From Burkholderia sp. WP9 (GTDB taxonomy: Bacteria; Pseudomonadota; Gammaproteobacteria; Burkholderiales; Burkholderiaceae), in contig NZ_FNTG01000001.1 in NCBI RefSeq assembly GCF_900104795.1, positions 2,666,001 to 2,730,000 on the forward strand: a stretch of 64,000 bases of DNA, given 5' to 3'. Both the position numbers and the translations under genes were made by a program. This document shows, one piece after another, positions 1 through 64,000 of the stretch. Numbering within the stretch: position 1 is the first letter of the stretch; each line of letters opens with the position of its first letter. Below the pieces are notes generated by a model. That model did not search any database. It had not been told where the DNA came from and saw nothing but the letters and a program-made list of their open reading frames with translations.

Positions 1-619
1 CAAAACGACGACCATGCGGGCGATCTCCGGCATGATCCGGCCGAGTGCGGGCGAGATCACGATGGGCGTCGGCGCCGACGCGAAGCGTATCGACGCTCTG
101 GAATCGCACCGCATTGCGCGGCTGGGACTCGCGCATTCGCCGGAAGGCCGACGCGTGTTCGCGACCATGAGCGTGACCGACAACCTCATGCTGGGCGCGT
201 TCCCCCGCCTGACTTCCGCGCGGCCTCGCGGTGACGTGAAGGCCGATCTGGAGCGTGCAATCGAGATGTTTCCGCGGCTCAAGGAACGGCGGCATCAACT
301 GGCCGGCACACTCTCCGGCGGCGAGCAGCAGATGCTCGCCATGGCGCGCGCGATCATGATGAACCCGGATCTGGTATTGCTCGACGAACCGTCAATGGGA
401 CTCGCGCCTATTCTGGTCGAAGAGGTGTTCCGGATCATTGGGAATCTGAAAAGCGAGGGCGTCACCATGTTGCTGGTCGAACAGTTCGCCGCTGCCGCGC
501 TCAATGTGGCCGATTATGGCTATGTGCTGGAGAACGGCAGGATCGCGGCGCATGGGCCCGCCGCGGAGTTGCGCAACGATCCTTCGGTGAAGGCGGCGTA
601 TCTGGGCGCGAGTCACTGA
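1..619 (+). CDS. livF: LivF-type branched-chain amino acid ABC transporter ATPase (5' end outside window)
   Basis: This is the cytoplasmic ATP-binding subunit of a high-affinity branched-chain amino acid (HAAT) importer; it hydrolyses ATP to drive uptake. The reading frame is open from position 2 and begins inside the Walker A region (KTTMRAISG), so roughly the first 35-40 residues lie upstream. Visible motifs are the signature LSGGEQQ, Walker B LVLLDEPS and the LivF-typical LLVEQ after it. The C-terminal NDPSVKAAYLG is also typical of LivF. Other liv genes would be expected to the left. The assignment to LivF rather than LivG rests on the short C-terminus and the LVEQ context; the substrate could also be a urea- or amide-type ligand of the same family. 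Confidence 0.9.
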   Translation, partial: KTTTMRAISGMIRPSAGEITMGVGADAKRIDALESHRIARLGLAHSPEGRRVFATMSVTDNLMLGAFPRLTSARPRGDVKADLERAIEMFPRLKERRHQLAGTLSGGEQQMLAMARAIMMNPDLVLLDEPSMGLAPILVEEVFRIIGNLKSEGVTMLLVEQFAAAALNVADYGYVLENGRIAAHGPAAELRNDPSVKAAYLGASH

Positions 620-658
620 GGCGCGCGCGGATTCCGGTGGATAGCGCGTTAATCGAAG

Positions 659-853
659 TCATAAGCTCGCGAGACCGCGGTCGAGTTCTGCCGCCACGAG
701 CTGCAAGTTGGGTTCGACGATCAGGTCGGCGTGGCCGCCGGAGATTTCCGTCACTGTCAGCCCGGCACGGGCGACACGCCGCCAAAGCAGCAGCGGATCG
801 CCGTGCCCATTCTGTGCAACCGCCGCACGGACATAGATGATCCACCCTCCATC
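659..853 (-). pseudogene. Short C-terminal coding remnant, family uncertain
   Basis: A minus-strand frame reads about 64 residues of normal-looking protein (GGWIIYVRAAVAQNGHGD, then GGHADLIVEPNLQLVAAELD) up to a TGA, directly preceded by a stop. The GGH...PN...LA..L pattern recalls the end of thioesterase-like alpha/beta-hydrolase domains, but this is only a guess. It is probably the tail of a gene truncated before the IS30 remnant to the right. I see nothing else convincing between livF and position 1150. Confidence 0.3.
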
Positions 854-1149
854 TTAAGGCCTGGTTTGATTGCCCACCACCGCTGTCCGTCTGGCGGTTC
901 GGCACGTCGGCACGAGTGGACAACGCTCCGTCGGTCGGCATGATGGGGCCCCAGCCAACCGATCAGGCTGGCTCGGTAAGGCGGGAAGAGGTGCACGCCA
1001 AGGTCAATCCACGCTGCCAGTTAGGCCGCGGGGCACAGCCTCCCGCCGGCATCTCCGGGCTGCATCACCTCCCATTGTGCGCTCGCAATGCCCGCTTCGG
1101 ATGTCCGCACGGGTCCATGCATGGTCATCGAGAATATTAGTGCACCGAT

Positions 1150-2084
1150 AGGTGAGTTTCCCCTGAATTTTCGCCTTCCGGCGGGTTCCTGCCGAACCTC
1201 ATAGACCTCACCACCGCCACGGCGCGGGCGCTGATCGTGAAATCGCGAGAGTTCAGCGCCCTGCTGTGGATCAGCGTGGTACACGGAATGCCCGGTGCGC
1301 AAACCCGCCGACAGCTAGCTGCCGTAAAGCGCCCCGGCCCTGAATGTAAAGCGCCTAATATATGGCTTCGTGGGAGATCCGCATAGACCCATCAACAGGA
1401 AAGTCAACCCGCAATCGGTGACTGATTTGTCCTGGACTCCAGCAAGTGCCGCAGCGCCGGTTCGTCCGACAGACATGTCGTCGCCCCTTCCATGGTACGT
1501 TGCCCCCCCGAATCGGCCTGCCTTGCGAATCAGCGACAGCTCCGGCTGGTCGGTTCTGCACGTATGTTCTTAGCCGCTTGTATCCCGCGAGTTTGGCGGT
1601 TTTCGGTCGCTCATCAGCTCGTTCTGCCTTCCACTGTGCAAGGATTGCCCGATAGGTCAGCGTACCACTGCGTGTAGCTGCGTTCGTACCGCATTCGCCC
1701 GAGATGGTTGACGGCGACCGACCTAGCCTTCATGCAATCTGTCGAACCCCGTGATCCTGCGCCCACAGCAGCGCGATCTCCTCACGTTCCGTGAATGATG
1801 GATAGCGGCCCGAGCGAGGCACCAGCTCAATCAGCGGCATGCCACCGGCTTCGCGAAAAATCTTGGCCGCAACGATCGGGATACGCCGCATGCCAACGCC
1901 GCAGTGTCATTCTCCACACCCTCGGCAATGCATTTCCGAAACGCCTGCGTGGTCTCCAACTGATTGACGCCTGGGCCTGGCAGGCTATGGCACCATAGAC
2001 TGCTAGGCTTGTCCCGAGGTCCACCCCGTGGCCGTCCCATCCAACACCTCCGTTTTGGAGATGTTGCAACGACCGGTTGAATCC
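1150..2084 (-). pseudogene. Decayed IS30-family transposase
   Basis: The minus strand encodes, in shifting frames, pieces of an IS30-type transposase. These include the N-terminal FTEREEIALLWAQDHGVRQIA helix-turn-helix region, then MRISHEAIY followed by a nonsense TAG and ALYIQGRGALR. The catalytic DDE part beyond about 1200 cannot be followed. The right terminal repeat is visible at 2062-2084 (reads TGTTGCAACGACCGGTTGAA on the plus strand); I could not find the partner repeat on the left. Several stops and frameshifts make this inactive. Confidence 0.7.
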
Positions 2085-2144
2085 CCCCAATATGCGAGTC
2101 ACGGCTTGCAATCAAAGCTAACTGAATATGCTATGCGATGCTCA

Positions 2145-2263
2145 ATGAGCCACAAAGGAAATTGTTGGGATACGCGCCGGTGGAAAGCTCCTTTACCAGC
2201 CTGAAAAACGAGCGCGTCCATGCGAAATACTTCGGGCCCCATGAGGAAGCGATGGCGGACTAA
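2145..2263 (+). pseudogene. IS3-family OrfB fragment
   Basis: The plus strand reads MSHKGNCWD and then, one frame over, APVESSFTSLKNERVHAKYF followed by EEAMAD and a stop. This is the typical region around the last catalytic Glu of IS3-family integrase-like transposases. Only about 40 residues survive and a frameshift splits them. It lies directly beside the IS30 terminal repeat, so this short region has taken several insertions. Confidence 0.6.
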
Positions 2264-2448
2264 TTTGAATACTAAAAGTGTTTTATATAAGCAGTCGTTG
2301 TCATTCGTCGTTCGGCTTCGTATCGCTGGTTCAGTTTCTGCGCGGCTGGACCAGAGCTCAGCAGACCAAGGATGCCGCTGCATAACTCGGGACCTGTGGA
2401 ACGCGAAAACCCGAGGGAAGCTCATTCAGATTGTAATTGCGGCAAACG

Positions 2449-3186
2449 TCAGCGGACGACTTCCATCGCGTTAGTACACGGCAGTAGCCGGTCGAATTCG
2501 CGTTTCACGATCTCGTAACATTCGCATGAGCGCGCCTCGAGTCCGGTCCGATCAAGGATCCGAACACGGCCACGACTGTGATCGATAAGATTGGATTCAC
2601 GAAGCTTGCCGGACGCCTCAGTCACGCCTTCACGACGCACGCCGAGCATGTCGGCAATGAGTTGCTGCGTAACGTGCAAGTCGCTTGTGCCCGAACGATC
2701 GATATCGACCAGCAGCCACCGGGACAGTTGCTCGTCCAGTCGATGCAGCCTATTGCACGCCGCAGTCTGCGCGACCTGGGTGAGGAGGGCCTGCATGTAC
2801 AGCAGCATCACGGAACGCAGGGAGGCGCAGTTTTGCAACGCATCGCGCAGCGCCTTTGCGCTTATTCGATGGGCGAATCCCCGGCATTGGGCCTGGACAC
2901 TGGCCGGCATGGTGTCTCCGCCCGTCAGGATTGGCACGCCTGTCGTACCATCCCTGCCAATTGCGGCGATCTCAACCGAACTGCCGTTTTCCATGGTCTG
3001 TAAGAGTGAAATAATTGCTGTGACTGGAAAATAGACGGTTCGTACAAGTTCACCGGATTTCGACAACATTTGGCCCGGCGTCAACTCGACAAGTTCGAAA
3101 TGAGGAGCAAGCGCCTCCCATTCATGCGTTGGGAGCGCCTCTAACAGACAGTTACCACGGCGGTATGACTGATGCGTCGGCATCAT
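2449..3186 (-). CDS. Crp/Fnr-family transcriptional regulator
   Basis: This is a cytoplasmic one-component regulator of 245 aa from the ATG at 3186. An upstream in-frame GTG at 3231 would add 15 residues of low-complexity sequence. The N-terminal cNMP-binding-like beta-barrel is visible (PHFELVELTPGQMLSKSGE, YFPVTAIISLLQTMENGSSV). A C-terminal winged HTH follows (VTQQLIADMLGVRREGVTEA then LRESNLIDHSRGRVRILDR). There is no cysteine cluster of the FNR type, so an oxygen-sensing Fe-S role is unlikely. A purine-rich AGGAAG abuts the ATG, which leaves the start uncertain. There is no operon partner; the neighbours are remnants. Confidence 0.85.
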   Translation of the reverse strand: MMPTHQSYRRGNCLLEALPTHEWEALAPHFELVELTPGQMLSKSGELVRTVYFPVTAIISLLQTMENGSSVEIAAIGRDGTTGVPILTGGDTMPASVQAQCRGFAHRISAKALRDALQNCASLRSVMLLYMQALLTQVAQTAACNRLHRLDEQLSRWLLVDIDRSGTSDLHVTQQLIADMLGVRREGVTEASGKLRESNLIDHSRGRVRILDRTGLEARSCECYEIVKREFDRLLPCTNAMEVVR

Positions 3187-3549
3187 CTTCCTCACGTAAG
3201 TATCGCAGGCTCGCGGACGGCGGGCCTCCACTTGAATCGAGGAGGCAATGACGAACCACGTCTCCTCACTTGCGAGGTCAGCAAACTGAATCGGTAATGG
3301 AGAAGATCAACGCTTCGCACCGGTCATTGCGTTGCTTTCGATGTCGCAGTGCAGCATAACCTGCAAAGAATGTCACGCCAATAACACTGGCGGAATACTC
3401 AGCACGAAAGGCGGAATATTGATGAATTATTTGCGCTGAGCATTCCTTCTTACACCCTACGCGAACCGCTTTGTAGCAGATCGGGCAGACTTCGACGTTA
3501 TCAGAATTGTGTGCTGAACACAGTTTCAGATGGCATCACGTCCAATTTA
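3187..3549. other. Intergenic region upstream of the Crp/Fnr gene
   Basis: No gene is supported here. The region is more AT-rich than its surroundings and would contain the promoter of the minus-strand Crp/Fnr regulator. No clear operator or hairpin was recognised. Confidence 0.4.
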
Positions 3550-5091
3550 TTAAGGATATCTATTCTCCCAGATTTCGCCTCCATTCTGACCCACGCATGA
3601 TGGCGGTCGGTCAACAGCATGGTTGGCGCGCCCGCGGCCTGACCGGCCGCTCGCATGTCTGTCGTCGTGCGCCGTCGAGGTCATTTCCGCTTCTTGCGTC
3701 ACGGCCTTGCAAGCCAGCGTGTTGAGAACGCCAGCCAGAATCCGCTGGCCAAGATTATCGTGATGCAAGATCCAGACGTCGTAGCTTCATCCGTCGGATG
3801 CGGCTCCGCTCCTGACCTCCCAGTTAGGCCGAAAGTCACCACCGGGGCCAAGTGCGAATGATCCGAGTATTGCATTACCGCAGATGTCGTGCGGGTGCCC
3901 GAACTTGTCGGCCTCGATTTCTCCCTGGCCATACTGAAACAGAATTGTCGCGCATCGGTGATCGACCAGCGCGGACATGTTGGGCCGGTAGCGTGCACCA
4001 TGAATCACCGCACATGAGTGCGGCCGGACAAATCGCGGCGCGGGCTTGCGCGGCTTCTCTGGAGGCTGCGTCGATCAATTCAATGTGCGGCTTCGTACCG
4101 GCTTCGCAACCGTGAGACATGACGGAACATGCGGTCTCGAACGCACGGCAACGCAGACCACTCAAGCGATTGACGCGCCTCGTAGCCTCGCAGATATCGC
4201 TTGCCGGGTCAACCGTGTAGTCCCACGCACGCGCTTCGTCCTCGGTTTCGAAAACAGCCTAACGGGCGAGCGATGAAGATTGAGGTTCCGTCCAAGCCAA
4301 CCCCGCCAAGATCTATCGTAAGGCGCTCTGTCATTGGGAACGCGCTACGCGAGCCGTCGATGATCGTTACCCGGTTCGTTCGCCGGGCTGTGGGCGGGGC
4401 GAAAACGGGTGCGAAAGTGTCCACCAGTTGCTGCTTCGTGAGCCGAAGCAGATCGTCCGATGTGCGAATAATGACGCCGTTTCCCGGCCGTGGAATGTTT
4501 ACCGTACGACCCCAGCTGATCGACTTATTCGACGCGCTGCGAGCCGCCCAGATTCATCACAACGGTGTCGCTAGTGACGAGTCGGCGTACCGTTGGTTTT
4601 CGCGTGTCCTAATGGGCGATCTCGAACCGCCCGTCTTTACCGCGCCGGATCGTGTAGATTTCATGTCCACGCAGCGCGTCGACGTCGAAATGTTCGACGA
4701 GGTGAGCGATTAGGTGCTCGGCGGCAAGCGTGAGCAGTTGGCCACCTTCCGAGGGCAGTGGCGCGCCGTTGGGATCCGCTGCAATTTTCTTATGCGGCGC
4801 ACCAGACTCGCGGATGTCGCCAAACACCGCGTCGAAGCGTTCGCATTCGAGCCACGGAAGGAAAGTCTTGGCATCCGGGTTGCCTGTAACGTTCATATAG
4901 TCGCGAAGCTTCCCTGCCCCTAGGCTGAAGCGTTTGTCGATAATCGGTAATCCGTTTCCGGCCAGCTTGCCACCCTTGAACGCGTAAAAGGAGAAGGCCA
5001 TCCAGGAAGGGCCTGCACCACAAAAGACACACGAATAATCACTTGGTAGGCCGCAGGGATTTCCGCTGAGGAGCTCTGCATGACTATTGGC
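3550..5091 (-). pseudogene. Long degenerate gene of unrecognised family, interrupted by IS5 copy 1
   Basis: The minus strand carries stretches of credible protein in different frames. The best is 4609-5001 (FSFYAFKGGKLAGNGLPIID, then CERFDAVFGDIRESGAPHKK, ending GKDGRFEIAH). Others are near 4209-4424 (VDTFAPVFAPPTARRTNRVT), 3787-4008 (LFQYGQGEIEADKFGHPHD) and 3550-3768. The frame of the first stretch stays open upstream to about 5090, where IS5 copy 1 has inserted. Past the IS5, coding can perhaps be followed as NGNAHCAHQPPTTV near 6270-6310. I do not recognise the family. Multiple stops and frameshifts show it is dead. Confidence 0.45.
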
Positions 5092-5095
5092 TTAA

Positions 5096-6260
5096 GGCTA
5101 CGCTGAAAAAGGTCAACGGCATTGGGCGTTCAATCGTTAGATGTGCATGAAACAACAGACCCTTGCGATGGCGGCCGATCAAGGCGCCGGATTTGAACAG
5201 TACCGTCGGCCAACCAAACGCGATGTGTTCCTTGAGACGATGGAGCAGATCGTGCCGTGGGCGCAATTGTGCGAGGTTGTCGAGCCGTACTATCCGAAGG
5301 GTCAAGGCGGTCGCCCGCCAGTGGGTCTGGAGCGCATGCTGCGCATGCACTTTGTGCAGCACTGGTTCAACCTGGCGGATGAGGCGTGCGAGGAGGCGCT
5401 GCTGGACAGCACCGCATTGCGGCGATTCGTCGGGATTGACCTGGGGCGCGAGCGGGTTCCCGATGGCACGACGCTGTTGAAGTTTCGCCGGCTGCTGGAG
5501 CGCAACAAGCTCGGCGAGCAGTTGTTCTCCAAGGTCGGCGAAGTACTGCAAGGGCATGGGCTGAAGGTTGGCACCGGCACGATCGTGGATGCCACCATCA
5601 TCGGTGCGCCCAGTTCCACGAAGAATGCGGACAAGGCACGAGACCCCGAAATGCATCAGACGAGGAAGGGCCAGCAGTGGTACTTCGGCATGAAGCTGCA
5701 CATCGGTGTGGATAGCCAGACGGGACTGGCACACAGCGCGGTAGTGACGGCGGCAAACGTGCATGACAAGCATCCGCTGCCGGCGCTACTGCACGGCGAC
5801 GAGCGGCGTGTGTACGGCGACAGCGCCTATGCGAGCCAGAAGGAACTCATCGCCAGCAAGGCGCCGAAAGCGAAGGACTTCACCAACCAGCGTGTGCGCA
5901 ATCGCAGTGGTGAAGTCGATGAAACCAGGCGCTCGAAAAACCGCAACAAGTCGAAGATTCGTGCCCGGGTCGAACACGTCTTTGCGGTGGTCAAGCGGCT
6001 GTGGGGCTTCGGCAAGGTGCGCTATCGCGGCCTCGCGAAGAACGCCACGCGTGCCTTTACTGCACTCGCGCTGGCCAACATCTACATGAGCCGCGCGCGG
6101 CTGATGGCACAGGTGCGTCCATAAGCAGCCGAAATGGGTCGAGAGCCCCGCTTGCCAGGCCCTTCAGGGCCGGGAAATCGAACCGGTCGCATCGCTGATC
6201 TCACATTCCGGAATTCAGCATCAAGCTGTCGGCGAAAACGGTGGCTTCTTCAGCGTAGCC
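5096..6260 (+). mobile_element. IS5-family insertion sequence, copy 1
   Basis: This 1,165-bp element starts GGCTACGCTGAA and ends with the inverse TTCAGCGTAGCC. It is flanked by a 4-bp direct repeat TTAA (5092-5095 and 6261-6264), fitting the YTAR target preference of the IS5 group. Two further copies of the same length lie at 39698-40862 and 41515-42679, with identical transposase translations. Intact ends, target duplications and an open transposase indicate recent transposition. Confidence 0.95.
5141..6124 (+). CDS. IS5-family transposase (copy 1)
   Basis: The 327-aa DDE transposase (DUF772 N-terminal region, then DDE_Tnp_1 type) is intact. Visible features are the N-terminal QGGRPPVGLERMLRMHFVQH, the first Asp in GTGTIVDATIIGAPSS, the second in YGDSAYAS, and the late RVEHVFAVVKRLWGFGKVR containing the catalytic Glu. 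It catalyses cut-and-paste movement of its own element. The translation equals those of copies 2 and 3. A second in-frame ATG lies two codons downstream (MCMKQ). Confidence 0.95.
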   Translation: MCMKQQTLAMAADQGAGFEQYRRPTKRDVFLETMEQIVPWAQLCEVVEPYYPKGQGGRPPVGLERMLRMHFVQHWFNLADEACEEALLDSTALRRFVGIDLGRERVPDGTTLLKFRRLLERNKLGEQLFSKVGEVLQGHGLKVGTGTIVDATIIGAPSSTKNADKARDPEMHQTRKGQQWYFGMKLHIGVDSQTGLAHSAVVTAANVHDKHPLPALLHGDERRVYGDSAYASQKELIASKAPKAKDFTNQRVRNRSGEVDETRRSKNRNKSKIRARVEHVFAVVKRLWGFGKVRYRGLAKNATRAFTALALANIYMSRARLMAQVRP

Positions 6261-6264
6261 TTAA

Positions 6265-6599
6265 CTGTAGTCGGTGGTTGATGCGCACAGTGCGCGTTGC
6301 CATTGTCGAGGACACTTCCCAACTGGCAATCTACACACAATATCCCCGAATGCAATGCACTGCTCTGTGCATTCGCGCATAGGCAGCATTTCGACACCTT
6401 TACCGAATGAATGGAACAAATTTCCGGATCGCGCACGCGCGCCGGGAAAAAGTGCTGCCACCCAGTGGATGATGCACTGCCGGGGCTTTTGCGCATCACC
6501 CGCTCGCGTGGCATTGGCAGATTGGATGATTAGCAAGGCTTATTAATAATTGAGCTTTACCGTCGGAATCGCACCACAATATCCGCTTTCAGGTATGAC
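6265..6599. other. Spacer between IS5 copy 1 and the chemotaxis receptor
   Basis: No intact gene is seen. The first 60 bases may continue the degenerate minus-strand gene split by the IS5. The rest is AT-richer than its surroundings and has no recognised motif. Confidence 0.35.
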
Positions 6600-6620
6600 G
6601 CCGCGCCCAAGGAGCGCGGC
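6600..6620. terminator. Candidate intrinsic terminator hairpin
   Basis: The arms GCCGCGC and GCGCGGC form a perfect 7-bp stem around a 7-base loop, followed on the plus strand by CTCTTTG. It sits 10 bases beyond the stop of the minus-strand MCP gene. The T-rich tail fits the plus orientation better than the minus one, so it may act mainly as a 3'-end stabiliser for the MCP transcript. Confidence 0.5.
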
Positions 6621-6629
6621 CTCTTTGCA

Positions 6630-8177
6630 TCAAGCGATCTGGAACACCGCCACTGCGTCGCGCAATATCGTCGCCTGCTCTTCCAGCGATTTCGCCGCAG
6701 CAGCAGCTTCTTCGACGAGTGCAGCATTGTGCTGCGTGACTTCATCGATCTGCGAGACCGCTATATTGACCTGCTCGATACCGTCACTCTGTTCGAGCGC
6801 GGACGCCTCGATCTCGTTCATCACGCCGGTCACGCGTTCGACGGCGCTCATGGCTTCGTGAATCGTCTTTTGCGCGTCCGATACAAGGGATGCGCCCTCC
6901 TGAACCTTGGCGGCCGATTCCCCGATCAATTCCTTGATTTCCTTCGCTGCCGCTCCCGAGCGCTGTGCAAGGCTGCGCACCTCCGAGGCCACCACGGCGA
7001 ATCCGCGCCCCTGTTCGCCGGCCCGCGCCGCTTCGACCGCCGCGTTCAACGCCAGAATGTTGGTCTGAAACGCAATGCCTTCGATCATGCCGATGATTTC
7101 CGTCACCTTGCGCGACGACTCGCTGATTCCATCCATCGTTTCGGTGACTCGTGACACCACGTTACCCCCGCGTGTCACGGTGTCGAGCGCGCCATGCGCC
7201 AACCGGTTGGCCTGCTTTGCATTGTCGGCGTTCTGTTTCACCGTGGCCGATAACTGCTCCATACTCGCAGCGGTCTGCTGAAGGGCCGCCGCCTGCTGCT
7301 CCGTGCGCGAGGACAGATCGGCGTTCCCCGATGCAATCTCGTTCGCCCCCTGCGTGATCGCCGTCGTGCTGCCACGCACTTTCGACACTGTCTCGACGAG
7401 GCCGTCGCGCATCTTCGTCAGCGCTGACAGCAATTGACCCATCTCGTTGCGCGATTTGACCTTGATGGCAACCGTCAGATCGCCGGCCGCGATACGTTCG
7501 AAGTGCTTGACAGTCGCGTTGACCGGCTTGATCAGCGCCGCTGACAAACCGATGCGCGCCGCCACGCCGATCACGATCGCGATTGCGCCGATCGCGGCGA
7601 ACAGCAGCGTCGCGATCTGGAACCGCTGCGCCGCCGTTTCAGCTTGCTGATGCTCGCTGTCTACCTGGGAACGCTCGAGCGCGTCGATCGCTTTCGAATA
7701 GGCGGCGTAAAAGCCGTTCGCCGTCTCGCCCTGAATGTTGCGGAAGGTATTGAAGTCGAAGTCGGCCAGCGCCTTGAACTCGGGCTCGATCGCCTTATCG
7801 ACCAGCGCGCTGCGCGCCTGCTCCACGCTCTGCGCGAGCTTCCGTTCGTTGTCGTTGGCAAACGGACTGGACATGTAGGTGCGGAAGTCCTTGTTCGATT
7901 CGACCAGCACCTTGTGCGCGGCCGGCAACAGTTCATCAGTCTGCTTGCCGACACTAAAGAGCGTCTGATAAGAACCCAGCGCAAGCTGGACTCGCAACAG
8001 CTTTTCGGAACTGGCCTTCAGATGAGACAGCGCGGCCGCGCTGCGCTGCGTGTCGTCGAGGCTGCTGTTGGCGAGTTTGAGCGCGCCGTAGCCGACACCG
8101 ATCACTGTCAGCAGGAAAGCGACAAATACGCTGATCACCAGCGTCAGGCCGCCACGAATTGTGATGTTATTAAGCAT
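6630..8177 (-). CDS. Methyl-accepting chemotaxis protein
   Basis: This is an inner-membrane chemoreceptor of 515 aa that passes ligand signals to CheA/CheW. The start at 8177 ([10 protein letters not shown]) is chosen because GGAG lies five bases upstream; an open frame extends further but lacks a ribosome site. From N to C there is TM1 (residues about 10-32), a four-helix-bundle periplasmic domain, TM2 (about 190-212), a HAMP domain, and the signalling hairpin with its conserved tip ([37 protein letters not shown]). Candidate methylation helices are rich in [17 protein letters not shown]. No C-terminal CheR-binding pentapeptide is present, as the protein ends AVFQIA. The ligand is unknown. 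Confidence 0.92.
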
Positions 8178-8389
8178 TGGGTCTCCGGAACGTCTTGCGA
8201 TCGGCGGCGAAAAACAGGTTGGCAGGTGCATGCGCTGTTTTTTTACGCGTGAATGACACTTCGCCGCATCCAGGTTAACGACCTCCTGCAGCCCCCGCTA
8301 GATAGGTGAAATCCATGACTGGCGGGCGTTTGCGGGCAGTTTGCGCCTCACTATCTGGGATCGTCGCGCAATTGTGCCGAGCCGCCGCT

Positions 8390-8421
8390 TTTCAAGGCAG
8401 CGGGCGTTTCGTTTGTATAAT
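8390..8421 (+). promoter_or_regulatory. Candidate sigma-70 promoter for the WecA-like gene
   Basis: A perfect TATAAT -10 box lies at 8416-8421, 28 bases before the ATG at 8449. The -35 is weak (a TTTCAA-like match near 8390), so activity is inferred from the -10 box and its position only. Confidence 0.4.
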
Positions 8422-8448
8422 TCGGCGTCTTCGCTCAGGCCCACTTTC

Positions 8449-9549
8449 ATGCTTAGTTTTGCGCTCGGCTTTCTCGTTTCTCTGCTGATCACGCTGTTGA
8501 TCGTGCGCTATGCGCATCTGCATGAAAAATTCTCCACCGACACCGATCTGGCCGGCGTGCAGAAATTCCATGCGCGCCCAGTGCCGCGCATCGGCGGGAC
8601 CGGGATTCTGCTCGGGCTGATCGTCTCCGCCGTGCAGTTGCATCACGCCTACCCGGCCGTGTCAGGTGGCATTCTCGGGCTGATTGCGTGCGGCATGCCG
8701 GCCTTCGGCTCGGGGCTGGTCGAAGATCTGACCAAGCGCGTGTCGCCGCTCGCGAGGCTCGTCTGCACGATGGCGGCGGCCGCGCTCGCCTATTTCCTCC
8801 TGAATATCGCCGTGACGCGCATCAGCGTGCCGCCGCTCGACTTCCTGCTCTCGTATGCGGTGATCTCCTGCGCGGTGACGGTGCTGGCGGTTGCCGCCCT
8901 CGCCAATGCAATCAATATCATCGACGGCTTCAATGGCCTCGCCTCGATGGTCGCGTTCATGATGTTCGCCTCGCTCGCCTACGTGGCGTTCCAGGTGTCC
9001 GATCCGATCGTGCTGTCCGCGTCGTTCATGATGATGGGTGCGGTGCTCGGCTTCTTCATCTGGAATTTCCCGGCGGGGCTGATCTTTCTCGGCGACGGCG
9101 GCGCCTATTTCATCGGCTTCATGCTGGCCGAACTGTCGATCATGCTGGTGATGCGCAATCGCGACGTGTCGGCCTGGTACCCCGTGCTGTTGTTCATGTA
9201 TCCGATCTTCGAGACCTGTTTCTCGATCTACCGGAAGAAGTTCATTCGCGGCATGTCGCCCGGCATCCCCGACGGCGTGCATCTGCACATGCTGGTGTAT
9301 AAGCGGCTGATGCGCTGGGCAGTGGGCGCGAGGACCGCGCGCGAGTTGACGCGGCGTAACTCGCTGACGTCGCCGTACCTGTGGCTGCTGTGTCTGATCG
9401 CGGTCGTGCCGGCCACGCTGTTCTGGCGGCATACGCTGCATCTGTTCTGCTTCGTGGTAGTGTTCGCCGCGACGTATGTCTGGCTCTACGTGAGTATCGT
9501 GCGGTTCAAGTCACCACGGTGGATGGTGGTCAGGAAGAGGAGACGGTGA
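8449..9549 (+). CDS. MraY/WecA-family polyprenyl-phosphate sugar-1-phosphate transferase
   Basis: This polytopic inner-membrane enzyme (366 aa) is predicted to transfer a HexNAc-1-phosphate from a UDP-sugar to undecaprenyl phosphate, starting a lipid-linked glycan. The ATG at 8449 (MLSFALGF) begins directly with TM1; the frame is open further upstream without membrane character. Family motifs are KFHARPVPRIGG near the N-terminus, NAINIIDGFNGLASMVAFMM (the catalytic Asp motif), IFLGDGGAYFIGF, and the basic HLHMLVYKRLMRW loop that contacts substrate. The last 64 bases overlap the 3' end of the convergent NERD gene. A decayed partial copy lies at 26051-26515. Confidence 0.88.
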   Translation: MLSFALGFLVSLLITLLIVRYAHLHEKFSTDTDLAGVQKFHARPVPRIGGTGILLGLIVSAVQLHHAYPAVSGGILGLIACGMPAFGSGLVEDLTKRVSPLARLVCTMAAAALAYFLLNIAVTRISVPPLDFLLSYAVISCAVTVLAVAALANAINIIDGFNGLASMVAFMMFASLAYVAFQVSDPIVLSASFMMMGAVLGFFIWNFPAGLIFLGDGGAYFIGFMLAELSIMLVMRNRDVSAWYPVLLFMYPIFETCFSIYRKKFIRGMSPGIPDGVHLHMLVYKRLMRWAVGARTARELTRRNSLTSPYLWLLCLIAVVPATLFWRHTLHLFCFVVVFAATYVWLYVSIVRFKSPRWMVVRKRRR

Positions 9550-10301
9550 GCACAGTTCACCCCTCCTCGTGTCAGCAGTGTTAGGTCAGGACTAGCCTTG
9601 GCCGCGCGAGCGGCCCTCCTGGATTCGTTGTCGGTGTTCAACGAGAGCCTCGGGCGCGTGTCTGCATGCTGCAAGATCGCGTCAACTATCTTGCGAACGG
9701 GCAGGCGCCCTGTCCCCGTGCGCGCAAACTGCTGCTGTCGCACCCGCAGGTGCCGGTAAAGTTCACTACGCTCAAGCAGCGCCGTTGGAAGCGTGGGTGC
9801 CACCATTGCCGCGTCATGCGAAAAGACACCGAGCCCTTCGACGATCCACAGCCGCGGCGGAAGCAGTTTGCGCAAAAACCGCACCTTCGCCGCATTCTGC
9901 TTCATTGGCGAGGTACGCACACACCGCTGTCCGTCAACCGTCGTGAGCGTCAACGTGTCATCGGTCTCACCGTGTGTGACCACACCAGCCCAATGCTTTG
10001 TTTCGACCACGAAGACTCCGAACGGCGTAATCGCCAGATGATCGATTTCAGCAGTCGGAAAGGTGCTCCCCGGCGCATGAATCAGAACGAGACCATCCAA
10101 TACTTCCCAGTTTTCGCCGCACAAACGCGTGAGGTGCCAGCGCAGCTCGGCTGACACCTCCCTCTCTCCTTCTCCCCCCCGCCCTCGGGCAGAGGCCGCC
10201 CGCGCTTCTCGAACTTCCTCTTTAGCCGACCGTTTATCGTTAAAGCTCAGATACGCATACAGCAATGCACTCGCAAGCCCGAAGATAGTGTGAATCAGCA
10301 T
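9486..10301 (-). CDS. NERD (nuclease-related domain) protein 1
   Basis: The protein has 271 aa from the ATG at 10301, which is preceded by AAAGGAGAAGCCAGC. It opens with a membrane segment (MLIHTIFGLASALLYAYL), then a charged linker, then a NERD domain. The nuclease-like core has the D and ExK pattern in AEIDHLAITPFGVFVVETKH, so the motif is intact. NERD proteins are thought to be DNA-processing enzymes related to restriction endonuclease folds; the substrate here is unknown. The C-terminal 25 residues run into the end of the convergent wecA-like gene and look like read-through at an island junction. The gene follows a 63-bp gap after the integrase-derived gene at 10365, probably in one operon. 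Two paralogues lie at 18610 and 21744. Confidence 0.8.
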   Translation of the reverse strand: MLIHTIFGLASALLYAYLSFNDKRSAKEEVREARAASARGRGGEGEREVSAELRWHLTRLCGENWEVLDGLVLIHAPGSTFPTAEIDHLAITPFGVFVVETKHWAGVVTHGETDDTLTLTTVDGQRCVRTSPMKQNAAKVRFLRKLLPPRLWIVEGLGVFSHDAAMVAPTLPTALLERSELYRHLRVRQQQFARTGTGRLPVRKIVDAILQHADTRPRLSLNTDNESRRAARAAKASPDLTLLTRGGVNCAHRLLFLTTIHRGDLNRTILT

Positions 10302-10364
10302 GCTGGCTTCTCCTTTGTTTATGTAGGTGAAACCAGCGTGTCGAGCGCTACGGGAAGTCAAGCA

Positions 10365-10988
10365 TCAGGTCAGGATCGTGAGCCCGGGAGGAAGCCGCTT
10401 TTCTCGTGGCTGACCATCGTTCAGGGCCTCACAGACAGAATGCGTGGTTGTCCCCAGCGCGCGGGCCGCCTTGCGCAGGTCGCCACGGTGTTCCGTGAGG
10501 GCCTCCATGGCCTTATCGCTTGTGAGCATCGGTATGTCTGGTCGCGAGTAGGCTGCCGCATGCGAGCATTGGACATGTCTACTCTCGACACTCGACGCAC
10601 CCACGGTGAGAGGCGCACTCAGTAAAGCGATGAGCTGGCGCTTTCGGATCCATTGCAAAAACTGTCGCCAATGCTCGAGCCTCTCGGCCGCCTCTTCAGA
10701 TGTCAGCCGCTGCGTGGACCAGCGATTGATGAGGACCCTCAAATGCTTGCTGCCGAAGTTCCACGGTGTTTGTAAAGCATACCCGCTGGCACGCAGCGCC
10801 TCAAAACCCGCCAATACCTCCGCCACCCGCCGGCATTGGGTTTCAGCCGGCACAGGATCCTTGGCCCGAGTGCGCCAATCATACGTCGACGTGACACGGC
10901 CCCGGGCAAGCCTGCGGAATTCCCGCCTGAATTCATGCAGCAGACTGCTGCAGGCAATCACGTACCGGTATTCGTAAAGAATGCACAT
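10365..10988 (-). CDS. Integrase-derived DNA-binding protein without catalytic domain
   Basis: The protein has 207 aa from the ATG at 10988, with AAGGA eight bases upstream. Residues about 50-110 (VLAGFEALRASGYALQTPWN, then SKHLRVLINRW, then LEHWRQFLQWIRKRQ) match the N-terminal core-binding domain of the integrase remnant at 24179-25400 (LIAGFRELRKGGFAIQSPWN). No Arg, HxxR or Tyr catalytic segments follow. Instead there is a short C-terminal Fis-like helix pair (EHRGDLRKAARALGTTTHS) that resembles the C-terminal HTH of that integrase. It therefore looks like an integrase with its catalytic centre deleted, kept as a DNA-binding protein. It is co-oriented with NERD 1. Confidence 0.65.
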   Translation of the reverse strand: MCILYEYRYVIACSSLLHEFRREFRRLARGRVTSTYDWRTRAKDPVPAETQCRRVAEVLAGFEALRASGYALQTPWNFGSKHLRVLINRWSTQRLTSEEAAERLEHWRQFLQWIRKRQLIALLSAPLTVGASSVESRHVQCSHAAAYSRPDIPMLTSDKAMEALTEHRGDLRKAARALGTTTHSVCEALNDGQPREKRLPPGLTILT

Positions 10989-11500
10989 GTTTGTTTTCCT
11001 TGTATTGATTCCGTGACTTGGTCGATGCCACACCGGCACCGACCGGCGTTCAGCGGCGCGGCGAGCGCGCTGCCGTTTGAGTGCGCTGTTTATCGGGCCG
11101 CGCGCGCCACGGGCAAGGAAGTGTGCAGACGATGGCTAGATGCCATCGAGACGCAGTCAGAGGTGAAGTTGGAACGGCCGACGCTACACGCCGCCTGGAC
11201 TGGGATGGCCGTCAGAAGTTCGCAAAGAAGAAAAAAAGGAAGGAGGAGGGACAGCCGAAAGACAGGCACTAAAACTCACAGTGCCAAGGAGCGCGTACAG
11301 TGTCCAGAGAGCCAACCAGAGGCGTACGGGCGAACGGCCTTGCCGACAGGCCGATCGCAAAATACGGACGGCTATGGCAGTGCAAGATCGATGCGTTGTG
11401 GACGCAGGCGTGAATATACCCCCACGCCGTCAAAACTGGCAAGCCGGCGGCTCACGGTACCCATGCTATGCTCGACACACCGAAACAGCGGGGAGCCAGC
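10989..11500. other. Region upstream of the integrase-derived gene
   Basis: This contains the presumed promoter of the minus-strand operon. A purine-rich stretch lies near 11225-11255. No coding sequence is convincing on either strand. Confidence 0.35.
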
Positions 11501-11791
11501 ATGGACATCGCATGGCCGTTACTTGGACTCAATGTAATGTTTGTAGGCATGGGCTGGATGATGGACCGTGGTGCGCGCCGGCAGAGGAGGCAGCTCATTG
11601 CGCGACGTTCATCGGTCGCAGCTTCGTCCCAGAGGGAACCGCAACCACGCGCCGTCGCGTTGCACCGGAGAGAACTGCACTGCCCACATTGCGGCCATAG
11701 CATCGGTGACCGGGATTTCGCACGGCCGCATGCGCCGACGACCTACCGGCCGACACGCGAATTACCGTATTCCAGACGGCCCCCCATCTGA
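11501..11791 (+). CDS. Small membrane protein with a zinc-ribbon-like knuckle
   Basis: The protein has 96 aa, with the start fixed by GGGGAG five bases before the ATG. The N-terminus is one membrane segment (MDIAWPLLGLNVMFVGMGWM), followed by a strongly basic stretch (RGARRQRRQLIARR) that would stay in the cytoplasm. Near the end is a single CPHCGH knuckle; only one Cys pair is visible, so zinc binding would need a partner chain. No family is recognised. It is a free-standing gene divergent from the NERD/integrase-derived pair. Confidence 0.5.
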   Translation: MDIAWPLLGLNVMFVGMGWMMDRGARRQRRQLIARRSSVAASSQREPQPRAVALHRRELHCPHCGHSIGDRDFARPHAPTTYRPTRELPYSRRPPI

Positions 11792-13161
11792 GCGCGAACA
11801 CACTGACGCTCACGTAGCCCGCGATATTCAGCCTTCAGGCCGCGAGGAAAGGACGACTTTTCAGAGCACTGCGCGGATCGGCCAATTTCTCGTTGGAGCA
11901 CTTCGCGGACGCGGCCACGCTGTTTGCGTCGATCGTGGCGGCCACCTTACTCCCCACTGATGTACCGCGCTGAGACAATGCGGCTGTCACCGACTGACTA
12001 CGATTCGCTCAACGATTGCTCAAATCTGCGTTGGCCAGACAACAGAATCTCTCTCGTCCCCCATTCGCAGTGACGTACGCCGCCAACCCGTTGGTCAGGC
12101 AAGGAAGCGCGCCAGGATGCGGGCCGAACGTAATCGCCGACCGTGGACTGGTGTGCGATCGAAGGTCACCACATAGTGTTGCGTCGTGGGCCACTCGAGG
12201 ACGTTGCCCATGCTGCGGCGACCTGCTTTTTGTGCGAAAGCGACACCCCCCTTTTGCTATCTTTGCAGCTATGTTCTAATGATTGCAGTACCGTTCGCTC
12301 ACGTCACGAGCATCGACCATTACCCCCCTTGCTGGGGGTTGGGGGGGTTTTAGCCCAATTTCTATACAAGCATTGCTCAGCCTCACGGCGAAGCAAAGCA
12401 CTTTGCCAAGTTCGTGTTAGCAGCATCAACATGAATCGGGCGTGCACGGCTCAATCGAGCCAGAGCCTTTTCCAAAGCAAGAAGTTCCCACAGCGTCATT
12501 CGCGTGGTGCCTCTCTCACTCTTTCAGGCCAGCACGCGCAGTCGGTGTCGCGTCGCGACCAGTTACCGCCTGTGCGGTAAGTGATCGCTCGCCAACGGAA
12601 GTTCCGTACAGGCGAGTCTTTTCAACGTACCAGGGATTCGCTCCCTGACGCCTACGCCACAGATACGAGCGGTGTTCGTGACGCGGCCATGCCGCCAATG
12701 TCATCCCGATGTCGAGGAAGCATCTTCTCCTTGCGATATACAGCGCTGTATCCATCAAGACAAACCTTGCGATTCACTCATCTCCGGATGAAGGCCGCAA
12801 GCGCTCCAATCGCGGCGTCTGCTCCCATGACGGGTGCAGAAGGAGTGTCTTTGTCAGACACCCGCCACTCACCGCTCCCGCATTGACGCAATTCCTCTTC
12901 GCGGGCTTCCACTTTCCATCCAGAACCTGCTTTCACCAAGGACCTATCCGTAACCGGATCCCACAGCTCAACGCATTACCCGGCCCTCTCCCCGAATTCA
13001 ATTGCTTACGTACGCGCTCGCCCCGCCCCGGCCAAGCCCGTCATTGCAGACATCCGAACGTATTCCGGATCTGTCACGAGCTCATCGTGACTGGGGCCGT
13101 GTTTGCCTCCCCCCGCGGGCGAACATGAGTTGACATGCGGGTCACAGCCGGGAGCTAGCTC
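11792..13161. other. Gene-poor stretch of the island
   Basis: No supported gene is found in 1.37 kb; the open frames are short and have odd composition. A run of C then G (12323-12348: CCCCCC, a short loop, GGGGG, then seven G and TTTT) could form a terminator-like hairpin on the plus strand. The rest has no recognised feature. Confidence 0.4.
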
Positions 13162-14256
13162 ATGAGCATGATGTCAAAGGCCATACACAATTCCGCAGTA
13201 AGCAGCAAAAAAGCAGGAGGCAGCTTTGCAACTCAGCAGAACAGGCGGTTCGATACAACAGGCCTTTTGCGCTTTGCCAGGCAGCTAGGGGAACTACGCG
13301 CATCGGTCAGTGAAATTCCGGAATGGGTGATTCATGCCTATGCCCAATACTGCATGGCGCAGGGCAAAACCGCGGGCACCCTTGCGAACATATTTTCGGC
13401 TGTTCGTGTCACATCACGCCTTGCCGGCCGGAACATTGACGAGGTGTGCAACAACAAGGAACTTCAACTCGTTCGACGAGTAAGGAAAGGGACAAAGCGG
13501 GCCCTGAACCCGACTGAAATTGACGAGTTGATCGGCAGAGCGAAAGGGATAGACCAAGGGCTCATGCACATGATATCGCTCGCACTGCATCTCGGCCTTC
13601 GACGCAAGGAGGCGCTGATGTGTGCACGCGATCTCGGAATGTGGCTTGACGCACTCGTGCGCGGCGATTCCACGCTTCCGCTGATGCGTGGCTCGAAAAA
13701 CGCAAGGCCGAGGCAAGTGCGGATCATCGAGAGCGAGCGCCCGCAGACGATCGAAGCAATCCGTTCCGCGCTCGCGTACGCTCGCGAATACAATCTCGAA
13801 TTGATTACTGGCAACGGCAAGACGCTCAGATCAGCAATGAATCGACTCAAAGCACTGCTCCGCCGGGCTGGTATGGTCGGGCCAATCAGCTTTCATTCAC
13901 TTCGTTACACGTATGCGCTCAAGAATGCAGTCGAAATGCTGGAGGCGGAAATGGCCCCCTACGAGGTTTTGGTGGAACTCAGCGAATCGCTTGGACACGG
14001 CCCTACCCGCATCCAGATGATTCTTGGACACTACTGCCAGCCGATCCGGGAGAGGTTCGAGGGGCATATATCGCTGCACAATATCGAAGCCGATCGTCGC
14101 CGCCCACCGAGCAAACTACCGCGGGCGACAGCGCGCCTTCTGGCAAAACGCCGACATGGCGCGCTAAGCGGCTATCCTATCGGCCAACCCAATGGGGCGC
14201 ACGATTTGGCATGTCCGGCAGACGACGCGTTAATGGAGCAGCATCCTTCCACTTGA
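13162..14256 (+). CDS. Tyrosine recombinase (phage-type integrase)
   Basis: This 364-aa site-specific recombinase starts at an ATG preceded by GGGAG at seven bases. An N-terminal core-binding domain (IPEWVIHAYAQYCMAQGKTA) is followed by the catalytic domain. Catalytic elements are visible: Arg in LHLGLRRKEALM, HxxR in FHSLRYTYALKN, the later His in LGHGPTRIQ, and Tyr in ILGHYCQP. All appear present, so the enzyme may be active. The partner gene at 14266 begins nine bases after its stop. It is the best candidate for the recombinase that moved this island, although no attachment site was identified. Confidence 0.8.
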   Translation: MSMMSKAIHNSAVSSKKAGGSFATQQNRRFDTTGLLRFARQLGELRASVSEIPEWVIHAYAQYCMAQGKTAGTLANIFSAVRVTSRLAGRNIDEVCNNKELQLVRRVRKGTKRALNPTEIDELIGRAKGIDQGLMHMISLALHLGLRRKEALMCARDLGMWLDALVRGDSTLPLMRGSKNARPRQVRIIESERPQTIEAIRSALAYAREYNLELITGNGKTLRSAMNRLKALLRRAGMVGPISFHSLRYTYALKNAVEMLEAEMAPYEVLVELSESLGHGPTRIQMILGHYCQPIRERFEGHISLHNIEADRRRPPSKLPRATARLLAKRRHGALSGYPIGQPNGAHDLACPADDALMEQHPST

Positions 14257-14265
14257 GAGACGTCC

Positions 14266-14634
14266 ATGTCCGATTCCTCGCTCTTGGAGCAGGTCAAGCG
14301 TTGCGCCGACAAGATCGGATGCAACGACATGATGCGCGCCATCATGGCCAAGGTCTGGCTCCAATTTGAACAGTCCATTGCTCCGTACCCGTCGTATCCA
14401 TTCCGGCTGCAGGACCTTGATGTGGCCTTGCTTGCAGGCTTTGTCGAAGCGCGCTCGAAGCAATGCGTTGATGTTGAGCTGCTTCTCCTGGAAATCACCT
14501 GCATCAGGATGGTGCTGCTGGAATCCGGTTTCCTCCACAACCAGCTAACTGGACTCAGTGTTCGCGTCAAACGTCATCGGCTTGCCAATGATGAGAATGG
14601 TAAGTATCGGTTCGCAAAAACGCTTTGTATTTGA
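14266..14634 (+). CDS. Small hypothetical protein coupled to the recombinase
   Basis: The protein has 122 aa and no recognised family. It begins nine bases after the recombinase stop and is preceded by GAGAG. It appears mainly helical and soluble (MSDSSLLEQVKRCADKIG, LQDLDVALLAGFVEARSKQ), with no membrane segment or signal peptide. The tight spacing suggests co-transcription and a role with the recombinase, such as a directionality or accessory factor, but that is inference. Confidence 0.55.
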   Translation: MSDSSLLEQVKRCADKIGCNDMMRAIMAKVWLQFEQSIAPYPSYPFRLQDLDVALLAGFVEARSKQCVDVELLLLEITCIRMVLLESGFLHNQLTGLSVRVKRHRLANDENGKYRFAKTLCI

Positions 14635-14685
14635 CGGCGGTCTCAAAGGTGAAGCGCAACAGCGGGTAATGAATGGAAGCTGAGA

Positions 14686-15708
14686 TTATCGCAGCGGTTG
14701 CAAGCATACGTTCGAAGACCTCGAATGGCGAATCAAATGCATGGGTAGCGCGAGGGCGGCAGTTGGGGCTGTCGGCGATGGCATCGAGTTCGTCCTGACT
14801 GTAGATCGAGAGGTGAAGTGCCCTTCGGCAGATACTGCCGCAGCAGCCCGTTGGTGTTCTCGCAGGTACAGCGTTGCCATGGACTGTGGGGATCGCAGAA
14901 GTACACGCACACGCCGGTGGCGGCGCTAAGCACCTGATGCCGGGTCATTTCCTACCCTGGTCGTAGGTTAAGCTCTGGCGCAGTGGGGCGGCGATCGAAT
15001 TCAGTTTGGCAGTGAAGCCCGCCAGTGCCGAGGCGGCGGTGGCGTCTTCCATATTCACCAGCAGCACCAGGCGACTTGTGCGCTCAACCAGCACGTCGAC
15101 GGAAGACTGGTTGCCGGCGCCCTTGATGAAGTCGCCTTCCCAGTGACCGGGCATCATCCGGTCCCCGACCTCAGGCGGGCGCACATGGATGCTCACCGTG
15201 TCGGGGATCTGGCCGCGCCAGTCAGTGCCACGCTTGCGTGACATACGCGTGCTGTGGCCGTGGCGCAGACAGGCTGTCAGCTGGAGGCGCAGTTCACCGC
15301 GTGGCTGGGCATACATGGCGGTGTAGATGGTCTCGTGCGAGACGTGCTGGGTCGGATCGTTGGACCACATGCGCTTGAGGGTACCTGAGATCTGCTGGGG
15401 CAACCACTTCCATTCCAGCAGGGTGAGTACGACGCGCCACGACACGCTTTGAGGGTGCAGCTTGGAACATGGGCGCGTAGCCTCACGCCGGCTCGCGCTG
15501 AGCGACTGTGCCGGCGCAGACGCATAGCGCACGGCAGAACACACGTGTTTCTGGTCAGCTCGCGGCTCACAGTTGATAGTGCGCGCCCGAGTGTTCGGGC
15601 CATGGCCCGAACACTCGAACCCTGCCGCTTCATACTTGCAACGGTCATGCGCTTTTCAGGCTGAAGCCGTTGGTACGTTCTTCTTTTTTGCACGTACGCA
15701 CCTTCCAC
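14686..15708 (-). pseudogene. Frameshifted IS30-family transposase
   Basis: The minus strand encodes an IS30-type transposase in at least three frames. The N-terminal HTH is at 15708-15540 (SVRAMARTLGRALSTVSREL). The central and catalytic part is at 14945-15430 (HVSHETIYTAMYAQPRGELR, then PGHWEGDFIKGAG with the first catalytic Asp). The end is at 14733-14940 ([20 protein letters not shown], with the catalytic Glu). The domain order is complete, so it decayed by frameshifts rather than deletion. It is a different lineage from the IS30 remnant at 1150-2084. Confidence 0.75.
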
Positions 15709-16282
15709 GAGGAAGGTGTTGCACTTCAGATTTGATCGAGCCCTCGAATTTGAAGAACTAGAGTCGTTCCATAGTCGCGAATATAATTTGATCTACGAAC
15801 ACTGGTAACGACATAGGACACGGACGCCACTGCGGTTTCTTGATACACGTGCATTTGGTCTTTGTCACCAAGTACAGGCGTGGCGTCTTCACGAAAGATA
15901 TCCTCGACGATATGCGCGTTGTGTTTGCGAGCGTGTCCACCGCCGTCGAGGCCGAGCTAGTCGAGTTCGACGGCGAACACGACCATGTGAACCTGCTGGT
16001 GAACTATCCACCCAAGGTCGCCGTATCGGCGCTGGTGAACAGCCTGAGGGGCGTTTCGAGCCGCATGCTCCGAAAGAAGAACTACCCGAGCATCCGGCGC
16101 AAATTGTCAGGAGGTGCGCTTTGGTCACCATCCTTTTCGAAGGTAGCTGGGAAGGCGCTCCCATTGCAGTGATCCGTCAATACATCGAGCAACAGCGAAC
16201 GCCGCACTGAGCACTCCAAAGGACGGCTATGCCGTCCGCGCTATCTTTCCCCGCCCTGAAGGGGCGAGGTTTGACGCGCACT
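15690..16282 (+). mobile_element. IS200/IS605-family element (tnpA only), inactive
   Basis: Subterminal hairpins typical of the family flank one tnpA gene. The left one is ACCTTCC-ACGA-GGAAGGT at 15700-15717 and the right one is CCCCGCCC-TGAA-GGGGCG at about 16248-16265, followed by GAGGTTTGACGCGCAC. There is no tnpB. This fits an IS200-like single-strand transposing element. Confidence 0.7.
15811..16210 (+). pseudogene. tnpA: IS200-type HUH transposase TnpA, frameshifted at the C-terminus
   Basis: The reading frame gives NDIGHGRHCGFLIHVHLVFV and then KYRRGVFTKDI, with the HUH metal-binding pair in HDHVNLLVNYPPK. The frame breaks near 16135. Sense resumes in another frame as GAPIAVIRQYIEQQRTPH and a stop at 16210, which includes the helix with the catalytic Tyr. 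A frameshift of one base thus removes the Tyr-bearing helix. No good ATG is visible at the N-terminus. Confidence 0.72.
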
Positions 16283-17594
16283 AGATCAACGGCCGCCCCG
16301 CTGAAGACCAGCCTCGACCGGCTTATTAACGTATGATAGCCCCGCAATCGGACCGTAATCTAATGACGGGCCTGGCTGTGTTCAGGTAGGTTCACAACAA
16401 TCGATTTGGACTACTTGAAAATGAAAAACTCCGACAGGTAGTCGCATCGGAAGGCTCCGTGACTGCTTCTGACAATGCCGCTCGCGTCGTCCCTCGATTA
16501 CCGTTGATTGCCAGGAGCCGAAAGCAATATACTTCTCGACTGATCATTTCGATCAAGCCTTGCGAGCGGGTGCCCCTCACAGCGAGGCTTTCGAAAATAG
16601 AGAATGCGCACTGTTTGTCATGCTTTGCATTCGATGAAAGCCGGAAATATCCTCGAACCCGATATGACTTCCCTCAGAATTCTCGAGTATGAGGTGGCGA
16701 ATATGAAAACCGCGGCCTGGCAATGCTTGCATACGAAAGAACCGGCGCGCATGCCAAGCCCTCCTGTTTCGCAACAATTTCCTGACGACTGGTTGTCCTT
16801 TGCTGACCACATTCGCGCAGCCATGCTTATCTCCTTCGGTTTCGAACGCGCCTGTCTTGAAAAACGCACGATAATTTTAAGTCCCTTCGCTGGTCGTCGC
16901 TCAAATCAATTCCGAGCCTAATGTAACCTTCTGAATGCCGGAGGCTAACGGCATTTGTGTTGCACTTCTGTCCTCATCCATTACCTCTTACCCCGGTGAG
17001 TATGGTGCACGATGTGGACAAGCACCGCTGCGGCATGCGAGGCATTGCCGCCGGAGGGCTGCCCCACTGCATGACCGGACATTGCGCGCCAGAAGCATCG
17101 AGCCGCGCCTGTACCGCCTGTCACAAACACGAAGAATCAACCACCGTCATCAGCTGATGAGCGCAAAATAGCCGATCCCGGAGAAGATGAGCACACTTGC
17201 GCCCGATGATGCTTCGCATCCTGATATCAGCTTAAGTTGGTGCACATGCGACCGCGATTGCCTGATGTTTCGCGCCCGCACCAAATGAATTCGAGCAACG
17301 GAGCGTTCAGCCACGGGGGAAAAGCACAGTATGGGCGAGCTCGTCGATTGCCTGCCGGGATCGCGGACGTCAAAGGTGTCGTCATCAGAATAACGGGCTT
17401 CGTAGCCGCGAACCTGGGGATGCCAGTCTCAGGCGCATCGCAGCCGCGAGTAACCATCTAGCGGCATTACTGCGGATGAGCCGCACCCGAAGTGCGGCTC
17501 TACTGACAGCCATCTGTTTGGCGACAACATACACACTGAACTTATGGGGAACTGCGACAATCAGCGCGTGATAGCCCAACGAGGACGACTATTC
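16283..17594. other. Gene-poor stretch of the island
   Basis: No gene is convincing. A plus-strand frame at 16634-16921 (MKAGNILEPDMTSLRILEYE...) and overlapping minus frames compete, with no ribosome site. The sequence is lower in GC than the neighbours and reads as decayed DNA. Confidence 0.35.
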
Positions 17595-18065
17595 TTAAAG
17601 GCTATCGACGCCAAAGCTCCGATGCCCGACAATGAACAATACTACCGCCAATAAAAGAAGTATGACGGGCTCAAGAAGGGATGCCCAGTTCAAACGGTCG
17701 GCGGTTACCATTTCAAAGCATGCGCCAACTACCGCAAGCGCGCTGAGCGTATGTGCGAAACGACCGTTAAGTTTCCGCTGCCCGGCTGTCGGCGAAACCG
17801 GCCGCTCAACACCAGAAGAACGTTTCTTACGGGAAGCGGCATCGAAGTTAATGAAATAGCCGCCCTCCCGATCATGCTCCACCGGGAATCGAACGCTGCC
17901 GCATTCCGCCATGAACGATTTACGCTGATCGGATTGATCGAGAATTTCCATAAGAGATGACAAACGCGGCGGCAGAGTTACCTCAGCTGATTCGCGATCT
18001 AACAGGACGCGATCGGTAAGAACAGTCCCTCCTTCGTAGCACAGTTCAACAACGACTATTTCCAT
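17595..18065 (-). CDS. Hypothetical protein with two C-terminal membrane segments
   Basis: The protein has 156 aa from the ATG at 18065, chosen because GGAG lies six bases upstream; the open frame extends further without support. The N-terminal 90 residues look soluble (MEIVVVELCYEGGTVLTDRV). Two hydrophobic helices end the protein (HTLSALAVVGACFEMV and PVILLLLAVVLFIVGH). The family is not recognised. It is co-oriented and downstream of NERD 2, so it may share a transcript. Confidence 0.45.
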   Translation of the reverse strand: MEIVVVELCYEGGTVLTDRVLLDRESAEVTLPPRLSSLMEILDQSDQRKSFMAECGSVRFPVEHDREGGYFINFDAASRKKRSSGVERPVSPTAGQRKLNGRFAHTLSALAVVGACFEMVTADRLNWASLLEPVILLLLAVVLFIVGHRSFGVDSL

Positions 18066-18609
18066 GAACCACTCCATGATGAAAATTAGTTTAATGACCG
18101 GGTCCGAAAACCCGATCAGCCGACGACGCTTCACAACACAAGAAAGACGCTGCTCCATAGAGAACGCTGTCGCGTTCCGGACCCTTACGAGATCATGAGT
18201 AATGGTCCCAGCGGGGAGAAAAAAGGGGGCGCCGAGAGGCACCTTCGCATAGGAGGCTTAGGAAGCAAGGACGACGCCCCATGGAAGGGTTCCGCTCGTT
18301 CCGGGTCGATGCGTTAGAAAACGCGGGGTGTGCAAGAAATATAGCCTCCTCCATGTCATTCATCGGGTGGAAAGCTGCGAAAAAGAGGGCGCCTTTCCCC
18401 GCGCAACGAGACAGCAGATGTCGTCGAGAGCGTGCTTGTGCTAGCTAGGATCCGCACCCGTCGGCAGACGCGTAGCCCGATGAAAAGCGTACCTGCCGAT
18501 CAACGCCGCCGGATTCACGATACGGCCTCCGATACCGGTGCGCCCCTGGTTGTCGCTCACAACGCGTTTTCCCTCGCCATTTGGCTTTGTTGGCACCGCT
18601 GTGCATGCA
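18066..18609. other. Spacer between NERD 2 and the membrane protein
   Basis: No supported gene is found in about 540 bases. A purine/pyrimidine-biased patch near 18200-18240 overlaps the extended frame of the membrane protein. No hairpin is evident. Confidence 0.35.
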
Positions 18610-19272
18610 TCAACGGTTCCCCCAGTCCGCGCAGCGCCATTGCAAATGTGCGGCGATCATCCTGGAGTCGAGATGTCGAAAGTGACTGTCGCGGAAGCGG
18701 TTCAAGCGTGTGCGCATAAAATGGTGCAGCTCGGAACCTTGCAGGATTGTTTCCGGCAACGTGGGGTCAAGCGCGCAATTCTGGTCAGCAAATACGGCGA
18801 TGCACCCAACCGGACAGCTGTATTCGCCGAGTATCGGCCGCAGGTGTCGCAGAGCCGGCTTTGCCCGTCGCAACGGAGAAGTTTTAACGCAGACGACGCC
18901 AGAGTTTTCACGCACGAGAAGTTCGTTTTCGTTCATCGAGCGCTTTACAGTTCCGATCCAATCGTACTGGTCGATGACGAACACTCCGAAGGGAGAGACA
19001 GCAAGACAATCTACCCAGGTCACCGGATTGAGCGTGCCCGGTGCGTGCTCCAGTACTACTCCGCGGCGTACAACGAATGCACCGTCAGACATTGCCTTCA
19101 GTGTCGACGCAACCTGTTTTGCTAACGGCAAACACAAACGACGTCGATGCGCGATCCACCCATCGCGGTTGCCACCCAATTTTTTCGGATTTTTCATCAG
19201 ATCTCGATAGCAGGAAGCGTCATTTGAGGCATCCTGTGCCGAGAGAGAAAGCAAGGCCTTAACATGTTCCAT
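18610..19272 (-). CDS. NERD-domain protein 2, catalytic motif lost
   Basis: The protein has 220 aa from the ATG at 19272, preceded by AAAGGAG-AAAA. It aligns end to end with NERD 1: WVDCLAVSPFGVFVIDQYDW corresponds to EIDHLAITPFGVFVVETKHW, and DPTLPETILQGSELHHFMR to APTLPTALLERSELYRHLR. The ExK pair of NERD 1 is DQY here and the preceding Glu is Val, so nuclease activity is not expected. There is no N-terminal membrane segment. The open frame and good ribosome site suggest it is still expressed, perhaps as a DNA-binding or regulatory derivative. Confidence 0.65.
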   Translation of the reverse strand: MEHVKALLSLSAQDASNDASCYRDLMKNPKKLGGNRDGWIAHRRRLCLPLAKQVASTLKAMSDGAFVVRRGVVLEHAPGTLNPVTWVDCLAVSPFGVFVIDQYDWIGTVKRSMNENELLVRENSGVVCVKTSPLRRAKPALRHLRPILGEYSCPVGCIAVFADQNCALDPTLPETILQGSELHHFMRTRLNRFRDSHFRHLDSRMIAAHLQWRCADWGNR

Positions 19273-19973
19273 TTTTCTCCTTTCGTTGACTGCAGAGCGT
19301 CGGCCAAAAGTTCACCTCCGGCCTGCGTGTATGCCATACATGTCTCATTAGTATTGCAAACGTATTGACTGAAGCGCGTGGGACAATGTGTGCCGTACGT
19401 TCGATTTGTGCAGAACAGCCCGCCTGATACGATCTACTCCACCTCCATCTGCGATCATGGTCACACGCGTCGATGAAGTAGCGAACCAAAGTCTCCAGGT
19501 GCTGCAATCCTGAGGTTGTCCATCAGGTCGTGGACTTCGAAGGTTGGCGAGTTCGCACGGTCGATTGACCGACCGCTGGCATAAGTCACATCGCTGAGTA
19601 GAACAAGTTTCAGTAACTTCAGCATGCCATGTGCAGTCGGAAGTCAAGGCAACGCTGCGGTAAAAGGAAGCAACTGAAGCGCGGTCTTCATCAGCCTTGT
19701 TATCTGCCACGGGGCAGCAGCCGTTAGCGTTTAATCCGTGACGAGCGGCAGCGTGAATGTGGACCCAACGAAGGATAGGAATGTGCCGCCTGTGAAGCAG
19801 GCAGGATTGGGGCAGATCGACGCGGAGACCGCAGCCAGGGCGGTGTTTTGAGAACACAGCTCCAATGAAGACGCCATACCTTCGACTGCACAAAGCTGCC
19901 AGAGGAAAGGTCGTCAACTATTCCGCATTCGGATTGCGCGCACGCGCTGTCGCACCCTTGAGACCAGGGGCGA
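19273..19973 (-). other. Interval between the ParB-like gene and NERD 2
   Basis: A 189-codon open frame on the same strand (19348-19917) fills most of this interval. Its composition is unlike a folded protein (many Cys, Arg and His, no motif), and no ribosome site precedes it. I treat it as probably non-coding or decayed. Confidence 0.3.
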
Positions 19974-20957
19974 TCAAAGCCTGGAATGCGCTTTTGATAC
20001 GCGGGAACTCTGCGCCTTCTTGAAGCCGGGATGATTGTGCAGGAAGCGGGCCAACTCGATAGCCCCGGGACTCACGGTAAGTTTCTTCACAACGCTGCGA
20101 ATTGCGATCTCCAATTCGCGACGGTATCGGAAGAGGAATTCTGCGTGGTCGCACTCAATAATGAGTCGCTTTGTTCCCCTGCCCTTCCTGATGCGCACAC
20201 GAGAAAAGTCTGATGGCTGGACGTTCTCGCCGTTAAACTCCCGAAGAACGGTTTCGGCGGTGGCCCCTTTCACTTCAGACCTTACACCTCTCGCTCGCTG
20301 CAGTAGCGCTTCTCTGCCCCACTCTTTGTCAAGCGCAAGGAGTTTCCTTCCGACGGCGAAAGTCAGTTCAGTCTCGCTGAAAAGAGCCGGTAGACTGTCC
20401 CTGAGCGCTTTGATGTACACGGCGTCGCGTATGTTCTTTCGGGAAATATTGAGCGCACGGGAGCAACCGCTGTAACTGGTCCATTCCCCTCTGGTAACAC
20501 CGAGATGATATCGGTCGGAGATGGTCCTGGGTAAGTCTAGCGTCCTTTTCAGGATTCGATTCTCAGACTCGCGGGGCCAGGGCAATGCTCGCTTCGACGC
20601 GGACACTTGTCCTTTTACCATCGCAAGCACCGCCCTGCCTGAAAACTTGCTGCCAGCGGCAACATGCTGCCCAATTCGCTGACCCACGATTTCAAGGCCA
20701 TCTCGCGCTATAACCTCGCGTATAACGCGCACCGAATAAGGGGTTATCTCAGCAGGCCTTTCGAACAACTCCATCAGCCCGTCTGGCAATACATCCAACT
20801 TAAGCGCCAACGACAGTTCCGCCCGACTGACGCCCAGCGCGTTCAACGCGCCCGCCTGCGTCGTCCAATTTCCCTCAGCGAGTCCCTTTTCATAGAGAAA
20901 CGCAATAAGGTAGCAACTGCGTTTTTTGACTGGTCGAAGCAGTCCATTATGGGTCAT
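19974..20957 (-). CDS. Protein with two tandem ParB/KorB-like HTH repeats
   Basis: The protein has 327 aa. Residues about 30-115 (WTTQAGALNALGVSRAELSL, then LPDGLMELFERPAEITPYSV) have the layout of the ParB/KorB-type helix-turn-helix. Residues about 158-240 repeat it (WTSYSGCSRALNISRKNIRD, then LRDSLPALFSETELTFAVG). The repeats share spacing, the ALxxSR turn and the L.D.L..LF..E segment. There is no N-terminal ParB CTPase motif and no ParA partner is seen. The C-terminal third is basic (RIRKGRGTKRLIIECDHAEF). It is likely a DNA-binding protein of the island; partitioning is not shown. Confidence 0.65.
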   Translation of the reverse strand: MTHNGLLRPVKKRSCYLIAFLYEKGLAEGNWTTQAGALNALGVSRAELSLALKLDVLPDGLMELFERPAEITPYSVRVIREVIARDGLEIVGQRIGQHVAAGSKFSGRAVLAMVKGQVSASKRALPWPRESENRILKRTLDLPRTISDRYHLGVTRGEWTSYSGCSRALNISRKNIRDAVYIKALRDSLPALFSETELTFAVGRKLLALDKEWGREALLQRARGVRSEVKGATAETVLREFNGENVQPSDFSRVRIRKGRGTKRLIIECDHAEFLFRYRRELEIAIRSVVKKLTVSPGAIELARFLHNHPGFKKAQSSRVSKAHSRL

Positions 20958-21743
20958 AGTCCTATCTCACACTTGGCCTGGTACCGCAGTCTTCCGCAGC
21001 CACAGTATTAACGATACGCGACTCTGCGCGCGAATGACGACGGAATGGAGTGCAAAAACGTATCGCTTTCGAAAAAAAAGGACAATAAGCGGCTATAAAG
21101 AATCGTCACGCATTCACGCGCGTCCCGGGCGCAGGCACGACCTGCGGGCGGCGATGAACGGCGCTGCCCGCCTGTCACGCGAAGGGATCACGCGTCTGGA
21201 CCTCATCCCGAAACCGCCGAATAGATTTTTTTGACGGCGCTAGGTTGCTACCTTTCGCCCGAGACGAGCGTCTCGCGTCGCTTAGCCGCTCCGCAGGCAT
21301 ATCGCCCTCGCACCACACCGCCGCTTTCCCCAGTTTTCGACGATTGGTGGGCTCTGCGCTTCTTCGACCTGGGGCGTGTGCCTCCCGGATAAGCACCGCC
21401 GCGTGAAACGTGTTATAGCCTGAGGCGCCACTGGTGGACTGACTGCATCGCCTTGTTTTGCTTGACAAAACAGAGCGATTTTCGAAAAACGGATTGACTG
21501 ATCAAGCGCGCGAATTTCGCAAATCCGCGTCGCGCGCGCCGCTCGTGACATATGCAAGTCGCGGTTCACGGCCATGCATCAGCGCAGCCGGATCGACCGC
21601 AACGGCAGCTCTCCTGCACCAGAACCCGGCATGCTCGCCCAACCGATGCCGCTTGCATCGCAAGCCGCGGCGACCCGTCTTCACACTCAACTACACGATC
21701 AGGAAACGGCAATTGCCGCAAATACCTGAAAACGGGTCTGACA
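20958..21743. other. Gene-poor stretch of the island
   Basis: The promoter of the ParB-like gene should lie at its left edge. No supported gene or repeat was found in the remaining 750 bases. Confidence 0.35.
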
Positions 21744-22431
21744 TCACTTCTCTCTCTCAATCGTGCGCCGGCAGCCGCGTTGCGCCGGGCCGGTGCCTGT
21801 CACTGGTCGGCAACCAGTACGTAGGCGTTCGCCCATTGTACGAAGGCCGCGAAATACTGGTATTTTCCCGCGGGCGCGCTCGCGCCTCACGCGAAGGAAG
21901 CGATGGAACTCACTTAACTTGAGCAGTGAGGTGACGCCGAATCCGACCTCGCTCATTTCGTTGTCGATAATTGCGATAGTTTCAATCGGACACCGGAATT
22001 CGGCTGGCAGTAAACTCAGGAAGTGAACGGCGGGCGCGGCGTATGTAAGGGGACAGGGATGCGTCTCCGATTTTCCCGTTTCCGTCACGACGTGCAATCT
22101 GTCAGCATCCAGGCCCCGCGACACGCGCCCCGACCATTGGACATGTGTAATGACAACACACCAAAGTCGGACAAGACGACACAGTCGCCCTGAACATCGG
22201 GCGCGCAAACCCGCTTATCGTCAACACGGTCCGGTCTTCGCGCAGGGAGTAGCACTCCCCAAGTAGGGAAGCGAGCACGGCACGCAGCTTTCGCGAAAAA
22301 TCGACAAACTTCTGGCGATGTTCCGCCACTGCGGGCTCTCTCGCGTATCGATTCGGATATCCGAGGATTGCCTGAACCGGCATAAATACGCGCGCGGGAT
22401 GATGCACGCGTGCGCGAAATCGTTCGGTCAT
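21744..22431 (-). pseudogene. NERD-domain protein 3, frameshifted
   Basis: A credible start at 22431 (MTERFRARVHHPARVF) has AAGGAG six bases upstream. The frame then shifts twice. The second frame gives GDCVVLSDFGVLSLHMSNGR, matching the NERD core of paralogues 1 and 2 but without the ExK. The third gives FRCPIETIAIIDNEMSEVGF and then KLSEFHRFLRVRRERARGK, which matches their C-terminal halves. All segments are colinear with NERD 2, so this is one ancestral gene broken by indels. Confidence 0.6.
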
Positions 22432-22497
22432 GGGCGACTCCTTGCGTCCGCATTCGGCGGAGGCCTTGGTTACGACCCCTCTCTGTGTCAACAGTGG

Positions 22498-22791
22498 TTA
22501 TCGTAGAGTCGATTCGGCGACGAGACTCAGCAATGGTGACGATGTTGACAGGCCTTTCAACGACGCGGGTGGAGCGACAGTCATCCGTCGGTAGCGCAGA
22601 GCCGCTGCCGAGAAAAGGTTCGTGCCTGATGCAATCTGCTCCTCGTCAGCATGCTGGCGGCAGCGACTCACCATGCGACGGCCCCGCATGACCATCAGGA
22701 CGTGCATGAGACAGCCGGTGAGAAATACTGCCATTCCGGCGAACTCGAAAAGTGTGAGATAGCGGACGGGTTCCTTGAGGCGACCGGTCAT
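22498..22791 (-). CDS. Small membrane protein upstream of NERD 3
   Basis: An ATG at 22791 would give 97 aa with one hydrophobic helix (LFEFAGMAVFLTGCLMHVLM) followed by a basic stretch (RGRRMVSRCRQH). No good ribosome site is visible. It ends 66 bases before NERD 3 on the same strand. The membrane segment plus basic linker resembles the N-terminus of NERD 1 in character, so it could be a split-off anchor. The family is not recognised. Confidence 0.35.
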   Translation of the reverse strand: MTGRLKEPVRYLTLFEFAGMAVFLTGCLMHVLMVMRGRRMVSRCRQHADEEQIASGTNLFSAAALRYRRMTVAPPASLKGLSTSSPLLSLVAESTLR

Positions 22792-24178
22792 CAACGAAGA
22801 TACCCGCTATTCGGCTGCAATGCCTGGAGCTTTGGACTGCAACGGGCACACTGCGCCATGACGGCTGCTGCGCGCATCGGGGGAACGGTGGCAAGGCAAA
22901 GCGCTGGCAGGCGGATAAGAACGCGCGAAATCCTGCCAGGTATGTTGTCCGAAGCTACAACGATGGCTTGCCGACAAGCAGACCATTGCGGCATGAAGAT
23001 AAATGAGCGGCAAATCGTGGGAGCCAGACGAAGTTGCTCGCAAGATTTCCGAACCGGCAGCCTCGCACGGAAGCTTCGCAATTGATCAGCGCCGGGTCAA
23101 CGAATTCCCAGGAGGCTCGATGATGCCGACGCGATGAAGGCTGACGCCGCTATCCAACGGTAGCTTTCATCCGTTGGAGCCGCCCAGCAACAGCGCACAG
23201 TGATCATCACGCGGGATTACCGTCCCGAGAGGTAACGATCTCATTTAAGCCGGACGCACCGAGGCTTGAAACTGGGAATTGTTTAACGGACAACGTTCCA
23301 GGCTATAACGCGTTACGGCGACTTTGAGATAAAGAGGGCGATTTTCGGCGTCTTTCGCCCAGCTTCTGTAACTGAATGCTGCAACGCGAGTCGGCTCGGG
23401 GTTCTTTCGATCGGCTGATGACACGCCGCAACTTCGGGTCGAGCACGGAGCAAGCGGAGGGCCAAGGTTCCGATATGGGCACAGTTCGACCACCGCTCTC
23501 GAGGTCAGAGCAGCTGCCCCGTACCGCCTGCCGGGCACGGCGGGCAACGTCTTCGGTAACTGACCATTGCACCTTGCAGGACCTGCTAGCCGGCAATCCC
23601 GTCCCAACTGCCCTGGCTTGCTGTGCGCGCTAGCCACCAGTAGAGCGCACGCAACGAAACACCGAAGAGATCGGCCGTGGCGCACGTGGGCGCACGTGAG
23701 ATTTGCGCGCACACCAGTTGGTTATATTCATCCGAGATCTGGCTTTCCCGTTGGCGTCTCTGTGAAGAATACCGCGGCTTCTTCACGTGCGTCGCGAGCC
23801 GTACCGAGCTTCGTCAGACCTTGGTCCCTAGGAAGTAAAGCGCGGCAATTATCGGAAGGGACACGCATTGGATAGCCTCAAGCAGCGCACCTGCATGTGC
23901 TCACATGATTGTTGCGGCCGACATGATCAGTTGCGTCCACGCCGCGGATCAAACCGTCCGTCTAACACTTCACACCCGCCAGTTCGACCGCAAAAGGTCT
24001 CATCCCTCCGCATCCGTGAAATAACCGCTCCGGTCATTCACAGAAGACATCCGATTTAGCTGGCCGCTCGCTCACTGTAGCGGCGCTGGCCATGACGCGG
24101 TCGGGCCGCCGCCGTCATGCCCCGGCTGTGTCAAGGAAGCCAAGTCAACAACTCAATACAGATCGGCAATAGTCTCCT
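22792..24178. other. Gene-poor stretch between NERD 3 and the integrase remnant
   Basis: Nothing is well supported. A minus-strand fragment at 23586-23786 contains a possible HTH (ATADLFGVSLRALYWWLART) but lacks a ribosome site and neighbours in frame. The interval looks like decayed accessory DNA. Confidence 0.35.
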
Positions 24179-25400
24179 TTATGAGTCAGTGATCAGAGCC
24201 GCGGTGTATTTCGCCCAACACGATCGAGCCCTCGCGCGCGAGCGGCGCTGCCGGCCGATTGGGGCACTTCGCCAGAGGATTCGATAAAGGGCTTGCCTGG
24301 AAATGTTGAGGCTTTTGGCTGCGTCGGACTTGTTGCCGCTTGCGGCAAAAACGGCCGCTATCGCCTCTTCGGGAGAAACGACGGGCCTGGAAAGACGTTC
24401 AACGGTGGCAAATGTCGAAACGTATGCGGTAGCCTTAGCCGCGAGGCTATGTCCTGCCGCCTCAACAAGCCGTTGCATCGCCGCCTGGTGGAGCACAGGG
24501 TCAGGGCGATGATCGGGCCGCTTGATCGGCGTCGGTACGCCGGTTACCTCTTCATACATCCTTTGCAGGTAAGCGTGGCGCAGTCCATGAACCGTAACGC
24601 CCTTGGCGCCGCGCGTAATCCGCTCCTTTTGCAAGATGTGGTAGAAATGGCGGTACCACTTCTTCAGTGGCCACGGTTCCGGGATCATTGACCCTGTGCG
24701 GGGGTTGGAGAGCCTGGCGGCACGGATAAGCACCTCCTATTGCTACTCCGCATCGATTGGAACGACACGCGACCGTCCGCCTTTGGTGCCATCAATCACG
24801 TGAAGGTGGCCCGAAACGCGAAGACACTGCAACGGACGCAACAGAATGCTTTCCTGTGCACGCAGGCCAAATGCTGCCTGAGGCTCCACTTGGATCGCGA
24901 CCCACCGGTCGCGTCGGCATAGCCGTGCAATCACATCATCGAGATCGACCTTCGCCGCGTACCATGACTTGTCTTCCTGAGCAACGTAATAGCGACGATA
25001 CCCTTCGGGACGCTTGATGTAGTCGTCTACTGTGCCTACGAATTGGTGCTTTTTCATCCACGCGGCGAGCGTGCGCCAATATGTCAGCTTGTTCTCGACC
25101 GTCCCGGGCGATTGTTCCTTTTTCGTTAACCCAAAGGTTCACAAGTTAACCGATGTGTTTCTCTGCGAGATTCCATGGCGACTGGATCGCGAAGCCGCCT
25201 TTGCGAAGTTCGCGGAACCCTGCAATGAGACTTTGGACGCGGTACTTCTGGGTTTTGATTGATATCGCATGGGATGCAACGCGGGTTTTGCTATGCGCTT
25301 TCGACAAGTGTCGCTGAAAGAGTTCGGTAAGTTCGTTCGTGAGCCGCTGAGGGAGTCTGGCGTTTTCCGTCAGAGCCGAGAAGTTAACTTGGATCTTCAC
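24179..25400 (-). pseudogene. Phage-type integrase killed by nonsense and frameshift changes
   Basis: The minus strand reads almost a whole integrase. The N-terminal core-binding domain is at 25400-25146 (LIAGFRELRKGGFAIQSPWN). The middle is at 25057-24743 (AIQVEPQAAFGLRAQESILL, with the catalytic Arg). The C-terminal part is at 24733-24179 with HGLRHAYLQRMY, EAAGHS and ATAYV, then a short HTH (NKSDAAKSLNISRQALYRIL). An in-frame TAA ends the first part at 25143. A one-base shift follows near 25110. Two in-frame TAG codons (24743, 24737) separate the last parts, which otherwise share a frame. The changes are few, so the loss is recent compared with its surroundings. Confidence 0.8.
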
Positions 25401-26050
25401 TGTCGTCTTTGGCGAAAAGGGCGTTCTCCCCTATCAAAAGGGCGCCGCGGGTTGGTGCGGAACTGCACTCTTTGCTTTCCGGGATCTTAGAGATCAGAGA
25501 GTTGGTTCACCCGGCTCAGGGAAGCACTGTCGCCTGACGATCCTTGGTCCGGCCTCGGCCGAGGCAAGGCTACCTGACCGCAGGTGCACGCCTGTCGAGC
25601 CAAGCAATTCTTCTTGCGCTTTTGTTTTTCGGCTGCGTGTGCCGACAGGAAGGGGATAAGAAATCCGCACATAAAGTGCAAGTGATTTCCCGTCTGGGAA
25701 GCTTGCTCACCGCCGTCGCATTGATACCGGATCGCGTGAGTCAGGCTTGGCTTGTCTGCCGTTGACAGAAAGGAAATTTGGATGTTCGCCATGTCTGCAC
25801 TAATTTGTTCTCAGTCAGTACAGGATTTGCATTTTGGTCAAGAAACCAGCCTCACTACGTGTCGTGGAAGACTCAGTTTCCCCACGAGACATGCCAGGCT
25901 GTCAGTAGCGCCGCTACGAGGCGAGAATTGGGCGCCCAACAGGCGACTAACTTAGGAATGGAGTGCGTTGCACTCAGGTCGATGCGTCAGTGACGCGGAT
26001 AGGTGGTACGGGCTTGGGTATATGGCGTTGCTAGATGCACGACCGTGGCA
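25401..26050. other. Island right-end spacer
   Basis: No gene is supported in these 650 bases. The wecA-like remnant begins right after, so the island's right boundary lies somewhere here. Confidence 0.35.
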
Positions 26051-26515
26051 CAGTGTCCGCGTCACTGATCCTGATGGGTGCGATGATGAGCTTGCTCATC
26101 TAAACTACCGGTCGCCATGATTTTCTCGGCGACGGCGGCGCATACTTCAATCGCGCGATGCTCGCCGAACTACCGATTAAGCGGACATGTGCGATCGGAA
26201 GGTCGGCGTGGTATCCGGTGCTGCTCTTTACATATCCGATCTTCGAGACCTGCTTCTCGATCTACCGGAAGAAATTCATTCGCGGCATGTCGCCGGGCAT
26301 TCCCCAGGGCGAGCATTTGCATATGCTCGTCTAAACGCGGCTGATGCGCTTGGGGGCGGTGCGCGCACCGCGCATGAACTGACGCGGCGTAAGTCGTTGA
26401 CGTCGCCGCACACGCTGCATCTGTTCTGTTTCGTGGTGATGTTCGCCTCGGGACAAATGTCTGGCTCTACATGAGTATCGTGTGCTTCGAGTCACCGCGG
26501 TGGACGGTGGTGCGG
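26051..26515 (+). pseudogene. Decayed partial copy of the WecA-like transferase
   Basis: This stretch aligns at the nucleotide level with 9019-9540 of the intact gene. Long identical runs occur around GATCTTCGAGACCTG and TTCATTCGCGGCATGTCGCC. It has several indels, an in-frame stop after the HMLV segment, and a deletion of about 50 bases where the intact gene has the YLWLLCLIAVV membrane segment. Only the 3' half of the gene is represented. It lies about 190 bases upstream of the GT2 gene at 26706. Confidence 0.85.
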
Positions 26516-26705
26516 AATGCCAAATGGCATTAAGAAAGCACTCGAATGCGTGTCTTTCGCTTCGCGTTGCGACGGGAGAGAGCCAATTTTCGTATGCGCT
26601 ACCATTGAGCCATTCGCCAATGCGCCCAACTTCCGCAACGGGTTATGCAGTCGGCGAAGATTAGTACGCTGCACTTTCGACCGTCAAACCAGGACATAAT
26701 TGCCA

Positions 26706-27653
26706 ATGCAAGACTTCAATCTAGGCACCGTCGCCATCGTAATTCCCTGCTTCAACGAGGCAGCGACGATTGCCACGGTGATCCGCGATTTTCGACGCGC
26801 GCTTCCTGAGGCATCCATCATCGCGTTCGACAACAATTCGACGGACGACACGGCACGTGTCGCGCGCGAAGCGGGCGCGGAAGTCATCGAGGTGCCACTG
26901 CAAGGCAAGGGCAACGTCGTGCGCCGCATGTTCGCGGACGTGGAGGCCGATGTGTACGTGATGGTCGACGGAGATGCAACGTACGACGCGTCCGTCGCTC
27001 CCGCGTTGGTCGGCAAGCTGGTCGAGGAGCGGCTGGACATGGTTGTCGGCTCGCGCGTCACCGACGAACAGGCCGCTTATCGTCTCGGCCACCGCTTCGG
27101 CAATGTGATGCTGACGCAATGCGTGGCGGCGATTTTCGGCCGCACATTCAAGGACATGCTGTCGGGCTACCGAGTCTTTTCGCGCCGCTACGCAAAGTCG
27201 TTTCCGGCACATGCATCGGGCTTTGAGACCGAAACGGAATTGACCGTGCATGCGCTCGGCATGCGGATGCCCGTGGCCGAACTGCCCACCCGCTACATCT
27301 CGCGCCCGGAGGGTTCCGAGAGCAAGCTGAACACCTATCAGGACGGCTTCCGCATTCTGATGACCATTTTCAAGCTGGTGAAAAACGAGAAGCCGTTTGC
27401 GTTCTTCACGGTCGGCTTCACGATCTGTGCACTGCTATCTATCTTGCTGTCCATTCCGGTGTTCAGAACCTACATGGAAACCGGGCTCGTACCGCGCCTG
27501 CCCACCGCGCTCCTCAGCACGGCGCTGATGTTGCTCGGCGCCATCCTGCTGATCTGCGGCCTTGTTCTTGACACCGTGACGCGTGGCCGAATTGAGGTCA
27601 AGCGACTGGTGTACCTCGGCATCCCCGCGCCACACAAGCGGGAACGAGCTTAG
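26706..27653 (+). CDS. GT2-family polyprenyl-phosphate glycosyltransferase
   Basis: The enzyme has 315 aa and is DPM1/ArnC-like: a cytoplasmic GT-A domain followed by two C-terminal membrane helices. Motifs are VAIVIPCFNEAATIATVIRD at the N-terminus, the DxD-type VMVDGDATYD, and SGYRVFSRRYAKSFPAHASG. The membrane part is FFTVGFTICALLSILLSIPV and LMLLGAILLICGLVLD. It probably loads a sugar onto undecaprenyl phosphate. The start is ATG at 26706; a TTG two codons earlier is less likely. The gtrA-like gene begins four bases after the stop, which supports a glycan-modification pair. Confidence 0.88.
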   Translation: MQDFNLGTVAIVIPCFNEAATIATVIRDFRRALPEASIIAFDNNSTDDTARVAREAGAEVIEVPLQGKGNVVRRMFADVEADVYVMVDGDATYDASVAPALVGKLVEERLDMVVGSRVTDEQAAYRLGHRFGNVMLTQCVAAIFGRTFKDMLSGYRVFSRRYAKSFPAHASGFETETELTVHALGMRMPVAELPTRYISRPEGSESKLNTYQDGFRILMTIFKLVKNEKPFAFFTVGFTICALLSILLSIPVFRTYMETGLVPRLPTALLSTALMLLGAILLICGLVLDTVTRGRIEVKRLVYLGIPAPHKRERA

Positions 27654-27656
27654 TCC

Positions 27657-28046
27657 ATGCGTGCCCAATTTTTCAGGTTCGCCATCGCCGGCGCTATCGG
27701 CTTTCTGGTGGACGCCGGCGTGCTGTACGTGGCACTGGCGATCGGACTTGGGGCTTACGCCGGTCGCGTCGTCTCGTTTCTTTGCGCGGCCTTCACGACT
27801 TGGCAGATCAACCGTCGGCTGACTTTCGAGGTCAAGCGGACCGGCTCGCTCTGGCGTGAGTGGTTACGCTATCTCGCCGCCATGTCCGTGGGCGGCGGAT
27901 GCAACTACGGAAGCTACGTGGTCGCCCTGCTGTTCCTGCCGAAGGTGCCGATCGCTCCACTCATCGCCGTAGGCGCAGGGTCCATCGCCGGGATGTTCGT
28001 CAACTTTGCCTTCGCGAAGCTGTGGGTATTTCGTGCACAGCATTGA
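27657..28046 (+). CDS. GtrA-family membrane protein
   Basis: The protein has 129 aa and four predicted membrane helices, matching the GtrA family (FFRFAIAGAIGFLVDAGVLY, then FLCAAFTTWQINRRLTF, ending NFAFAKLWVF). GtrA-like proteins are thought to help flip undecaprenyl-linked sugars across the inner membrane. It starts four bases after the GT2 gene, so the two are translationally linked. This is a complete family-length protein. Confidence 0.88.
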   Translation: MRAQFFRFAIAGAIGFLVDAGVLYVALAIGLGAYAGRVVSFLCAAFTTWQINRRLTFEVKRTGSLWREWLRYLAAMSVGGGCNYGSYVVALLFLPKVPIAPLIAVGAGSIAGMFVNFAFAKLWVFRAQH

Positions 28047-28159
28047 CGCCGAGGTCTGGCTGCCGGACGACTTGCGCGTCGCCTATCGCTCGTGCTGCGT
28101 TTTGCTGTGCCGCGCCGCCGTCAAAACATGGCGGCGAGCCGCGTCCAGACGGGCGCGTC

Positions 28160-28421
28160 CTAGTCAAACACAGACATGGACTTCAGAATGGAGACTATCT
28201 GCTCGGCCCCGGTGCAGTCGCCGAACAGACATCACGTCGACACTCGCACCGGGTGTCATGCCGAAGTCGGCGAGTCCCGCATCAGCATCTCACAGTGTTG
28301 CCCGACTGAGAAGGCAGGTGTCGAAATGTTCGAGCGCTGCGCGCAGCGCCTACATGACCGAAATGACCTTGATTGCTTCCGGCCTCGTGCCGGCGAACAC
28401 CATGACTTTTTTCTTTGCCAT
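28160..28421 (-). pseudogene. wecB: UDP-GlcNAc 2-epimerase remnant with internal deletion
   Basis: The ATG at 28421 directly follows the stop of the wbiI-like gene. The frame reads MAKKKVMVFAGTRPEAIKV, the classic N-terminus of WecB-type epimerases, then hits a stop at codon 24 and continues as ALRAALEHFDTC and LADFGMTPGASVDVMS. About 30 bases later another frame gives FGDCTGAEQIVSILKSM and a stop, which resembles the C-terminus of the same family. The roughly 300 central residues are gone. It was evidently the last gene of the operon. Confidence 0.75.
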
Positions 28422-30299
28422 TCAGGAAGCCCGCGTGGCCGGTGCCACGCTATGCAACGCCGGCGCGGCAGCCGGCTGATACTCCGGCACCCAGCGCCGC
28501 AGATCGCGGCGCACTTCCTGGTCGCTCGGCACACGATGTTGCATCAGCCACGGCAGCAGTTCGTCGAGAAGATTGTCGGGCGTTTCACGCGCCTGCGCGA
28601 TGCGCAGTTTCGGATGCGGCGTGCGCGTGGTCGCTTCGTCGTCGGCCAGAAGTTCCTCGTAGAGTTTCTCGCCAGGACGCAGGCCCGTGAATACGATGCG
28701 GATATGCTCCTCGCTGAAACCATACAGGCGGATCAAGTCGCGCGCCAGATCGACGATCTTGACCGGCTCGCCCATATCGAGGATGAAGATCTCGCCGCCA
28801 TGCCCCATGCTCGACGCCTGCAGCACGAGTTGCGATGCTTCGGGAATCGTCATGAAAAAGCGCGTGATCTCAGGATGCGTGACCGTGACTGGCCCACCCT
28901 TCGCGATCTGCTGTTGAAACTTGGGAATGACGCTGCCCGCGCTGCCGAGCACATTGCCGAATCGCACAGTCTCGAACTGCGTCCGCGTGCTGGTCTGCTG
29001 CAAAGCCTGGCAAGCCATTTCCGCGAGCCGCTTGCTCGCGCCCATGACGTTGGTCGGATTCACCGCTTTGTCTGTGGAGATCAGCACGAAGTGCTTCACG
29101 TCATGGCGAATCGCCGCGCGCGCGACACGGTACGTGCCCAGCACGTTATTGCGCACCGCCTGCCACGCGTTCAGTTCTTCCATCAGCGGCACGTGCTTGT
29201 AGGCCGCAGCGTGAAAAAGAATGTGCGGCGTATAGCGCGACAGCACCTGGTCGAGCAGCAAGGAATCTTTGACGTCGCCGATCACCGGCACCACGGAGAG
29301 CTTCGGGAAACGGTCATGCAACTCTTCCGTGAGACGGTACATCGCGTACTCGGACAGATCGAACGCGATCAACTGAGCAGGTTCGAAGCGCAGAATCTGC
29401 CGGCACAACTCCGAGCCGATCGAGCCGCCCGCGCCGGTCACCATCACCACGCGGCCGCTCAACAGCGCTTCGACGTGCGGCATGTCGATGCGTACCGGCT
29501 CGCGCCCCAGCAGGTCTTCCAGATCGATCTGACGCACGCGCGACAGGAACGCTTCACCTTGCGTTAGCGTGGTCAGCGCGGGCAGCACCATGGCCCGCAC
29601 ACCGGCGCGCACGCACAAGGTCGCTACGCGACGCTGCGCATCCACTGATGCCGACGGGATCGCGATGATAGCGTGCTCGACCTTCATGTCCGTGGCCCAG
29701 CGCTGCAGGTCGCTAATCGGCCCCCACACCTTGTAGCCGTAAATCTCGCGACCCTGCTTGGCCGGATCGTCGTCGAGCAGCCCCACCAGCCGCCATTCAC
29801 TCGAACGCGACAGTTCACGAGCCAGGCTCGCGCCCGCGTTGCCCGCGCCGAGCACCACCACCGGCTTGCCTTGCCCGACCAGGCCGCCGTATAGATAGAA
29901 CTCCTTGGAGGCGCGATAAAGCGCGCGTGAGCCGCCCATGGCGAGGAACAGCAGAAGCGGAGAGACGACCAGCACGGAGCGCGGAATGATCGGGTGCGGC
30001 TGGACCATGACCGCCACCATCATCATCACGAAAGCGCCGGCCAGCACCGCTTTCGCGATGCGCATCAGGTCCGGCAGGCTCGCAAACACCCACATGCCCC
30101 GATATAGGCCGAAGATGCGGAACATCACACCGTAGACAGGGAGGGCCCAGAGCAGGGTTCGGACGGCGCCGGACCAGAACTCAATCGGAACGTAACCATT
30201 GAAGCGGATCAGGTATGCCGCGAGCCAAGCGCCTGCGACTGCGCAAAGGTCGAAGGCGAAAGCGCTAAATGATAGCCATGAGGCTTTGTGTCGAAACAT
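28422..30299 (-). CDS. wbiI: Membrane-anchored nucleoside-diphosphate-sugar 4,6-dehydratase/epimerase (WbiI/WbpM-like)
   Basis: The protein has 625 aa. It has an N-terminal region with four membrane helices (LSFSAFAFDLCAVAGAWLAA onward), a first Rossmann-like domain (VVVLGAGNAGASLARELSRS), and a catalytic SDR domain. The latter has GRVVMVTGAGGSIGSELCRQ for NAD(P) binding, the STDKAVNPTNVMGASKRLAE region with the Met-Lys variant of the YxxxK site, and LRPGEKLYEELL. Relatives (WbpM, WbiI, FlaA1) convert UDP-GlcNAc to a 4-keto-6-deoxy sugar. The ATG at 30299 has GAGGTG eight bases upstream; its start follows the preceding gene's stop by five bases. The length is normal for the family. Confidence 0.92.
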   Translation of the reverse strand: MFRHKASWLSFSAFAFDLCAVAGAWLAAYLIRFNGYVPIEFWSGAVRTLLWALPVYGVMFRIFGLYRGMWVFASLPDLMRIAKAVLAGAFVMMMVAVMVQPHPIIPRSVLVVSPLLLFLAMGGSRALYRASKEFYLYGGLVGQGKPVVVLGAGNAGASLARELSRSSEWRLVGLLDDDPAKQGREIYGYKVWGPISDLQRWATDMKVEHAIIAIPSASVDAQRRVATLCVRAGVRAMVLPALTTLTQGEAFLSRVRQIDLEDLLGREPVRIDMPHVEALLSGRVVMVTGAGGSIGSELCRQILRFEPAQLIAFDLSEYAMYRLTEELHDRFPKLSVVPVIGDVKDSLLLDQVLSRYTPHILFHAAAYKHVPLMEELNAWQAVRNNVLGTYRVARAAIRHDVKHFVLISTDKAVNPTNVMGASKRLAEMACQALQQTSTRTQFETVRFGNVLGSAGSVIPKFQQQIAKGGPVTVTHPEITRFFMTIPEASQLVLQASSMGHGGEIFILDMGEPVKIVDLARDLIRLYGFSEEHIRIVFTGLRPGEKLYEELLADDEATTRTPHPKLRIAQARETPDNLLDELLPWLMQHRVPSDQEVRRDLRRWVPEYQPAAAPALHSVAPATRAS

Positions 30300-30304
30300 C
30301 GGCG

Positions 30305-31330
30305 TCACACCTCAGGTTGTTCGGAATCTGCTATCCGGAATCGACGCCAGCGTGAATCGACTCCGATACCAATCAATACCAGCACGATCACCCATACGCC
30401 CACGCTACACCATTGAAGGGCCGAAGACCAGTCAAGCAACACGACAGCAAGTACTATACCAGCCGCCATTACTGCATACCATAGGATGGCTGTCTTCGAA
30501 TGCCCAAGTCCGTACTGGACCATGCGTTGATAATAGTGCTCGCGATGCGCCTGCCAGATTTTCTCGCCGCGCAACAACCGTCGCAACAGCGTGACGGAAG
30601 CGTCGCCGATGAACGGCGAAAAAACCAGTGCGGGAAACCAGATCGGCCAGACGCCGTCGCTCCAGCCACAATAGCCGAAAGCGCCCGCCAGAAAGCCGAG
30701 CGGAATCGATCCGGCGTCGCCGAGGAAGATTTTCGCGGGGTGGAAGTTAAAGAGCAGAAAACCCGCGGCAGCGCCTGCCACGGCGGCCGAAGCCAAGCTG
30801 AGCTCTGGTGATGGATGCGCGGTGAGCGCGGCCCCAACGGCGTAGCCCGCGAAGCCGAACAGCGTCATGCCGCCGGCCAGGCCGTCCGCACCGTCCATAA
30901 AATTGTAAAGATTGACCAGCCAGAGCAGTAAAAACGACAAGGTCGCCAGCAGCCACAGCGGCGCAGGCGCGGGGTGCGCCCAGACGAAGATCGCCACCGC
31001 GGCCAGGTGCGCGGCGAACCTGACCCGCGCGGGCAGTCCGCGCCGGTCGTCGATCTGCGAGACCGCCGCCAGCACCGCAGCGCACAGCGCGGCAAGCCAG
31101 AGGTGCGGCGCAACGATCAGCGTCGCGACGACCACCACCGGAACGATGCCCCAGCCGCCCACCCGCGGCGTGGGCCGCGTGTGCAACGAGCGGTCGTTGG
31201 GAATGTCGGTGGCCAGACGCCACGCGAGGCCGGTCCTGAGCAGCGTCCACAGGATCGCCGCGCAGGCGCAAGCGGAGCCGAGCGCGATCAGGATCACGGT
31301 CGTCCAGCCCGGCATCGTGGAAGGGGACAT
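30305..31330 (-). CDS. wbiH: GT4-family undecaprenyl-phosphate HexNAc-1-phosphate transferase (WbiH/WbpL-like)
   Basis: The enzyme has 341 aa and about ten membrane helices. Family motifs are DRSLHTRPTPRVGGWGIVPV, VNLYNFMDGADGLAGGMTLF with the catalytic Asp cluster, KIFLGDAGSIPLGFLAG, and the basic AHREHYYQRMVQYGLGHS loop. It is predicted to load the first sugar of the O-unit, probably QuiNAc, FucNAc or GalNAc, onto undecaprenyl phosphate. Two ATGs (31336 and 31330) are possible. It stands between wbiG- and wbiI-like genes, as in Burkholderia O-antigen clusters. Confidence 0.9.
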   Translation of the reverse strand: MSPSTMPGWTTVILIALGSACACAAILWTLLRTGLAWRLATDIPNDRSLHTRPTPRVGGWGIVPVVVVATLIVAPHLWLAALCAAVLAAVSQIDDRRGLPARVRFAAHLAAVAIFVWAHPAPAPLWLLATLSFLLLWLVNLYNFMDGADGLAGGMTLFGFAGYAVGAALTAHPSPELSLASAAVAGAAAGFLLFNFHPAKIFLGDAGSIPLGFLAGAFGYCGWSDGVWPIWFPALVFSPFIGDASVTLLRRLLRGEKIWQAHREHYYQRMVQYGLGHSKTAILWYAVMAAGIVLAVVLLDWSSALQWCSVGVWVIVLVLIGIGVDSRWRRFRIADSEQPEV

Positions 31331-31343
31331 CAGCATGCGTGCC

Positions 31344-32300
31344 TCAATGCGTGGATCGGTACCAGTGGGCTGTCGCGGCCAGCCCTTCTTCGGTGGAATG
31401 CGGCGCCTGCCAGCCCAGCACCGTGCGAATCCGGCTGGTGTCGAGCTGCAATGAGCCGACGAGCCGGTCTACTTGCGCCGTACGCCCCGTCAGGCGGCCG
31501 GCGAGGCGCAGCCAGCTCTCGGGCACGGGCAGCAAGCGCGCCGGCCGGCCAAGGTGGCGGCCAAGCGCGCGCGCCAGTTCGGCGATCGTCAACGCGTCGT
31601 TGTCCGCGACGTGAAAGCACTGCTCGGCCGCGCGCGCATCGGTCGCGCAATGCACCAAAGCGTCCGCGAGATTGTCGACGTAGATGAGGCTGCGTCTTGC
31701 GCGAAGCGCGCCGAGCGGCAGCGGTACGCCCTTCCACACGGCGCTCATCAGGCTCAGGAAATTAGCCCGCACATCAGGACCATAGACCAGCGGCGGGCGC
31801 ACGATCACGATCTCGAGGCCAGTCTCCGCACCCAGCCGGATCAGCGCTTCTTCGGCAGCGCGTTTCGAGCGACCGTACGGATCTTGCGGCGCCGGCGGAT
31901 CGTCTTCGCGCACTGGGCGGCCCGAATCGGCTTCGGTCATCGCCTTGATGCTGCTGACGAAGACAAAGCGCCGCACGCCGTGCCGCCACGCGGCGCGCGC
32001 GACACGCAGCGTGCCCTCGACATTGGTCGCCTGGAAAGCAGCCTCTGGATCGGTGGCGTCCTCGAGCATGACATGCACACGCGCCGCCAGCTGCACGACG
32101 CAATCCACTTGCAATGTCGCAGGCCAACCTGCGTCGATGCCCGCGAAATTCACGCTAGGGTCGACCCATTCGTCCACACCGCGTTCGCGCTGCATCTCCC
32201 GCCGTACAAGGCCGGTGACCGTGTTGCCGGAGTCACGCAACGCGCGGCACAGCGCGCGGCCGACAAAGCCGTTGGCTCCCGTAACGAGCACCCGGCTCAT
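31344..32300 (-). CDS. wbiG: NAD(P)-dependent sugar epimerase/reductase (WbiG-like)
   Basis: The enzyme has 318 aa and belongs to the extended SDR family. The cofactor motif is RVLVTGANGFVGRALCRALR. The catalytic Ser and YxxxK appear in FVFVSSIKAM and DPYGRSKRAAEEALIRLG. Later signatures are IVRPPLVYGPDVRANF and RRSLIYVDNLADALVHC. Relatives reduce or epimerise the 4-keto sugar made by the WbiI/WbpM enzyme. The start at 32300 is chosen because its ATG overlaps the TGA of the upstream glycosyltransferase (ATGA), indicating translational coupling. Confidence 0.88.
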   Translation of the reverse strand: MSRVLVTGANGFVGRALCRALRDSGNTVTGLVRREMQRERGVDEWVDPSVNFAGIDAGWPATLQVDCVVQLAARVHVMLEDATDPEAAFQATNVEGTLRVARAAWRHGVRRFVFVSSIKAMTEADSGRPVREDDPPAPQDPYGRSKRAAEEALIRLGAETGLEIVIVRPPLVYGPDVRANFLSLMSAVWKGVPLPLGALRARRSLIYVDNLADALVHCATDARAAEQCFHVADNDALTIAELARALGRHLGRPARLLPVPESWLRLAGRLTGRTAQVDRLVGSLQLDTSRIRTVLGWQAPHSTEEGLAATAHWYRSTH

Positions 32301-33142
32301 AGCCACTTCCAGCCGAACCGGTCAAAGAACTTGTACGCCGAAGACATGAACATGCGGATATGCACAGAGCCTTTGCGCGCTGCACCGCCGCCGTGATGCA
32401 ACACGCGCACCGCGGGCGTGTAGACAACGCGGGTGACGTCATGCGCGCGAAGGCTCAGATCATAGTCTTCGAAGTAAAGGAAATAGCGGGCGTCGAAGCC
32501 CGCCAGCTGCTTCAAGGCCGTCATGCGAAACAGCATGAAACAGCCGCTGACGATCGGTGGATCCCACACTGTGTCGCGCGCATTGATCCGGTCGCGCATC
32601 TCGTAGCGGGCGAGTCGGCGGACAAACAGTCGACGCATTCCCGAGGGCAAAAAGCCGCGTACAAACAGATCGAGCAACGTGGGGTACCGTCGGCACAAGA
32701 ACTGCTGCTCGCCATGCTCGTCACCGATCCATGGCGTGATAAGGCCCGCTTCGGGGTGTGCATCGAAAAAATCGAGCGCTTCGCGAAGCGCGTCGCTTGC
32801 CAGATCGATGTCGGGATTCAGCACCAGGTGATAACGGCTGACACTGTGCTCGATCGCCAGATTGTGGCCCCTGCCGTAGCCTACATTGCCCTGTCCCGCG
32901 ATGATCGTGCAAACGATGCCCCGAGCCTGGAGTTCCTCCAGCGCAGCCGGGAGGTCGGGCAGACCACCGTTGTCGACCAGATACAACGTCACTGGCAGTC
33001 GGGGCCGGCTGGCGTGCAGCGCATCGCACGCGGCGGCGAGCCCCGTGAGCGTGGACACTAACTGTTCTGTATCCGGGCGATAGACCACCACCGACACGGA
33101 CAATCCGTCGGATAAGGGATGCAGAGCTCGCGTTTCTTTCAT
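32297..33142 (-). CDS. GT2-family glycosyltransferase, first gene of the O-antigen operon
   Basis: The enzyme has 281 aa and is rhamnosyltransferase-like (WbbL type). Motifs are LSVSVVVYRPDTEQLVSTLT, GQGNVGYGRGHNLAIEHS, HLVLNPDIDLASDAL (DxD equivalent), and FDARYFLYFEDYDLSLRAHD with the catalytic base region. No membrane segments are seen. It opens a four-gene operon (GT2-wbiG-wbiH-wbiI) with overlapping or tightly spaced genes. The acceptor sugar is unknown. No strong ribosome site precedes the ATG. Confidence 0.88.
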   Translation of the reverse strand: MKETRALHPLSDGLSVSVVVYRPDTEQLVSTLTGLAAACDALHASRPRLPVTLYLVDNGGLPDLPAALEELQARGIVCTIIAGQGNVGYGRGHNLAIEHSVSRYHLVLNPDIDLASDALREALDFFDAHPEAGLITPWIGDEHGEQQFLCRRYPTLLDLFVRGFLPSGMRRLFVRRLARYEMRDRINARDTVWDPPIVSGCFMLFRMTALKQLAGFDARYFLYFEDYDLSLRAHDVTRVVYTPAVRVLHHGGGAARKGSVHIRMFMSSAYKFFDRFGWKWL

Positions 33143-33297
33143 GTGGAACTGCGTGCCTTATTGTGGGCACTTCAATGGGCACTTCGGTAGACACTTCGAA
33201 AAAGTCGACGTTGCGTGGACGCAACAGACCCGCAGTTTGCTCAAATTTTCGCTGTTCGGCAACCCATCTTTCCCTTTGTTACGCCCGGCGCCATTTC

Positions 33298-33322
33298 ATC
33301 AAACCCTTTAATAGGGTTTGAT
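33298..33322. repeat. Perfect palindrome in the divergent promoter region
   Basis: Nine-base arms ATCAAACCC and GGGTTTGAT enclose a seven-base AT spacer (TTTAATA). It lies about 155 bases upstream of the minus-strand GT2 start and 185 bases upstream of the UbiA gene. The spacing and symmetry fit a dimeric repressor site; it could also be a hairpin in the leader of either transcript. Confidence 0.5.
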
Positions 33323-33506
33323 CCGGCTGGCCTCCTCGGAATCAGGCACCTTATCCGCAAGGTTGTGCGCGCTATCACGGAATAGTAAAGTAACGTCGCC
33401 AAACTCCGGCCGTTAGTAACTGGACGAAATTTAGGTCTTCAGCTCAGCGCCACAGGCGGCAGCCGTCCGTCCGATAAATCCGACAACCGCCCTCAGGGCA
33501 GAATGA

Positions 33507-34676
33507 ATGCGCGGTAGACCACTCGTCGTCGACCTTGATGGCACATTGATTCGCTCAGACATCCTGATCGAGTCCGGATTTGCCTATCTGAAGGCAGCCC
33601 CGCAACGCTTTTACGAGCCGCTGCTGTGGCTCACGCGCGGCGGCAGGCCGGGTTTGAAAGCGCGCCTCGCCGACGCGACGAACGTGGACGTCGCCGTGCT
33701 GCCCTACGACGCCACTGTCCTGCAATGGCTGAAGGGTGAACGCGACGCCGGCCGCTCGCCGGTGCTGGTCACGGCAAGCCACGAACGTTACGCGCAAGCC
33801 ATCTCCGCCCATCTCGGCATTTTGGACAGGACGTTCGCAACGAACTGCAGCACCAACCTGTCCGCTCACAACAAGCGCGATACGCTGGTCGCCGAGTACG
33901 GCGAAAAAGGCTTCGACTATGTAGGCAATTCGCATGACGACATAGCGGTCTGGGAATCCGCCGACCGCGCGTACGTGGTGAATCCGTCCAATGGCGTGGA
34001 GCGCGCCGCCCGTAAGATCGGCAACGTGGAGCGGGTGATCGAATCGTGTCCTCCCGCCGCGAAGACCTGGGCCAAATCGCTGCGCCTGCGTCAGTGGCTG
34101 AAGAATCTTTTGATCTTCTTGCCGCTGCTGGCCGCGCATAAGTTGTCGTCGCCTGAACTGACGCTCGCTGCCCTGTTGGCGCTTCTCACCTTCGGCTTGT
34201 GCGCCTCGAGTGTCTATGTGCTTAACGACCTGTTCGATCTCGAGGACGACCGTCACCGCCCGGTCAAACGCAAACGTCCGCTGGCGTCCGGCGCACTGCC
34301 CCTCACATGGGGACTCGCGCTCTTTCCTGTCCTGCTGGTGGTCGCGTTCGTCACGGCGTGGCTATTCCTGCCCTGGCAATTCACCGCGGCGCTGTTCGGC
34401 TATTACGTATTGACGCTCGCATACTCCACGTTCCTGAAGCGCCAGGTGATGGTCGACGTGGTGGTGCTGGCCATGCTGTACACGATGCGCATCATCGCCG
34501 GCACCGCGGCGGTCGACGCGCAACTGACTTTCTGGCTGCTCGCCTTCTCGATGTTCATCTTCCTGAGCCTCGCGCTCGTGAAGCGCTACGCCGAACTGCT
34601 GTCAATGCCGCCCGTAATTTCCCCAGAAGGGGGGGGTGCGGACGCAATCGTGAACTCTCTTAAACGCAGAAGCTAG
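33507..34676 (+). CDS. HAD hydrolase fused to UbiA prenyltransferase, C-terminus truncated
   Basis: The protein has 389 aa. Residues 1-190 are a HAD phosphatase (LVVDLDGTLIRSD with the nucleophile Asp, VLVTASHERYAQ, GFDYVGNSHDDIAVWESADR). Residues about 200-370 are a UbiA membrane prenyltransferase (VYVLNDLFDLEDDRHRPVKR, KRPLASGALPL, DVVVLAMLYTMRIIAGTAA). Such fusions are typically decaprenyl-phosphate phosphoribose synthase-like. After KRYAELLSM the sequence becomes PPVISPEGGGADAIVNSLKR and stops, so the last three or so membrane helices (about 100 residues) are missing. It is probably non-functional. Its neighbour is the tail of another gene, which suggests a deletion junction near 34610. 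Confidence 0.8.
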   Translation: MRGRPLVVDLDGTLIRSDILIESGFAYLKAAPQRFYEPLLWLTRGGRPGLKARLADATNVDVAVLPYDATVLQWLKGERDAGRSPVLVTASHERYAQAISAHLGILDRTFATNCSTNLSAHNKRDTLVAEYGEKGFDYVGNSHDDIAVWESADRAYVVNPSNGVERAARKIGNVERVIESCPPAAKTWAKSLRLRQWLKNLLIFLPLLAAHKLSSPELTLAALLALLTFGLCASSVYVLNDLFDLEDDRHRPVKRKRPLASGALPLTWGLALFPVLLVVAFVTAWLFLPWQFTAALFGYYVLTLAYSTFLKRQVMVDVVVLAMLYTMRIIAGTAAVDAQLTFWLLAFSMFIFLSLALVKRYAELLSMPPVISPEGGGADAIVNSLKRRS

Positions 34677-35341
34677 GTGCGCGAAAACTAGCGCTTACTA
34701 TCGACGAGCGGTTGCCGGCACTGGAAGACGGTCTAAGCTGGCTAACACTGATCAACACCTATTCGGTCCAGGAGCGTTTGGGCGACTACGCGATTCTTCG
34801 CAAAGGCCGAGTCGCGGCACCCGCTTCGCTTAAGCCCATTGAGCGCGTAGACACTATGCCCGGCCAGAATATTGCGGTTCCGGCCGAAAATGCTCCCGTG
34901 TGGGCGAGGCTCAACCTGATACCTTCGCTCGCGGGGCGTGTTGTGAACATACTGTTCGCGGCACCCGAGGTGCACATCGAATTGTCATTCGCGGACGGTC
35001 GGACAGAGTCATATCGATACATTCCGTCGATGGGAGCGGCCGGTTTTCTAGTTTCGCCACTGATTAGAAACACCGATGACTTTGCAGAGTTGATGTCCTC
35101 AAGTCCTGACCAGCACTTCGCAAGCTTGCGTCCGACCTCGATCCGCATCGTGCCGCAGCGACATTCGGCGTGGCTGTGGTCAGGGCAAGTGCCGGTAGAG
35201 TTTTTGCGGATCGGGGATCGTTGCCGTTGCCAGCGCACGTCGATGCCCACCCCAGCCAACATCAGCACCATTGCCCAACCCGGCGGGAACAAAGTCACAA
35301 CTCATCCATCAGGTCATGAACCGCCTGACCAACCAGCGTAG
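34677..35341 (+). pseudogene. C-terminal remnant of a large polysaccharide membrane protein
   Basis: The plus strand reads LTIDERLPALEDGLSWLTLI and later GRTESYRYIPSMGAAGFLVS, with PLIRNTDDFAELMSS after it. This resembles the periplasmic C-terminal part of Burkholderia membrane glycosyltransferase-like proteins, though I cannot name the family with certainty. No start codon or N-terminal membrane region precedes it. The 3' end overlaps the convergent GT gene by about 30 bases. Confidence 0.5.
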
Positions 35342-36898
35342 GGGGGCTGTTATGCGCCACGAACGGCTTCTCAAAATCTCGTCCCGTTCAACTAGCAACC
35401 GGTTTTTCTCGACTCCCCACCCGCCTCGCTCGGTCAATAACTGGCCTCGCTCCACCACCAACACCTCTCGTTCTGTTATTAAATGAGCTCGCTCTGTAGC
35501 CAACTGGTCTCTTTCAATCGTCAATTGCGAGTGCTTCGCCGATATTGCGCCCAGGTCCGTCGCCAATTGGCAACGCGCCGCAGCCAGCGATTCGAAATGA
35601 CAAGCATATAATCTATTGGCGGCCTCCGCCGGCCCGAGAGCAATGATCTCCATGTCGACGATAATTTCTTTGATCCCGGTTTGAAACTGCTCCGGAACGT
35701 CGATCAGGAATTGCGGGTCGATATGTGCGAAATATAATTCCGAAGCATCGACATGCGTAGCATTTAAAGGAACGGCGTTGAGCGTCTGCTCGCCCGCTTG
35801 GCTCGACAATTTTATGTGGTTGATCCGCACGACGGTATGATCGTTAAGTGGATCAAATCGCAGCGTCCGGATGGTCGCATCCTGCGGGAACTTGTTGAAT
35901 ACATATTGGCGCCGGCCTTTAACGACCGGCGCAGCAATTGATTCAATTTCGTTGAATCCCGAGCCGGTATCAAAAAGCAGTTGCACATACGGCATATTCG
36001 CAAGCACATATCCCGGTATTGCGTTTTCAAATGCAACTTGTGGGTAATCCTCCAATTGCAACGCTTCGAAAATTTTCGCCCGCACGTTCTCCGGAGCGGA
36101 CATATGAAGCAGCGAGCCTGATCCATCCAGCGGATAGACATTGTTGTCTTCAGGCACCTCAACAAGTCGATTCACCTTGAGCCCTTCGGCCAATGCATAT
36201 GTGAACGATGGGTTTCCAATGAAAAGGGCCGCGTTCGCCAGAAGTCTGGCCAAGTCCGCAAAATCTGTTGTTTGAAATACCGTTCCGCCAATGTTCCTTC
36301 TTTCAATCTGATCGTTTCCAACGCCAACGAAGAACACCCGATCCGCAGGTACATCGCGGAAGAGATACTCATAATAGGCGTGATCGTACCGGCGATAGCG
36401 ACCTGTCAGGCTTACAACAATATAGGGTTGTTGATTTATTCCTAGCTGCGGCGCCTCTCCGTCTATCGTAATCCACGGTCGCGCGCCATCTACCATAAGG
36501 TTGAATGGCACAGCATGGGCATATACCAGATGCAACCAGGGATTTGTAAAAGTGGCCCGGAACGAGTCCAGGACGTAATCGACACCCAGATCGCGTGGGT
36601 TTGCATATTCCCAAGGAACGCCCGACTTGATGATCGTCACGCGCAGAATGAACCCTTGAGCCAGCAGCAACGGTACAAGTGCTCTAGTAGCCTGCTCGCT
36701 GAGCACGCGCCCCCCAAAAGCCGGGTCAGCGCATACGTTAAGGATAAGATGGTTGATGTCGAGTGCCCGACACGTTGGCAACGAGTAAAGGATGTCACCA
36801 AGGTTGCCTGAATGGAGCCCCGAGCGCCACGAATCAGGATCGGCCTCCTCGCAGGAAAAAAATTCAGCAACAACGGGAATCGCTTCCAGGATGCTCAT
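35309..36898 (-). CDS. Glycosyltransferase-like protein with C-terminal heptad coiled coil
   Basis: The protein has 529 aa. The N-terminal half resembles GT9/ADP-heptose-type transferases (LHSGNLGDILYSLPTCRALD, then QPYIVVSLTGRYRRYDHAYY and FIGNPSFTYALAEGLKVNRL). The middle is a beta-rich region. Residues about 455-505 form seven-residue repeats of the type LxxERxx (IERDQLATERAHLITERE), predicted to be a coiled coil. The protein ends with SRSWRITAPLRWLVRR, a tail found on many polysaccharide glycosyltransferases. It is likely cytoplasmic and membrane-peripheral. The donor and acceptor are unknown. Confidence 0.7.
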   Translation of the reverse strand: MSILEAIPVVAEFFSCEEADPDSWRSGLHSGNLGDILYSLPTCRALDINHLILNVCADPAFGGRVLSEQATRALVPLLLAQGFILRVTIIKSGVPWEYANPRDLGVDYVLDSFRATFTNPWLHLVYAHAVPFNLMVDGARPWITIDGEAPQLGINQQPYIVVSLTGRYRRYDHAYYEYLFRDVPADRVFFVGVGNDQIERRNIGGTVFQTTDFADLARLLANAALFIGNPSFTYALAEGLKVNRLVEVPEDNNVYPLDGSGSLLHMSAPENVRAKIFEALQLEDYPQVAFENAIPGYVLANMPYVQLLFDTGSGFNEIESIAAPVVKGRRQYVFNKFPQDATIRTLRFDPLNDHTVVRINHIKLSSQAGEQTLNAVPLNATHVDASELYFAHIDPQFLIDVPEQFQTGIKEIIVDMEIIALGPAEAANRLYACHFESLAAARCQLATDLGAISAKHSQLTIERDQLATERAHLITEREVLVVERGQLLTERGGWGVEKNRLLVERDEILRSRSWRITAPLRWLVRRFMT

Positions 36899-37173
36899 AA
36901 TGCTTTTATGCCTCTATTAGACAAAACGCGTGAAACGACGAAGCGCGTAAAACGCGCGGGAAGCTCTTCGAACCGGCTTGGGCGCAACGATCGGTGATTC
37001 GTGGGCGCGGTGCATTTCCACGCAGTTGCCACGCAACGAGCGATCCGAATCGAGTTCGTACGGCGATGCGACGTTCACGCGGCTGATTAACATCGCAGCC
37101 ATGCTGCTCTGCATTGTTTCTAATCGCTGGTCAACCCGCAGGCCGCAAGCCTGCCCATTTCGAACAGAGCCGC

Positions 37174-38223
37174 TTAAGACAACCGACCAGGAATAGCATC
37201 GGCAAGAAAATCCCTCAACTTACCCCTCAGATTTTCGTACGCGCTTTTCTTGAATGACAGAATTTCAGTCGATTGTCGGCGAGTTTCTTCAGGCGAGCTT
37301 TCGGCCGCGACGCGGAACGCTTCCTGAACGGTCAGAATGGGGAGCAAATTTCCGAACGGCTTTTCTGTGCTACGTAGCCTGAAGTTGCCTTCCTCTGCCA
37401 GTAGAATCGATGGAACGCCCGCAGACAGCCCCGCAATAGCCCCGTGCAACCGAGTTGAAATGATCGTTGAATAACCGGAAATCTGGGCAAGCAAATGATC
37501 TGGCTCGTAGCTATAAACGCAAGCATGTTCCAGACCCAACCGCGAAAACCGCATATGCTCGTCGATATAGAGACTCACGATATCAAGATCGATTTTGCCT
37601 TGTGCCGCGCGCAAGGCCGAAATCAGGGTTTGGACGAGCTCCTCTCCAACGTTTTGGTTCGGTGTCCCGGAACTTTGCACAATGACGCCGACGCGGTGGC
37701 GATCAGGCAGGACACCCGGCTCGCCGACGCTGTAGAAAGCGGGGCACGGCAGCGGGACCGCTTTTGGCGTCGATAGTTGGGCATTGAGACATTCCGCGAG
37801 ATCAACGCTTCGCGTACAGATGAACACATTGCCGCGGTCGAGGACCTCAACTTCATGCGGCGCGAGTTGCGGCATAGCGGCGCCAGAGCCGGCGCCCAAC
37901 ACTAGCACTGGAACTCGCGGCTGCGTCAGCAGGCTGCGGTAAATTCGCTCGACTGGCTGCCCAAACCATTCCGGAGTTCCGGCGAAGACAACCAGATCGA
38001 CAACGTCAAGTGCCGGGTCACGCATGGAATTGGTCAGAAAATCTGTCCGCATTCGGCCGTCGGTCCACCGGTCCATGAAAAGGTCGGGATTACGATTCCA
38101 GAGCAGCCAGTTGTGGTTTGGCCCCAAGATATCCCCCAGCAGTCGCTCGACACCTTTGCGAATGAACTCATCTCCGGGATTCCACTGCCGACTGGAACTG
38201 ATGAGGATGTTCATACGCGTCAT
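37174..38223 (-). CDS. Polysaccharide pyruvyl transferase family protein
   Basis: The protein has 349 aa and matches the PF04230-type fold. Features are NILISSSRQWNPGDEFIRKG at the N-terminus, LVVFAGTPEWFGQPVERI, VPVLVLGAGSGAAM, and the family's late YSTIISTRLHGAIAGLSAGV containing the conserved RLH. It would add a pyruvate ketal from phosphoenolpyruvate to a sugar, or act as a glycosyltransferase-like relative. The start at 38223 has GGGAG eight bases upstream; a second ATG lies three codons in. It is co-oriented with the GT gene at 35309. Confidence 0.82.
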   Translation of the reverse strand: MTRMNILISSSRQWNPGDEFIRKGVERLLGDILGPNHNWLLWNRNPDLFMDRWTDGRMRTDFLTNSMRDPALDVVDLVVFAGTPEWFGQPVERIYRSLLTQPRVPVLVLGAGSGAAMPQLAPHEVEVLDRGNVFICTRSVDLAECLNAQLSTPKAVPLPCPAFYSVGEPGVLPDRHRVGVIVQSSGTPNQNVGEELVQTLISALRAAQGKIDLDIVSLYIDEHMRFSRLGLEHACVYSYEPDHLLAQISGYSTIISTRLHGAIAGLSAGVPSILLAEEGNFRLRSTEKPFGNLLPILTVQEAFRVAAESSPEETRRQSTEILSFKKSAYENLRGKLRDFLADAIPGRLS

Positions 38224-39011
38224 TGAAAGTACTCCCGTTGAGTTGCGAATTCGGATGATTATGCCATCCCTTTCCGCTCATGCTGGCTGGTGAGCCGGTA
38301 CCCAAGGTTGCGAGCTTCGGCTCGAAACATCCACCGGGTTTGCGGCCCCGGGCAGGCAAAAGCGTCAAGGTGGTATTCGGCCGTCTCTCGATTTGAGATG
38401 CGCGGCAGCAGCTAGGCGCCATAGTCGCTACCATGTTCGATGCCGCTGTCGGCGATAGTAGGTGCCAACCCGGCGGTCCATCGTGCTGAACCGCATGGTG
38501 TTGTGCGGCAGCGCATACCGCTCGGTTCCCATGGGTCCACGGAACAGTATGGACGTGTCTTCGCAATGGACGCCTCGCATTACAGAAGGCACCAGCGCTT
38601 GGGCTGTACGGTGCTTGTATCGAACCAATAAACGGCAAAAACTTCTCCGCTCCTTGTCGGACGGGTTTGGGAAGTTTTCGATGGGGTTTGGGAAGTTTTC
38701 GATGCCTGACGAAACGCCTTCAGAAACCACCTTGCGCCCTTGGCGACCAATGGCTTGCAGCGCCGCTCTTAGCAACCGTCCGCCCTCTGCTAATATCCGA
38801 GCGAAAACGAACTGAATCTACTGGAATCACGCAGTGAAGGCGGCGGAGTTGAAGGGTGCACACCTCGATTACCTGAATCTTGAGATCAAAGGCAGAGCGT
38901 GCAAGGAGGGGATGGCCCGCCAATACGAGAATCCTATTCGAAGGGGTCGATCGAATGGAAGTCATGGCGTGTCGGTCTGCAAGAACCAGAGTTCGACACC
39001 GCCATGTGTAT
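38224..39011. other. Gene-free stretch with a 21-bp tandem repeat
   Basis: No intact gene is found. A minus-strand frame at 38428-38775 contains ordinary-looking sequence (VMRGVHCEDTSILFRGPMGT) but no recognised family. The repeat at 38664-38704 is described separately. Confidence 0.4.
38664..38704. repeat. Two tandem copies of a 21-bp unit
   Basis: GGTTTGGGAAGTTTTCGATG occurs at 38664-38683 and again at 38685-38704, so the period is 21 bases, close to two helical turns. The function is unknown. Confidence 0.75.
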
Positions 39012-39697
39012 TTAAGCTAACTTCGGACGGCGCCGCGTCAGCCGTCCATTGATCGCGTTCTGAGCCGGTATCTCGATGCGTCGATAGCTCCAGAAACCCA
39101 CGATCCAGCAGATACCGAGCCAGAATGCGAGCATGATCGGGCCGGGGACGAAGTTGAAAAGGCCGAACTTCTCGCAGATCTTGAGCATTGTATAAAGCAG
39201 GAACTGATGCCAGATGTAGAGCGAATACGACGCGTCCCCCAAGCGAGTCCAGAACGGCGCGACACGCCATCCCTTATCGATCTCCAGCGCGACAATCCCA
39301 TAAACGAGGAACGCGCTCGGGATTCCGACATACACAGCGTGCACCCACATGTGCACGTGTTCCGGCCAGCCCTTGAGCTGCATCGCTTCCACGCCGAGCA
39401 GGAGGCCCGTCAGACCAAAGATCGCGCAGCTCGTCGCGTAGCGATACACCTTTCGGTCAATCAGCACCGCGATCACCATCCCGAATATGAACTCAAAGAC
39501 GAGGAACGTGAGTTGGAAGATGTTCCCCCACCTCTCCCCTGTGTAGTAGTTGTAAAGCACAAGCACGACTGATACGACCGACCAGCCCGAGAGCACCCAC
39601 AGAACGCGCTTCGGTGAGATCAGCAGCGCGATCATCACGACGGCATAGAAATAAACCTCGAACGCCAGCGACCATGCAGCCATGATGTTCGAGTTAA
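39012..39697 (-). pseudogene. Acyltransferase-3 (OafA-like), C-terminal part, split by IS5 copy 2
   Basis: This encodes the last 227 or so residues of an integral membrane O-acyltransferase: WSLAFEVYFYAVVMIALLIS (the conserved SLAFE..FY motif), several further helices, and GDASYSLYIWHQFLLYTMLK, a typical late motif. Removing IS5 copy 2 and one TTAA joins it in frame to 40863-41317. The 378-aa product is of normal length (THI-NSNIMAAWSL across the junction). The insertion therefore inactivated an otherwise intact gene. Confidence 0.9.
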
Positions 39698-40862
39698 GGC
39701 TACGCTGAAAAAGGTCAACGGCATTGGGCGTTCAATCGTTAGATGTGCATGAAACAACAGACCCTTGCGATGGCGGCCGATCAAGGCGCCGGATTTGAAC
39801 AGTACCGTCGGCCAACCAAACGCGATGTGTTCCTTGAGACGATGGAGCAGATCGTGCCGTGGGCGCAATTGTGCGAGGTTGTCGAGCCGTACTATCCGAA
39901 GGGTCAAGGCGGTCGCCCGCCAGTGGGTCTGGAGCGCATGCTGCGCATGCACTTTGTGCAGCACTGGTTCAACCTGGCGGATGAGGCGTGCGAGGAGGCG
40001 CTGCTGGACAGCACCGCATTGCGGCGATTCGTCGGGATTGACCTGGGGCGCGAGCGGGTTCCCGATGGCACGACGCTGTTGAAGTTTCGCCGGCTGCTGG
40101 AGCGCAACAAGCTCGGCGAGCAGTTGTTCTCCAAGGTCGGCGAAGTACTGCAAGGGCATGGGCTGAAGGTTGGCACCGGCACGATCGTGGATGCCACCAT
40201 CATCGGTGCGCCCAGTTCCACGAAGAATGCGGACAAGGCACGAGACCCCGAAATGCATCAGACGAGGAAGGGCCAGCAGTGGTACTTCGGCATGAAGCTG
40301 CACATCGGTGTGGATAGCCAGACGGGACTGGCACACAGCGCGGTAGTGACGGCGGCAAACGTGCATGACAAGCATCCGCTGCCGGCGCTACTGCACGGCG
40401 ACGAGCGGCGTGTGTACGGCGACAGCGCCTATGCGAGCCAGAAGGAACTCATCGCCAGCAAGGCGCCGAAAGCGAAGGACTTCACCAACCAGCGTGTGCG
40501 CAATCGCAGTGGTGAAGTCGATGAAACCAGGCGCTCGAAAAACCGCAACAAGTCGAAGATTCGTGCCCGGGTCGAACACGTCTTTGCGGTGGTCAAGCGG
40601 CTGTGGGGCTTCGGCAAGGTGCGCTATCGCGGCCTCGCGAAGAACGCCACGCGTGCCTTTACTGCACTCGCGCTGGCCAACATCTACATGAGCCGCGCGC
40701 GGCTGATGGCACAGGTGCGTCCATAAGCAGCCGAAATGGGTCGAGAGCCCCGCTTGCCAGGCCCTTCAGGGCCGGGAAATCGAACCGGTCGCATCGCTGA
40801 TCTCACATTCCGGAATTCAGCATCAAGCTGTCGGCGAAAACGGTGGCTTCTTCAGCGTAGCC
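39698..40862 (+). mobile_element. IS5-family insertion sequence, copy 2
   Basis: This 1,165-bp copy has the same ends as copy 1 and a TTAA target duplication (39694-39697 and 40863-40866). It sits inside the acyltransferase gene, opposite to that gene's orientation. Confidence 0.95.
39743..40726 (+). CDS. IS5-family transposase (copy 2)
   Basis: The 327-aa translation is identical to copies 1 and 3. The DDE residues are in GTGTIVDATII, YGDSAYAS and RVEHVFAVVK. It is intact, so the element is probably still mobile. Confidence 0.95.
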   Translation: MCMKQQTLAMAADQGAGFEQYRRPTKRDVFLETMEQIVPWAQLCEVVEPYYPKGQGGRPPVGLERMLRMHFVQHWFNLADEACEEALLDSTALRRFVGIDLGRERVPDGTTLLKFRRLLERNKLGEQLFSKVGEVLQGHGLKVGTGTIVDATIIGAPSSTKNADKARDPEMHQTRKGQQWYFGMKLHIGVDSQTGLAHSAVVTAANVHDKHPLPALLHGDERRVYGDSAYASQKELIASKAPKAKDFTNQRVRNRSGEVDETRRSKNRNKSKIRARVEHVFAVVKRLWGFGKVRYRGLAKNATRAFTALALANIYMSRARLMAQVRP

Positions 40863-41317
40863 TTAATATGCGTGGTCAGGAAGATCAATTCCCATAGGGG
40901 CTTGCGCTCGACAAAAGGCGGCGAGTAGGCGACGTAAGACCCGAGCGCTACCGTCAGCGCAAGCACGACCCAGTACACCGGGAAGATCCGCGAGAAGCGT
41001 TTGACCGCAAAATTCCAGGCGATTGTTCCGCGGCTCGAAACTGAGTCGTCTGCCGCCTTCATCGCCACGGTCGCGATGATGAATCCCGAAATGACGAAGA
41101 ACACGTCAACAGCCGCGGACGCGTAGGGACCCATCAACGGCATCAGGTGATCGAACCCCATACCGCCGCGAACCAGGATCGCGTGCCCGAGAAGCACGAC
41201 GAGGGAAGCAAAACCACGCAACGCCTGGATGTTCGTAATCGTGGGAGTGGATTTTCTGACTTCCAGAGGTTTTACGAGAGCACACGGGAGTGGGTTTGAG
41301 ACTACAGGTGCGGACAT
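40863..41317 (-). pseudogene. Acyltransferase-3 (OafA-like), N-terminal part, split by IS5 copy 2
   Basis: This encodes the first 150 or so residues: a cytoplasmic leader, then IQALRGFASLVVLLGHAILV with the conserved R and H (RG...H) of the family, VDVFFVISGFIIATVAMKAA, and KRFSRIFPVYWVVLALTVAL. These are the signature motifs of acyltransferase-3 O-acetylases that decorate surface glycans. The frame runs into IS5 copy 2 at 40862. The other half is at 39012-39697. Confidence 0.9.
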
Positions 41318-41439
41318 TTTTACCGGCCCTTCAACTTTGATCTGGCTCGGAGTATAGACCGGGATTGACCAGAAATGGAAACGCCAAGGTCGTGAACTGA
41401 CCTTACGAAATGGACAGTTAAAGTCTGGACGGCCACGAA

Positions 41440-41514
41440 TTAATTCCTAAATTGCACGGGACTTAGCCCTTTTGTTCGAGCCGGATTCGTTCGTGGTTGC
41501 AGTAATTGATTTAG
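41440..41514 (-). pseudogene. IS3-family OrfB tail, left of IS5 copy 3
   Basis: The minus strand reads INYCNHERIRLEQKG and, after a one-base shift, LSPVQFRN and a stop. This is the typical C-terminus of IS3-family OrfB. It continues in frame from 42680-42805 once IS5 copy 3 and one TTAG are removed, apart from a TAA where Tyr is usual. Confidence 0.65.
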
Positions 41515-42679
41515 GGCTACGCTGAAGAAGCCACCGTTTTCGCCGACAGCTTGATGCTGAATTCCGGAATGTGAGATCAGCGATGCGACCGGTTCGATTT
41601 CCCGGCCCTGAAGGGCCTGGCAAGCGGGGCTCTCGACCCATTTCGGCTGCTTATGGACGCACCTGTGCCATCAGCCGCGCGCGGCTCATGTAGATGTTGG
41701 CCAGCGCGAGTGCAGTAAAGGCACGCGTGGCGTTCTTCGCGAGGCCGCGATAGCGCACCTTGCCGAAGCCCCACAGCCGCTTGACCACCGCAAAGACGTG
41801 TTCGACCCGGGCACGAATCTTCGACTTGTTGCGGTTTTTCGAGCGCCTGGTTTCATCGACTTCACCACTGCGATTGCGCACACGCTGGTTGGTGAAGTCC
41901 TTCGCTTTCGGCGCCTTGCTGGCGATGAGTTCCTTCTGGCTCGCATAGGCGCTGTCGCCGTACACACGCCGCTCGTCGCCGTGCAGTAGCGCCGGCAGCG
42001 GATGCTTGTCATGCACGTTTGCCGCCGTCACTACCGCGCTGTGTGCCAGTCCCGTCTGGCTATCCACACCGATGTGCAGCTTCATGCCGAAGTACCACTG
42101 CTGGCCCTTCCTCGTCTGATGCATTTCGGGGTCTCGTGCCTTGTCCGCATTCTTCGTGGAACTGGGCGCACCGATGATGGTGGCATCCACGATCGTGCCG
42201 GTGCCAACCTTCAGCCCATGCCCTTGCAGTACTTCGCCGACCTTGGAGAACAACTGCTCGCCGAGCTTGTTGCGCTCCAGCAGCCGGCGAAACTTCAACA
42301 GCGTCGTGCCATCGGGAACCCGCTCGCGCCCCAGGTCAATCCCGACGAATCGCCGCAATGCGGTGCTGTCCAGCAGCGCCTCCTCGCACGCCTCATCCGC
42401 CAGGTTGAACCAGTGCTGCACAAAGTGCATGCGCAGCATGCGCTCCAGACCCACTGGCGGGCGACCGCCTTGACCCTTCGGATAGTACGGCTCGACAACC
42501 TCGCACAATTGCGCCCACGGCACGATCTGCTCCATCGTCTCAAGGAACACATCGCGTTTGGTTGGCCGACGGTACTGTTCAAATCCGGCGCCTTGATCGG
42601 CCGCCATCGCAAGGGTCTGTTGTTTCATGCACATCTAACGATTGAACGCCCAATGCCGTTGACCTTTTTCAGCGTAGCC
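41515..42679 (-). mobile_element. IS5-family insertion sequence, copy 3 (inverted)
   Basis: This 1,165-bp copy is in opposite orientation to copies 1 and 2, with a TTAG target duplication (41511-41514 and 42680-42683). It is inserted in an IS3 remnant. With copy 2 it brackets 652 bases holding the 5' half of the acyltransferase. Confidence 0.95.
41651..42634 (-). CDS. IS5-family transposase (copy 3)
   Basis: The 327-aa translation is identical to copies 1 and 2, and the gene is intact on the minus strand. Confidence 0.95.
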   Translation of the reverse strand: MCMKQQTLAMAADQGAGFEQYRRPTKRDVFLETMEQIVPWAQLCEVVEPYYPKGQGGRPPVGLERMLRMHFVQHWFNLADEACEEALLDSTALRRFVGIDLGRERVPDGTTLLKFRRLLERNKLGEQLFSKVGEVLQGHGLKVGTGTIVDATIIGAPSSTKNADKARDPEMHQTRKGQQWYFGMKLHIGVDSQTGLAHSAVVTAANVHDKHPLPALLHGDERRVYGDSAYASQKELIASKAPKAKDFTNQRVRNRSGEVDETRRSKNRNKSKIRARVEHVFAVVKRLWGFGKVRYRGLAKNATRAFTALALANIYMSRARLMAQVRP

Positions 42680-42805
42680 TTAGCGTCGCAGACCAATTCG
42701 AAATAGCGCGATGCACTTGAAGCGGTTCGGCTGGATGAACTCGCACTTCAATAGCACCGCGAAGAAGCTCTCCATAGCCGAGTTGGCGTTCGCGGACAAC
42801 TGCAG
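42680..42805 (-). pseudogene. IS3-family OrfB fragment, right of IS5 copy 3
   Basis: The minus strand encodes NSAMESFFAVLLKCEFIQPN and RFKCIALFRIGLRR, the region around the last catalytic Glu of IS3 OrfB. It is the upstream partner of 41440-41514. Coding further upstream is not recognisable. Confidence 0.65.
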
Positions 42806-43260
42806 CCGTGAGTGACGCTGCAGCCGACGTTTTCAACTCATCCGAACCCTCCCGTTCATTTGAAAGAATTCGAATTGGTCCTTCGCGCCCAGAACTGATC
42901 ACTTGACCAGCCTGCCGAAGCGCACAGGAATACGTCGATAGTCGCAGCGCCCGCGATGATGTTCATACACCGCCTATCTTCGCCTTTATCTGCGCTCGCC
43001 GAACACCTGACGCCTGCGCCTTGCGTCAACGATGGAACGTGCTGCGAGCCGAGCCCATTGCGTTAAGCAGTGCCGCCAGCGGATAGGATTCCTGTCACTC
43101 GCATACCACTTGCCCTTTTCTTTTGCGCTGCTTGCTCTTTCGCCGCGGCAGCGCATCAGCCTGTGGGCGCGCATGACGCGATAGAACCGTTTGCTTTAAC
43201 ACGCGGTAGACGCAGCGCGCTCGATCAGATCAATAGCGTTAGACATTCAGGCCGCCTTGA
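42806..43260. other. Intergenic stretch without recognised gene
   Basis: No supported coding sequence, hairpin or IS end was recognised between the IS3 fragment and the 10-bp repeat array. Confidence 0.35.
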
Positions 43261-43350
43261 GACGTCGGAAAATGTCGGAAAATGCCTGGAAATTCATGGA
43301 AATCCCTGGAAATGTCTGGACATTTCTGAAAATGTCGATAATCGACTGAA
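43261..43350. repeat. Array of about eight degenerate 10-bp repeats upstream of the SGNH gene
   Basis: Successive 10-base units share the form AATGTCTGGA (AATGTCGGAA, AATGCCTGGA, AATTCATGGA, AATCCCTGGA, AATGTCTGGA, then drifting units). The strict 10-base spacing puts short A-tracts on one face of the helix, so the DNA may be bent. The array ends about 60 bases before the SGNH hydrolase start and may hold its promoter or a regulator site. Confidence 0.65.
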
Positions 43351-43409
43351 TAAAATGAGTCACTTACATACCTGTTTACACGACTGCTAGAATCCTGCGG
43401 AGTCAAAAT

Positions 43410-44159
43410 ATGAAGAGAGCAATCATGAAGGCAATTGTCGCGTCCTTGGCCGGAATGCTTGTGATGGCATCTAGCGGAGGCGGCGGGTCGTCCGATCCGG
43501 TGGATCAGACAGCAATGCCTCCGACATCTGCGCCGCCTGTCGCAACCGTAGGAATTCTGTTCGAGGGCGACAGTACGATGTACGGATCTGACGTGATGTC
43601 CTGCGCGAACCCGAATTGCCAAAACGTTACCGGCAATGAGCCGGTTGTTGTGTCAGCGCTGCTGAACGACAAAAATGGGTTTGGCGCCGGAGCGGTGACC
43701 GGAATCAATGCGGGCGTCCCGTCCTCGGATCTTGCAGAGATGCTGGCAGGCGGGAACCCGCAATATCCGCACTCGTATCCGACCCTGCTGGAGCGTGCTC
43801 AGGCAAAGATCGTGGTTTCGAATCACTCGATGGCGGGAACGACGGACCAGTTCAAGGGCTACCTCAACACCTTCATTAATGAAACATTATCGGCCGGCAA
43901 AATTCCAGTGTTGGAGGAGCCAAACCCGGTTTGCCATAACAAACGACCTAATCTCGATGCGTACGTCGTTGTGATGCGTAGGGTCGCCGCTGAGCGCAAT
44001 GTCGTGTTGGTCCCGCAGTACGACACGTTCAAGACCAATCCTTATTGGGAAACGCTGCTGCCTGACTGCGTGCATCCTTCGGCAAACGGCTATGCCATCA
44101 AGGCCCGCAATACCGCGCAAGCACTTGTTCCGCTCATCCAAAAGATCAGGAGCAACTGA
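43410..44159 (+). CDS. Secreted SGNH/GDSL-family hydrolase, former lipoprotein
   Basis: The protein has 249 aa. The N-terminus is a secretion signal (MKRAIMKAIVASLAGMLVMA) followed by a Gly/Ser linker. The esterase core has the block I motif VGILFEGDSTMYGSDV with the nucleophile Ser, the Asn of block III probably in VVSNHSMAGTTDQF, and the DxxH of block V in LLPDCVHPSANGYAIKA. At the position where lipoproteins of this type have LMASCGGGGS, it has MASSGGGGS, so lipidation is lost. GGAG precedes the start. It likely deacylates periplasmic or secreted glycans or esters; the substrate is unknown. Confidence 0.82.
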   Translation: MKRAIMKAIVASLAGMLVMASSGGGGSSDPVDQTAMPPTSAPPVATVGILFEGDSTMYGSDVMSCANPNCQNVTGNEPVVVSALLNDKNGFGAGAVTGINAGVPSSDLAEMLAGGNPQYPHSYPTLLERAQAKIVVSNHSMAGTTDQFKGYLNTFINETLSAGKIPVLEEPNPVCHNKRPNLDAYVVVMRRVAAERNVVLVPQYDTFKTNPYWETLLPDCVHPSANGYAIKARNTAQALVPLIQKIRSN

Positions 44160-44877
44160 TCCTGTCGATCAGCTTCCGCAGTAGATGTCGCCCTGCAAGC
44201 CTGACGTCGCAACGCTGCTGCCGTCTTGCGGGGGCAGCTGAAGGCGTTTGGATGACGGGCAAGCTGCTGCTTGGTGAAATCGGCAACGGCTGCAGGCGCG
44301 ACGACGCAACCGGCGCGGCGACAAACTGAGGCTCTCGCTGAAGAATCTGCGGAAACGGACCCTTTTTGCGGAACTAAGGGCTTTTGGGAACAATCAACCA
44401 ATCAATCCCCCGCGAGTGCGGTGGCGGAGGGCAGCGGGAGTCGTTTGCACAGTCCCCGCTTCGCTCGATTCGCAGCCGGAAAGCTGCCGAACTCAATTAG
44501 AAGAAAGCGATGTGTGACAGGAAGCTGCGCAGCTTGGGATTGGACGATTTCCTAGCCGACAGTCCGCATTCAGAAAGATTGACGCGCTCGTGCTGCTCAG
44601 AGGTTCGGCGAATTGGCACAGTGGATGATGCCCCGAAAGAGCCATAGCCGGGTCACACGCCGACCCGACAAAGTGCGAAATTGACCTCGAAAGATGAGTG
44701 CCTAGATCGGCGTTTTCGGTGCGCGCTATCGGCACTGACGATGATCTTCGGGCATCACCGAGCCTGTACAAGCAGGTGTAGTATGGCGAATTTTTGCAGT
44801 GTGACGCCGTACAATGCCAGGTCGGCCGACACAACGCTGCTTAACCGGAATGCCTTGACTTTCGTAGGTGCGCATAA
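44160..44877. other. Intergenic stretch without recognised gene
   Basis: About 720 bases with no supported gene. A minus frame at 44493-44834 is rich in Ser and Cys and lacks motifs. The promoter of the acetyltransferase should be near 44760-44870. Confidence 0.35.
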
Positions 44878-45482
44878 ATGACGGCACTATCCAAGTTCTT
44901 CTCAAAGAAAAGTCCGAACATGCAGGTGGCCGCGGAAATACAGGAGCCATCTACTGATGAAAGTTTCTTTTTCCCCGTCCAAGAAATTAAAATAGCCGTC
45001 GGACATCATAGCCATGTGAACCGCCCAACGGTCTACTATTGGGGCGCTCCGTGTACATTTATGATTGGGAATTTCTGCTCGATTGCGCATGGCGCAACGT
45101 TCATACTTGGAGGAGAGCATCCTAAGCTCTCGCTGTCCACAAGTACGACGCTTCACCAGATAAATCCTTCCAACCGCTGGAAAGGAGATGTTGTTATCGG
45201 AAATGATGTTTGGATCGGTGCAAATGCGACTATTTCTCCGGCGTCACGATACACACCGGAGCAATTGTCGGAGCAGGCGCAGTCGTGACGAAGGACGTTC
45301 CCCCTTATGCAGTTATTGTGGGTAACCCACAGCGCATTCTTCGTTATCGTTTCGAAATTGACTTGATTGAGCGGTTGCTTAGCTCTCGCTGGTGGGAACA
45401 CGGACCGGAGAAGTTAAATCCGCTTTTGGAGAAAAGTCGAGACGTGCGAGAATTCTTGGACTTATTAGCGCATTCGATCTGA
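44878..45482 (+). pseudogene. Hexapeptide-repeat (CatB-like) acetyltransferase, frameshifted
   Basis: The first frame (44878 to about 45236) gives IGNFCSIAHGATFILGGEHP and [17 protein letters not shown], the left-handed beta-helix repeats of the CatB/VatD type. One base appears lost in ATTTCTCCGG. The next frame continues [20 protein letters not shown], then [17 protein letters not shown] and a helical end. Joined, it would be about 200 aa, normal for the family. It would have O- or N-acetylated a sugar in the surface glycan. Confidence 0.85.
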
Positions 45483-45685
45483 CGCGAAAGCCACGAGCAT
45501 CCACGACATACATTTGTACTAGCGCCGCGCGAATGCGGCTCCAGACTCATTTGGATTTCGGCTTCCACTTGCATTGCGCCGTACCTGCATGGCACGATTC
45601 CAAGGAGGAACGCGACGTGGTCGGCATGCCGCTCCGACGACTGCAGGCACGACGAACGGCAACGTCCACTGCGAAACGAAAGTGG

Positions 45686-46075
45686 TACCGTACGCAACGC
45701 TTCGGCGTCGACTACACCATCCACCCTGATCACCGCTCGACCGATTCGCACTTCGATCGTTCCGGTGGGCGCGCCCGACTTCATCACTGCCGCTTCGGCT
45801 GATGCCGCGGGCACAATGTCGGTGGATACATCACTTACCACTGTCACCGGAATCAGCCTGGTCGTTTCGGCCTGTCGCTCTGCCTGGTACCGGCGCCACC
45901 ACCTGAACAGCATGTTCGCGTTGATGCCATGTTCACGCGCAAGCTTCGAGACAGACACGCCCGGTTCGCATGCAGCCACAGCCAGCTGGTGTCGAAACTC
46001 GTCACTATGGTTCGGGCGGCTCTTGCGGGTGCCCACGATGGTCTTCTCTTCTGGTGCCAAAATGATTCCCGCCAC
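45686..46075 (-). pseudogene. tnpA: IS66-family tnpA, 3' truncated
   Basis: From 46075 the frame reads FRHQLAVAACEPGVSVSKLA and MLFRWWRRYQAERQ, the HTH of IS66 OrfA, up to VVDAEALRTV, and then leaves the family. The terminal repeat of its element is just upstream at about 46125-46146 (minus strand GTAAGCGCCTCGTTTCGACC), so this is the left end of one IS66 copy cut off after tnpA. Confidence 0.75.
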
Positions 46076-46202
46076 TTCAAAATGGTGGGAGCCACTATCG
46101 CGTCTCTACACGTTTAACTCAACAACGGTCGAAACGAGGCGCTTACCGCCGATCATCAGGTGGCGCCAATACGCCGATCCCGGAATGGCTCCATAACGCC
46201 GG

Positions 46203-46501
46203 TCAGTGACACCAGGGCAACCCCAGCACGAGGGCGGCGAGTTGCTCCTGCGTCATTGACTGCTGGGTGCCCAGTCCGGCCTGCGGCCACACGAAGCGGC
46301 CCCTGTTCAGGGCCTCGCCGCGAGCCAGATACCGACGCCGTCATGGACCAGCACCTTCATGCGGGTGGCGCGGCGATTGGCGAACAGGTAGGCGTGATGA
46401 GGACGCGCGGCACCAAAGACCGTAAGCGCGTGATCTAGCACACCGAGTTTGGAAACGTGCGCGAAGGTGGGTGCGCCGGACGAGAACACATCGGTGAGCA
46501 A
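46203..46501 (-). pseudogene. tnpB: IS66-family tnpB remnant
   Basis: The frame gives TVFGAARPHHAYLFANRRAT and RMKVLVHDGVGIWLAAR. After a shift come GRFVWPQAGLGTQQSMTQEQ and LAALVLGLPW with a stop at 46203. This is the IS66 OrfB pattern without its N-terminal MRAG segment. Confidence 0.7.
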
Positions 46502-46525
46502 GGTGCTCTCAATGCGTCGGGCAGA

Positions 46526-47563
46526 TCAAGCTCGAGGAGTGACGGTGGCGGTGAGCTTTGCGAAGTTGAAGGGCAAGAGGTCGGTCACGTCGGCATCCTG
46601 TGCGCGCTGTGGCAATTGCGTGAGTACGTGCACGAGGTAGGCGTAGGGTTCAACCTTGCAAGCCCTGCAGGTCAGCATAAGGCTGTAGATCATGGCGCTC
46701 GCCTTCGCGCCGGCAACCGTGTCACTGAACATCCATGAAGCCCTGCCTGTACAGAATGGACGGATGTCTCGCTCGATGACGTTATTGTCGATGGGTGCCT
46801 GCCCGTCGCTCACGTAGCGACAGAGATACGTCCACTGGTTGCGCGTGTATGAGATCGCCTTGCCCAGCAGACTTTCTGGCAGGACCTGCGGCGCCTGTTC
46901 GTCCAGCCATTTTCTGAACGCTTCGAGTAGTGGCACGCTGTGCTGCTGGCGCAACCGGTATGTGCAGTCAACGCGTGTCTCGCCTTCGGGCAGATCGGCT
47001 TTGGCGAGTGCCTCGACCTGATACAGCGCCTTGAAGTATTCCAGCGCCTGCGCGGCACGGCCGCCCGGTTTCTTCATGCCCTTGAGCGCGTCGACGAAGG
47101 CTCGACGTGCGTGAGCCAGGCAGCCGAAGTGCGTGGGGCCTTCGAGCGTGCGCCAGGCGGCATATCCATCCGTCATCAGCAGGCCTTCATAGCCGACGAG
47201 AAACGCTTGAGGATATTCCTGCCCGCGCCCCGGCTGGTAGTCGAACAGCACGACCGGCTGCGCGCAATCTTCGGCACTGCGGTAGACCCACATATACGAT
47301 GTGCTGTGCGCAACACGGCCAGGCTCCTTGAGTACCTGCACCGTTGTCTCGTCACCATGAATCAACGACTGCGACAGCAGCGTCTTGCGCAAGGCCTCGT
47401 AGAGCCGGCTATAGTGCAGTTCAGCTGGCCGGATGATCCAGTTTGCCAGCGTGCCGCGTCCGACTTCGATGTCGGCGCGCCCTAATGCGTTTGCCATCCG
47501 GTATAGCGGTGTTCCATCGACGTACTTGCCGGCAGTGTTGATGTCCATGTAGAACTGACCCAC
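46526..47563 (-). pseudogene. tnpC: IS66-family tnpC transposase, 5' truncated
   Basis: About 340 residues of the roughly 500-aa DDE transposase remain: LYRMANALGRADIEVGRGTL, LIHGDETTVQVLKEPGR with a catalytic Asp, LLMTDGYAAWRTLEGPTHFG, and DNNVIERDIRPFCTGRASWM with the catalytic Glu. The N-terminus is cut at the IS21 end at about 47563. On this strand tnpC precedes tnpB and tnpA, the reverse of the normal order. Confidence 0.8.
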
Positions 47564-47640
47564 TGAGGGCCGTAATTTTCATCGAATTTTGACCCACGTG
47601 ATTGAATATCCTGCTCAATTTTTGAGCAGGGGATACAGAG

Positions 47641-48360
47641 GTGATCACGGTGGGCATATTGGCCAAGATCAGGCGGATGTATTTCCGCGAGAAGGTCCCG
47701 CTGCGCGAGATTGCGAGGCGAACGGGCCTGTCCCGAAACACGGTGCGCAGCTGGCTGCGGCAGACCGATGCTGTCGAGCCAAAGTATCCAAAGCGCGTCA
47801 GCCCGAGCGTCGTCGACGAATGGGCCGCACAACTGACGGGCTGGCTGCGGGCGGACAGTCATCGCCCGAAGCGCGACCGGCGCACCGCGCGGTTCATGTT
47901 CGAGGCGATCCGCGGCGAGGGTTACGCGGGCAGCTACGGCCGCGTCAGCGCGTTCGTAAGGCGCTGGCACGAGGAGCAGGCCGAAGCCCCGCGCAGGAAG
48001 GCCTACGTGCCACTCGCCTTCGAACCCGGCGAAGCCTTCCAGTTCGACTGGAGCTGCGAATATGCCTTCATTGGCGGGCTGCGGCGGCGCCTGGAGGTCG
48101 CCCACGTCAAACTCAATGCCAGCCGTGCGTTCTGGCTCGTCGCCTATCCAACCCAGAGTCACGAGATGCTGTTCGACGCGCACGCGCGTGCATTCGCCGC
48201 ATTCGGCGGTGTGCCCCGGCGCGGCATCTATGACAACATGAAGACTGCCGTGGACAAGGTCGGCCGCGGCAAGGAGCGTGCAGTCAACGCGCGCTTCGAA
48301 GCGATGTGCAGTCACTACCTGTTCGAGCCGGATTTCTGTAACCGGGCGGCAGGCTGGGAG
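47641..48360 (+). pseudogene. istA: IS21-family istA (element A), truncated by the RIT element
   Basis: The frame opens with the HTH (EKVPLREIARRTGLSRNTVR), then FQFDWSCEYAFIGG with the first catalytic Asp, RGIYDNMKTAVDKV with the second, and ends at CNRAAGWE with the catalytic Glu codon GAG at 48358-48360. The RIT terminal repeat begins at the next base. The IS21 left end with its family-like repeat lies at about 47562-47640. The 3' third of istA and istB are missing. Confidence 0.85.
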
Positions 48361-48448
48361 TATGGTGTGGTAAAAAAAATGTGCTGGTCGATAACCAACG
48401 AGGCCAAGGCAGCGTCTTTGCGGAAATCGAACAGCACATATTATTCGG

Positions 48449-49444
48449 CTACAGGGTGCGGAGGAAGGCCATCAGGTCGGGCTGATCACGCCATTGTTTT
48501 TGTACTTCGGCATTGCCTTCCACTTCGCATGTCGCCAGCGCCCGCGCCTTTGTTTCCAGGTTGATCTCGGCATAGATGTTGGTCGTCTCCAAAGACACGT
48601 GCCCAAGCCAGCCGCGTATCGTATTGATGTCGACACCGGCCTGCAGTAGTAGCGAAGCGGTTGTATGCCGGATCACATGTGGGTGCACATTCTTGCCGGC
48701 GAGTGACGGCGCGCTGGCTGCAGCACGAATAGCGCAGCGCTTCACCAGAGCATGAATGCCGGAGCGCGTCATCGTCTGGTGGAACCGGTTGAGGAACACA
48801 GGTTCGGCGGCGGCCCTGCCTTCAGTCTGTGAGCGCAACGCCTCGATTGTGGATTTCCAGAGCGGGCAGCGGCGATGTTTGTTCCCCTTGCCGACGATGC
48901 TGGCCGAACGCGTGTGCCAGTCAATGTCGCCAATCCTGAGCTGCGCGGCTTCGCTTGCACGCGCTCCTGAATTAAACATGAAGAGCAGTAACGCATGTTC
49001 GCGCTGCCCCTGTGCTGTATTCATGTCAGAGGCTGCGAGCAGGGCGTCCATTTCCTGCCTGCTAAGGTAGCTGATCTCCGGCCGACTGGTTCTCTTGACG
49101 GGAATCAGATGAATCTGTGCCCACCATTCGATGTATTCCGGTGCATGTTCGCCGATGAAACGAGCCAGCGCATGGATGCCGCCGAGCCGCTGATTTCGCG
49201 TGCTCACCATACAGTGGCGCTGTTCTTCCATGTGCGTCAGGAACAGGCGGACCATTTGCGCGGAGAGATCATCAACGCTCAGGCGGTCGATCCGTTTGTC
49301 GACCTTGGCGGCCAGATACGGAAGCAACAGCATGAGCATGTCGCGGTAACTTTTTTGCGTATTGATGGCAAGGTTACGTTCGCCCACCAGATACTCGATC
49401 AGGAACCGCCGGATCCACGGACCCAGCAGGGATGAGTTATTCAT
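48449..49444 (-). CDS. RIT tyrosine recombinase 3
   Basis: The protein has 331 aa, with its ATG (49444) overlapping the stop of recombinase 2 by eight bases. The N-terminal SAM-like domain includes FLIEYLVGERNLAINTQKSY. Catalytic parts are the Arg in FNSGARASEAAQLRIG, HxxR in HPHVIRHTTASLLLQAG, His in GWLGHVSLETTN, and Tyr in IYAEIN. All are present. It acts last in the translationally coupled trio. Confidence 0.88.
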   Translation of the reverse strand: MNNSSLLGPWIRRFLIEYLVGERNLAINTQKSYRDMLMLLLPYLAAKVDKRIDRLSVDDLSAQMVRLFLTHMEEQRHCMVSTRNQRLGGIHALARFIGEHAPEYIEWWAQIHLIPVKRTSRPEISYLSRQEMDALLAASDMNTAQGQREHALLLFMFNSGARASEAAQLRIGDIDWHTRSASIVGKGNKHRRCPLWKSTIEALRSQTEGRAAAEPVFLNRFHQTMTRSGIHALVKRCAIRAAASAPSLAGKNVHPHVIRHTTASLLLQAGVDINTIRGWLGHVSLETTNIYAEINLETKARALATCEVEGNAEVQKQWRDQPDLMAFLRTL

Positions 49445-50378
49445 GATGCACCTCAAGGAAGTAAGTTTCAAAGCGCGTGCCAGCTTCATTCAGCAACTCG
49501 GGCGTCAGAGTGAGGTAGCGCTGGGTGCTCGCGAGATCGATGTGGCCGAGATAGGTGGCCAGTTGCGGTAACAACAGTTGCAACTCCACGCCACCGCGAT
49601 ACCAGGCGATTAGCCGGTGCACTGCGCCTGAGTGCCGCAAATCATGCAGCCTCGGCTGGCAGGACGCACTGCCTTCGCGTTGGATGTGTGCCAGGACGCG
49701 CTGTCGCTGAAAGGCCTTGCACACAGCTTTCTGGGTCACAGGGCGACCATCGCGGAAACAGAAGAACGGCGCAGCCGGTGCCTGCCCAAATCTCTGGTTG
49801 CGTTGCCGGGCATAGGTTCGCATCGCACTATTCAGATCTGCGCCTAGCGGAACCAGCCTCGATTTATAGAATTTGCTCTCGTGCACGTGCAGGACGGCTT
49901 CGTCGAGATTGACGTCCTGCATGGTTAGCCGCAAGGCTTCGCCATGGCGCAGGCAAGCGCCATACAGAATCAGAATGAGTGCACGCAAAACATATGCATC
50001 CAGCAGACCGTATGGACTGCATGCCGCCGGAGCCACGTCGAGCAGGCGCTTTAATTCCTGCTGCGAATAGATATAGGGTATCAGCGGTGGCGGCAATTCC
50101 GGACTGTAGGGAGAAAGTGGAGAAGCCGAGACATGCCCACGCGAGAGGGCAAAACGAAACAGGCAGTCAAGTACCGACCTTCTCTTGCGCCAATGGTTAG
50201 TCAGCGGCCTGTTGCCAGTCAGGAAGTCATGTACCTGCCTGAGCGTGACCGACGTCACATCAATGTTGCCATCAACCCGGCGGCAGAATGAGGCAAGCGT
50301 GGCCGCTTCGGAATCAAAGCGCATGCCCAATGCCCGTTTGTGGCGCACGTATTGGGCGACAACTTCGGAGAGCGTCAT
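49437..50378 (-). CDS. RIT tyrosine recombinase 2
   Basis: The protein has 313 aa; its ATG overlaps the stop of recombinase 1 (ATGA, 50375-50378). The catalytic Arg is in YGACLRHGEALRLT, HxxR in LHDLRHSGAVHRLIAW, His in YLGHIDLASTQ, and Tyr in RYLTLTPELL. It is complete, with a start matching the family (MTLSEVVAQYVRHKRALG). Confidence 0.9.
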   Translation of the reverse strand: MTLSEVVAQYVRHKRALGMRFDSEAATLASFCRRVDGNIDVTSVTLRQVHDFLTGNRPLTNHWRKRRSVLDCLFRFALSRGHVSASPLSPYSPELPPPLIPYIYSQQELKRLLDVAPAACSPYGLLDAYVLRALILILYGACLRHGEALRLTMQDVNLDEAVLHVHESKFYKSRLVPLGADLNSAMRTYARQRNQRFGQAPAAPFFCFRDGRPVTQKAVCKAFQRQRVLAHIQREGSASCQPRLHDLRHSGAVHRLIAWYRGGVELQLLLPQLATYLGHIDLASTQRYLTLTPELLNEAGTRFETYFLEVHHE

Positions 50379-51616
50379 AGCAAACTCCCCAGATCGATTT
50401 CGGCCACACGCCTCAGTCCGCTCAGGTCAACCTTCGCATAGGTTCTCGTCGACGAAGCGCTGCGATGGCCGAGATGATCGCCGATCTCCTTCAGGGCAAA
50501 ACCAGCATCGAGTAAGTGCCGGGCATTGGCATGCCTCAGGCAATGTGCGCCACGCCGCGGGATGTCGATGCCAAGCACTGCGAGACGCGATCGGACAATG
50601 TCGCTTACGCGCGCAGGTGACAACGGTCGGATCGGCGCCTCAACCGACAGGAACAGCTCACGATGAGCGCTTCGTGGACGCGCCTCCTTCAGGTAACGCA
50701 GAATGGCATTCCCAACTGTTGCCACCAGCGGATATTGCTGTGTGCAACGCTGCTTGGGACGATGGACATGAAGGATCTCGCCGCACCAGTCTATGTCCTC
50801 CAGACGGAGCAGTACCACCTCGCCGCGCCTCAGTCCGTAGACAACCAGCAGCATGATCATCGCACGGTTGCGTAGATCGATCGCACTGTCGCCGACAAAA
50901 CTGGCGACGAATCTTTGCACGTCATCCCAATCTGGCCCGAGCGGCAAACCCTCTTCCCTATACACTACGGGTGCTTCAATGCCGCACGCAACGTTGGTAG
51001 CCCAGCCTTGTCCTTCTGCATACCGGAAGAAATTGCGCAGCGTGCTCGCAAGCGCGTGCAATGACACTCTGGACCAGCCATGGTTGCCCTGGTACGCGAG
51101 GTAGGTGTCGACGTCGTGGATAGTGAGAGCATCAATTGCCCTGTCAGGGCGGCAGACCATCGCCAGAAAATGACCGATCTCATCACGACAGTTTGAAATC
51201 GTAGCAGGAGAGAGTCCTCGCTGGTCGCGCATGAAATCGACGTAGTGTTCGACATAGCGAACAAATGGTTCTCTCGTGGGATGCCGTTCCTCCAGACGCC
51301 CCAGAAAACACAGCCAGGCCGTGGCGGTATGGATGAACAGAAGCCGCGAGCTGCGGGACTCGTTCGTGCGCTCACTTCGAACGAGACGAATCCGGTGGTC
51401 AACCGCAAACGCGATTTCCTCGTGCGTTATTAACCGCGGGCGGGACAGATCCATGCTCTGCGAAAAAACCAGCAGGACCCACGCGATCTTGCGGATCGAC
51501 TTAGGCGGATAACCCAGTTCCTGACAATGTACGAGGAAGCGTTTCCTGGATTCCACGCAGGGCGCGAGCGTGTGGGCAGCAAGAACATGCGGACGCGTAA
51601 AGAGAGTCTCAAACAT
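50375..51616 (-). CDS. RIT tyrosine recombinase 1
   Basis: This is the largest of the trio at 413 aa. The catalytic Arg is in VYGLRRGEVVLLRLED, HxxR in AHCLRHANARHLLDAG, His in GDHLGHRSASSTR, and Tyr in TYAKVDL. The N-terminal core-binding region includes YVDFMRDQRGLSPATISNCR. It is first in the operon; the promoter should lie in the 130 bases before the right terminal repeat. Confidence 0.9.
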   Translation of the reverse strand: MFETLFTRPHVLAAHTLAPCVESRKRFLVHCQELGYPPKSIRKIAWVLLVFSQSMDLSRPRLITHEEIAFAVDHRIRLVRSERTNESRSSRLLFIHTATAWLCFLGRLEERHPTREPFVRYVEHYVDFMRDQRGLSPATISNCRDEIGHFLAMVCRPDRAIDALTIHDVDTYLAYQGNHGWSRVSLHALASTLRNFFRYAEGQGWATNVACGIEAPVVYREEGLPLGPDWDDVQRFVASFVGDSAIDLRNRAMIMLLVVYGLRRGEVVLLRLEDIDWCGEILHVHRPKQRCTQQYPLVATVGNAILRYLKEARPRSAHRELFLSVEAPIRPLSPARVSDIVRSRLAVLGIDIPRRGAHCLRHANARHLLDAGFALKEIGDHLGHRSASSTRTYAKVDLSGLRRVAEIDLGSLL

Positions 51617-51745
51617 GATATTCCCCCAATGTTGATCAGTGGAATATCAGTATCAGCCTGAAATTATGTCGCCATGGGCGCGTGAATCTGACAGGCAATA
51701 CAGGGTCATTAAGAGGCACCGCGACATTTTTTTTACCACACCATA

Positions 51746-52474
51746 CTCGTGGCCCAGGCCGCGGTTATTGCGCGTGCCCTCCATGCCGTAATGGTCGAGT
51801 AACGCCGCATAACGTGTCGTGAAGTCCTCCTGCTCCTGCAAGTTCTTGAAGGCGGCCGACAGGCTGTCAGAGCGATGTTCGTGCGGGCTGCCGCCCGCCT
51901 GCCATAGCGCGTTCTGCAATCCCGCAGCGAGGGCCTCGAAACTCTCGCCGCCCTCAACAACGTTCGCATACTCCCAGCGCGAGAACGCCAGTACGAAGTG
52001 ATACAGCCGGTGGCCGAACGGGGCGCCGCCGATCGTCACGCACAGCTTGCTCATATCGGTGAAGTCCGACAGTCCGCGCACGCCGGGCTGATGCTCCTGG
52101 GGGAAGAACACCTCCAGGCTAGGCCCTTCGAGTGCCCGCCACTGGCGAATACGTCGCTCCAGCGTGCGACGCATGCTATCGGGATATCGATCCGGGTGAT
52201 CATCCTGCAGCTTGCGCAAGATCGTGATGCCCATCAGGTTGGGCGCGTTGCGCAGCAACGGTACGACTTCGCTGTCCCATACGTCGACGAAGGGATCAGG
52301 GCGGGTCCGCCATGATTGGCGTGGCTTCTGGGAGGGCAACGTGGCATCGCGCTCGATGCGGCGTGCCGTACGCACGCTGATGCCGGTCTTGGCGGCCGCG
52401 ACTTCCTGCGGATGGTGTTTGCGCTTGTTCATGTAGAGACGAACCTGTTGGTCGGTAATGCGGGTTCCAGACAT
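51746..52474 (-). pseudogene. istA: IS21-family istA (element B), truncated by the RIT element
   Basis: This is a different istA lineage from element A, on the opposite strand. It has the HTH (HPQEVAAAKTGISVRTARRI), the first Asp region GLSDFTDMSKLCVTIGG, the second in HRSDSLSAAFKNLQ, and ends NRGLGHE with the Glu codon GAG at 51746-51748. The RIT repeat follows directly. The 3' part and istB are absent. Confidence 0.85.
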
Positions 52475-52574
52475 GAGCTGACCGCTTTTTATTTAAGCTT
52501 CGATCAGCCCATCCTAAAGCCCCGTCGACCTGGCGCCGCCGGTGGTTCGTCGTCTCCGGCGGCTACGCCGCCTC

Positions 52575-52624
52575 CAACTCCTCACCACCGGCCAAAACAA
52601 TCGTCAACGACCGGCCAAGACAAT
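52575..52624. repeat. Terminal repeats of IS21 element B
   Basis: Two tandem units (ACCGGCCAAAACAATCGTCA and ACCGGCCAAGACAATTGTCG) lie upstream of istA B, as expected for the multiple transposase-binding repeats at IS21 ends. The IS110 gene is cut at their outer edge. Confidence 0.6.
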
Positions 52625-53604
52625 TGTCGCCGCCCAGTCAGGATCAGCTCGGTCGAGCGGTGTTTCGCAAGAAGGCAAGCCGCAAGCAGCTCGTCGAGTT
52701 TTTTGCCACCTTCCATGCGTGCACCGTCGTCATGGAAGCCTGTGCTGGTGCGCATTTCCTGGCACGCAAACTGACCAGTTTTGGGCACCAGGTCAAACTC
52801 GTCTCTCCGCAATTCGTGCGGCCGTTCGTCAAGAGCAACAAGAACGACTTCGTGGACGCCGAGGCGATCTGCGAGGCGGCATCGCGCCCGTCCATGCGGT
52901 TCGTTACGCCAAAGACCGAATCACAGCAAACGCTAGCGGCATTACATCGGGTACGCGAATCACTGATCCGCGACCGCACGAAGACGACCAACCAGATACA
53001 CGGTTTCCTACTTGAATTCGGCATCAGCCTACCGGTTGGCCACGCCGTTATCGCCCGTCTACCCTCAGTGCTTGCCGAGCATTCGTTGCCTGCACGCCTG
53101 ATCTCGATCCTTGAGAGACTACATGCGCACTTCAAGTACCTCAGCGAACAGATCGGTGAGATCGACAGGGAATTGGTCCGGCAGCTCGCTGACGACGACC
53201 TCGGTCAGCGCCTGCTGTCTATTCCCGGTGTCGGTCCTGTCACGGCCAGCATGCTCGCGGCCGAGATGGGCGACGGCAAGCAGTACGCCTGCAGCCGGGA
53301 CTTTGCTGCCTCCATCGGACTGGTGCCTCGCCAGTACAGCACAGGGGGCCGGGCTAACCTGCTAGGCATCAGCAAGCGAGGTGACAAGAACATTCGGCGT
53401 CTACTGGTGCAGTGCGCCAGAGCCTACATGATACGGCTTGAGCGGCAATCCGGCCGCCTGGCCGAATGGGCTCGCGCCATGCTTGCACGCCGACATTCCA
53501 ACGTGGTGGCCTGTGCGTTGGCCAACAAGCTGGCACGAACGGCCTGGGCTCTCGCTACGCGCCACACCACGTTCAATGCGGGAGCGAATTCGATGGCAAG
53601 CTGA
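52624..53604 (+). pseudogene. IS110-family transposase, 5' truncated
   Basis: About 326 residues remain of a DEDD transposase: HACTVVMEACAGAHFLARKL, KNDFVDAEAICEAASRP, and the C-terminal Transposase_20 domain (RLLSIPGVGPVTASMLAAEM, RDFAASIGLVPRQYSTGG, with the Ser-bearing segment NLLGISKRGDKNIRRLLVQC). The N-terminal DVGKxxF segment that carries the first catalytic Asp is missing; the frame begins in the IS21 B terminal repeats. It is predicted inactive. Confidence 0.85.
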
Positions 53605-53852
53605 GCATCGGACTCCGCATATATTTTACCGAAGTGCACCCACCTGGTTTTGCGATCGCTGAAATTTGATGACGTGAATGGCACACCGGCCTGGCGGACA
53701 ACCTGAACACTAAATTGGCTTCCGAAGCCGAAGATTTTTTCAGGATCACCAGGCGCGATTCTCATCGTGGCGCGGAGAGCTATCTCCACAACGACGCCGG
53801 ATAGATTTACGCAAGCCAATCCACTACATCAAAAACCAGCCTTGCAAAAATG

Positions 53853-55222
53853 GGAGTGACCATAGATTTAGTGTGCCGAGGTCATGAGACGATAGCGGAA
53901 ACAACGTTCTATGACCGAAGCAACCGTGAACAAGAAGAGCAAGAACCCGAAGGCGCCGAAGCTGTTCCCCGACGAGCTGATTGATCAATTGCTGGCGCAG
54001 ATTCAGAACAAGGACGCCGAGTCGGTTCTCGGCGAATCGGGCCTGGCCGGGCAGTTGAAGAAGCAACTGGCTGAGCGCATGCTGGCGGCGGAGCTCACGC
54101 ATCACCTGGAGAACGAGCCCGGGCAAGGCAAGGCCGGCAACCACCGCAACGGCACGAGCCGCAAGACGGTCATCACGCCCAACGGCGAACTGAATCTGGA
54201 CATTCCGCGTGACCGGCAGGCGACGTTCGAGCCGCAACTGGTGGGCAAATATCAGCGCCGGCTGCCGGGCTTCGACGATCACGTCATCAGCATGTACGCG
54301 CGCGGCATGAGCGTGCGCGAGATACAGGGCCATTTGCTGGAGCTGTACGGCCTGCAAGTGTCGCCCGACCTGATCTCCACCGTCACCGATGAAGTGCTGG
54401 CCGAAGTCGAGCAATGGCAGCAACGACCGCTTGAGGCGATGTATCCGATCGTGTATTTCGACGCTCTGCGGCTGAAGATTCGCGACGAAGGCACGGTCAA
54501 AAACAAGGCGGTGTACCTGGCGCTGGGCATTCGCGCCGACGGCCGCAAGGAAGTGCTGGGTTTGTGGATCGAGCAAACCGAGGGAGCCAAGTTCTGGCTG
54601 AAGGTCTTCAACGAACTGAAGAATCGTGGCCTGCACGACATTCTGATCGCGGTGGTTGACGGTCTGCGCGGCTTCCCGGAGGCGATCGAGGCGGTCTATC
54701 CGGCCGCCCGGATTCAGACCTGCATCGTGCATCTGATCCGCAACTCGCTGAATCTGGCGAGCTGGAAGGACCGTAAGCCGCTGGCTGCCGCGCTCAAGCC
54801 GGTCTATCAGGCCGCTACCGCCGAAGCCGCCGAGGCGGCGCTGCAAGCCTTCTCTCAAAGCGAATGGGGCAGGAAATTCCCCACGGTCGCGGCCATGTGG
54901 CAACGCCAATGGGAACAGGTGATTCCCTTCTTCGCCTATCCCCCCGAGGTGCGTCGAATCGTTTATACGACCAACGCGATTGAGAGCATGCACATGCAGT
55001 TGCGCAAGATCGTCAAGAACCGCGGTCATTTCCCCAGCGACGAAGCCGCCAGCAAACTGCTGTATCTGGCCTTGCGCAACATCGAAAAGGATTGGAAGAT
55101 GCCGCCTATCACCTGGCGGCAAGCGGTCAATCAGTTCGCCATTCTGTTCGGCGAGCGATTCACCTCCGCCATGAGCTGAGATTTTTTAATCGACCTCAGC
55201 ACACAAAATTCCTGACACCTCC
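53853..55222 (+). mobile_element. IS256-family insertion sequence
   Basis: One complete transposase lies between imperfect inverted ends that share GTGTGC-YGAGGTC (left about 53853-53885, right about 55193-55222, complement TGTCAGGAATTTTGTGTGC). The exact outer bases and target duplication could not be fixed. It interrupts an IS3 orfB whose tail follows directly. Confidence 0.75.
53911..55179 (+). CDS. IS256-family transposase
   Basis: The 422-aa mutator-type DDE transposase is complete. Features are NHRNGTSRKTVITPNGELNL, SMYARGMSVREIQGHLLELY, the first Asp in YPIVYFDALRLKIRDEG, the second in ILIAVVDGLRGFPEAI, CIVHLIRNSLNLASWKDRK, and TTNAIESMHMQLRKIVKNRG with the catalytic Glu. No defect is visible. 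Confidence 0.95.
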   Translation: MTEATVNKKSKNPKAPKLFPDELIDQLLAQIQNKDAESVLGESGLAGQLKKQLAERMLAAELTHHLENEPGQGKAGNHRNGTSRKTVITPNGELNLDIPRDRQATFEPQLVGKYQRRLPGFDDHVISMYARGMSVREIQGHLLELYGLQVSPDLISTVTDEVLAEVEQWQQRPLEAMYPIVYFDALRLKIRDEGTVKNKAVYLALGIRADGRKEVLGLWIEQTEGAKFWLKVFNELKNRGLHDILIAVVDGLRGFPEAIEAVYPAARIQTCIVHLIRNSLNLASWKDRKPLAAALKPVYQAATAEAAEAALQAFSQSEWGRKFPTVAAMWQRQWEQVIPFFAYPPEVRRIVYTTNAIESMHMQLRKIVKNRGHFPSDEAASKLLYLALRNIEKDWKMPPITWRQAVNQFAILFGERFTSAMS

Positions 55223-55223
55223 G

Positions 55224-55552
55224 CATTCGGGCGGCTCAAGCAGAGCGACAAGCCAATCTTGCATTCCGACCAGGGCTGGCAATATCAGATGGCGGTGTAC
55301 CGGCGCCTTCTTGAGAACCGTTCGATCACACAAAGCATGTCGCGCAAGGGCAACTGCTATGACAATGCCGCCATGGAGAGCTTCTTCGGCACCCTCAAAG
55401 CGGAGTTCTTTTACCTCAACAAATTTGATAATCTTGACGAGCTGGAGGTCGGCATAAAGGACTATATCCGGTACTACAACAATGACCGTATCAAGCTAAA
55501 ACTGCAGGGCATGAGTCCCGTAAAATATCGGACTCAATTCGGTCAGGCGTAG
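55224..55552 (+). pseudogene. IS3-family orfB, 3' fragment
   Basis: The plus strand reads GRLKQSDKPILHSDQGWQYQ, SMSRKGNCYDNAAMESFFGT, and YYNNDRIKLKLQGMSPVKYR to a stop. This is the C-terminal third of an IS150-type OrfB including the last DDE residues. The IS3 right end appears at about 55560-55585 (CCAACTTCTGGGGGTCAGTC). The 5' part was removed or displaced at the IS256 insertion. Confidence 0.85.
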
Positions 55553-55628
55553 CCATCTAACCGTCCAACTTCTGGGGGTCAGTCCACTATCCTGGTGGAC
55601 ACTATCCTCACGTGCTATACCGCTTCGT

Positions 55629-55900
55629 TCAAGATGGGTTCGCCGTGCGCTTACCGAGCATCAGTCCCTCGCGCGTCTTGATCCGCAAACCACGGACGTC
55701 CTGTAGGTACCTAACATATTCGCGCAGGACCTCTGAGTCCAAACACTGCGGTTCTGCGTGATGCCTGATCGACGATCCAGAAACAACCTGGAGCAGGTGG
55801 CGTATCGCAGTTTGCGAGCTGAGGCGTTGGCGCCGATTTATGCAACGATCGAGAAAGCGTTCGACCAAATCTGAATTGATTGAGCGTGGATCCTTGACCT
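55629..55900 (-). pseudogene. Tyrosine recombinase remnant, distal part (split by IS3)
   Basis: The frame reads KDPRSINSDLVERFLDRCIN, then TAIRHLLQVVSGSSIR and LREYVRYLQDVRGLRIKTRE, a core-binding domain of a site-specific integrase. It continues the protein that starts at 57365 on the other side of the IS3. It is cut off near 55635 by the IS3 end at 55560-55600, so the catalytic domain is lost. Confidence 0.6.
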
Positions 55901-55934
55901 TGCCCCCGTTTGACGAATCCCATAGCTGGGTGAA

Positions 55935-56855
55935 TTATGCGGCTTCGCCTCTATGAGCCGCGAACCAGTTCTTTTCGAATGTCATGGGGCTGACGTAATC
56001 GAGCGTTGAATGTAACCGGCGCGCGTTGTAAAAACCCAGCCAGTCAATCACCTCATCCATTGCTGCCCGCCGGGTGGGGAAGTGTCGTCCGTGCATGCGT
56101 GCTACCTTCAGCGAACCCCATAGACTTTCCGTCGGCGAGTTATCCCAACAATTTCCACGTCGGCTCATCGACGAACGCATGCCGTAGGCCTTCAACGCGT
56201 CCTGAAACAGGCCGCTGCAATACTGGCTGCCCCTGTCGCTATGCACGATTACGCCGGCGTCAGGGCGACGCCGGAACCACGCCATTCGCAATGCGTCCGT
56301 GACCAGTTCAGCCTTCATGTGCGGCTGCATCGACCAGCCCACCACCTGCCTGCTGAACAGGTCGATGATGGCCGCGAGGTAGACCCAGCCTTCGGCTGTC
56401 GCCAGGTACGTGATGTCGGTCGTCCAGACCTGGTTCGGTGCGTTAGCGGTGAAGTCGCGCTCCAACAGATTCGGCGCCACCGGCAAATCGTGGTTCGAGT
56501 TCGTCGTCGCGATGTACTTGCGCTTGTGGCGGGCTCGAATGCCATGCTGCGCCATCAGTTTGCGAACCCGTTCTTTGCCCACGCGCACGCCTTGCGTGAG
56601 CAACTCCTTCCACATGCGAGGCCAGCCGTATTCGCCCTTGACCTGCATGTGAATCGCCTTGACTTGCGCGAGCAGCGCATCGTTGCTTACGCGGCTACGG
56701 TGCGGCTTGTCGTGCGCGGTGCGTTGCCGGCGCTGATGATATCCGCTGGGACTGACTTCCAGCACTTCGCATAGGACCGAGACTGGCCAGCGGCGTCGAT
56801 TGTGCTCGATGAACGCGTACTTCACATCGATTCCTTCGCGAAGTACGCTGCGCAC
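55935..56855 (-). CDS. IS3-family OrfB (integrase-type transposase)
   Basis: The protein has 306 aa and is expressed by -1 frameshifting from orfA; the two overlap at 56822-56855, where an A6G slippery run occurs (AAAAAAGTGCGC). It has the HTH_21 region (VKGEYGWPRMWKELLTQGVR) and the rve catalytic core (NQVWTTDITYLATAEGW, DAGVIVHSDRGSQYCSGLF, NCWDNSPTESLWGSLK). All DDE residues are present, and the element looks intact. Confidence 0.9.
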   Translation of the reverse strand: MRSVLREGIDVKYAFIEHNRRRWPVSVLCEVLEVSPSGYHQRRQRTAHDKPHRSRVSNDALLAQVKAIHMQVKGEYGWPRMWKELLTQGVRVGKERVRKLMAQHGIRARHKRKYIATTNSNHDLPVAPNLLERDFTANAPNQVWTTDITYLATAEGWVYLAAIIDLFSRQVVGWSMQPHMKAELVTDALRMAWFRRRPDAGVIVHSDRGSQYCSGLFQDALKAYGMRSSMSRRGNCWDNSPTESLWGSLKVARMHGRHFPTRRAAMDEVIDWLGFYNARRLHSTLDYVSPMTFEKNWFAAHRGEAA

Positions 56856-57118
56856 TTTTTTAATATGTCTCGCTCCATCTTCAGGCGCGCTACCTCCGCA
56901 CGCAGCCGCGCCAGCTCCATCTGTTCCGGGCTCACAGGCTTCGTGCCTGCGCCCGCCAGCTTGCCTTCCCGGTCAGCCTTCACCCAGTTGTACAGCGTCT
57001 GTTCAACCACACCCAGTGTCGCCGCCACTGCTGCCATGCTTTGCCCGGCTTTGACCAGTCGTACCGCTTCCAGCTTGAACTCGAGCGTGTACTGTGCCCG
57101 CTTTGCCTTGCTTGTCAT
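56822..57118 (-). CDS. IS3-family OrfA (HTH protein)
   Basis: The protein has 98 aa. A helix-turn-helix (LVKAGQSMAAVAATLGVVEQ, then TLYNWVKADREGKLAG) is followed by a leucine-zipper-like segment (LARLRAEVARLKMERDILKK). It binds the element's ends and provides the N-terminus of the OrfAB fusion transposase. Confidence 0.92.
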   Translation of the reverse strand: MTSKAKRAQYTLEFKLEAVRLVKAGQSMAAVAATLGVVEQTLYNWVKADREGKLAGAGTKPVSPEQMELARLRAEVARLKMERDILKKCAAYFAKESM

Positions 57119-57176
57119 CGTTCTTCTCCTTGCTTGAGTTTACCTGCTCAGCAAGGGATTCGTTTTTCGGGGGCAA

Positions 57177-57365
57177 GCTCACCTTGCACCCGACCTGACT
57201 CAAGAATCGGTCAAATTGCGCGATACGCGCGAGGTAGACCTTGGTAGACGCGGGTTTGTAACCCGTCTCTGACAGCCGGGCGGCGATGCGATCAATCTCG
57301 CCACCAAGCGTGCCAGCGCGTAAGCGATTTAGGACTCTGGGGTACTGATAATAGAACTCCAACAT
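57177..57365 (-). pseudogene. Tyrosine recombinase remnant, N-terminal part (split by IS3)
   Basis: It starts MLEFYYQYPRVLNRLRAGTL and runs through GYKPASTKVYLARIAQFDRF to the IS3 insertion, with the other part at 55629-55900. This is the N-terminal region of an integrase/recombinase of the kind often found in multi-recombinase elements. The element's outer end lies at about 57512 in IS66 tnpB. Confidence 0.6.
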
Positions 57366-57430
57366 GATCATTCCCTCCTATGACAGACGCCGGAAAATTA
57401 GCGCGTCAAGAGAGATTGAATGCTCAAAAA

Positions 57431-57512
57431 TTATGTGGCGGAAATGCCTGGGATTCTGATGCCCCGCTGCCTCGCTAGGCTCACGCGAAACATAATGGGC
57501 GCCGTCACATAA
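57431..57512. repeat. Repeated TTATGTG motifs at the end of a recombinase element
   Basis: On the minus strand TTATGTGACGGCG (57512-57500) and TTATGTTTCGCG (57495-57484) are direct repeats. An inverted copy is present as TTATGTGGCG on the plus strand (57431-57440). They lie at the border where tnpB is cut and upstream of the recombinase remnant, and look like recombinase-binding sites of its element. Confidence 0.55.
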
Positions 57513-57629
57513 GAATGGATCCTTCGCCAGCACGGTCTGCACCTTCGCGGCCAGGCCGTCGAAGCCGCAGCGCATATCCGCAAATCCGGCGGCAACCCAG
57601 ATACGCGTGTTTGCCAACGAACCAATCAT
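57513..57629 (-). pseudogene. tnpB: IS66-family tnpB, N-terminal fragment
   Basis: It reads MIGSLANTRIWVAAGFADMR, then CGFDGLAAKVQTVLAKDPF, and is cut at 57512 by the end of the recombinase element. Its ATG overlaps the tnpA stop (ATGA), as is normal for IS66. Confidence 0.8.
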
Positions 57630-58021
57630 CGGCTCAGGCACTGGATCACCATGCGCAGCGTGTCGGGATCGACGCTCCCTTCACCGTGTATCTCGCCTCG
57701 TGGCAACTGGATGCGTATCTTGCCGGGCGCCGGTGCCGATGGCGTAGATGCTGCCGGTTCGCCCACGCCGCTGTCGCCGGCCTCATTCACGGTGACCGGC
57801 AGCAACGCGCATTCGCGACCGTTCACGCCAAGTCGTCCATCCAGATACTGCTTGCGCCAGTCGAACAACTGATTCGCCTTCAATTCGTGACTGCATGCAA
57901 TCTCCGCCACTGAACGTCCGCCGGATAACGTCTCTTCGACAATCTGCCGTTTCTCGTCCACGGTACGCCGGCGATACTTCCGGGCGCCTTTGATTTCGGT
58001 GAATTCAGTCACTCTGTCCAT
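57626..58021 (-). CDS. tnpA: IS66-family TnpA
   Basis: The protein has 131 aa from the ATG at 58021. Motifs are RRTVDEKRQIVEETLSGGRS, VAEIACSHELKANQLFDWRK, and a C-terminal PRGEIHGEGSVDPDTLRMVI. The gene is intact but its element has lost most of tnpB and tnpC. It is a different lineage from the tnpA at 45686. The element's outer end has cut the acyltransferase remnant at about 58085. Confidence 0.82.
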   Translation of the reverse strand: MDRVTEFTEIKGARKYRRRTVDEKRQIVEETLSGGRSVAEIACSHELKANQLFDWRKQYLDGRLGVNGRECALLPVTVNEAGDSGVGEPAASTPSAPAPGKIRIQLPRGEIHGEGSVDPDTLRMVIQCLSR

Positions 58022-58084
58022 GATTCCTTTGTGGACACAGTCACATTTGCCCCGGGAAAGCATGGCTTCGCCTTCATCAGGCGT

Positions 58085-58363
58085 CTATACGGTCAGAGTC
58101 GGACGGTTACGATCCAATAGATCGGATAGATACGGATAATCCGGTACAGCATTAACTGGCCGACGCTGTTGCGCCCGGCGAGCGTGGACATCAATTAGCC
58201 GAAGACGACGAAGAACGATGCGTCGCCAAGCGCGCCGGTCAACACGGCTGGCGTCCGGTCCCAGCGTCACATCGGGGCCACGTGTGTCCCAGAGGTGGTA
58301 GCTAGCGTGCCAGATCACGATCAGCAACGCGGCGATTGCTCTCAGATACCCGAGTTTTTTCAT
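58085..58363 (-). pseudogene. Acyltransferase-3 remnant, N-terminal
   Basis: It starts MKKLGYLRAIAALLIVIWHA with the R and H of the family, then shifts frame. The second frame gives ALGDASFFVVFG, a stop, and LMSTLAGRNSVGQLMLYRII with RIYPIYWIVTVRL. These are the first three helices of an OafA-like O-acyltransferase. It is truncated on the left by the IS66 element. It lies 22 bases downstream of the epimerase stop on the same strand, so it belonged to that operon. Confidence 0.75.
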
Positions 58364-58385
58364 CAGTGCGTGTCTGCTCTTGCGT

Positions 58386-59447
58386 TCATCCCGTGGCCGC
58401 CTCGTCGATCCATTTGCACAAAGCCTTCACGCCGCGCTCCGCCGACCATTCTGGTTGCCAGCCAAGCTCCTTGCGGCTTCGCTCGATGTTGCACGATGCC
58501 GCACGTACATCGCCGTTCCGGAACATGCCATTTACCTCGGGTGCGGGCGCATCGTAAATGCCCGCGATCAAGGTCGCCAGTTGGCGGATGGTGGTCGCTT
58601 CGCCCGAGCCGACGTCGTATGCCGTGTGCGCGGCAAGCGGATCGATGGTCGCGATGGATGTCACGGCAGCCGCAACATCATCGATGTATACGAAGTCGCG
58701 GACGATCTCGCCGTCCTCATAGAGCGGAATGCTCTTGCCTTCACGCGCGAGCCGTGCGAATAACGACACAATTCCCGTGTAAGGATTACTGAGCGACTGA
58801 CCCGGTCCGTAGACGTTCTGCAGGCGCAACACGCCGAGTTTCACGCCAAACGATTGAGCCCACGCGCGCAGAATGTACTCCTGGGTGAGTTTGGTCGAAC
58901 CGTAAACGCTCGTCGGTTGCGGCTCCGTACGCGAGGCTTCGAACGGTAGGCACTTGAGGCCGGGGAAATCCCAGATCTTCTGTTCGAGCATTTCTGCCGA
59001 ACGTTGTCCCGGATAGCTTATTGTGCCGGACGCGTCTTGCCATGCGCCCTCACCATAAACTGCACGGCTCGACGTCAGTACGATGCGCTCGGGCATGGCC
59101 AGGTGCCGCACCAGCGCGTCGAGCATTTGCGTTGTGCCCACGACGTTGACCATAGCATGGCGCGTAGACTCCGTGAGCGACTGGCCGGTACCGGTTTCGG
59201 CCGCGAGGTGGATGATCGTGTGCGGCTTGAGCGCCGGCATCAGCGAGTCCCATGTTTGCGCAGACGTCACATCGCCGACGATCAGTTCGACACCCGGATC
59301 CAGGCGTTCCGGACGGTCCGCCGTCTTGTGAATCTGCGGATGCATGTTGTCCACTGCGACTACACGATCGAAGTGGCGCAGCAGCAGCGGCGAAATCGCG
59401 CAGCCGATGAAACCGGCTCCGCCCGTTACGAGGCAAATTCGTGTCAT
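58386..59447 (-). CDS. NAD-dependent nucleotide-sugar epimerase/dehydratase
   Basis: The enzyme has 353 aa and belongs to the extended SDR family. It has RICLVTGGAGFIGCAISPLL for NAD binding, IVLTSSRAVYGEGA for the Ser region, and TSVYGSTKLTQEYILRAWAQ for the Tyr-Lys pair. Later signatures are GVLRLQNVYGPGQSLSNPYT and VRDFVYIDDVAAAVTSIA. It resembles dTDP/UDP-sugar epimerases such as GalE-like or RmlB-like proteins. The ATG at 59447 is chosen for AGGA eight bases upstream; an ATG three codons earlier is possible. It lies 54 bases after rgpF copy 1 on the same strand. Confidence 0.88.
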   Translation of the reverse strand: MTRICLVTGGAGFIGCAISPLLLRHFDRVVAVDNMHPQIHKTADRPERLDPGVELIVGDVTSAQTWDSLMPALKPHTIIHLAAETGTGQSLTESTRHAMVNVVGTTQMLDALVRHLAMPERIVLTSSRAVYGEGAWQDASGTISYPGQRSAEMLEQKIWDFPGLKCLPFEASRTEPQPTSVYGSTKLTQEYILRAWAQSFGVKLGVLRLQNVYGPGQSLSNPYTGIVSLFARLAREGKSIPLYEDGEIVRDFVYIDDVAAAVTSIATIDPLAAHTAYDVGSGEATTIRQLATLIAGIYDAPAPEVNGMFRNGDVRAASCNIERSRKELGWQPEWSAERGVKALCKWIDEAATG

Positions 59448-59501
59448 GCTATTCATCCTTGTGTAATGCGTGAAATATCCGTGGCCCACGATGGCCGAAC
59501 G

Positions 59502-61415
59502 TCAGCGGCCGCGCCGCGTGACGGTCCTGTAAGCAGGCCGAAGCACCCTGAACGCGCGGGGGAATCGGAACGCGGCCGCCCGCTTGATCGAAAGGAGAAA
59601 CTCGTACCATGACCGGCGCACCGACGAGGTTCCCATTGGCGGAAGGCCCAACGCGCCCGTGGAAGACGTCGGGAAGCCTGCGCCTTTCCACTGTTCCAGC
59701 AGCGAGCACTGATAGTTGAACTCGCCGTTGGGCATCATCGACGACAGTTTTTGCAGCTTCCACTCCAGCATCGCGTAGTTCCAACCTGCATGCCGCGGGC
59801 TCAGGATCTGTTGGGTGGTATAGCGCGCGTCCTGCGCGACATAGCAGACGAGGCGCTCAAGCACGTGCGCGAGGCCACCATCGACATGTCGCGGTTCTGC
59901 ATTGAAGTCAGTCCATTTCCACGGATGCGCGAACAGCTTGCGCAACGCCTTCGGGCGGAACCAGAACATCGTGCCAAAGGCGCCGACGGGGGTATCCTGA
60001 TCGAACGGCACCTTGACACCAAGTAAAGCGGCAACCTCCTCGGCGCGTTGACGATTTCCGAACCAGGCGTGGCCCATGGTCGGATACGATATGTGCACGA
60101 GCGGGGGCACCGCGACACCGATCCATGGATTGTCGTGGAACATGTCGATCACGTTCGACGTGTAGCCCGAGCTGTTCAGGAGATTCTCGAACAGGTGACG
60201 CTTGAATAGATTGCCTTGCACCGCGGCTACTTGTGGGGATTTCTTGGTGTGCAGGCGACACACCAGTTCATAGCGGTCGCCCACGAACAAGTCCCGGCAA
60301 CTGAGGAACAGCGCCGACATGTCCCGCCCACGGTTCTGTTCAACTACTCGCACGATCACTTCGCCGACGTTCTTGCGTCCGCTCACCGTTTCCTCGATGA
60401 TCTCCTTTTTCGCCTGGGTCTCCGTCGTGGCGACAAAGTCGTACTCGCAGGGAATCGTGTCGGCCAGCGCCAGTATCTCGTCGAGCATCTCCGTGTAGTA
60501 CACGTGCACGCACAGCGCGATACGTCCGCAACTGGCCGGCGTATCGCTCTGCTTGATCCGCACGTCGGGCAGCACGCTCGTCAATGCCCCGTTCGTGTTG
60601 AGCGTGCGCAACTCCGCCGAGCGCACGATGTTGCGCCAGATCATCGACCGGTCGTAGTCCGATGTCTGCTCCAGAATGTGCAGCGCGCGTGGCACGTCAG
60701 CCGAGTAGTGCTCCAGAAACCGAGGATCATGAAACAGGGCGCGCCGCTTCACCAGCGGGCTGCGATCAATCAGCGTCTCGTCGATGCCCAGGATCGCCGG
60801 GTAGTGCGTGCCATAGCGCGCGTTGTCCAGATAGGTCTCGCACACGTAGCCCAGCTTGGTGAAGTACTCCGTGAACACCGCCTCGTGGCTCAGAATCGCC
60901 TCTTCGTACGTCTTGCTGCCCTGCAGCCGCTCCCAGTACTGCCTGAACGTCTGCGAGCGCAGCATGTCGCCACGCACCACAACGAAATTCGTGTTCAGGT
61001 GATACGGCAGCTTGCCGTGGCCCGTGAAGGGATTCGGCGTCATCTCCAGGTGCGCCGTGATGCCCCAGAAATCGCACTCGCGCGAGCTCATTTCCTCGAA
61101 CAACTCGGCAAACGGATACACCGGCCCATAGCACGTGTGGTTCACCATCAACACTTCGTCGTAGCGGCCCGCGCGGTCGAACTCGATCTTCTCCAGTCCT
61201 TCCTTGTACGCCAGAACGTCGAAGCCTTCGTTCGGACGCAACACCACCTCGTGAACCACGCCGCGCAGCGCGATCTCACCCTCCTTCGACAGCGGACCAT
61301 TCGAGAAAAATATGATCTTCTCGACGAACCCACCCAACTCCTTCAACAGAAAGATGACGTAATCGTCGACTAATCCTTGCTCGTCGTAGAACGAAAACAA
61401 ACATATCCGGCGCAT
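59502..61415 (-). CDS. RgpF-like rhamnan synthesis protein, copy 1
   Basis: The protein has 637 aa. It starts at ATG 61415 (MRRICLFSFYDEQG), with GAAGG five bases upstream. Two domains of the rhamnan synthesis F family (PF05045 type) are visible. One has YDEVLMVNHTCYGPVYPFAE and ECDFWGITAHLEMTPNPFTG; the second has YDFVATTETQAKKEIIEETV and YELVCRLHTKKSP. Such proteins assemble rhamnose-containing surface polysaccharide at the inner membrane's cytoplasmic face. The first 390 or so residues equal copy 2; from LHTKK onward the two differ (NAEPRHVDGGLAHVLERLVC here). It is complete. Confidence 0.85.
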   Translation of the reverse strand: MRRICLFSFYDEQGLVDDYVIFLLKELGGFVEKIIFFSNGPLSKEGEIALRGVVHEVVLRPNEGFDVLAYKEGLEKIEFDRAGRYDEVLMVNHTCYGPVYPFAELFEEMSSRECDFWGITAHLEMTPNPFTGHGKLPYHLNTNFVVVRGDMLRSQTFRQYWERLQGSKTYEEAILSHEAVFTEYFTKLGYVCETYLDNARYGTHYPAILGIDETLIDRSPLVKRRALFHDPRFLEHYSADVPRALHILEQTSDYDRSMIWRNIVRSAELRTLNTNGALTSVLPDVRIKQSDTPASCGRIALCVHVYYTEMLDEILALADTIPCEYDFVATTETQAKKEIIEETVSGRKNVGEVIVRVVEQNRGRDMSALFLSCRDLFVGDRYELVCRLHTKKSPQVAAVQGNLFKRHLFENLLNSSGYTSNVIDMFHDNPWIGVAVPPLVHISYPTMGHAWFGNRQRAEEVAALLGVKVPFDQDTPVGAFGTMFWFRPKALRKLFAHPWKWTDFNAEPRHVDGGLAHVLERLVCYVAQDARYTTQQILSPRHAGWNYAMLEWKLQKLSSMMPNGEFNYQCSLLEQWKGAGFPTSSTGALGLPPMGTSSVRRSWYEFLLSIKRAAAFRFPRAFRVLRPAYRTVTRRGR

Positions 61416-61418
61416 AGT
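60241..61418. repeat. 1,178-bp direct repeat, left copy
   Basis: This matches 62276-63453 without any difference that I could find in the stretches compared. Translations in all frames over the repeat are identical. It covers the rgpF start codon and the first 390 or so codons. Confidence 0.9.
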
Positions 61419-61527
61419 CGCCTTCAGCTGGAGTTGGTTTGGATTACTTGGTGTCACCGGTAACTTCCTTTGTGCAACGTTTTTTGGGCGAGTCGAACGA
61501 GTCTTCCCGATTAGAACCCGGTGCGTC

Positions 61528-63450
61528 TCATCGCCGCCGGATGGTCCCGCGATAGATGGGACGCAATACGTTCGCGACACGCGGCGAACGAAATGCAATG
61601 GAGCGCTTCGTCGCGCGCAGCAACTCTCGGAATGCGCGGCGAACCGACGACGGCGGCCCGACTTGCGGCGACAACGCCGGCCGATCTACTGATGACCGTG
61701 TCAGCGGATAGGCTGCGCTTTTCCACTGCGCCATGAGCGTGCACTGGCAATTGAACTCCCCGTTGGGCAACAACGCGGAGAGTTTTTGCAGTTTGTATTC
61801 CAGGACCGCGTAGCCCCAACTCGCATGCCGCGGGCTCAGGATCTGCTGCGTGGTGTAGCGCGCATCCTGCGCCACATAGCACATCAGACGTTCGAGCGCG
61901 TGGCCGAGCGTGCCTTCCATTGGATAGGGCTCCGGTTCAAAATCGGTCCATTTCCACCGATTCGCGAACAGCTTGCGCAGTGCCTTCGGGCGGAACCAGA
62001 ACATGCCGCCATACGGTGCGACCGGCGTGTCGGTATCGAATTGCACTGACAGGTCGAGTAGCTTGGTGAGTTTCGTGGCTGCGGGCAGATTGCCGTACCA
62101 GGAATGCCCGAGCGTGCCGTACGAATACTGAATGACCGGTGGGATCGCCATGCCGATCCATGGATTGTCGTGGAACATGTCAATCACGTTCGACGTGTAG
62201 CCCGGGCTGTTCAGGAGATTCTCGAACATGTGCCGTTTGAAGATGTTGCTACGCCCCGCAGCCAAGTGAGGCGTCTTCTTGGTGTGCAGGCGACACACCA
62301 GTTCATAGCGGTCGCCCACGAACAAGTCCCGGCAACTGAGGAACAGCGCCGACATGTCCCGCCCACGGTTCTGTTCAACTACTCGCACGATCACTTCGCC
62401 GACGTTCTTGCGTCCGCTCACCGTTTCCTCGATGATCTCCTTTTTCGCCTGGGTCTCCGTCGTGGCGACAAAGTCGTACTCGCAGGGAATCGTGTCGGCC
62501 AGCGCCAGTATCTCGTCGAGCATCTCCGTGTAGTACACGTGCACGCACAGCGCGATACGTCCGCAACTGGCCGGCGTATCGCTCTGCTTGATCCGCACGT
62601 CGGGCAGCACGCTCGTCAATGCCCCGTTCGTGTTGAGCGTGCGCAACTCCGCCGAGCGCACGATGTTGCGCCAGATCATCGACCGGTCGTAGTCCGATGT
62701 CTGCTCCAGAATGTGCAGCGCGCGTGGCACGTCAGCCGAGTAGTGCTCCAGAAACCGAGGATCATGAAACAGGGCGCGCCGCTTCACCAGCGGGCTGCGA
62801 TCAATCAGCGTCTCGTCGATGCCCAGGATCGCCGGGTAGTGCGTGCCATAGCGCGCGTTGTCCAGATAGGTCTCGCACACGTAGCCCAGCTTGGTGAAGT
62901 ACTCCGTGAACACCGCCTCGTGGCTCAGAATCGCCTCTTCGTACGTCTTGCTGCCCTGCAGCCGCTCCCAGTACTGCCTGAACGTCTGCGAGCGCAGCAT
63001 GTCGCCACGCACCACAACGAAATTCGTGTTCAGGTGATACGGCAGCTTGCCGTGGCCCGTGAAGGGATTCGGCGTCATCTCCAGGTGCGCCGTGATGCCC
63101 CAGAAATCGCACTCGCGCGAGCTCATTTCCTCGAACAACTCGGCAAACGGATACACCGGCCCATAGCACGTGTGGTTCACCATCAACACTTCGTCGTAGC
63201 GGCCCGCGCGGTCGAACTCGATCTTCTCCAGTCCTTCCTTGTACGCCAGAACGTCGAAGCCTTCGTTCGGACGCAACACCACCTCGTGAACCACGCCGCG
63301 CAGCGCGATCTCACCCTCCTTCGACAGCGGACCATTCGAGAAAAATATGATCTTCTCGACGAACCCACCCAACTCCTTCAACAGAAAGATGACGTAATCG
63401 TCGACTAATCCTTGCTCGTCGTAGAACGAAAACAAACATATCCGGCGCAT
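61528..63450 (-). CDS. RgpF-like rhamnan synthesis protein, copy 2
   Basis: The protein has 640 aa from ATG 63450 (MRRICLFSFYDEQG), matching the start of copy 1; an upstream in-frame ATG at 63474 would add eight residues. The N-terminal half is identical to copy 1. The C-terminal half is similar but diverged (VAPYGGMFWFRPKALRKLFA, EPEPYPMEGTLGHALERLMC, ending LRPIYRGTIRRR). The shared HxxGGL/H-type and WFRPKALRKLF segments suggest the same fold with changed acceptor or donor choice. It is the first gene of the operon rgpF2-rgpF1-epimerase-(acyltransferase remnant). Confidence 0.85.
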   Translation of the reverse strand: MRRICLFSFYDEQGLVDDYVIFLLKELGGFVEKIIFFSNGPLSKEGEIALRGVVHEVVLRPNEGFDVLAYKEGLEKIEFDRAGRYDEVLMVNHTCYGPVYPFAELFEEMSSRECDFWGITAHLEMTPNPFTGHGKLPYHLNTNFVVVRGDMLRSQTFRQYWERLQGSKTYEEAILSHEAVFTEYFTKLGYVCETYLDNARYGTHYPAILGIDETLIDRSPLVKRRALFHDPRFLEHYSADVPRALHILEQTSDYDRSMIWRNIVRSAELRTLNTNGALTSVLPDVRIKQSDTPASCGRIALCVHVYYTEMLDEILALADTIPCEYDFVATTETQAKKEIIEETVSGRKNVGEVIVRVVEQNRGRDMSALFLSCRDLFVGDRYELVCRLHTKKTPHLAAGRSNIFKRHMFENLLNSPGYTSNVIDMFHDNPWIGMAIPPVIQYSYGTLGHSWYGNLPAATKLTKLLDLSVQFDTDTPVAPYGGMFWFRPKALRKLFANRWKWTDFEPEPYPMEGTLGHALERLMCYVAQDARYTTQQILSPRHASWGYAVLEYKLQKLSALLPNGEFNCQCTLMAQWKSAAYPLTRSSVDRPALSPQVGPPSSVRRAFRELLRATKRSIAFRSPRVANVLRPIYRGTIRRR

Positions 63451-63453
63451 AGT
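62276..63453. repeat. 1,178-bp direct repeat, right copy
   Basis: Partner of 60241-61418. The repeat ends three bases before the shared ATG on one side and inside the LHTKK codons on the other, so it maps exactly onto the 5' part of the gene. Confidence 0.9.
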
Positions 63454-63474
63454 GTTGTTTGACCCAGCGTTCAT

Positions 63475-64000
63475 TGTCTATCCGTAATGCAGGATGCTGA
63501 ATATTCTATGTCCCGCATGATGTGAACCGCGACATCTGGCGAAAAGCAAGGGTTCTCCACCGGCAAGTAGTGCGTTGCACTGCCTATCGTTCTCGCCAAA
63601 TATGCGCAATTGCGCGCGTATCCGTGACGCGAACGAGCTTGCGATTGTATCGCCACTGTTCGACCGTCCGCCCACTGTGACTCACCGCAACCTCGAAGTG
63701 CATAAGTCGAAACTGCAGCCAATTTGGGGCACTATTCTACTGCGATTGCCCCCACGGATGATAACTGCACACATCCGCGTCCAGCGGTCGCAAACCCTAG
63801 TATCGTGCAAGCCTGCAAGTTGGCTCGCAATCGGCGGTGCTGCTAATGGTTGTTTTCAACCGTCCCATGCGAGACCACGACTTCCAACACGCGTGCACAA
63901 CGATTCGCGTACATATGGTCACGTAGGGTCCGATCTCGCGCGGCACTGGCTATCGACTTCGCGCGCGCCGGGTCGTCGCGTAACATCTCTACGTGTCTGC
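63475..64000. other. Upstream region of the rgpF operon
   Basis: No gene is supported to the window's end. The promoter of the minus-strand operon should be in the first 200 bases, where the DNA is relatively AT-rich. No clear -10/-35 pair was fixed. Confidence 0.35.

Follow-up and report, generated by a model that had tools for sequence, protein, structure and literature searches.

The window, a 64,000-nt stretch of the Burkholderia sp. WP9 genome, carries at positions 48361-51745 (3385 bp) a RIT element composed of three overlapping minus-strand tyrosine-recombinase genes enclosed by perfect 22-nt inverted repeats. We read it as a rearranged RIT, which keeps full-length recombinase genes without a full attachment site. 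It would come from an istA-specific RIT clade moving by way of a circle with a symmetric junction, the window copy being a secondary product, and this reading taken as a whole is given a probability of roughly 0.7. The fixed spot occupied by the close relatives inside transposon genes offers a testable picture of how the poorly understood RIT family may move: the data give RITs a target motif, a model of the attachment site and a single spacer trace from donor to target, and their movement, together with their need for three recombinases, could then be addressed by a plasmid assay.

Genes, ends and flanks of the window element

Comparison of the two ends revealed 25 identical nucleotides in inverted orientation (48358-48382 versus 51724-51748), the outermost three of which (GAG) are istA sequence and not part of the element. 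Because this outer GAG belongs to istA, the repeat of the element is the 22-nt TATGGTGTGGTAAAAAAAATGT and its borders lie exactly at 48361 and 51745. The repeat on the ritC side (48361..48382, plus strand) is the reverse complement of that on the ritA side (51724..51745, minus strand), istA homology ending at 48360 and beginning again at 51746. The coordinates given in the sequence-only reading, which had proposed identical inverted ends of at least 22 bases, proved exact on comparison with uninterrupted istA.

All three recombinases match Pfam Phage_integrase. The first, ritA (50375..51616, minus strand, 413 aa, 2.2e-23), encodes a SAM-like N-terminal domain at residues 122-202, a single Pfam match of this kind preceded by about 120 residues; ritB (49437..50378, minus strand, 313 aa, 7.4e-20) overlaps ritA by 4 nt, and ritC (48449..49489, minus strand, 346 aa, 1.3e-32) has an alternative start at 49444 (331 aa). 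A sequence search gave XerD/XerA as the closest solved structures to RitC. The Arg, HxxR, His and Tyr residues ascribed earlier to each recombinase can be read from the translations as LRRGE/HCLRH/LGH/RTYAK in RitA, LRHGE/HDLRH/LGH/QRYLT in RitB and ARASE/HVIRH/LGH/NIYAE in RitC (R/HxxR/GH/Y). The identification as a RIT was likewise upheld by a copy on the P. phytofirmans plasmid pOLGA1, whose RitA, RitB and RitC are 99.8, 98.4 and 99.1% identical to those of the window copy, with the same gene order. This copy is annotated with 413, 313 and 331 aa, in agreement with the alternative ritC start, and none of the window recombinases is truncated in comparison with it.

RITs of Cupriavidus metallidurans and others are described, in excerpts of PMC3414803 and PMC2864759, as elements of about 3.5 kb with overlapping ritA, ritB and ritC genes and terminal inverted repeats, the repeat of the archetype being 34 bp long in an excerpt of PMC10214605. 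The window element shares the three-gene order, the size class and the terminal inverted repeats: its RitA/B/C-type genes are consecutive, overlapping and on the same strand, and each of the translations contains the catalytic R, H and Y. Also on record for RITs is a palindrome that overlaps an inverted repeat (excerpt of PMC3414803) and, unlike those published elements, the window copy has a palindrome at neither end.

No cargo genes were found between the window repeats, as had been noted from the sequence alone, the rit genes being the only ones present. A 17-nt piece of the element end, searched with up to 2 mismatches, occurred at just two places in the 9.02-Mb genome, both in the window element, and the reversed-pattern control gave 0; the element is therefore present as a single copy, and this is not due to chance. 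Among 200 genomes of the order, no RitA match at E<=1e-60 was found besides that of the window's own genome.

The element is flanked by the 5' parts of two IS21 elements, both ending within istA. On the left (47536..48360, plus strand), a truncated istA (ORF from 47641) covers positions 1-230 of 294 of the family model NF033546 and ends in ..G-W-E, with the target codon at 48358-48360. On the right (51746..52636, minus strand), a different truncated istA (ORF from 52474) covers positions 2-230 of 294 and ends in ..G-H-E, with the target codon at 51746-51748. The two different genes are thus broken at the same position 230 of the 294-position model, face each other, and are cut within the motif G-x-E^(K/N)-G-x-V-E. 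The right flank, 98.3% identical over 891 nt to an uninterrupted istA of Paraburkholderia aromaticivorans (L138), matches it at 714/729 positions up to the GAG and at 17/60 thereafter; the left flank, 97.97% identical to an uninterrupted istA of Burkholderia ambifaria (L139), does so at 709/720 positions and then at 18/60. Since the flanks are the 5' halves of two different istA genes, a simple single insertion is ruled out for the window copy.

The first 824 nt of the left flank (47536-48359) are also 100% identical to a copy without the element in the window's own genome (L025, C1:3874154). This copy is one base short exactly at the RIT target, with GGGAAAGGGC in place of the GGGAGAAAGGC of the intact L139, and its frame is broken; the base may have been lost by mutation or in an excision, or its absence may be a sequencing error. 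The surrounding region (45000-56855) is IS-rich, with many transposase ORFs which by eye are IS66-, IS110-, IS256- and IS3-like.

Target codon and one-sided palindrome in the close relatives

Searches with RitA yielded 17 loci in the genome collection; a match of some kind was present in 575 plasmid records, and more copies came from the genus. The close clade, defined by a RitA identity of 77% or more across the matched part, comprises 22 distinct copies, of which 19 have a readable flank; in the three others (L037-L039) the contigs stop 4-7 bp beyond the repeat. Insertion in istA at the same codon as in the window was observed in 17/19 copies, 16 of them recognised by a small istA profile built for the analysis and one (L040) by eye. 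The remaining two (L032 and L041) are not clearly in istA, the place of L041 within the istA clade being a label given by eye or weak. These alignments indicate that the clade inserts site-specifically in IS21 istA at [N/H/W]-E^[K/N]-G-x-V-E, four codons ahead of a Glu which we take to be catalytic in the DDE assignment.

The usual layout of these copies is istA5'..nnACGAG / repeat..ritABC..repeat / CTCGTnn-TTATGGGCTCGAGCCCATAA-nnACGAG / AAGGG..istA3', whereby a palindrome of about 34 bp lies beyond one terminal repeat. Thirteen close copies can be read on both sides, and 11 of them have it. In nine it directly adjoins the end that faces away from the istA 5' half (the ritA end in 4, the ritC end in 5). 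The two others, L048 and L086, carry an IS91-like element (about 2.6 kb) between repeat and palindrome, and past the palindrome comes an istA 3' half. Regardless of the direction of the rit genes, the palindrome of all 11 copies is on the istA-3' side. The last two of the 13, the window copy and L034, lack the palindrome and are bordered by an istA 5' half at either end.

A search for the palindrome core pattern gave 14 places in 11 of 13 relatives' genomes and 0 with the reversed-pattern control. Judged by eye, 11 of these places border on one side on an istA 3' half and 2 on the 3' half of the transposase used by the sister clade, with one unclear case (L128); on the opposite side, 11 border on a RIT repeat and 3 on the IS91-like element. 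No solo palindrome was found in the window's genome, where two places with 3 mismatches were no more than the reversed control gave.

L048, L086/L131 and probably L132 have the IS91-like element in this position between RIT repeat and palindrome. Its end CCGCGTCAGCGGTTTAGTAC was found at 42 places in 19/141 genus genomes, and an ATG occurs exactly 10 bp further in 16/30 of such loci, whereas no other offset between 4 and 17 has more than one. Some of these ends run into RIT repeats (L160, L187) or palindromes (L168, L176, L180), the survey also including L129 and others of L160-L189. The IS91-like element seems to land exactly at RIT core sites.

Proposed movement and origin of the window copy

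From the layout of the close relatives, we infer a circle, a strand exchange and a route of rearrangement. The three recombinases would excise or copy the RIT as a circle whose junction is symmetric, with the palindrome in the middle and, to each side of it, about 7-8 bp followed by a repeat. Such a junction would offer two equivalent mirror-image core sites, whose arms (CCAT..ATGG) stand 10 bp from each other. If either core recombined with istA, the palindrome would come to lie 3' of the target and both gene orientations would be possible, and the spacers would travel with the element as coupling sequences from its previous site. One such trace may be preserved in pOLGA1, in which the inner spacer AAATGAG at the ritA end of copy 1 (L080, equal to L047) recurs as the istA target next to the ritA end of copy 2 (L081). 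The outer spacer ACAACGAG of copy 1 is identical to the other spacer of L081; both identities are predicted by the coupling-spacer model, in a single case. In Tn916-type elements a few bp of old flank likewise travel with the circle, as proposed here for the RIT spacers; unlike RITs, Tn916 has a single integrase, no palindrome and low target specificity.

The window copy could then have arisen by either of two routes. In one, a deletion would have taken place between two RIT copies that point the same way within istA targets of opposite orientation; in the other, the spare core would have recombined with another istA, in inverted orientation. Either would join two istA 5' halves to one RIT, with loss of the palindrome and of both istA 3' halves, and would leave an element which keeps its recombinase genes without a complete attachment pair; these recombinases may still act in trans. 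Joints of the 5'-RIT-5' type recur in L034 and L112 (two different genes each) and in L111, and toprim ORFs face inward from both flanks of the RIT in L108 and L115. A reciprocal rearrangement product was not found in the window's genome, which the loss of a circle would account for. In L090, a RIT adjoins group-II-intron-like sequence and has a palindrome-like arm on either side, the second of these arms being imperfect (8/14, with a threshold of 11/14); this locus is possibly the converse rearrangement product.

The 5'-RIT-5' arrangement might equally be explained by ordinary homologous recombination between RIT copies, with no action of the Rit proteins, an account whose odds are just short of even and which corresponds to one of the two routes above, being compatible with the insertion part of the main explanation. 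Its starting material is plausible, as one plasmid carries two near-identical RIT copies and RITs insert both ways round, so that direct copies in inverted targets can occur. It is, on the other hand, improbable that the window copy is a complete and mobile RIT, with the 22-bp repeats alone as its ends and the istA flanks as its landing place. The three full-length recombinases and the perfect repeats are in keeping with such an element, but the facing 5' halves of two different istA genes are not obtainable from one insertion. The palindrome of 11/13 close copies readable on both sides means, moreover, that relatives extend past one repeat, an observation that the sequence-only reading had itself named as speaking against completeness; its description of the copy as intact and potentially mobile finds no support either, since two istA 5' halves form the flanks and no palindrome is present at the element or in the genome. 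That the palindrome belongs to the targets, as a small repeat within IS elements marking the insertion site rather than the RIT, is highly implausible, for although wherever located it lies beyond the terminal repeat and towards the 3' part of the target, the uninterrupted istA relatives L138 and L139 have none at the site, and nearly the same core accompanies RITs in different istA genes and in the other transposase of the sister clade.

Targets and palindromes across the RIT family

Earlier palindrome detection maximised the palindrome score and was hence biased; the family counts come from a scan in which the repeats were first located independently of the palindrome and one scoring 11/14 or better was then required just outside, only loci with a matched repeat (score of at least 18) being scored. 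Of these 55 loci, 30 have a one-sided palindrome (close clade 9/15, distant RITs 15/26, fresh sample 6/14) and 0 a two-sided one, and control windows 60 bp further out, some of them not evaluable, contain it in 1/55; these counts include duplicates (e.g. L047/L080, L082/L083) and two loci (L111, L115) in which repeated target genes were mistaken for the terminal repeat, and L037 and L039 have no scorable flank. The fresh sample consisted of 20 loci with RitA matches of about 34-38%, 14 of them scorable. A strict scan with 18/17-bp spacing returned 2 matches in the 20 loci, both at least 1.6 kb from the rit genes; it was with relaxed spacing that the one-sided palindrome appeared in 6/14. A universal 18/17-bp spacing therefore failed as a strict rule in this sample, and the exact palindrome spacing is not family-wide.

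In a RitA tree of 58 labelled loci and 17 target classes, which left out 25 of the 83 RIT loci (duplicates included) for want of a target label, 16 label changes were counted, the minimum possible, compared with 32-40 in 100 shuffles. The target classes follow the RitA tree, showing clade-wise targeting and not independent events; the agreement was not counted as independent events because related copies in related places raise it. The sister group of the window clade (L082/L083) sits in a matching ..PEG^KGKLE.. stretch of another transposase.

Other mobile elements supply 13 of the 17 classes, as genes or as introns; some of the labels were given by eye. Family models placed insertions in the IS66 transposase (L109 split 214|220 of 387, L100 ending at 214, L114 beginning at 218), an IS481-like/rve transposase (L082), IS256 (L116, split 288|289 of 338), istA near its second Asp (L121 split 179|184; L140, L142 and L149 beginning at 181-183; L151 ending at 180) and elsewhere in istA (L091, split 135|142), tyrosine recombinases (L095 split 60|64 and L155 split 131|133, of 172) and a large serine recombinase (L144). 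The N-terminal istA class (istA_N; L111, L112) is ambiguous, as the IS66 accessory TnpA model scores about equal to IS21. Group II intron parts adjoin the RIT in 6/9 loci given to Rfam. Labels by eye or weak are those of istA_C (L101/102), for which a Pfam scan of a 70-aa piece gave no match, IS3 (L098), group II for L088 and L090, and L141. Several target sites lie within a few codons of residues which, from their presumed roles, we regard as catalytic.

Not all RIT targets are mobile-element genes, this being ruled out by a toprim gene (4 loci, three of them labelled from annotation), an HU gene (1 locus) and a DUF932 gene (1 locus), none clearly mobile; an AAA ATPase target (1 locus) rests on a weak match and is of uncertain mobile status. 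With somewhat more doubt than for the rearrangement by homologous recombination, and tentatively, it is suggested that RITs are mostly site-specific parasites of mobile elements with clade-specific motifs, moving via a symmetric palindromic circle with three kinds of arm. Each clade would recognise its own conserved motif, often at an active site, in a transposase, a recombinase or an intron, and the palindrome arm, repeat arm 1 and repeat arm 2 at +17 bp would serve one per recombinase. If this wider pattern is true, RITs live in conserved motifs of other mobile elements, inactivating their hosts and exploiting their abundance as landing sites.

Excerpts of PMC3414803, PMC2864759, PMC8138268 and PMC10214605 report RIT insertions in IS66 tnpA, a Tn6049-related transposase and radC; in an excerpt of PMC10214605, RIT target specificity is described as not formally tested, and one of PMC8138268 describes a RitA with two core-binding domains and a RitC with an extra C-terminal helix. 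To the published RITs as excerpted, the present analysis adds the istA E^(K/N)GxVE clade, the palindrome-side rule, the one spacer trace and the range of targets. The literature matches listed held no report of the istA target or of the palindrome rule, in a search that ran outside the primary RIT surveys (Ricker et al. 2013, Van Houdt et al. 2009) and PMC5737581. According to excerpts of PMC10214605, Tn554, SE and GInt resemble RITs in being site-specific and in the cooperation of several tyrosine recombinases, and SE circles carry 6 bp of left flank, resembling the coupling spacers proposed here; their gene sets differ (Srap/GinD/TnpC), and those excerpts do not mention a symmetric palindromic junction. 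The window element has no fourth small partner (TnpC/Srap/GinD), nor any fourth same-strand gene, because the rit genes fill 48449-51616 of 48361-51745.

Elsewhere in the window's own genome (contig C3), two copies of a large-serine-recombinase element (L023:1243-4563 and L024:1308-8633) split two other istA genes, the second of which has an uninterrupted counterpart in L007. The recombinase is a 694-aa ORF in L023, and the L024 copy is interrupted by other insertions. The two istA genes are cut at D-K^A-K-V-E and at K-K^G-I-V-E, roughly a codon away from the RIT target motif; from these junctions, two unrelated recombinase types appear to strike the same istA motif.
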